In this document: one piece after another, positions 1 through 29,322 of the stretch
Numbering within the stretch: position 1 is the stretch's first letter
Layout of the letters: the number at the start of each line of letters is the position of its first letter
DNA from: Chloroflexi bacterium TSY
GTDB lineage: Bacteria; Chloroflexota; Anaerolineae; Caldilineales; Caldilineaceae
Assembly (NCBI GenBank): GCA_019217005.1
Contig: JAHBNG010000160.1
Coordinates: 1 to 29,322 of the forward strand
Direction of reading: 5' to 3'
DNA length: 29,322 bases
Made by a program: the position numbers and the translations under genes
The notes under the pieces: generated by a model
Database searches by the model: none
What the model saw: the letters and a program-made list of their open reading frames with translations, nothing else
Told to the model about the DNA's origin: nothing

Positions 1-5
1 GTGGC

Positions 6-50
6 AGCTGATAGCTGAAGGCTGATAGCTGATAACTAATAGCTGATAAT
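6..50. repeat. Degenerate AGCTGATAGCTGA short-repeat tract
   Basis: The window opens in a run of imperfect copies of GCTGATAGCTGA separated by one or two bases. Similar tracts occur at 10724-10747 and 23843-23882, always between genes. The unit is almost its own direct repeat (AGCTGAT) and does not code. It may be a dispersed intergenic repeat family. It ends about 50 bases before the sulfatase start, so it could overlap that gene's promoter, but no -35/-10 pair is evident. Confidence 0.6.
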
Positions 51-100
51 TAAAGGAATCAAATTTCGAAGACACCCTAACCCAGAGGAACCCATCGTTC

Positions 101-1411
101 ATGTTTCATCCCAATATCATTTACATTCATTCCCATGATACAGGCCGCTATATCCAGCCGTATGGGCATGATATTCCGACACCGAATCTCCAACGGCTTG
201 CTGAAGAAGGTGTGCTGTTTCGCAATGCCTTCTGTGCGGCACCCACTTGCTCACCAAGCCGTGCGGCTCTGTTGACCGGACAGGCTCCTCACAGTGCGGG
301 AATGACAGGGCTCGTCAATCGTGGTTGGGAGTTAACAGACTTCAATCAACATCTTATTCATACTCTGCGGACGGTTGGATATTACTCTATATTGGCCGGA
401 TTACAACACGTTGCCAAAGATCCGGCTTCGATCGGCTTTGATGAGGTTCGAAAACCGGCTAGCACGAAAGCGGTCGATGTGACGCCAAATGGAGTCGACT
501 TTCTGAACAATGCACCGCAACAACCTTTCTTTATGGATGTTGGATTCTTCGAGAATCATCGGGCTTTTCCTGAGATCGCTGACAACATCGACCAGCGCTA
601 CGTGCGCCCTCCTGTGCCCTTGCCAGACACGCCGGACATACGAGCCGATATGGCAGCTTACATGACAATGGCACGCCAGCTGGATGATGCCGTGGGAGGG
701 ATATTGGATGTGTTGGATAACAATGGATTGGCTGAAAATACGCTGATTATTTCGACCACGGATCATGGCGTGGCATTTCCCGGCTGCAAGTGTAGTTTGA
801 CCGATCATGGAATCGGAATCTCGCTCATCATGCGGTGGCCCCGTGGTTTCAAAGCTGGTCAAGTAATCGATGGCATGGTTTCCCAGATCGATATCTTTCC
901 CACACTGTGTGATCTGCTTGGAATCGATTCCCCATCCTGGCTTCAGGGGAAATCGATGCATCCTTTGCTTGAGGAAGAGAGCGAAGAGATCAACGAGCAG
1001 ATCTTTGCCGAAGTATCCTATCATGCTGCCTACGAACCGCAGCGTGCTGTTCGCACCCAACGATATAAATACATTCGGCGCTGGGTGGAGGAGCATACAG
1101 GGCATCGTACAACCGTTTTGCCAAACTGTGACGATAGCCTGAGCAAAGATGTCTTGATGCGTGGTGGTTGGGGGGATCGAGAATGTCCAAATGAACAACT
1201 TTATGATCTGATTTTTGATCCCAATGAGACGCGCAATCTGGTGGGCGATTTGAGAATGGAAGACGTTTTGAACGACATGCGTACCCGTTTGGCAAACTGG
1301 ATGCAAACAACCAATGATCCGCTACTGGCCGGTGTCGTTCCGATGCCAGAAGGTGCCTTCGTGAATCCAGTTGATGGTGTTTCGCCTAGGGAGCAGGCAA
1401 AGCGAACGTAA
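101..1411 (+). CDS. Formylglycine-dependent sulfatase (arylsulfatase A-like)
   Basis: This 436-aa protein belongs to the alkaline-phosphatase-like sulfatase superfamily, which hydrolyses sulfate esters. The signature CSPSRAALLTG begins at residue 50. Cys50 is the residue converted to formylglycine in S1 sulfatases, and Arg54 is the conserved helper. The N-terminal strand with H12-D13 and the later D221-H222 and D235-H236 pairs fit the metal and sulfate pocket. There is no signal peptide, so the enzyme looks cytoplasmic. The ATG at 101 follows AGAGGAA (84-90) at a good distance. The next gene starts directly after the stop. The substrate cannot be read from sequence; carbohydrate or small-molecule sulfates are possible. 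A formylglycine-generating enzyme would be needed and is not in this window. Confidence 0.93.
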   Translation: MFHPNIIYIHSHDTGRYIQPYGHDIPTPNLQRLAEEGVLFRNAFCAAPTCSPSRAALLTGQAPHSAGMTGLVNRGWELTDFNQHLIHTLRTVGYYSILAGLQHVAKDPASIGFDEVRKPASTKAVDVTPNGVDFLNNAPQQPFFMDVGFFENHRAFPEIADNIDQRYVRPPVPLPDTPDIRADMAAYMTMARQLDDAVGGILDVLDNNGLAENTLIISTTDHGVAFPGCKCSLTDHGIGISLIMRWPRGFKAGQVIDGMVSQIDIFPTLCDLLGIDSPSWLQGKSMHPLLEEESEEINEQIFAEVSYHAAYEPQRAVRTQRYKYIRRWVEEHTGHRTTVLPNCDDSLSKDVLMRGGWGDRECPNEQLYDLIFDPNETRNLVGDLRMEDVLNDMRTRLANWMQTTNDPLLAGVVPMPEGAFVNPVDGVSPREQAKRT

Positions 1412-2350
1412 TTGGGCAGCGTTCGAAATTCTGAATTTAGCGCTCAGGTTGCAAATGCCATGAATTCAGCACAATTCCAAGTTCATACGAATCGACAGAA
1501 TCTCCGTCTTGATCGTGCGATCCGAAGCCAGTTTCCCGAGTGGGGACGACGGGCTGTGCAAGCGTTGGTCAATGCAGGCAAGGTGCGCGTCAATGATCGG
1601 AAGGTTTGGCGCTGTTCATGGAAGGTAAAGAGCGGAGATTGGGTCGAAGTTCTTGCCGTACCTGCTGAAAAAGAAGTCGCTCTCTCCGCATTTGATGATG
1701 AATGGATCGTGGCACGAGACGGAGCACTCATTGCGCTCAACAAACCGACGGGACTTCTCTCAGAACCGACTCGTTGGAATCAAGGAATCAACCTACGCGA
1801 CTTGGCAACAGAGAGGTTTGGGCCTATACAATTAATGCATCGACTTGATCGCGACACCTCCGGTCTGATTCTCCTTGTGCAGAAGATGGACTACGGGAGA
1901 AAGCTGACCAAATATCTCTCTACAGTCTTCAAAACGGGAGCGCTCGAGAAGCTATATGTTGCATGGGTTGCGCGCCCAAATCGACTTGCGCAGAGTGGAT
2001 GCATCCAGAAGCGCTTGGACCAACATCCGAAGCGACGTGACATGATGGCTGTCGTAGAAAAGGGTGGTAAGTACGCGAGCACATGGTATGAGGTGATCAA
2101 AGAAACGAAACACGCCCAACTGCTCCATTTGTGGCCCAAAACAGGTCGTACCCACCAGCTGCGGGTTCATCTCGCATACATGGATGCACCCATTCTTGGC
2201 GATCGATTGTATGGCGTGAATGATCGAAATGCAAAGGTCAACGTTACTCGCCTCATGCTCCACGCCCTCAAAATTACATTGCCAGCAATGGATGGGTTTC
2301 CAGATGTAAGCTATCACGCACCTCTCCCGAAAGAGTGGCAATTTGAGTAA
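1412..2350 (+). CDS. RluA-family pseudouridine synthase with S4 domain
   Basis: The protein isomerises uridine to pseudouridine in rRNA or tRNA. An S4-like RNA-binding domain covers about residues 30-85 (RLDRAIRSQFPEW...VNAGKVRVND). The catalytic RluA motif HRLDRDTSG is at 143-151, with Asp146 the expected nucleophile. Motif KTGRTHQLRVHL and the LGDRLYG motif follow further on. The frame opens at a TTG (1412) touching the sulfatase stop, giving 312 aa. An ATG at 1460, giving 296 aa and starting MNSAQFQVHT, is at least as likely because the first 16 residues carry no family similarity; neither has a strong ribosome binding site. The tight junction suggests co-transcription with the sulfatase, but the two functions are unrelated. 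The RNA target (RluA, RluC or RluD type) is not assigned. Confidence 0.9.
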   Translation: MGSVRNSEFSAQVANAMNSAQFQVHTNRQNLRLDRAIRSQFPEWGRRAVQALVNAGKVRVNDRKVWRCSWKVKSGDWVEVLAVPAEKEVALSAFDDEWIVARDGALIALNKPTGLLSEPTRWNQGINLRDLATERFGPIQLMHRLDRDTSGLILLVQKMDYGRKLTKYLSTVFKTGALEKLYVAWVARPNRLAQSGCIQKRLDQHPKRRDMMAVVEKGGKYASTWYEVIKETKHAQLLHLWPKTGRTHQLRVHLAYMDAPILGDRLYGVNDRNAKVNVTRLMLHALKITLPAMDGFPDVSYHAPLPKEWQFE

Positions 2351-2456
2351 TTGTGGTTCTTTGAGGTTTTGTGGGGTATACGTTGGATAGTTTGTTTACC
2401 AACCATCTAACCAACAAACCAACTGACAACCACACAAAACCTCAGACAACTGTAAT
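2349..2456. terminator. Long imperfect hairpin between convergent genes
   Basis: TGAGGTTTTGTG (2362-2373) is the exact reverse complement of CACAAAACCTCA (2433-2444). The similarity extends outward and inward so that each arm is about 38 bases with mismatches. It sits exactly between the stops of the pseudouridine synthase (+) and the PhyH gene (-). A bidirectional terminator is the natural reading. The arm length is also compatible with a small transposon-like repeat, since there is no clean T-tract. Confidence 0.55.
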
Positions 2457-2469
2457 TGTTTCAACAGTG

Positions 2470-3312
2470 TTATTCTATTGCCTCCAAAAGATGAGGCGGA
2501 ATCCGGTCTCCCTGGGGGCGTGGGATGTGCTGCCAATAGCCATCTGGATCATAGCCTCGCGCAATGATGCCTGGTGCGCTATCTAGTTCGCGTGTTCGCA
2601 CATCTGCCGGAAAGTAGCGAATCGTCAATCCACAACGACGTCGATTCGATGGATTTGGCTGGGAGCCGTGGAGCAACATATCTGTATGCAACGAGATCTG
2701 CCCGGCCTTTAGCTCAATTGAGACAGGATCGGCATATTGCTCTGGATTGTGCACATGTTGATTCAGAACCCCATCTTCTTCGTCCGTCACCCACTCAAAG
2801 GGGATACGTCCGAGTTTGTGGGTGCCGGGAAAGACTTTCATTGCGCCATTTTCCACATCCACATCGTCGATGGCAATCCAAACTGTGAGTACTTTGCTTG
2901 GCGTTAGTGGCCAGAAAGATGCATCTTGGTGCCAGTAGACCGCAGTAGCATCTCCCGGCATCTTGGCAAAGTAGTGAGTCATTGTGCAGACGATATTTGG
3001 GCCGAGAATATCCTCAACATAATCCAATATGCGGTCATCTGTGACCAGATCATAAATTCCTTCACAGTCCTTTTGCCACCCGTTAATAGAATATCGATCG
3101 AGTCCAGCGTCGTAGGCCATTTTTAGGAGTTTTTCAAAATAAAGGCGATTGGCGACTATTTCTTCGGGGGTGAAGAGATCCACGGGAAAAATGTATCTCT
3201 TTTCATTAAATCGAGCAATCTGATCTGGAGACAACATTTTCGGGTTCGTTGTCTCAGCGGCAAAAAATTGGAGATCGCGTGTCATATCTGGAATCGCATC
3301 AAGAACGGCCAT
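2470..3312 (-). CDS. Phytanoyl-CoA dioxygenase (PhyH) family protein
   Basis: This 280-aa Fe(II)/2-oxoglutarate oxygenase has the iron-binding triad H128-x-D130 (YWHQDASFW) and distal H215 (LLHGSQPN), followed by the Arg-rich strand expected to hold 2-oxoglutarate. PhyH proteins hydroxylate small molecules or acyl-CoAs; the substrate here is unknown. The frame stays open upstream, but the start is placed at the ATG at 3312 because AGGAGG lies 8 bases before it (complement of 3321-3326) and the extra upstream residues are low in similarity. That upstream stretch is mostly the 80-bp MITE, whose insertion lies directly behind the ribosome binding site. The protein is complete and looks functional. 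Confidence 0.9.
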   Translation of the reverse strand: MAVLDAIPDMTRDLQFFAAETTNPKMLSPDQIARFNEKRYIFPVDLFTPEEIVANRLYFEKLLKMAYDAGLDRYSINGWQKDCEGIYDLVTDDRILDYVEDILGPNIVCTMTHYFAKMPGDATAVYWHQDASFWPLTPSKVLTVWIAIDDVDVENGAMKVFPGTHKLGRIPFEWVTDEEDGVLNQHVHNPEQYADPVSIELKAGQISLHTDMLLHGSQPNPSNRRRCGLTIRYFPADVRTRELDSAPGIIARGYDPDGYWQHIPRPQGDRIPPHLLEAIE

Positions 3313-3320
3313 GTTGAATT

Positions 3321-3326
3321 CCTCCT
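3321..3326 (-). promoter_or_regulatory. Strong Shine-Dalgarno fixing the PhyH start
   Basis: On the minus strand AGGAGG stands 8 bases before ATG 3312. Its last bases adjoin the 8-bp duplication CAAAACAG made by the MITE insertion. The insertion therefore separated the original promoter from the ribosome binding site but left the latter intact. Confidence 0.8.
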
Positions 3327-3420
3327 GTTTTGGAGTATGTACCACAAAGAGTGTAAATAAACACTGCTCAGTCAGATAACCGCCGCATTTACACACTTTG
3401 GGACACACTCTCCTGTTTTG
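3325..3420. mobile_element. 80-bp MITE copy 1 with 8-bp target duplication
   Basis: The element itself is 3333-3412 (80 bp). It is flanked by the exact direct repeat CTGTTTTG at 3325-3332 and 3413-3420. Its ends are inverted repeats of about 26 bp built on CAAAGTGTGTAAATG. Its reverse complement matches the copy at 12309-12388 base for base over most of the two ends, while the middle ~25 bases have diverged. Length, 8-bp duplication and TIR type fit a non-autonomous derivative of an IS256-like (Mutator-type) transposon. That family link is an inference; no such transposase is in the window. Confidence 0.88.
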
Positions 3421-3457
3421 TGAATTTTCAGTAGACCGCAACGCGGAGTCGCCATCC

Positions 3458-3629
3458 ATGGCGCGCCATATATGTATTGTTTACTTACATCGACACCTCT
3501 ACTATTTACTGACATCGTGTCCACCCAATGGCCCCGATACAGGAGAGCCACACGCCATTTAGAGGTCGCGATGTAGGAAAACAACGCAGGTGTCGATGTT
3601 ATAAAACAGTACAATATATGGCGCAGCAT
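3458..3629. repeat. Long imperfect palindrome, MITE-like
   Basis: A left arm starting ATGGCGCGCCATATAT and containing ACATCGACACCT matches the reverse complement of the right arm, which ends ATATATGGCGCAGCAT. The arms run for about 75 bases with scattered mismatches, so the transcript would fold into one long hairpin centred near 3543. No target duplication was seen. It lies between the 80-bp MITE and the next palindrome and contains no credible gene. Confidence 0.7.
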
Positions 3630-3774
3630 TCTCTATTACACGCAGTAGACATAATCCTGCACTTCTCAGTCAAAACAGACTCGAGCGTGCCAAATGGTCC
3701 GAGATTCTCTACTGCGTCTTTTTTCGCCATTTGAACGCTCTACCTCTGAGAAATCCTACTGCGTGTAATCTCTA
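3630..3774. mobile_element. 133-bp palindromic MITE-like element
   Basis: The element spans 3636-3768. Its ends are TTACACGCAGTAG and the reverse complement CTACTGCGTGTAA. Inner inverted segments (TTCTCAG/CTGAGAA and GAGCGTGCCAAATGG/CCATTTGAACGCTC) make most of it foldable. The direct repeat TCTCTA at 3630-3635 and 3769-3774 flanks it and may be a 6-bp target duplication. The family is not recognised. Confidence 0.65.
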
Positions 3775-3874
3775 ATGCCGCTCTACTCGCCCGAAACCGG
3801 TGTTGGAGAACGCCTATTCTACGAGAATTTGGATCGACTGAGTCTATTGAATCAGGAGGTCTCTTGGACCTATA

Positions 3875-3883
3875 TGGTATAAT
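3875..3883 (+). promoter_or_regulatory. Extended -10 promoter candidate for the ATPase gene
   Basis: TGGTATAAT is an extended -10 box (TGn followed by a perfect TATAAT) lying 42 bases before the ATG at 3926. No convincing -35 is seen, which is usual for extended -10 promoters. An AGGA ribosome binding site follows at 3914-3917. Confidence 0.5.
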
Positions 3884-4217
3884 TGGCTCGCTGTAAAGCA
3901 GAAATAATCAGACAGGAAATAACCGATGCCAAAACAAGCGAGCCAGTGGGTTGTGAAAGAGCAAGTTCCCGATGAAATCTATACAGATCGGGCTGAGTTT
4001 CTGACCTATTTTTATGAAGCCGCTCTCAAAACAGCAACGAGACGGACCATGTCTACTGTATTGTTGGGCCGGCGGCGTATGGGAAAGACAGAAATTTTTA
4101 GCCGCATTGTGAATAAACTGTTCTTCGAACAGGATCCGCACGATCCAATGGCTGTCGTGCCGGTCTATTTCAGCTTTCCAGAGACCAGCAAAGATCCACT
4201 AAGTTTTGCAATAGAGT

Positions 4218-4337
4218 ATTTAGAACAGCTACGGCAAAAGTCGGGTACAAAAAATGACCATAAGGGGTGAAATCCTAGAGCAGCCCTCTGTTTGCATGAA
4301 AAATTTGTACCCGACTTTTGCTGCTACTGATTTAGAA
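4218..4337. mobile_element. 104-bp MITE copy A, inserted in the ATPase gene
   Basis: The element is 4226-4329, flanked by the exact 8-bp duplication ATTTAGAA (4218-4225 and 4330-4337). The ends are CAGCTACGGCAAAAGTCGGG and the inverted CCCGACTTTTGCTGCTACTG. Read from the right, its terminus equals the left end of the 1756-bp IS at 19351 over about 29 bases, so it is very likely moved by that IS's transposase. Removing the element plus one duplication restores the reading frame EYLE-NFMRYY. A second copy lies at 18046-18142. Confidence 0.92.
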
Positions 4338-4757
4338 AACTTCATGCGCTACTATGTCGGCTTTTATACCCAGCAGCCTGACATAATTCGCGATCATCTA
4401 AGCGGGAAAAATCTGCTCGCCAAAATTGAAGCATCTCGCTCCCTATTTCCTTTTAGCGAACGGCTAGATGCGCTCTTCAATTGGTATCACTCTATGCTGA
4501 ATGGTGACATGGTCTACCCTCAACAACATGCCGTGGAGATTCCCCGTCGAGTGTCGGATGTCGATGACTCATCGATTGTCGTCTTTCTGGATGAATTTCA
4601 GAATACGTGTCTGCCCCAAAACGACTTTGATATTGTGGGATGGATGAAAGCAGCGGTCGAATCGAATACCTGCCCACACTTCGTGACGAGCTCAGCTTTG
4701 AGTATTTTGGCGCGGGAAATATTGGGGCGTCGAGCGCTCTTTGGTCGGTTTCGTAGT

Positions 4758-4977
4758 CTCAGTAGATCCAAATTTCAGGTTTAGAGAGAGAATTCTGGCT
4801 AAACAGTTGACATAAATACAAATTTGCCGGTCGATATCTAGTTTTTGCGTTAGATTTGGGCGATTTTCAGATATGAAATAGGTTGTTTTCTGTAACCGAA
4901 ATCTGAATAAATGACTCCAAAATCCCTGCAATCTCGACTGAAAATCGCCAAAAACGCCAAATTTGGATCTACTGAGT
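4758..4977. mobile_element. ~215-bp MITE with perfect 18-bp inverted ends
   Basis: CTCAGTAGATCCAAATTT (4758-4775) and its exact reverse complement (4959-4976) bound an AT-rich non-coding segment. Taking CAG and CTG as termini gives 4760-4974. It interrupts the ATPase gene and removing it restores the frame between RSLS and MPIEPL. The exact edge and target duplication are ambiguous: AGTCT/AGTAT (one mismatch) or a TA target are both possible. Its interior differs from the other elements here, though it shares the CAGTAG...CTACTG tips with the IS at 19351. Confidence 0.75.
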
Positions 4978-5526
4978 ATGCCTATTGAACCATTATCTTA
5001 CTACTGGGGAGTTGAATTAGCGTCGAATGCTGCTAAATATCACAACGCCGAATTGTCGGAACTAATGACGCCTGTCGTTGCGAGTCGTTGTGGTGGTAAT
5101 CCATTTTATATTAGTGCGGTCAACAACCCCGAAGATATTCCCATGCCCTGGTCCGTGATCTTTGTCAATCACCGAGTTGATTTGGGTTTGGGCAAAGGTA
5201 AAGAGATTGACATACTGGCATCTGTCGGTGGCGATATGTGGGTCTGCCAGAGCAAATGGGTGACAACCAGAAAAATCAATGAGGAACCGCTGCATGAATT
5301 AATCGTGCAGGCAGAGGCTGTGAGGCGAGACAACGAAGTTGAGATCCCTGAATTACGCATGTGGCTCTTTGCCCACGAAGGTCTGACCCAATCCGCTGAG
5401 AAATTTGCACGTGAACAGGGGATTCTTTGGTCTACGCGCTCGCAACTTGACGAACTGCTGGCGTACCTGGGATTGTGTCAATTGCCCGATATTGATGAAC
5501 TTGAAGTAGAGGCGAGCCAATCGTAG

Positions 5527-5545
5527 GTCACCTCTCTGAGGTGAC
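5527..5545 (+). terminator. Hairpin directly after the ATPase pseudogene stop
   Basis: GTCACCTC-TCT-GAGGTGAC is a perfect 8-bp stem beginning on the base after the stop codon. It has no T-run behind it, so it may act as a transcript end stabiliser rather than a classical intrinsic terminator. Confidence 0.45.
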
Positions 5546-5669
5546 TAACGTTAAGAACCCTGTATCTTCACGTGAAACCCATCTTTATCCCGCCGCTTGT
5601 CCCGCCGGAGACGGAACCTACGATAAAACGTCACAATTTTGATTATGCTACAAACAGAGAGCAGGAAGC

Positions 5670-7193
5670 ATGTCGCAACGTCGTACTCGCAAAACGCGCC
5701 GCAAGCCAACACATTCTTGGCTAAAAATGTCATTCCAACAGTTGACCAGTCCCGTGGAGCCATTTCGATGGGTCTCAGAGGAAAAACTTGAACAACTACA
5801 CGATGCGTCGATGTGGATTCTTGAAAATGTTGGCATGGCCTTCATGGAGCGTCAGGCGCTCTCAATTTGGGAACAAGCCGGGGCCAAAGTCGATCATAAA
5901 GAAGAGCGTGTCTGGATCGACCGTGGTCTTCTCATGGAATCCATTGCTCATGCACCTGCTCAATTTACCTGGCATGCACGCAATCCCAAATATAACTTGG
6001 CCATTGGTGGCAACTACTTGAATTTTACCCCTGCTTCAGGAATGCCCTACGTCTCTGACCTCGATGGTGGACGTCGGCCCGGTAGCTTGGCTGACTTTAC
6101 CAAGTTTGTCAAACTGGCACACACCTTGCCCTTTTTCCATATTGCTGGTGGTCCCTTTCTGGAACCACAAGATATCCCTGTCTCTCTGCGTCATTTGGAA
6201 CGTATGCGCATTCTGTTAACCCATACGGATCGTGTGGTGCGTGACGTGGCGCATGGTTATGTCATTCCTGAAGACGAGGTGGCCATGGCGAAGATTGCTT
6301 GCGGCGGAACGTTGCCAGGTCCTTGTATTGGGGGAACCATCAATGTCACCAGTCCGTTGCGTCTAGATGACCGCATGATTGGTGGGCTCATCACCTACGC
6401 CCGGCATGGTCAAGTGACATTCAACACGCCCTTTATTATGGCGGGGGCCACAAGCCCAGCCACCATCGCAGGAGCACTGGCACAGCAAAACGCAGAGGCG
6501 TTGGCCGTCATTGCGTTGGCTCAACTTGTTAATCCTGGCGCACCTGCTATTTATGGAGGCTTTACCCAAAATGTCGACATGCGTTCGGGCAGTCCGGCCT
6601 TTGGGGGGCCCGAAGGTGCATGGGGGTTGTTGGTGGGTGCTCAGTTGGCGCGGCGTTATGGATTACCTTTCCGTGCGGGCGGCAGCCTGACCAACGCCAA
6701 GGTTCCCGACGCGCAAGCTGCCTACGAGAGCCAATGGACCATGTGGCCGGTGGTTCTGGCGCACACCAATCTGATACTCCACGCTGTCGGTTGGCTAGAG
6801 GGCGGATTGGTTGCCTCTTTCGAGAAATTCATCATTGACACGGAATGCCTGGCCATGTTTTTCCAGTTCCTCAACAACTTTACCATTGACAACGATGAAC
6901 TCGGACTTGAGTCCATTGCAGAAGTGGGTATTGGCGGTCACCATTTTGGCACGGAACATACGCTTGCCCGCTATGAGAGTGCGTTTTATGAGCCGGTGCT
7001 CAGTGACCGCCAGAGCTATGATCCGTGGCAAGCTGCTGGAGAACAAGATGCTGTACAGCGAGCCAATCGTACCTACAAATCCCTGCTCGAAGCCTACGAA
7101 GCGCCGCCCATTGATCCAGGTATCCAAGAGGAACTCGATGCCTATGTTGAGCGTCGTTCAGGTGAATTAGCCGGCGTCGATCTTTATGCATGA
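5670..7193 (+). CDS. Trimethylamine methyltransferase (MttB) superfamily, non-pyrrolysine
   Basis: The 507-aa product is a full-length member of the MttB superfamily (TIM-barrel corrinoid-dependent methyltransferases). Typical stretches are RNPKYNLAIGG, TPASGMPYVSD, GGTINVTSPLRLDD and a C-terminal GGHHFGTEHTL segment. No in-frame amber codon interrupts the gene, so it belongs to the non-Pyl group whose characterised members demethylate compounds such as glycine betaine, carnitine or proline betaine; the substrate here is not determinable. The cognate corrinoid protein and MtrH-type methyltransferase are not adjacent. The ATG at 5670 follows AGGAAG very closely; a second ATG 19 codons in (5727) is an alternative. 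It faces the DUF433 gene convergently. Confidence 0.9.
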   Translation: MSQRRTRKTRRKPTHSWLKMSFQQLTSPVEPFRWVSEEKLEQLHDASMWILENVGMAFMERQALSIWEQAGAKVDHKEERVWIDRGLLMESIAHAPAQFTWHARNPKYNLAIGGNYLNFTPASGMPYVSDLDGGRRPGSLADFTKFVKLAHTLPFFHIAGGPFLEPQDIPVSLRHLERMRILLTHTDRVVRDVAHGYVIPEDEVAMAKIACGGTLPGPCIGGTINVTSPLRLDDRMIGGLITYARHGQVTFNTPFIMAGATSPATIAGALAQQNAEALAVIALAQLVNPGAPAIYGGFTQNVDMRSGSPAFGGPEGAWGLLVGAQLARRYGLPFRAGGSLTNAKVPDAQAAYESQWTMWPVVLAHTNLILHAVGWLEGGLVASFEKFIIDTECLAMFFQFLNNFTIDNDELGLESIAEVGIGGHHFGTEHTLARYESAFYEPVLSDRQSYDPWQAAGEQDAVQRANRTYKSLLEAYEAPPIDPGIQEELDAYVERRSGELAGVDLYA

Positions 7194-7307
7194 GGAATAA
7201 TATGAAAACCTTTCTGTTGCCACTATAATCTGATAAGATCCAGAACTCAAGTCGGAGGCCGATTCACACGCAGTAATCTATTTGTAAGGGTTACAGAAGA
7301 GGTAATA

Positions 7308-7685
7308 CTACGCCATCTCATTCTCGTAGATGGCCTGCTCGATTTCTGCTTGATGTGCATCTACATATGCCCAAGCATTTACTAGATCCACAGCCCGCAA
7401 AGTTGGAAAATTTTCAAGGAGTTGTGCTTCATTCCAGCCTAATCGACGATAATTTTCTAAGACCCATACAGGAATACGTGTACGGACAATACGTGCTTCC
7501 CCCCCCACAATTCCAGCGGTTTTTTCGATTCCGGGCCATGTATTGGCAATATCATGAACCAATTTCTGAACTAGATGGGCTTTCTCTGCGCGATTGAGTA
7601 ATGCGAGTTGTGATTCAATTTCTGCGACTGTCATGAGTCGATCTCTCTTTGATTTGTCCGAAACTATCCTATATCGCAAGTTCAT
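7308..7685 (-). CDS. DUF433 family protein (antitoxin-like)
   Basis: The C-terminal two-thirds shows the DUF433 pattern: GGEARIVRTRIPVWVLENYRRLGWNEAQLLENFPTL followed by VDLVNAWAYVDAHQAEIE. DUF433 proteins are small winged-helix-like proteins often found as antitoxins of PIN or DUF5615 toxins, but no toxin gene is visible next to it. The start at 7685 overlaps the hydratase stop by one base (TAATG), suggesting translational coupling. A second ATG at 7634 (MTVAEIESQ) would remove 17 dissimilar residues and is also plausible. A run of eight G on the coding strand lies inside the GIVGGEARI region. Confidence 0.8.
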   Translation of the reverse strand: MNLRYRIVSDKSKRDRLMTVAEIESQLALLNRAEKAHLVQKLVHDIANTWPGIEKTAGIVGGEARIVRTRIPVWVLENYRRLGWNEAQLLENFPTLRAVDLVNAWAYVDAHQAEIEQAIYENEMA

Positions 7686-8569
7686 TATACCACTGCGATC
7701 ATTCCTGACATAGCCAACCCTCCCTCATGGTTTGCGGCCCATGCTTCGCCGCTTTCTTTTCCATTGAGGGTAAAGGGGTTTGGATTGAACAGTGGACTCA
7801 AGCTGCGATACTCAAACGTAGCAATTCTTTTGTTGGTCAACCGCTGGTGGTATAGATCGAGCAGTAACGTCGCCGTCAACGGACCATGCACAACTAAGTC
7901 AGGATATCCTTCATGCTGACGACAGAAATCGACGTCGTAGTGAATGCGGTGGGTGTTGAAAGTCAACGTCGAGTAACGGAAAAGCAGCATTGGATCGGGG
8001 GCGAAGCTGGCCGAAAAAGCTGCATCGGTTGGGGCTGGTTTGGCGGAGATTGGCTGGTTTTGATCAGAGCGAGTCGCCTCTCGATAGACGATGGTTTGCT
8101 CTTCGCACAGGCAACATTTTCCATCTATCATTATCTCACGCTCAACCAGGACAAAGACCAATGGACCACTGCGTCCATGTTTGGGCGTAATCGATTTGAT
8201 GGTCGAGCGTCTGATAGCTTGGTTACCCAATCGCATGGGATGAAGAAACTTCAGACGTCCCCCTGCCCACATGCGTCTTGGCGGTTTAGCCGTTTCCTCT
8301 TGTTCTTCCTCATCCCTAGTAAACGACCCAGTAAACGAAATGGGCGGCATAAATCCGCCTAATTTTTCATGTCCCTCTACGCCTAACGCAGTGCTCAGAA
8401 CTGGTTCATGAAAATAGAGCCAATGCCAAGCTGGCGGCAACTCGTGGCCAACTTGGAAAGTTGGCTTACGATTGAGCGTGGCATTCATCAGATTAGCCGT
8501 TTCGGGGGAGAGAATAGCCGCAGTGATCTGTTCTCTACCAAGCCAAGCGGTCATCTGTTCGGCAGTCAA
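7685..8569 (-). CDS. Hotdog-fold acyl-CoA hydratase (FAS1-like dehydratase / mesaconyl-C4-CoA or itaconyl-CoA hydratase type)
   Basis: The protein of about 290 aa has the double-hotdog layout of the HTD2/Meh group. An N-terminal domain contains LPPAWHWLYFHEPV and GGFMPPISFTGSF. A C-terminal MaoC-like domain contains FNTHRIHYDVDFCRQHEGYPDLVVHGPL, whose H-x-I-H-Y-D segment is the usual hydratase active-site region. Characterised relatives hydrate mesaconyl-C4-CoA in Chloroflexus or itaconyl-CoA in Pseudomonas. A family III CoA-transferase lies upstream on the same strand, which supports a CoA-activation plus hydration pathway for an unsaturated dicarboxylate. The start is either TTG 8569, overlapping the preceding stop as TTGA, or ATG 8554; I cannot decide. 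Its stop overlaps the DUF433 start. Confidence 0.82.
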   Translation of the reverse strand: MTAEQMTAWLGREQITAAILSPETANLMNATLNRKPTFQVGHELPPAWHWLYFHEPVLSTALGVEGHEKLGGFMPPISFTGSFTRDEEEQEETAKPPRRMWAGGRLKFLHPMRLGNQAIRRSTIKSITPKHGRSGPLVFVLVEREIMIDGKCCLCEEQTIVYREATRSDQNQPISAKPAPTDAAFSASFAPDPMLLFRYSTLTFNTHRIHYDVDFCRQHEGYPDLVVHGPLTATLLLDLYHQRLTNKRIATFEYRSLSPLFNPNPFTLNGKESGEAWAANHEGGLAMSGMIAVV

Positions 8570-9326
8570 GAGTTGTCTACCTCTTCGTTCAGATCATCTG
8601 TCGGTAGACGTTGGACAAAAGCATTCAGATTGAATGCTTCGAGTGCATAATTGACGAGGTCGTTTAGCTCTTCTAGGCGGCATGTTTCAAGTTTGTCGGC
8701 AACGAATTTGTACATTGGCTCAAAACGCTGATCTAGAATCTCAAAACGCGAGTCTAAAATCTGTAAGATCGTCCGACGCACAACCGCCTCGCCTTCTTCT
8801 CTCCCTTTCTTCTCGTCTTCATCAATCCCTCTTTTGTATCCAATGTCTTCGCGCTCTTGACGCCACTGATCGGCAAGTGTATGCATGATCTCCTCCGTGT
8901 TTTGATAGACACTCGATATCGTGTTCGTCACTTCACCCTGGCTGACACGGTCCGTTACTGATGATAGATATTTGATCATTGCCAATAAGTGATCCAGGAT
9001 CTGTTCCGTTGGGAGGTTGGCAGGCGGTTCCAGGATCGCCGACAAACGTTCAGCCAGTGCTTCATCATAGATATATTTTAGTAGAAGGATGCTGGCTTGT
9101 AAAGTGTCTGACGAGAGCATTTGGTGCAACTCGGCATCGGGCTGCTCAGCCGTGTTGAAGAGAATATATCGAAATAACTGCCTTCTTTTAGCTGGAGCTC
9201 GTCCAGGTCGAGTTGCACCAGAATCTCTTTCGGCAATACCCCAAGCAGGAAAGCACGTACATCTTCCGGTTTCGTGAAGGAGAAACGAAAGAAACTGTCA
9301 TGCGGGTTATTGATTGATTTGTCCAT
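8566..9326 (-). pseudogene. Rpn-type recombination-promoting nuclease, internally deleted and frameshifted
   Basis: The N-terminal part (ATG 9326: MDKSINNPHDSFFRFSFTKPEDVRAFLLG) is the start of the Rpn/transposase_31 family. The C-terminal part (…SSDTLQASILLLKYIYDEALAERL…) matches the same family's end. Near 9150-9170 the frame changes between them, and the whole PD-(D/E)XK nuclease core that normally follows the first 60 residues is missing, an estimated 130 residues. The remaining C-terminal frame could still be translated from a TTG at 9129. The pseudogene sits between the CoA-transferase and the hydratase, all on one strand, and looks like an insertion into a metabolic operon. Confidence 0.8.
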
Positions 9327-9368
9327 GATGGAATGAAAATACGATGATGTAGACTTTTATGGAACGAC

Positions 9369-10493
9369 CTACTTGGCGAATTCCTGGCGTACTTTGTTGG
9401 TGTGTTCACCCAATTCAGGCACCACACCAAACTCATCACGATCAAACTCTGTGATTATTGGCGACGCCACCATCTGCACCACCTCGTCGTTTACAATCAT
9501 CGGCTGGCGACGCAACTGGGGATGATTCGACAGATCTACCACTGAGTTGACTGCGCCATACGCAATGCCGGTTTCGTTCAGTTTTTTCTCTAGGTCAGTT
9601 CGAGTGTATTGACCAAATATGGAATTGATCACCTTGTCCATCTCAGATCGATTAGCAACGCGAACATTGTTCGTCTCAAACCGTGGATCACCGACCATGT
9701 CAGGTCGTTCCAACAGTTCTGTACAGAAACGGTCCCATTCGCGGTTGTTCTGAATGGCAATCACCACCATCTCCCCTTCTTTGGTCAGATACCCACCATA
9801 AGGGGCCAGCGAAGGATGTTTCATGCCTGCACGTCGGGGTGCCTTGCCGCCGTAATCATGATGCATCAATGGCACAGTCATCCAATCAGCCGCCGTATCA
9901 AAGAGCGAGACCTGCAAGCCCGATCCCTGCCCCGTCCGTTCGCGCAGGAAGAGGGCTTGCACGATCGCACCATAGGCATTCATCCCCGCACCAATATCGC
10001 AGATAGAGACCCCCATCCGTCCATATCCTTCCGGTGCGCCTGAAATCGATACGAGTCCGCTTTCACACTGTACCAGAAAGTCATATGCTTTCATATCCCG
10101 ATAGGGACCATCACCATAGCCAAAGATGTCACAAGTGACCAATTGCGGATACCGGGCGCGCAGCGATTCTGCTCCAAAACCAAGCCGTTCGGTGGCACCA
10201 GGCGCAAGGTTTTGAATAAAAACATCTGCCTTTGTCAAAATTCGATGGAGTAATGAAGCATCCTCCGACTCTTTGAGGTTGAGGACAACCGACTCTTTGC
10301 CTCGATTTGTCCATACAAAGTATGACGCCTCACCATGAACGACGCTATCGTAGCCACGCGCAAAATCGCCTGCAGCACGCTCGATCTTGAGGACACGTGC
10401 GCCTGCGTCCGCCAACCGACAAGAGCAAAGTGGCGCAGCCAACGCTTGCTCAATCGAGACAACCAGAATACCGTCAAGAGGTTTGGTTTGCAT
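9369..10493 (-). CDS. Family III CoA-transferase (CaiB/BaiF)
   Basis: The 374-aa enzyme moves CoA between carboxylic acids through an aspartyl-CoA thioester. The N-terminal GARVLKIERAAGDFARGYD segment and the KAYDFLVQCESG region with Asp138, the expected catalytic residue, are clear, as are NRGKESVVLNLK and LYVNSL-type C-terminal HPQLRRQPMI. The start is placed at ATG 10493 because GGAG lies about 10 bases upstream and the 22 further upstream residues are not family-like; the frame itself opens at 10559. The closest recollection is the itaconate or succinyl-CoA:dicarboxylate group, which fits the hydratase downstream. The exact acid is not certain. Confidence 0.88.
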   Translation of the reverse strand: MQTKPLDGILVVSIEQALAAPLCSCRLADAGARVLKIERAAGDFARGYDSVVHGEASYFVWTNRGKESVVLNLKESEDASLLHRILTKADVFIQNLAPGATERLGFGAESLRARYPQLVTCDIFGYGDGPYRDMKAYDFLVQCESGLVSISGAPEGYGRMGVSICDIGAGMNAYGAIVQALFLRERTGQGSGLQVSLFDTAADWMTVPLMHHDYGGKAPRRAGMKHPSLAPYGGYLTKEGEMVVIAIQNNREWDRFCTELLERPDMVGDPRFETNNVRVANRSEMDKVINSIFGQYTRTDLEKKLNETGIAYGAVNSVVDLSNHPQLRRQPMIVNDEVVQMVASPIITEFDRDEFGVVPELGEHTNKVRQEFAK

Positions 10494-10568
10494 TGGGGTG
10501 ATTCTCCAAAGTGTCTCATACCCAATTTCATGAACATTGGACAAGTTAGGCCGATCCAATATTTAAGC

Positions 10569-10640
10569 GATCCGCAGATGGACAGGATTGACTGGATTTT
10601 CCTCTTTCTAATCCTGTAAATCTTGCCCATCTGTGGATAA
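10569..10640. repeat. Intergenic hairpin repeat (CCGCAGATGGACAGGATT type)
   Basis: GATCCGCAGATGGACAGGATT at 10569-10589, extended to 10598, is mirrored by AATCCTGTAAATCTTGCCCAT and CTGTGGATAA ending at 10640. The arms are about 30 bases with a few mismatches around an 11-base loop. It lies upstream of the CoA-transferase. The design is that of a REP/MITE-like dispersed palindrome, and I recall similar sequences from other environmental genomes, but only one copy is present here. Confidence 0.65.
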
Positions 10641-10723
10641 TTTATTTTAGTATAGGAAAGTATAAAATCAGCCAATAGGTGGAACCAGATTCTGGCTGTT
10701 CACGAAGTGGTCGCTTCGACCTA

Positions 10724-10747
10724 GCTGACGGCTGATTAGCTGAAAGC
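10724..10747. repeat. Short GCTGA-type repeat tract
   Basis: A degenerate copy of the repeat seen at 6-50 and 23843-23882 (AGCTGACGGCTGATTAGCTGA). It lies in the 260-base gap between the CoA-transferase and the transporter, together with the hairpin repeat at 10569. Confidence 0.5.
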
Positions 10748-10820
10748 TTTTTAATTTGAAATCGCCCTAAAACTCATCTCGTCATCTTTTTAGCCCTAGC
10801 CTATCCGATTCAGGCGAAAC

Positions 10821-12194
10821 CTAACCCTTATTGTCACCCGTTCGCCGATTCGCCAACTCTTCCTTGATTGCTCGCAACCGCTCTCCATGTAACGGATAGG
10901 TCAATAAAGCGAGAAAGGCAAGAGCACATCCAGCAAAGGGGAGCCCAGTCATGAAGACACGGAAGCCAGTATTGACTGAGTCCGGCTGGATCTCAATTGT
11001 TGTATCATAACCATATGCAGGAGCAACGAGGCCGAAAACAACTGACACAATTGCCGTGCTCAACGTCACCACCAGCCCGTTGAGGCCAAAATACATTCCT
11101 TCGCGGCGTTGGCCTGTCTTTACTTCATCCTCGTCGATCACATCGGCAATAAGCACGTTGTCCATGAGGAAAATACCGGCAAAAGCGACGCCAATTAATG
11201 CTGCCACAGCAACCGCGCCCTGAAGCGTTTCCACAAACCAAAGCGGGAGCATCGCCAACGCGGTTGCGGCGTAACCCAAGAGCGCAGTGGTGCGTGCCTC
11301 AAAGCGATTGGCAATCACGAGCCGCCACGGGTAGAGCGCCAATGCAGCCACAATGAAAGCTGTCGCAAGAATGATTGACGTCTGGCCTGGATCGGTGCCG
11401 ATGCTATATTTGACATAGAAGATCATGCCTGTGGCGAGTGCATTTGTTGTGACGAAGCGCATGGTTTGGGCAATGGTCATTGGCACAAAGCTGCGGTTGA
11501 CAAAGGTTGTCTTGATGGCCGTGAGGAAGGAAAAATCTTCAGAGACTGACGGTCCACCTCGCTCAAACATGCCCTGATAGCCCACATAAGCTGCCACAAC
11601 AGCGACTCCCGTAAAGATCAACCCCATGACGCCCCAGCCTAACTGCTGAGCTAATATGGGCGGCAGCGCCACACCGAGCAGCAATGCGACCGTCAGGAAG
11701 ATATTCATGCGCACTGCGACATCTGTGCGCTCCCGATAGCTGGGAAACATCTCTGGCATAAGCGAATAGTAGGAGGTACTGACTGCTGTTCCAAAGGCAT
11801 CATAGAGAACAACACCAATGACCATGTAGATGAGGAGAGCGACTGGCTGCTCATTGCCATTAAAGGGCGCCAACCAGAGCAGCGCAAAAATGATCATCCA
11901 GGGTACCGTGCCAAACCAAAGATAGGGAAGCCGTCTCCCCCAACGGGTGTGGGTGCGATCAGATAGGTATCCGATGAGTGGATTATTCACTGCATTGTAG
12001 ATGGCATAGAGGGTCAATGCCGTCGCACTCCATTGCGGCGGAAGTCTCTTGACATCGGTATAAAAGAAGAGGAGCAATACACTGACGACTTGGGCCGGAA
12101 TCTGGATGCCCAGCATGGAGAGGGCATAGAGCCAACGTTGAATGTTTGTAGCGGACTGGTTTGTTGAAGAAAGGGGAATGCTGGTAGTACTCAC
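10821..12194 (-). CDS. GPH/MFS-family sugar:cation symporter
   Basis: This 457-aa membrane protein has about 12 hydrophobic segments and the loop 2-3 signature NNPLIGYLSDRTHTRWGRRLPYL of the glycoside-pentoside-hexuronide (MelB-like) symporters. The motif is repeated weakly before helix 10 (NVLIADVIDEDEVKTGQRREGMYFG), which is also typical. It would import sugars or glycosides with Na+ or H+. The start is a GTG at 12194 with only a weak upstream AGGTG. It stands alone, with the second 80-bp MITE about 115 bases upstream of its start. The substrate is unknown. Confidence 0.9.
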   Translation of the reverse strand: MSTTSIPLSSTNQSATNIQRWLYALSMLGIQIPAQVVSVLLLFFYTDVKRLPPQWSATALTLYAIYNAVNNPLIGYLSDRTHTRWGRRLPYLWFGTVPWMIIFALLWLAPFNGNEQPVALLIYMVIGVVLYDAFGTAVSTSYYSLMPEMFPSYRERTDVAVRMNIFLTVALLLGVALPPILAQQLGWGVMGLIFTGVAVVAAYVGYQGMFERGGPSVSEDFSFLTAIKTTFVNRSFVPMTIAQTMRFVTTNALATGMIFYVKYSIGTDPGQTSIILATAFIVAALALYPWRLVIANRFEARTTALLGYAATALAMLPLWFVETLQGAVAVAALIGVAFAGIFLMDNVLIADVIDEDEVKTGQRREGMYFGLNGLVVTLSTAIVSVVFGLVAPAYGYDTTIEIQPDSVNTGFRVFMTGLPFAGCALAFLALLTYPLHGERLRAIKEELANRRTGDNKG

Positions 12195-12300
12195 GATAGA
12201 TTACTGCACCTGTGGTTGGATTTGGTTGAATTAGGCGATTCCAAAAAAATAACTGACTCATGAGGTATACGTGTTGCGTATTGTGTGATACTGGTCAAGA

Positions 12301-12396
12301 GAATCTTGGATAGTGTGTCCCAAAGTGTGTAAATGAAAACTACACAGTCAAAAAGCTGCTCCATTTACACACTTTGTGGTACACACCCGAATCTTG
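12301..12396. mobile_element. 80-bp MITE copy 2 with 8-bp target duplication
   Basis: The element is 12309-12388, exactly 80 bp like the copy at 3333. The duplication GAATCTTG flanks it at 12301-12308 and 12389-12396. The ends begin GATAGTGTGTCCCAAAGTG and finish CTTTGTGGTACACACCC, nearly matching as inverted repeats over about 26 bases. Orientation is opposite to copy 1. It lies between the transporter start and the next palindromes, so it may alter the transporter's promoter region. Confidence 0.9.
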
Positions 12397-12654
12397 TAGA
12401 GTTGCAAGAGTCCATTTCTCCAATTTGGAGGCCCTATTTTCTTGGAATGGCTCAAGATAGAGTCAGCCGATGCAATGATGGTAATTCTTAACATATAACA
12501 GACTTAGCACCGGCTGATGCTTGATTATACGGTCTATCTTACTGTTCGACAAACAAATCCATTGGTTGCTTGAAGCTGCGCAATCCTGGGTTGTACAACC
12601 AGCTTCGTGCGGCTCAAAGCACGCACCTACGGTATGCCGGATTTAATTTTTAAC

Positions 12655-12751
12655 ATCCATAGGACTTACGCAGAGTCCTCTCGTACGGGCATGATACATC
12701 ATGCCCGTACAAGAGAGGGCACACCATATTGTGCGTAAGTCCTGATCCATA
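12655..12751. mobile_element. 83-bp palindromic MITE with GGACTTACGCA ends
   Basis: GGACTTACGCA (12662) and TGCGTAAGTCC form the ends. Inside, CTCGTACGGGCATGAT and ATCATGCCCGTAC form a second perfect palindrome, so the whole element folds on itself. The 7-bp direct repeat ATCCATA at 12655-12661 and 12745-12751 is a likely target duplication. The GGACTTACGCA terminus is shared by several IS families in other bacteria, as far as I recall. Only one copy is present here. Confidence 0.8.
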
Positions 12752-12845
12752 AACTGTGTTTGGGGCGATATCAACTGTCCACACAGGTGGACGGTTGGCT
12801 TGCTAGCCCTGATCAGCGCCTTCAGTCACTCCTCTACTTAGTGCT

Positions 12846-12916
12846 TATCCGAAAAGTTCTGTGATGAACTATTCCCGCTCGAGAAGTTAGTCAGACTCAC
12901 AACCACTTTTCGGATA
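12846..12916 (-). terminator. Hairpin downstream of the secreted metalloprotease-like gene
   Basis: TATCCGAAAAGT (12846-12857) pairs perfectly with ACTTTTCGGATA (12905-12916), with a partly foldable interior. It lies 30 bases past the stop of the large secreted-protein gene. It could be a terminator or a further small MITE. There is no clear T-tract on the relevant side. Confidence 0.5.
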
Positions 12917-12945
12917 GGATCTTACTCGTACAGAGCGTCAATGCT

Positions 12946-15900
12946 CTATGGCGCTTGCCAAACAATCGCGTAGATCCCATCTTCAACTATACCTTCCACT
13001 GACACCCAATTCAGATTTGAGTCACGGGTCACTGTGGCGGTGAGCCCATCGTCGGTCCAATTGCCATCCAGACCAAAAAGGCGATCAAAGCGCATCATGA
13101 TCAAATTCGCCTCGTCCGCTTCTGTGAGACCGGCTCGTTCGATCGCTTCCTGACTGTAGAACATGGTCAGTTTAACGGGCCCATAATCGGGCTCGGTTCC
13201 ATCGTCTAGAGGGACGCTGCTATCAACTGTCCCTGGCTCGCTGCGTAGCTGGCAGTTTGGTCCGAACAGAATGTCCACATCGAGCGGCATTCCGACCAGT
13301 TTAGTGACATTTCCCCCATTGGGGAATTGCAAAGGCTTAAAGAGAGCCTCATAGTTCGCTGCTGGCATCATCATGACGCGGTTGCAGTTTGGGTCTGGCT
13401 GGTTGACTGTCATGTTTGCAGTGTCGACCATCAACAATCCATCTCGCAGAGGCGCTTCGTGGCAGTGTGCAGGACCAACGCCGCCACCGTCTCGAAACCA
13501 GCGCACAAATCCATCGAATTCTTCTGTCTCGGCGCGCGTGTCTTGGGGATGACGCTCGATGGACAGAAGACCATAAGGAGGCACGGTTCCTCGTGACCAC
13601 AGATTTGGAAAGTCACGAAAATCAAAGATAGCCTTAAATTGCCCATTGTCGTAAGTCATCACCCGATTCCACTCCTCTGGACAACCGATCTCTGTATCGG
13701 GTACACAAATCTGGATGATTGGCGAGAACGCATTTTCGCCATCCACCAATTCGCTATTCTGTTTACCGTTGAGCACTGCCGTCATGGTCACAACATTTCC
13801 ACCAACCAATTGATAGTCCAAATCAAGGCTGGATCCCCACTCATCGCGATCGGGTTCCGTTGTTTCGCTAATGATCCCTGTTTCATCGGAGGTGACATAG
13901 CGAAAACGACCGGCACCAGATAGTGGACCCGATGGCAAGGTGTAGCGATCCACAAAGATACGCAATTGATCATCAGCATCGTGTCCCCAAATCTCTATTT
14001 CTCCCACATGCTTTGTTGTACCAGTTGCATTGACGCCCGTGCCCTGATGTAGAATTCGGTTTGGTGGTTCGGTAGGACGGCCTTGAAGCAAGTACGCTTG
14101 GGTGGCGGTGTTGCCGATCACAGTTGCGCCTTCGGTAATGATGACATCCACTGTCGTGACCATTGCATCTAGAGTTGTTTCGGTGTCCAGATTTGCGCTG
14201 GCGACGACAGAATCAACATCGGCGTCACGGGTGGCACCATTCAGGAGAGGCAAGTAGATCACTCGTTCACTTCCGATTGGATTCAGGGGGGAAGGGTTAG
14301 ATGAGATGGGATTCAATGGGGTTGGGTCATATAAAGCAGCCAATGGTCCCCATGCTGCTAATGGATCATTCATGCTGGCACTCAGAACAGTGGCGGGAGT
14401 GAGCCTAGACGGTGCATAGGGCAATGTGTCTGGGGCTCGTAGTGGCGTCAGTCCTGCAATGCCCTGAATATCAAACCAACGTTCCAGCGTTTCCCAATCA
14501 CTTTCTCCATGGACCAGTCGCTGGGTCGATAGTAGACAGGCACCCAGGGATGACTCTTGATCAGATGGGTGCCACAGCTCGCTCGCTGTGTAATGGAATG
14601 CCATTACCGAGGCTGCCTGCCCGTCGACCCCAAAAGGGTCCTCATCGATGGAACAAAAGCTGACACGCGCGTCGCTGGGATCATACACTGAACAAGTACA
14701 GTATGCTGGGGCTCCGTTGTCACCCTTATGGCCATACTCATCGTAAAGAAAAAGGGCGTAATGCATCCACTCATGTACAATTGTGCGGGCACCTTTTGGG
14801 TCATTCCACTTGCCGACATGTGATTCATTTCCATTCCAGTAACGACCGTAGTAAGTGGCGCCGGGTTCAAAATCCACCTCGATGTCGACTGTACCAATTT
14901 CACTATAGGGAGGGGTTTGTTTCAGGATTGGGCTTGTCAGTGTGTAGGGTAGTGTATCACTGACAATGCCACCTACAAACGCCGCTGGCCGCAGGTCGTT
15001 CGCGACATGAAAGCGCAAATCAGAATCATACCAATGTTGTCCACCTGTATAGATTGTTGGGCGTTTGAAAGCCATGTAACCGTCGGTCAGGTCAGCGAGA
15101 TAGGCAGATGCAATGCGAAAACCCTGCTCAAGCTCAGTCTCGAAACGCTCGTCTGATGGTTCCCACTCCAAGGCCACAACGGGGTTAAAGAGGACCAATG
15201 GCCATTCTCTGCGGATCGCTACCCGTTCATTGCTGGCACAGGTTACCTGACAACTAGAGGTGACATGTTCCGGGGTCCCGCTCCCAGTGCGCCAGCTTGT
15301 GGCATAGACCCAATAAGCGGCTCCATGTTCAAGCCGTCCGGAAGGTTGCTCGTGCTGTTGATGCAGAGCGGCAATTTGAGTGCACTCAGTGGGTAGTGGC
15401 GTCGTGGGGCGACCTGCTCCGTCCGTTGTAATCTGGTGCTTACTGAGAAAACGAGGCGCATCCTCGTTTTTGTAGCATAGAATCTGCACCATCTCGTTGG
15501 ACACAAAGCGACCATCGCCCCAAACAAAGTAGAGCGTTGAAACAGGCAACACTTGAATCAAGACAGTCGCGGTATCAGTGCTCTCGTTGCCATTCTCGAC
15601 CTGAAATTGAAAACTATCCATCCCAACAAAGCTGGGTGGAGGTGTATATGTCACATCGGCGCTTGTATTCTCCCGAGGCACAATGTTGCCCAACGTACCG
15701 GCTGGCTGCGACACAATCGAGAACGTTAACGCGCTGGCAGTTTGATGGCTTCCCGACAGTGTGATTGTCATTGAATTGTCCTGATCGGTCGACACAGTCT
15801 GAGTATGGGCCACAGGCGGTGCCAGAGCGAAGTTCGGCGTGCGCGCTTCTGGCATTGCGAGCGGAGCCGAGTCACTCTCAAGTTGAACGAGTGTGACCCG

Positions 15901-16464
15901 TTCTGGATAAGCCGACGTCAGCCCAACTACATAGCTGCTGTCTCCAGGAGCTTCTCCCTCACCAGGACAGACAGGAGATCCAAACCGAACAGTGATTGTA
16001 TTGCCCGATTGCTCGATTTCATCGATCTCGGTGGTGCCCTCAGCTCCTTCGGTGATGATGTATGCATCATCCAGGGATCCGTCACCATCGTAATCCACTG
16101 GAATGATGGGACCAAATGCAAGGCTGAATCCAAGTAGACAAGATGACTCATCTTCTATTACAGCATTCGCCAGATCGATTCGATATTGATATCCATAGAG
16201 TCCTGCCGCCAAGGTGCCTTCTTCACCCGCATCGCGTGAATGTGAGTGAAAGAAGCCTTCTCCTGTTGCTCCGGGCAGTGCAAAATTGACAACTTGATCA
16301 CTGCCATTCAGTTGACAACCATGATCAAACACACAGTGGATCTCGCTCGAATTCACATCGACAGTCGTTAGTGAATTTGCTTTTACTTCCGAAAATTGAA
16401 CAACAAAAATAGCAATAAATAACAACAGACAAATTGATATTGTACGACAGCGCAAAATTGACAT
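12946..16464 (-). CDS. Secreted multidomain protein with CLCA-like HEWxH...DEY metalloprotease motif
   Basis: The 1172-aa protein begins with a clear signal peptide (hydrophobic core about residues 9-23, cleavage near VKA-NS at 29/30). The start is the ATG at 16464, preceded 7 bases upstream by AAGGAA; an ATG at 16482 is the alternative. Residues about 35-185 look like a choice-of-anchor-type beta domain with DYDGDGSLDDAY. Residues about 215-307 are a cadherin/Big_9-like Ig repeat (VTYTPPPSFVGMDSFQFQVENG). HEWMHYALFLYDEY starts at 564: H564, E565 and H568 plus D575 form a zincin pattern very like the HEWAHLRWGVFDEY of CLCA-family proteases. An IYLPLLNG linker near 735 and further beta-rich repeats follow. 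No sortase or C-terminal anchor motif is evident. Target unknown. Confidence 0.85.
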   Translation of the reverse strand: MSILRCRTISICLLLFIAIFVVQFSEVKANSLTTVDVNSSEIHCVFDHGCQLNGSDQVVNFALPGATGEGFFHSHSRDAGEEGTLAAGLYGYQYRIDLANAVIEDESSCLLGFSLAFGPIIPVDYDGDGSLDDAYIITEGAEGTTEIDEIEQSGNTITVRFGSPVCPGEGEAPGDSSYVVGLTSAYPERVTLVQLESDSAPLAMPEARTPNFALAPPVAHTQTVSTDQDNSMTITLSGSHQTASALTFSIVSQPAGTLGNIVPRENTSADVTYTPPPSFVGMDSFQFQVENGNESTDTATVLIQVLPVSTLYFVWGDGRFVSNEMVQILCYKNEDAPRFLSKHQITTDGAGRPTTPLPTECTQIAALHQQHEQPSGRLEHGAAYWVYATSWRTGSGTPEHVTSSCQVTCASNERVAIRREWPLVLFNPVVALEWEPSDERFETELEQGFRIASAYLADLTDGYMAFKRPTIYTGGQHWYDSDLRFHVANDLRPAAFVGGIVSDTLPYTLTSPILKQTPPYSEIGTVDIEVDFEPGATYYGRYWNGNESHVGKWNDPKGARTIVHEWMHYALFLYDEYGHKGDNGAPAYCTCSVYDPSDARVSFCSIDEDPFGVDGQAASVMAFHYTASELWHPSDQESSLGACLLSTQRLVHGESDWETLERWFDIQGIAGLTPLRAPDTLPYAPSRLTPATVLSASMNDPLAAWGPLAALYDPTPLNPISSNPSPLNPIGSERVIYLPLLNGATRDADVDSVVASANLDTETTLDAMVTTVDVIITEGATVIGNTATQAYLLQGRPTEPPNRILHQGTGVNATGTTKHVGEIEIWGHDADDQLRIFVDRYTLPSGPLSGAGRFRYVTSDETGIISETTEPDRDEWGSSLDLDYQLVGGNVVTMTAVLNGKQNSELVDGENAFSPIIQICVPDTEIGCPEEWNRVMTYDNGQFKAIFDFRDFPNLWSRGTVPPYGLLSIERHPQDTRAETEEFDGFVRWFRDGGGVGPAHCHEAPLRDGLLMVDTANMTVNQPDPNCNRVMMMPAANYEALFKPLQFPNGGNVTKLVGMPLDVDILFGPNCQLRSEPGTVDSSVPLDDGTEPDYGPVKLTMFYSQEAIERAGLTEADEANLIMMRFDRLFGLDGNWTDDGLTATVTRDSNLNWVSVEGIVEDGIYAIVWQAP

Positions 16465-16586
16465 TGTATCGTTCCTTATCATCTAATGAGTATTAGAGCC
16501 ATAGTTATCGTGTTGACAAATTGGTATATACTGAGTAACGCATAAAGGTTCAGGTTCTTCCAGAATCCAGGGGGTGTAACTTCCCG

Positions 16587-16636
16587 GGAAGAGGTCAAAA
16601 ACAGTCTCGTTGACGACCTCATGCCTGACCTCTTCC
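16587..16636. repeat. 11-bp inverted repeat at the IS110 left flank
   Basis: GGAAGAGGTCA (16587-16597) and TGACCTCTTCC (16626-16636) are perfect reverse complements with a 28-base loop. AGGTCAAAAA recurs just before the transposase ATG at about 16884. The feature may be part of the IS110 end or its leader RNA. Confidence 0.5.
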
Positions 16637-16639
16637 TAT

Positions 16640-16890
16640 TAGATAATATAGGAAAGGAGTTAGAATGAGAGAGACAGAAAGAGAGAAGCTGTCACTCGGA
16701 ATCGAACTCCGGCTTGGTAAAAAGGACCGCCCTCTTCCCGCGGTGCGACCGCCCTTCCCGGACCGTCCACCAAGCCGACGCCTAGAACCGTCGCAAGCGT
16801 GTAGCATCTCGAATGCCATAATAGGAAAACGGAAAAGAGCGTCCGAAAAAAATGACCAAAGGCAATCCTCAAGTGAATGAGGAGGTCAAA
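16640..16890 (+). ncRNA. Candidate IS110 bridge RNA region (structured leader)
   Basis: Between the left flank and the transposase ATG lies a GC-rich stretch unlike its AT-rich surroundings. It can fold as CGGCTTGGT (16710-16718) with ACCAAGCCG (16769-16777), continued by GGAC (16724-16727) with GTCC (16765-16768), and capped by GCGGT-GCG-ACCGC (16740-16752). IS110 elements are known to express a bridge RNA from the non-coding end, with internal loops that pair to target and donor DNA. Position, strand and folding fit this, but ends and loops are not proven. The element may be inactive. Confidence 0.45.
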
Positions 16891-16892
16891 AA

Positions 16893-18026
16893 ATGCAGAT
16901 ATTCATAGGAATAGACTGGAGTGAAACAAAACATGATGTAATGATAACGGATGAAAACGGTCGTCGAATTAACTACATGACAATAGAACATAGTGTGGAT
17001 GGCTTTAAGCAACTAGAAAAGTGGCGAGAAACGATGGATATCGGCCATGAAAAATGTCGAATCGGATTAGAGACAGCACATAATCTGATAATTGACTACT
17101 TATGGGATGCTGGGTATACAAATCTATATGTCCTCCCACCGAACGTGGTCAAAGCAAGTCGGGCGAGGTACAATCAGAGCGGTGCTCGCACTGATGAAAG
17201 TGATGCATATACGATAGCTGAACTGGTCAGAACAGATGTTCACCGATTCTATCCTTGGCATCCAGGGAGTGAATTACTCCAGCAAATGCGCATCGTGGTG
17301 AGCATGACCGAGTTTTGGCGCAAAGAAACGGTTGCTGTCTCCAATCGCTTGCGTAGTTGTTTGCTCAGATACCATCCCGCTTTGCTCAATGTCTTTAGTT
17401 GGCCATCGCCCATTGCAGCTCATCTGATTCTGGCTTATCCGTCGCCGCAAGCAGCAGAAAAAGCAACCTATGATGAATTTCAGGTCTTTCTCAAGCAACA
17501 TAAACATAATCAGCCCTCCAAATGGCTCACCTGTTTTGATGCCTTGACCACACAACATCCCCGTTCAGCTCCGGGTGTTGCCCAAGCTTGTCAAGTTCAA
17601 GCCCAGCAACTTGCCCGACTCTTGCTCCATACCCTCAACTCCAAGCAAGCAACACTCCAACAGTTGAACTCTCTTTTTCTGCAACACGAGGATCACCCCA
17701 TTTTTGCTTCCCTGCCGGGCGCAGGAGAGCTCTTGGCTCCCTCTTTGCTGGTCAAATTTGGCGAAGATCGCCGCCGCTTCCCCCATTCCAGCATGGTCCA
17801 GACTTTTGGCTCAAAGTCAACTGGCTCGTCGTTACGCGCTCAGCAATCTCGCTGGCTTCGGCTTACTTTACAAAGCTCGTCAAAGGGCCACTCGGTCAGT
17901 CGCTCTCATCGGGCTTTAGCCAACCGCTGGCTGGCCATTCTTTGGAAAATGTGGCAAGACCGAACCACCTATGACGAATCTTTCCACATTCGTCAACGAA
18001 CTATCCGTCGTCGACCACAAGCTTAG
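16893..18026 (+). pseudogene. IS110-family transposase, damaged C-terminal domain
   Basis: The open frame is 377 codons. The RuvC-like DEDD domain is intact: GIDWSETKHDV (D at about residue 8), GLETAH (E), and GARTDESDAYTIAEL (D..D). The transposase_20 domain begins FASLPGAGELLAPSLLVKFGEDRRRFPHSSMVQTF as expected. After it the usual AG..PVT.SG block with the catalytic Ser is missing, roughly 25 residues. A stretch LASAYFTKLVKG is found in another frame before the frame returns for HSVSRSHRALANRWLAILWKMWQDRTTYDE. So there is an internal deletion plus two frame slips. AGGAGG at about 16880 gives a good ribosome binding site for ATG 16893. It probably cannot catalyse transposition. Confidence 0.78.
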
Positions 18027-18038
18027 TTTTCTGCTTTC

Positions 18039-18149
18039 TTTTTTTCAGCTACGGCAAAGTCGGGTACAAAAATGACCATAAGGGTGAAATCCTAGAGCAG
18101 CCCTCTGTTTGCATGAAAAATTTGTACCGACTTTTGCTACTGTTTTTTT
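18039..18149. mobile_element. 97-bp MITE copy B, inserted in a poly-T tract
   Basis: The element is 18046-18142, with seven T on each side (18039-18045 and 18143-18149), consistent with a 7-bp target duplication in a T-run. Aligned to copy A (4226-4329) it has no substitution. It differs only by one base lost in each of four homopolymer runs and by loss of one CTG repeat. It lies 20 bases after the IS110 transposase stop. Confidence 0.9.
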
Positions 18150-18214
18150 CTTGATTGCCTTTGATTTCTCTCTTATGTCTACTTGCTACCAGCTCAATAC
18201 CCAAGTTTACATAA

Positions 18215-18241
18215 AGTCGGAATTGTTGATTTTTTCCGACT
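18215..18241 (+). terminator. Intrinsic-terminator-like hairpin
   Basis: AGTCGGAA (18215-18222) pairs with TTCCGACT (18234-18241) and is followed by CTTTT. It would end transcripts coming from the IS110 transposase and insulate the CHAT gene, whose own start is about 190 bases further. The rest of 18150-18433 is AT-rich with no convincing gene. Confidence 0.5.
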
Positions 18242-19349
18242 CTTTTCAACGCGCCTATTTGGTATCTCTCTTACTGACTAAGCGTGTCCGGGAAGTTCGT
18301 GACACTTCTTTGTCAACCTCCTGAGATCCTGAAGAGCCAAGGTTCATTTTTACTCGTGTAACTAATGTTCTGTTGTGCTGCTGCGGAGTATAATAGAGAA
18401 TCTATGTAAACCACATCTGATTGGGAGTAAGATTTGCAAGACAAAATTTATGAAGCGCTAGCTGTTCTCGGGCGGGTGGATATTGAATTGCTTGAACAAT
18501 TTCTGAGCGTTGCGCTTAGTAAGCAGGATGTGCAATTCTTAAGCAGCAGGCCCGACATCATCCAGCACGACAATATTTATGTTCTTCTAGAAACCCAGGC
18601 CGATCATCTCCTGGAGGAGCTCAAAACAGGGGATCTCCAGCGTTTTACCGGACTTCACGAGTCGGGCGTTGCGTTGCTCTCTCAAAGACTCTATGCAGGA
18701 GACCATACGTTTGAATCGGAACTAACGAAGCTCTTCTCACGTCTTGCTGAAACATATTATCTAAACACGCCAGAGCGGTTGGCAGACCTGACCAATCGAT
18801 TGAATGATCTTCCGGCCAAACAATCGGCAACCCGACACAACATTCTCTATTATTCTGCGCTTTCCTTACGCATGGCGAGTGAACATCATGCCTCAATCGC
18901 GGCAATTGATGAATTGCTCGCCGAAGACGAATTGGAACTAAGTGTGCGCGCCCGTGCATTGAACTCGCAGGCAATTTCCTATAGCTTGTTGGGCCAATAT
19001 GCGGAAGCCCGACCAAGATATGATCAAAGTTTTGTGCTCTGGCAGAAGCTCGACAATGCTTACCAACAAAGTGTTATCTTACGGAACATAAGCATCAATG
19101 CGTATGAATTACACTTATATGACGAGGCGGAATCCTACCTGAATCGGTCACTAGCGATCGCTGAACAGATTGGCTCGCTGTCTGGACAGGCAACGACACG
19201 TTTGGAATTAGGGCTGGTACACCGCGATCGCGGAAACTGGAATGCAGCGCTAGATTGTTTCAACTTTCATGTAAGCTATTGGCGTTCGCAACAAGCCTGG
19301 AATAAGGTTGGCAATAGCCTGAACAACATTGGCGAAGTACAATTTTTTT

Positions 19350-20982
19350 TCAGTAGCAGCAAAAGTCGGGTACAAATTTATTATGTTGAGTTAGAAGGGG
19401 AGTCAGAATCATGACGATTTGTATTTGAAAGAAGAGCAGACTCCCAAGCGATTTCAAGTTCAGAAACGACTGAATCAAGGTGATGGCAAAAGCGAAAATA
19501 ATCTTTGCGTTCAGCCAGGATCGAATGTAAACGTTGCCGTTCAAATAAATAAGCGGACCGGTCAACGGATCGCAGCCGGAAGAGCCATAGCGAAGGACGA
19601 AGTTATTAACACTTTTGCGTCCAGTGATACGTCGTTGATTGGTTTTCAAGCGGCCAAAGAAGCCCTCCAGGGCATTGTTAGTGGAAGGAAGACCCGAGAC
19701 ATCGTAGCAGACAAAGAGCCCCCACCAACGGTTGCGAAATGTTGTGTTGATATGCTGAACAATCGAGCGATCTGCGTCATCGAGAGTCGTATCCTGTGTC
19801 AGTGCGACTAAATATTGATCAACAGCTGATGCAACGGAATGAGCAGTGACCTGTACCTGGTCGTCGGCTTGAGAGTCAGGCGACAAAAGCCGTTGGAGTG
19901 CCACCAACCACCCAAGTTGCCGTCGTAAGCGGTTGGCTTGAACAGTGCAAAAACGATGAAAACCAGCAATCTTGATTAAGCGGGTCAGTAACGGATGCCC
20001 CCTTTTTCCTGAGCCCGTAATAATGATGCTTCAATCGTGATTAATTGTTGAACCATCTGTAAGCCACCTAATTCAAAGGAGCCAATCCTCTTGTCAATAA
20101 AGTGAACCGCAGATAGCGAGTATATTGCAAAAGAACTGCTTTGTAGGGATCGGTTTCCGCCAATTCTCGAACCGTTTTGTAGACCCGATTCAAAAAGCCA
20201 CGCAGCTTCTTTTTGAGTTGAGTTTTCATTGTACGGTCAAGCGCATAAGTGAGTCGCCCAGCTTCTTTAATGCAATGGAACTGACAAGTCTGATGGGGGC
20301 AATTCGGCCACACTTGAGCAACAGCAAGTTGGATGTTTTCCTGGGCGTCACTGATGATGCCCTTGATAGGATTTCCCATTCGTTTATCGGTTCCAACAGT
20401 GCTGAAACCAGAGTCTTGTGAGTCCCTGATTCCAACACTTCTGCCATCAAAGTGATGTCTAACTGGACTTCTCGAACCACATAGAGCGCTGGACTTCCTT
20501 TCTCTGGTTGCATCCCATCTATGGAGAGGATTAGTCCGCCCAACCTTTTCCATTTTTCTGCTGGTTTACTACCTTCGCTGGCTGTCCAGCTCGCAACAAG
20601 GCTAAAAATGTACCGATTAAGTTCAGCACTTGTCTTTCAGATATCGTTATCCGCTCTTTTAGTCCTTTATGGATTTCGGCCACTCTTCGTTGATGCCAAA
20701 ATCGTTGGTATCCTATTTCGACGATTACATCTAACCCATAACCGCATTCGGGTACACCAACTCTTCTGCTTCTTGGGAACGATAGACCACTTCTTGCTGC
20801 AAGCAGTTCTCATTTTGACACCGATATCCATGACTTACCACATAATATCTGCCCTCCAGTGTTTCCAGATACTTATGCCATAATTTATAGCTTCTTTTCA
20901 GTTTGCTTTTGCAGTTCGGACAGCGCTTCTTTGTTGGTCGGTAGTATCGTTTCTCTACCTGCTTCTCCTTCTTTTTGCGCAT
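19350..20982 (-). pseudogene. DDE-type transposase of the 1756-bp IS, multiply frameshifted
   Basis: ATG 20982 follows AAGGAGG. The parts in order are: a zinc-ribbon head (CPNCKSKLKR…YRCQNENC); a helix-turn-helix stretch (LDVIVEIGYQRFWHQRRVAEIHKGLKE, ITISERQVLNLIG); a first Asp in LILSIDGMQPEKG; a second in GIISDAQENIQLAV with CQFHCIKEAG; and a Glu in NNALEGFFGRLKTNQRRITGRKSVNNF. These pieces lie in different frames. Five breaks can each be closed by adding one base to a homopolymer, near 20735-20737, 20546-20549, 20369-20370, 20129-20132 and 19998-20002 (plus-strand positions). The corrected protein would be a full-length transposase. The true C-terminus is unclear because the last frame runs into the left TIR. 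Confidence 0.8.
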
Positions 20983-21106
20983 TTTTCCGGACCTCCTTGG
21001 CCTCTCCTATTCTAGCCTTTTCTTCCGGAGGTCTTCAATTTATCTCTTTTTGGTCGCAATCATTTACTTGTCATAATATTTCTGTACCCGACTTTTGCTG
21101 TAACTG
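19351..21106 (-). mobile_element. 1756-bp insertion sequence with CAGTAGCAGCAAAAGTCGGG ends
   Basis: Left end CAGTAGCAGCAAAAGTCGGG (19351) and right end CCCGACTTTTGCTGTAACTG (to 21106) are inverted repeats of about 24 bp with few mismatches. The target was a T-run: eight T precede and seven T follow. Removing the element plus the seven-T duplication restores the TPR-CHAT frame exactly (…EVQFFLGQFDEAEDAF). It encodes one transposase on the minus strand. The MITEs at 4226 and 18046 share its ends. The family is not one I can name with confidence. Confidence 0.92.
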
Positions 21107-22818
21107 TTTTTTTAGGTCAGTTTGACGAAGCCGAAGATGCCTTCCGCCAAGCATTGGCGCACATGACAACGAGCGCCTATCGCGTTGATGTTCATTTGAA
21201 TCTGGGCATGATCTATCTTGTGAAGGAGAACCTGACACAGGCGCTCGATTTCTTCACACAGGCGCATGAGCTAGCCATTGAAATCGAGCGGCGCGACATT
21301 TTGCCCGGTATTCACTATCGTCTGGGCGAGCTGATGAGGAACCAAGGTGACCTGCCGGCTGCACAAAGACACATTGAGACGAGTATTCAACTAGTGGAGG
21401 ATTTGCGCAATCCTCTGCATGATGAGGGTATGAAGATCGGCCTCTTGGGGCGCTGGCAGCAGCTCTATGAATCGATGCTCTTGCTCTATCTGGAACAGGA
21501 TGATCTACACGCCGCACTCCATATTGCGGAGCGCTCCCGTTCTCGCGCTTTTCTTGACATGGTCGCTTCATCGCCTTCACTCACAGATAACAAGTCGTCC
21601 GATGAGGGACTCGATGAGCCACTAACCGCACGTGAAATACAAGAGCGTCTCCCCGCAGACGCAGCACTAATTGAATTTTTTGCTACTGGACAACCCGGAA
21701 CCAGCGAAGGGATTGTTGCCAATCTACCGTCTGAAAGTCAGAGACTGCGTAAGTACTTGCTATCACCGGAGCATCTCTTTGCTTTTATCGTCACTCGCGA
21801 GTCAGTGCAAGTGCTCGAATTGGATATCAGTATTGAGCAGATCCAGTCCCAACTTTTTCATCATGGTGATGGTCGTCTGCGCGGCATTACGCCTTTGCCT
21901 GGCAAGCGGTTACGGGTGATGCGCCGTTGGCAAGATGTTGGCGCCAAGCTCTTACAGCCATTGCGAAGTTTTGTGACCGGCAGGCGCCATCTTTTTTTTG
22001 TTCCTCACAGCTTGTTACATTATCTTCCCTTCCATGCACTTATCGATCTATCGACCATGACGGGTATCCGAGATACGACCTTTAGCTATGCGCCAAGTGC
22101 CTCTCTCTTGTTAAGGTCCACCTATCCTAACAATAAAAGCGCACAGAGGCCCCGACTTCTTTCACTTGGTGGATTGGATCATGCGGAAGCAGAAGCAAAT
22201 TGGATTGCTCAATGCTTTGGCGGTGAGATTCTCCTGGGAGATGAAGCGACCATGGTACGCGTTTGTGATGCACTTCCTTTCTACGATGTTGTACATTTTT
22301 CTTGTCACGGTCACTTTCGCCAACGCACACCCTTGGAATCGGCCCTTGAACTCTCTGATGGTGAACTCACGGCTGCGAATCTGCTGGAGTCGGTTCAGCT
22401 CAATGCGGATCTCGTGACCCTTAGCGCGTGTGATACTGGGCTGAATGTTCTGCATCCTGGTGATGAATTGATGGGATTGACTCGGGCAATTCTAGGTTGT
22501 GGTGCGCGATCTTTGCTGGCGACTCTTTGGCCAGTACACGAGATTCCAACTCGACTCTTTATAGAACACTTTTACGAAATGTGGATGGCTGGCGCAACCA
22601 AGGCTCGGGCAGTGCAAGAAACACAGCGATTTGTGGCAAACATTGATATCAATCAATTGCATGCCAGATTTGAGCAGTATGGCATGGCACCCGAAGTGGT
22701 GTTGGATAGACTTAGACTTTTTCAGGCCATGCTACCGGACCAAAAGCCCTTTGATCATCCCTACTATTGGGGTGGATTCATCTTAATTGGCGCGCCAGAT
22801 TGAGTGAATAAGAGAAAA

Positions 22819-23685
22819 TTACGCAGGTAGTTGAATATGGATTCCCAATTTAGGGAGTCGTTCAAGTGGAATGGCGTCGAATTCCGCAATGCCTCTATGA
22901 TCGGTTATTTGAATCACTTCAGTATCTCCATCATAGAGGACCACCGGAATTCCTACTAGATCTGCATCTGGTGTCTCTAAGAGATAGAGTGATACTTCGA
23001 CCTGACAAAGCGATGCATCATCCACATCTGCAAAGACAGTACTTTCGATCTCCCATCCCTCCAATTCTTCCTCACCCAATGTAATCTGCGCCAATAGCCT
23101 CTCTGATTGGCTTGATTTGACAGTCCAACCAGCTGCCGACTGAGCCTGTATCCCTGGACCAAAAATAAGCGTAATTCCGCCCAAGGCATCCTGGATCCAT
23201 TCCCGACCTGTCTCAAGTGCTTGTTGAACCATGTGCTTTTGAGCAGAGCCGTCGTTGGTTATCGGAGTCGAAGCGGTCGAGCTTGTCAAAAAAGTGAGGT
23301 CAAAATTAGGATAGGAGTCGACCATCGGAACTGCATCGGCCAAGCTTTGTTGGACCATCTCTGACACTTCAGCATAGGCCGCCATACAATGAGGACAGAG
23401 CATCAGATGAGTCCGAACATCTGCCAGCGGTTCAGGCTCGAGCGCTGACATACGTCCCTCTAGTTGAGCCTGAATCAACTCAGGCAGCATCTCTTGACTG
23501 ATATCGCAATCGAGTGGATCGTCAATATTACCCTTCAGGGCAGAGACCAATTGACGCATTTGCGCGCTGTCATAGATCTTCTCGGCCAGCGCACGTGCGA
23601 CTTCTCTCGCTTGGTCTACATTGACCATGTCAGCCTGGAGTTCATCGACCCAGCGTTTGATCAGATTCTGGTGTTGATTCTTCAT
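22819..23685 (-). CDS. Anti-sigma-factor-like zinc-finger protein with C-terminal beta domain
   Basis: The 288-aa cytoplasmic protein has no membrane segment. An N-terminal helical part is followed by HLMLCPHCMAAYAEV (about residue 92), an H-x3-C-x2-C motif as in zinc-binding anti-sigma domains. A linker (about 115-165) leads to a beta-rich domain at about 205-288 (VEVSLYLLE...IPVVLYDGDTEVIQITDHRGIAEFDAIPLERLPKLGIHIQ) resembling carboxypeptidase-regulatory/transthyretin-like folds. It lies 214 bases downstream of the sigma-factor gene on the same strand and points toward the CHAT protease gene. Function as an anti-sigma factor or a protease substrate is inferred from the motif and context, not demonstrated. 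No clear ribosome binding site precedes ATG 23685. Confidence 0.7.
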   Translation of the reverse strand: MKNQHQNLIKRWVDELQADMVNVDQAREVARALAEKIYDSAQMRQLVSALKGNIDDPLDCDISQEMLPELIQAQLEGRMSALEPEPLADVRTHLMLCPHCMAAYAEVSEMVQQSLADAVPMVDSYPNFDLTFLTSSTASTPITNDGSAQKHMVQQALETGREWIQDALGGITLIFGPGIQAQSAAGWTVKSSQSERLLAQITLGEEELEGWEIESTVFADVDDASLCQVEVSLYLLETPDADLVGIPVVLYDGDTEVIQITDHRGIAEFDAIPLERLPKLGIHIQLPA

Positions 23686-23842
23686 GATAGTTGGATTCGC
23701 TGCCTAGACTGAGCTTTGCATGAAAATATGATTCCGCTTTGGGCGATTCCATAGAATAAAGGCCATTACAGTATAACCGTACCATTGCAACGCGGGAGGA
23801 TGCTACTTTACAATGCGCAGTCAACTCCCAAACTCTTGCATA

Positions 23843-23882
23843 TGGCTGATAGCTGATAGCCGATGGCTGATAGCTGATGGCT
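23843..23882. repeat. GCTGATAGCTGA repeat tract
   Basis: Near-perfect copies of GGCTGATAGCTGAT fill the end of the 214-base gap between the sigma-factor gene and the zinc-finger gene. It is the same repeat type as at 6-50. Located directly after the sigma-factor stop, it may affect the coupling of the two genes. Confidence 0.6.
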
Positions 23883-23899
23883 ACTCTATCCCGTCACAC

Positions 23900-24685
23900 T
23901 CAGGACAGTCCACTCCATAATTCACTCAAGACCGGATCATTTCCTAATCGTTTTCGACCACGATTGCGTAGAATATGAACATTCCCAACAGAGATTCCCA
24001 ATTCTCTGGCAATCTCCTTATCACTCCAATCGTACAAATATTTTAAGATGACGGCTAAAAACTGATTCTTGGCGCGTGGATTTTGCGCAATCAGTTCGGC
24101 GATCCGCTCGAGAACGGCTTCGGCCTTCTCGACATCGATTACTGTTTCCACAAGAGGCAATCGAGTCGAATCCACAAATTGGTTTGTCCCATCACCTGCT
24201 CGATCAATTGCCTGGTCTTCAGACAATGTTTCAGTTCGTAGCCGTTCTCGATCCCGCTTCCGAAAATAGTCTGTCGCGGCCTGTCGGACTTTGAACATGG
24301 TAAATGTCAAAAAGGCACCAGGATTTTTGCAGGTGTGAAGTAAGCGGAAGACTCGAAAAAGAGCCTCCTGTACGAATTCTGTGGCAAGCTCAGCATCCTT
24401 GTACTGATAGAGTGCCCGATCATATAAATATCGGGAAAGTTCAGCAAACGCTCGCTCCTGGCGCTCACCTTCACTTGCACAGGCTTCGTACCATTCGATG
24501 CAATATAGATTGATTGCTTGTGTGGTTAGAACACCTTCATGATGCTCTCCACCAGTTGCTATGACACGCTGATGCAATCGTAGGGCAAATTCTTTGGTTG
24601 GGAGTAGCTGCCATTGATGGCGCTTAACGAGATGGGCGACTACTTCTTGGCATTGAGTGCATTGGTCAGTCATCAGGATTGCCAT
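23900..24685 (-). CDS. ECF-like sigma-70 family RNA polymerase sigma factor
   Basis: The 261-aa protein carries an N-terminal extension of about 80 residues with CTQCQEVVAHL. Sigma region 2 lies at about 85-145 (ELSRYLYDRALYQYKDAELATEFVQEALFRVFRLL…VRQAATDYFRKRD), and region 4 with a helix-turn-helix at about 205-250 (ILKYLYDWSDKEIARELGISVGNVHILRNRGRKRL). Lack of region 3 makes it ECF-like. It would redirect RNA polymerase to a small regulon in response to a signal. A TATAAT overlaps the first ATG on the minus strand (24684-24689), so the second ATG at 24673 (MTDQCTQ) may be the true, nearly leaderless start. The zinc-finger protein downstream is its likely regulator. Confidence 0.85.
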   Translation of the reverse strand: MAILMTDQCTQCQEVVAHLVKRHQWQLLPTKEFALRLHQRVIATGGEHHEGVLTTQAINLYCIEWYEACASEGERQERAFAELSRYLYDRALYQYKDAELATEFVQEALFRVFRLLHTCKNPGAFLTFTMFKVRQAATDYFRKRDRERLRTETLSEDQAIDRAGDGTNQFVDSTRLPLVETVIDVEKAEAVLERIAELIAQNPRAKNQFLAVILKYLYDWSDKEIARELGISVGNVHILRNRGRKRLGNDPVLSELWSGLS

Positions 24686-24795
24686 TATAGCATATACGGA
24701 TTGACAGCCTCTAACTGAATCGTTGCCAAGTAAAATATTTGATAACTGAAAGAAATCCCTATCTAGTTGCGCATCTCATGTGTAGTTGTGTTCGA

Positions 24796-24821
24796 TATTT
24801 CGGATGTAGATGACCGAAATA
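24796..24821. promoter_or_regulatory. 8-bp hairpin upstream of the sigma-factor gene
   Basis: TATTTCGG (24796-24803) and CCGAAATA (24814-24821) are perfect inverted repeats with a 10-base gap. This could be an operator or a terminator for a leftward transcript. It is about 110 bases upstream of the sigma start. Confidence 0.35.
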
Positions 24822-24832
24822 AACTAGGAGCC

Positions 24833-24934
24833 GTTGACATTTGCTTATGCAGTGGCGCGTCAGCACCACAACCTCTCGACAGGAATCATCACACAATGCA
24901 ACCAACGCTCTGGGGGCGCATGCTAAATGTCAAC
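24833..24934. repeat. 102-bp inverted-repeat segment between sigma gene and IS
   Basis: GTTGACATTT (24833-24842) is the reverse complement of AAATGTCAAC (24925-24934). The interior is GC-richer than its surroundings. It may be another small MITE; no target duplication was found. Apart from this and the hairpin before it, 24686-24970 shows no gene. Confidence 0.45.
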
Positions 24935-24970
24935 ATAATGTATCAGTGAAGGAGAATAAAATGAGATTCG

Positions 24971-26416
24971 TTTACCTTTACTTTCTGGTAAAAGAAAAGA
25001 GATGAGAAATGTGACAAAAAGCGGTTAGCAGTTCATCCTAAAGGTAGAGAACCCAAAAAGGAGGAAGGAATGCTAACCGCGCCAGAAATAACTATAGCAG
25101 TACTGATGAATGTATTGCAAGTAACGCCGATGGGAACAAACGTAAATGTAATGCGTCTGATGTGGGCAATGCTGAATGGGTCGTTTCTGAAAAGTCGAGG
25201 AGCAATCCATAGCGCATTGAAAGAAAGCGGGTTTGAAGATGAGGAGCTCCGGCGAAGCTGGTGGAGCTTTCGATATGGATCATGGGATATCACAAGTCTG
25301 CTGGGGTCGTGGCAAGAAGAAGTGGAGTGGAAAGGGGAATGGGAGGCAAAAAAGTTAGAAGGGTACCGAGTGAAAAGCATAGATATCACAGGGTTCTGGC
25401 GACCGAAGCTGCAAGGGAAAGTGAACCGACTCTATAACTCAACGGCTCGTCGGGCATTGCCCGCGCTCATCTTTGGAGTGATGATAAGCTCGGGGGAGAT
25501 AGGCGGGAAGCGAGTGCCACTGCTCAAGGCAATCATGAGATGCACGGTTGGAACAAAGGAAAGTGAGTTTCGGAAAAAGCTGCTGACAGAGACGAAGAAA
25601 TCACTGGAGTCAGACGAAGTGGCGGTGGTCGATGCCGGGTTTACAATCAGAGAAATGCTAGAAAGCGGCATAGACCGATTTGTCCTGCGGAAGCCATTAA
25701 CTGCACAGTGCGCCGCAATGAGTTCCCAAACGCAAAGAAAAGGCAGACCACCTGAATATGGTGATATTGTGCGTCCGCTCTCGCAGCTATAAGGGAAAGC
25801 GACTCGAGGCTACAACTCCGGACTCGTCTGGTCGCTTTCTCTATAGTGGTCGCCTGATTTGCTATCAAGCATGGCACAATCTCGTCCCCAGAACAACCAA
25901 GGTGGATACAGCCAACCGTACCTACTCGATTTACGTCATTCAGGATCCGGCCTACAACACACCTTTGGTTTTGGCGACCGTTATGACTTTGCAGCCTGAA
26001 ACCATTTATCTTGTCTACCTGGAACGCTGGCCTGTTGAACATCCCCCCTTGGCTTCCAAGCAGATGATTGGCTTACATCGTCAATTTGTTCATGCCGATG
26101 AGGCTTGTTTCCGCTTACCTGAACTGGGGCTGCTTGCTGGCAATCTTCTTTCCCATTTAGCCGCTTCTCTTCCTCCCATACCGACTGGCTACTGGGATCG
26201 AGAGCCTCAATCCACTCCCGGCAGGCTGCGCCGTGTTCTCTCGAGTGCTCTTTTTCCAACTCCTGACCAACTCGACCCTGACTTTCGGAAAAAGGCCTCG
26301 GTTTCACACCATTTCCCTAAAGGCGTTCTCGCTCATCGCCGCCTCAATGCCGCTGCTTAAACTCCCTTTCGGTTTGCCCTTTGTCACTCAAGCCTTTACC
26401 AGAAAGTAAAGTTTAC
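24971..26416 (+). mobile_element. ~1.45-kb insertion sequence with TTTACTTTCTGGTAAA ends
   Basis: TTTACTTTCTGGTAAA (24977-24992) and its exact reverse complement (26395-26410) bound a single transposase gene. The similarity continues outward imperfectly as GTTTACC and the complement of GTTTACAC. The edges are approximate and no target duplication was seen. The IS sits between the sigma-factor gene and the DUF2760-Hsp70 operon. Confidence 0.75.
25070..26360 (+). pseudogene. DDE transposase split by a frameshift
   Basis: AGGAGGAAGG directly precedes ATG 25070. The first frame (to 25792) contains the likely catalytic Asp residues in SIDITGFWRPKL and VAVVDAGFTIREML. The second frame (about 25780-26360) contains YLERWPVEHPPLASKQMIGLHRQFVH with the likely Glu and a basic C-terminus. 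RPLS in the first frame joins SYKGKRLEATTPD in the second at about 25785. One extra base, or loss of a GC from GCGC, explains the break. The family is not one I can name. It may be IS4-like in fold. Confidence 0.75.
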
Positions 26417-26694
26417 ACTTTTGATACATAGATAAAAATCTATATGAGGTCATTTTCTGCCTGAGCATGGCTCAAAGTAGAAAATATAAACATCTTTTCT
26501 CTTTGCAAAAATGTAAACCTAATTGTCCGCCTAAAATGAACCACCCCACTTTCACGGGTCCTAATCATAAACGAAATGTAGTGAGATATATGTTCCTTTC
26601 CTGCATCTCTATGCTACAATTTGATGCAAAGAAGATGCCGACGGAGCATAGGTCAATTCCTGTTGATTTATTCTCAATAATAGAACTCATCTAT
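26411..26694. other. AT-rich intergenic stretch without a gene
   Basis: It contains an imperfect hairpin at 26452-26485 (ATTTTCT/AGAAAAT with GAGC/GCTC inside), which could end the transposase transcript. An 84-codon frame at 26467-26721 has no ribosome binding site or similarity and is not called. The stretch looks like spacer between the IS and the tandem repeat. Confidence 0.5.
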
Positions 26695-26929
26695 CAAAAG
26701 ATGATAGTGGCTGTCCGGTAAGTCATAGATAGTCAACGAATGCAAGATTCTCAGGCTGCGGCCAGAGTCTATACAAATCGTGTCGCTTAAACAGCAGCCA
26801 CGACCCAATAGATGAGCAAAAGATGATAGTGGCTGTCCGGTAAGTGATAGATAATCAACGAATGCAAGATTTTCAGGCTACGACCAGAGTCTATACAAAT
26901 CGCGTCACTTAACCCGCAGCCACGACCTA
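26695..26929. repeat. Two tandem ~122-bp units upstream of the DUF2760-Hsp70 operon
   Basis: Unit 1 starts at 26695 and unit 2 at 26817, both beginning CAAAAGATGATAGTGGCTGT and about 90 percent identical by eye. Each unit has GTGGCTGT near its start and the inverted form ACAGCAGCCAC or GCAGCCAC near its end, so each can fold as a stem. Unit 2 ends about 20 bases before the DUF2760 ATG. They may be regulatory duplications or nested MITEs. Confidence 0.75.
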
Positions 26930-26948
26930 AAAAAGAAAGAGACAATCA

Positions 26949-27638
26949 ATGCAAGAACAACGTTCATTTGCAATTCAAAGTTTGATCATCAGCCTCATTT
27001 TCAACACGGTTTTACTTGGGGTTATCTATTTTCTGGCCCCAACGATTTTCCAAGACTCGACCCAAATGGTAACGATTTTGAGCGCTGGTGGGGTCATCAC
27101 GCTGGGGCTATGGTTGCTGAATCTGTTTGTTGGTCGCCGGGAAGCAGCAACGGAAGCACATGCTGCCGCCACCATTGAAGCAAAAGCTGAGATAGAAAAG
27201 GCGGCTCAAGCAGCCGCTGAGGTAGCCAAAGCGCAAAAACCTGTTGAGCCGCCAGAAGCATCAGCCATCCAAATATTGTCGATCTTGCAGCGCAAGGGCC
27301 GCTTGATCGGTTTTCTGCAAGAGGATCTTACTGCATATGAAGACGCTCAGATCGGTGCAGCCGTACGGACCATTCACGAGGGATGCAAAGAGGCATTGGC
27401 GGAATCACTCACCATTGAGCCAATTTATTCCGAGACCGAAGGGAGCCGCGTGACGGTCGAATCTGGTTTTGACGCCAACACAGTGCGGTTGACGGGAAAC
27501 GTAACTGGAGCCCCCCCTTTCACGGGCGCATTGCAGCACCGGGGTTGGCGCGTCACTGATGTCAATCTGCCAAAACAAGTTGCTGACAAAGGTAAGGATA
27601 AAGTGTTGGCTCCAGCAGAAGTGGAGATTGGTGGTTGA
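26949..27638 (+). CDS. DUF2760 membrane-anchored protein
   Basis: The 229-aa protein has two N-terminal membrane helices (about residues 9-32 and 40-61). An Ala/Glu-rich coiled-coil linker follows (about 63-95). The DUF2760 domain comes next (about 105-220, including LQRKGRLIGFLQEDLTAYEDAQIGAAVRTIHEGCKEAL and GALQHRGWRVTDVNLP). The gene ends one base before the Hsp70-like gene, a pairing known from other bacteria. The domain's biochemical role is not established; it may bring the chaperone to the membrane. Two tandem repeats upstream occupy the promoter region. The closest upstream Shine-Dalgarno is a weak AAGAAAGAGA. Confidence 0.85.
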   Translation: MQEQRSFAIQSLIISLIFNTVLLGVIYFLAPTIFQDSTQMVTILSAGGVITLGLWLLNLFVGRREAATEAHAAATIEAKAEIEKAAQAAAEVAKAQKPVEPPEASAIQILSILQRKGRLIGFLQEDLTAYEDAQIGAAVRTIHEGCKEALAESLTIEPIYSETEGSRVTVESGFDANTVRLTGNVTGAPPFTGALQHRGWRVTDVNLPKQVADKGKDKVLAPAEVEIGG

Positions 27639-27639
27639 T

Positions 27640-29322
27640 ATGAATAACCCTCGCTACATTATTGGTATTGATCTTGGCACAACCCACTGCGTTTTGGCTT
27701 ACACACTGGCGGACCTGGATGAAAACGATGAGCCTGCGATCGAACTGTTTGAGATCCCTCAAATTGTTGCCCCGGGGGAATTACAGCCTCGACCACTGCT
27801 GCCATCTTTTTTGCTTTTGCCTGGACCACATGACGTTCCCGAAGAGGGATTGGCTTTACATTGGAATGCTGAAATTGATTACGCTGTCGGTGAGTTTGCG
27901 CGTGAACGAGGGAGTGAATTGCCGACAAGATTGGTTTCATCAGCCAAGTCCTGGCTTTGCCATCGAGGTGTTGACCGGACCAAAGCAATCTTACCTTGGG
28001 ATGCCCCGGAAGACGCTCGCCAGATATCACCGGTAGACGCGGCGGCGCGGCTTTTGGAACACATCCGCTACACGTGGAATGAGAAGATGGCAAGCGACGA
28101 TCCGGAGGCAAGCCTAGAACAGCAAGAAATCTATCTGACTGTCCCTGCGTCGTTTGATGCGGTGGCGCGCGAGTTGACGGTACAAGCCGCTCAGAACGCT
28201 GGTTTGTCCAACTTTACTTTGCTCGAGGAGCCACAGGCTGCGTTTTATTCCTGGCTGGAGAGTCAAGATGGTGGCTGGCGAGACCAGATTGAGGTCGGTC
28301 AATCGATTCTTGTCTGCGATGTCGGTGGCGGTACGACAGATCTCAGCCTCATCGAGGTGACCGAGCAAGAGGGTAATTTGGAATTACGCCGCGTCGCGGT
28401 TGGCGACCATATTTTGCTCGGCGGAGACAATATGGATCTCACGCTTGCTTATGCTGTGCGTGCTAAATTGGCGCAAGAAGGGACCCAGCTGGACAATTGG
28501 CAATTTCGTGGGCTTTGGCACAGCTGCCGCAAGGCCAAAGAACGTCTGCTGAGCGACCCAGATTTGGATGCCGAACCGATTGTGGTTCTTGGGCGTGGAT
28601 CATCTTTGATTGGCGGTACGATTCGGACTGAACTGGCGCGCGATGAAATCGAGACGATTCTTCTTCAGGGCTTCTTTCCGATTGGTGAAGCGACAGATTT
28701 TCCCGAAAAGAAAACACAGGTGGGTGTACGCGAGATGGGTTTACCATATGAGCAAGATCCAGCAGTGACGCGTCATCTGGCCGAGTTCTTGGGCAAACAA
28801 ATGGGCCAGCAAGATGAACAGCCCCTCTCGCAAGAACAAGCTGAAGAAGATGCTCCCACCCATGTTTCAACTCGCTACCCAGCGGCTGTTCTTTTCAATG
28901 GTGGTGTGATGAAGGCTGCATCGATGCGTGGCCAAGTCATCCTGGCTCTGCAAAAATGGAGTGGTCATGAGCTACGCGAATTAGAGTCTGCTGACCTGGA
29001 TACTGCTGTGGCAATGGGGGCTACATACTACGGTCTTGCTCGGCGCGGGCGCGGCATCCGCATCCGCGCGGGCACGGCACAGACATACTATATTGGTGTC
29101 GAGAGTTCCATGCCTGCTGTTCCGGGCATTCCAACACCTGTTAACGCTCTTTGTGTGGCTCCCTTTGGCATGGAGGAAGGAAGTGAGCTTGACATTCTCA
29201 ATCGTGACTTCGGTCTTATCGTCGGTGAACTAGCGGCCTTCCAACTTCTGGCCTCGACGACACGCAAGACGGATGAGGCAGGTCAAATGCTAGAGGATTG
29301 GAGTGGAGAAATCCAGGAGGTT
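27640..29322 (+). CDS. Hsp70-family ATPase (DnaK/YegD-like), partial at window end
   Basis: The frame is open from ATG 27640 to the end of the window (561 codons). Phosphate 1 motif GIDLGTTHCVLAY contains D11. Phosphate 2 motif VCDVGGGTTDLSLIEV contains D227 and D234. The adenosine motif LFNGGVMKA is also visible. A Gln/Glu-rich insert (about residues 385-405) precedes it, and the region after about 470 is not canonical DnaK substrate-binding sequence. This places it among the divergent Hsp70-like proteins that accompany DUF2760. The start follows the DUF2760 stop by one base, so the two genes are translationally linked. The C-terminus lies outside the window. Confidence 0.9.
   Translation, partial: MNNPRYIIGIDLGTTHCVLAYTLADLDENDEPAIELFEIPQIVAPGELQPRPLLPSFLLLPGPHDVPEEGLALHWNAEIDYAVGEFARERGSELPTRLVSSAKSWLCHRGVDRTKAILPWDAPEDARQISPVDAAARLLEHIRYTWNEKMASDDPEASLEQQEIYLTVPASFDAVARELTVQAAQNAGLSNFTLLEEPQAAFYSWLESQDGGWRDQIEVGQSILVCDVGGGTTDLSLIEVTEQEGNLELRRVAVGDHILLGGDNMDLTLAYAVRAKLAQEGTQLDNWQFRGLWHSCRKAKERLLSDPDLDAEPIVVLGRGSSLIGGTIRTELARDEIETILLQGFFPIGEATDFPEKKTQVGVREMGLPYEQDPAVTRHLAEFLGKQMGQQDEQPLSQEQAEEDAPTHVSTRYPAAVLFNGGVMKAASMRGQVILALQKWSGHELRELESADLDTAVAMGATYYGLARRGRGIRIRAGTAQTYYIGVESSMPAVPGIPTPVNALCVAPFGMEEGSELDILNRDFGLIVGELAAFQLLASTTRKTDEAGQMLEDWSGEIQEV

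Follow-up and report, generated by a model that had tools for sequence, protein, structure and literature searches.

Can a TPR-CHAT protease govern a sigma factor outside a CRISPR system? This question is raised by a locus of Chloroflexi bacterium TSY, situated in a stretch of 29,322 nucleotides of contig JAHBNG010000160.1 (the window), in which a TPR-CHAT gene, a zinc-finger gene and the gene of an ECF-type sigma factor are neighbours. In type III-E systems the TPR-CHAT protein Csx29 cuts Csx30, an inhibitor of sigma (PMC10028731, available text), and as far as found in the literature, sigma release by a TPR-CHAT protein has so far been described only under CRISPR control. With slightly better than even confidence, we read the trio as a CRISPR-independent three-gene module, in which the TPR-CHAT protease cleaves a ZAS anti-sigma factor and thereby frees the ECF sigma factor.

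The sigma gene (23900-24685, minus strand, 261 aa) is followed by the zinc-finger gene (22819-23685, minus strand, 288 aa), coding for a putative soluble anti-sigma factor, and both face the interrupted TPR-CHAT gene (18434-22803, plus strand, two ORFs), with 15 bp separating the convergent CHAT and zinc-finger ORFs. Apart from the interruption, this is the layout described in the earlier note, and its assignment of an ECF-like sigma factor is equally borne out, as Sigma70_r2 (PF04542; sigma2, residues about 74-151) and Sigma70_r4_2 (PF08281; sigma4, residues about 185-258) both score over their cut-offs, as does TIGR02937 (54.8 versus 42.9 bits), and ECF sigma factors head the Foldseek list of the structure model (mean pLDDT 79.7; probability 1.00, best E 4.4e-3). 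Ahead of sigma2, an N-terminal extension of about residues 10-69 (24479-24658, minus strand) is predicted to form three helices (pLDDT 84-95), with several positions invariant among 10 aligned rows. PADLOC gives a single weak match for the sigma factor.

The zinc-finger protein combines two parts. Its ZAS signature H93-x3-C97-x2-C100 (23386-23409, minus strand), with all three residues invariant in the 12 rows of alignment A3, lies in a small domain for which the structure model predicts helices, next to the sigma gene as expected for a ZAS protein, and the beta domain which had been proposed to accompany it is modelled as a C-terminal beta-sandwich at residues about 195-284 (22834-23103, minus strand; block pLDDT mostly about 78-90). 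The matches of this domain to MATH/TRAF folds are of middling quality; peptide-bound structures have been solved for many of these folds. The highest 19-residue hydropathy of the protein is 1.13, and thus a transmembrane-like segment is lacking. Among the curated ZAS and anti-sigma models of Pfam and NCBIfam none exceeds its cut-off for the window protein: Pfam zf-HC2 reaches 16.1 versus 22.2 bits, and is found at E 0.05 or better in only four of the 12 A3 members, while the NCBIfam anti-sigma models are weak (best E 0.0013; NF052368 18.5 versus 50 bits). PADLOC gives no match for the protein. Up to E 1, NCBIfam returns zero matches named Csx30, although a Csx30 model may be absent from it, and the fold-match lists do not discriminate against a Csx30 identity.

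The ZAS part is joined to the beta domain by a predicted linker of low model confidence (residues 113-146; 23248-23349, minus strand; pLDDT below 50 at residues 113-131 and 133-146), a candidate cleavage region which overlaps the linker of about residues 115-165 where the cut had been guessed to fall. The linker contains the motif YPNFDLTFL (residues 125-133; 23287-23313, minus strand), of which P126 is invariant in 12 of 12 rows, and a similar P-x-x-D-L-x-F-L occurs in several other family members. Considered as a cut site, this motif was dropped, because related forms (LPPxPL) are present at loci without CHAT.

The TPR-CHAT gene itself is broken. An ORF of 326 aa (18434-19414, plus strand; TPR_12, E 3.4e-16) encodes TPRs and aligns with the N-terminal part of intact relatives, its final residues being derived from an insert, while an ORF of 549 aa (21154-22803, plus strand) comprises the last TPRs and the CHAT domain (PF12770, 184.8 bits versus a cut-off of 24). 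The IS-like insert (about 19351-21106) is delimited by 35-nt inverted repeats (19351-19385 and 21072-21106; 86% complementary) and carries broken transposase ORFs on the minus strand with weak matches to DDE_Tnp_ISL3 and MULE; as it splits the gene, the window copy is left without an intact protease gene. The catalytic dyad named in the earlier note as His704/Cys745 is present as His385 (22306-22308, plus strand) and Cys426 (22429-22431, plus strand) of the 3' piece, in conserved columns and with the same spacing of 41, whereas the description as one gene does not hold and the numbering stems from a joined frame that is not encoded here. Of 33 aligned CHATs, that of the window included, 31 retain both His and Cys. 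The best-matching CHAT chains of the PDB reach E about 3e-10, and the PADLOC matches of the pieces, to TPR and BovA, are weak.

Is this neighbourhood more than a peculiarity of one contig? A search of 400 genomes with the A3 profile gave matches at E 1e-4 in 166; many matches cover the ZAS part only, and among the matches listed 36 places with strong or long coverage were picked by visual inspection, to which 20 regions from earlier searches (weak ones included) and five new places from a later one were added. Protein searches yielded three zinc-finger and nine sigma relatives, queries counted in, a protein search with the 12-row profile six relatives among the 7997 best word-sharing candidates scored, and a single genome-contig scan one locus; tblastn of plasmids with P0013 gave no match. 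The resulting sample comprises 50 zinc-finger relatives counted as full-length, with coverage of 70% or more of the A3 model; the window is not among them, and one, L122, was reached via a CHAT search. The sample is biased in that the 36 places were picked by eye and six of the nine locus rows of A3 were known beforehand to lie near CHAT. Of the 50, 45 have a sigma gene within 500 bp of the zinc finger and 35 have a CHAT at up to 4 kb, with both present in 31; at well-flanked loci (at least 4.5 kb on each side) sigma is present in 31 and CHAT in 24 of 32, and after clustering at 60% identity CHAT accompanies 22 of 34 clusters. The CHAT partners counted include a different multidomain protein (L034), a fragment (L116) and one 2.7 kb away (L143). 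Five further proteins of 249-293 aa matched less than 45% of the model, two of them with CHAT (L094, L096) and three without (L037, L041, L052).

While the partners are constant, the order is shuffled into four CHAT arrangements (12 convergent, 11 downstream, 6 upstream and 6 divergent among linked loci), and the convergent order of the window recurs near the zinc finger at L033, L142, L145, L146 and in the six-member L045 cluster. At eight of the 32 well-flanked loci no CHAT is located within 4 kb, hence the sigma/zinc-finger pair also exists alone. Divergence of the three proteins is correlated over 18 representatives (r of 0.66 for zinc finger and CHAT, 0.85 for zinc finger and sigma, 0.61 for sigma and CHAT; 0 of 5000 permutations each), obtained from 30 by removal of near-duplicates, with L034 left out and L033 and L092 without a sigma entry; shared genome descent can also yield such co-divergence. 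The trio is genuine, and linkage of its genes is conserved in other genomes: the conserved neighbourhood, set beforehand as the test that could overturn the proposal, is found at many Chloroflexota loci in several arrangements. This recurrence suggests a stand-alone protease-to-sigma switch.

The proposal that the trio works without CRISPR is upheld as far as RAMP matches were compared, as there is none in 20 scanned window ORFs of 73 listed, and none of PF03787 within 20 kb of the trios of 20 genomes among the matches listed, some trio contigs being short. In the type III-E CASP/Craspase system, too, the genes of a TPR-CHAT cysteine protease (Csx29), an inhibitor that binds sigma (Csx30) and an ECF sigma factor (CASP-sigma/RpoE) occur together (available text of PMC10028731 and PMC9729208), and the 3' piece of the interrupted CHAT gene resembles Csx29 in matching NF041237 at 57.3 bits. 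This score is, however, far under the cut-off of 300, no Cas7-11 (gRAMP) gene stands beside the protease among the ORFs scanned and matches listed, and the putative inhibitor here consists of a ZAS zinc finger and a beta sandwich. The type III CRISPR system CalpL-CalpT-CalpS employs SAVED-Lon, a Lon-type protease with a SAVED cA4 sensor, whereas the neighbouring protease here is a TPR-CHAT protein. Two sets of ECF groups are also close, judged by the available text of PMC8999054. In ECF54 (Geodermatophilus example), CHAT-domain proteins belong to the conserved context and proteolytic control has been proposed, but the group is described as being without an anti-sigma factor, while here sigma is constantly accompanied by a ZAS protein. 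ECF270 and ECF271, the latter with a Chloroflexi example, pair an ECF sigma factor with a soluble ZAS-type regulator as here, but no CHAT is mentioned for them in that text. No description of a TPR-CHAT/ZAS/sigma trio was found in the literature searched.

In the preferred reading we infer the anti-sigma function, the identity of the substrate, the cut site, the release and the trigger. The soluble ZAS protein would keep the ECF sigma factor inactive until the TPR region of the protease, or a partner of that region, senses a cue; the caspase-like TPR-CHAT protease would then cleave the ZAS protein. The cut would most probably fall within the flexible linker that connects the ZAS part to the beta sandwich, and would begin the release of sigma and with it a new transcription programme. 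That CHAT substrates are commonly encoded close by (PMC9729208, available text) is consistent with such a relation. At loci that have all three genes in a single run, CHAT may also belong to the sigma regulon. The switch can no longer be called self-contained for the window copy, as the earlier note had it, because the protease gene is interrupted.

The direction of the signal could also be reversed, with the ZAS protein as a sensor, for example of redox state like ChrR or RshA, and CHAT as an output protease with another target, transcribed by the freed sigma. Soluble ZAS anti-sigma factors normally answer oxidative stress (PMC8999054, available text), CHAT could be co-transcribed with sigma at the 11 downstream and six upstream co-directional loci, and some sigma/zinc-finger pairs have no CHAT nearby. 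We nevertheless hold reversed flow to be rather unlikely. A site CAACGNAAC-N11-GCGTA is kept upstream of sigma in six related convergent loci and is absent, as compared by eye, upstream of their CHAT genes. Moreover, in the six cases where a short ZAS protein (121 aa or fewer, without the beta domain) lies beside sigma, no CHAT occurs in the DNA examined, some flanks being short, which points to a connection of the linker/beta part with CHAT. Autoregulation of sigma is not claimed from this site: a relaxed form of the pattern is no commoner genome-wide than its reversed control in four of four genomes, and a looser one occurs once in the window, where a mean of 1.02 is expected by chance.

The same beta domain could instead make the zinc-finger protein a shared inhibitor or adaptor, which binds CHAT and holds it in check, with release through binding or conformational change instead of cleavage. 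Uncleavable Csx30 pulled down Cas7-11-Csx29 whether target RNA was present or not (PMC10028731, available text), and the middling match to MATH/TRAF folds agrees with such a role, to which we give a low probability. That the genes are chance neighbours, or reflect a general clustering of mobile and defence genes with no functional link, is strongly disfavoured and in our estimate very improbable. The window does carry mobile elements, an IS110 transposase (16893-18026) besides the insert in the CHAT gene, but the recurrence of four arrangements with CHAT in 22 of 34 clusters speaks against it, as does a Herpetosiphon-like genome (G111) in which 14 CHATs and four trios are encoded. There, the sigma/zinc-finger pair adjoins four of the 14 CHATs, nine others show no such pair in the regions examined around them, and only one of 35 above-cut-off PF08281 matches, a trio sigma, has a CHAT within 5 kb (positions compared by eye); a below-cut-off sigma match at 2446163 also has two CHATs nearby, but no zinc finger is listed for it.

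Tentatively, and with considerable doubt, TPR-CHAT/ZAS/sigma trios may represent the general way in which a protease signals to a sigma factor without CRISPR. A genome would then carry several orthogonal copies, each with its own TPR-read cue, type III-E systems would later have put such a TPR-CHAT protein under RNA control, and the window switch would be in the course of losing its protease to insertion. If a conserved CRISPR-free version exists, it would offer a direct way to ask for the origin of the Craspase output branch, and would open the cues of TPR-CHAT proteins and the sigma-driven programmes to study. Trio copies are present in a genome taken as Herpetosiphon gulosus, and several trios per genome would provide a natural set for addressing pairing specificity.

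The trio of TPR-CHAT, ZAS-like zinc-finger and ECF-type sigma genes is real and conserved, without CRISPR genes alongside as far as tested. According to the ORF listing and Pfam, the window carries the TPR-CHAT gene on the forward strand in two pieces (5′ piece, 18434–19414; 3′ piece, 21154–22803), which face the reverse-strand genes of the 288 aa zinc-finger protein (22819–23685) and, next to it, the sigma factor (23900–24685), with only 15 bp separating the ends of the CHAT and zinc-finger ORFs. Pfam identifies the CHAT domain unambiguously (184.8 bits versus a cut-off of 24) and the His/Cys dyad is present as His385 and Cys426 of the 3′ ORF. Within the gene lies an IS-like element (19351–21106) with 35-nt inverted ends (19351–19385 and 21072–21106), bordered by T runs, whose reverse-strand transposase ORFs are broken and give weak DDE_Tnp_ISL3 and MULE matches. 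Because this insert separates the two pieces, the protease gene of the window is interrupted; intact TPR-CHAT relatives were found in other loci. Elsewhere in the window, an IS110-type transposase ORF (16893–18026) is located upstream of the TPR-CHAT gene, a 1178 aa ORF (12946–16482) contains a bacterial Ig/cadherin-like domain, and two short ORFs (3926–4784) may be a transposon remnant; the first is weakly TniB-like, scoring under the cut-off.

The zinc-finger protein matches Pfam zf-HC2 below cut-off, and its NCBIfam matches are anti-sigma models, all scoring under their cut-offs. Invariant in the 12-row alignment of the family are H93, C97, C100, P126 and G265; the H-x3-C-x2-C motif is single in the window protein and doubled in tandem in many relatives (e.g. 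loci L044, L106 and L122). Its AlphaFold2 model (7 sequences, mean pLDDT 64.7) shows helices in its N-terminal part, low confidence across residues 113–146 and a beta domain at about 195–284 (block pLDDT mostly about 78–90) with middling matches to MATH/TRAF and MG1 folds, while family matches among 12 relatives were to CarboxypepD_reg, SdrD_B and MG3, one each. The linker at about residues 115–165, where the earlier note had guessed the cut, overlaps the low-confidence stretch of this model. As the highest 19-residue mean hydropathy among the proteins compared is 1.95, with none reaching 2, the zinc-finger proteins look soluble from their sequences. The sigma factor model (mean pLDDT 79.7) comprises sigma2, sigma4 and a helical N-terminal extension (10–69), and ECF sigmas head its Foldseek list with probability 1.00 at a best E value of only 4.4e-3.

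A contig scan returned a sole locus with the sigma family, L001 from a Chloroflexales MAG, in which the sigma gene adjoins the zinc finger. In the phylum of L001, the 3-row zinc-finger alignment matched 28/301 genomes (E 0.01) and the 12-row alignment 166/400 (E 1e-4), many over the ZAS part alone; in one class, the 3-row alignment matched 7/158 genomes (E 1e-7). From these searches 20, 36 (among the matches listed) and 5 regions, respectively, were fetched, and a further 10 around other CHATs of one genome. The resulting count set, with the window left out, holds 50 zinc-finger proteins in 49 loci, each of which spans 70% or more of the family model, including L122, reached via a CHAT search, and L001, reached via the sigma scan. 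A sigma gene lies within 500 bp of the zinc finger in 45/50 and a CHAT within 4 kb in 35/50, counting a different multidomain CHAT protein (L034), a fragment (L116) and a gene 2.7 kb away (L143). The conserved neighbourhood to which the earlier note had looked is borne out, with both partners near the zinc finger in 31/50 relatives and CHAT in four arrangements (convergent 12, downstream 11, upstream 6, divergent 6). With at least 4.5 kb on each flank, sigma is found in 31/32 and CHAT in 24/32, missing within 4 kb in the other 8. Clustering at 60% identity leaves 22/34 clusters with CHAT, or 13 of the 19 with a well-flanked member. The sample leans towards CHAT-linked forms because, among the nine locus rows in the 12-row alignment, six were already known CHAT neighbours. 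The convergent order of the window, in which CHAT sits near the zinc finger, is seen again in L033, L142, L145 and L146, and in six related loci (L045, L050, L099–L102) with a shorter sigma factor of 201 aa. Compared with the window protein, the zinc-finger proteins of L033 and L045 are 25% and 24% identical in the 12-row alignment, and those of L142, L145 and L146 25–32% identical by BLAST.

The specificity of the linkage was followed in genome G111 (contigs of 6,346,587, 339,639 and 99,204 bases). Four of its 14 CHAT matches are TPR-CHATs that each adjoin sigma and zinc finger (L099, L113, L087 and L122), one further CHAT (2443863) is near one of these trios, and the pair was not seen in the fetched regions of the other nine. 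Among 35 PF08281 matches over cut-off, from which three of the four trio sigmas are absent, one, judged by eye, has a CHAT within 5 kb, and this one is a trio sigma; a below-cut-off sigma match at 2446163 is near two CHATs. Beyond its trio, L087 (9815–17874) shows another CHAT match and another sigma. ZAS proteins no longer than 121 aa that adjoin sigma have a CHAT in 0/6 cases in the fetched DNA, where some flanks are short. Across 18 representatives, distances correlate between zinc finger and CHAT (r 0.66), zinc finger and sigma (0.85) and sigma and CHAT (0.61), which partly reflects the shared descent of the genomes; 0/5000 permutations reached the observed value for each pair. Where CHAT is lacking, the sigma/zinc-finger pair may have different partners. 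By eye, a small neighbour protein of 242–260 aa is shared by L083, L084 and L117, pairs with no nearby CHAT, and is followed in L084 (2966–8696, one flank cut) by a 1501 aa FtsK/SpoIIIE protein with a NACHT-like part. In L034 (3992–8875), a 1627 aa ORF beside sigma and zinc finger has an N-terminal CHAT-like part and, by eye, cyclase/ATPase-like and binding-protein-like regions.

The proposal of the earlier note that the trio may work without CRISPR holds as far as RAMP genes were compared: none was matched among 20 scanned window ORFs (73 listed), and in 20 trio genomes the matches listed are all more than 20 kb from any trio, some trio contigs being short. The closest listed is about 21 kb away (contig 5 of G282). 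RAMP genes occur in 19/20 trio genomes, and a type III system may therefore act on the trio in trans.

The most likely mechanism is that the ZAS protein would hold the sigma factor until CHAT, cued via its TPRs, would cut the linker, whereupon sigma would be released, perhaps following further degradation. This rating is based on the His/Cys dyad, kept in 31/33 aligned CHATs including the window (exceptions being the multidomain L034, aligned out of register, and L092 on a truncated contig), and on the precedents of Csx29/Csx30, a protease-controlled sigma inhibitor (PMC10028731 and PMC9729208), and of the Calp system (PMC11417357). In the main rival explanation, sensing would fall to the ZAS protein, and CHAT would be an output of sigma; cleavage of the ZAS protein by CHAT and ZAS sensing may also be combined in one feedback loop.

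The relevant papers returned by literature searches on CHAT and sigma factors are those on type III-E systems, the one on Calp and a review (PMC8999054), which mentions ECF54, with CHAT in its context and no anti-sigma factor, and ECF271, with a Chloroflexi example and a soluble ZAS. Within the literature covered, no account of the sigma/ZAS/TPR-CHAT trio came up, though an earlier mention may exist. The trio is probably a variant of known protease-controlled sigma systems, represented in the window by a copy with an interrupted protease gene.
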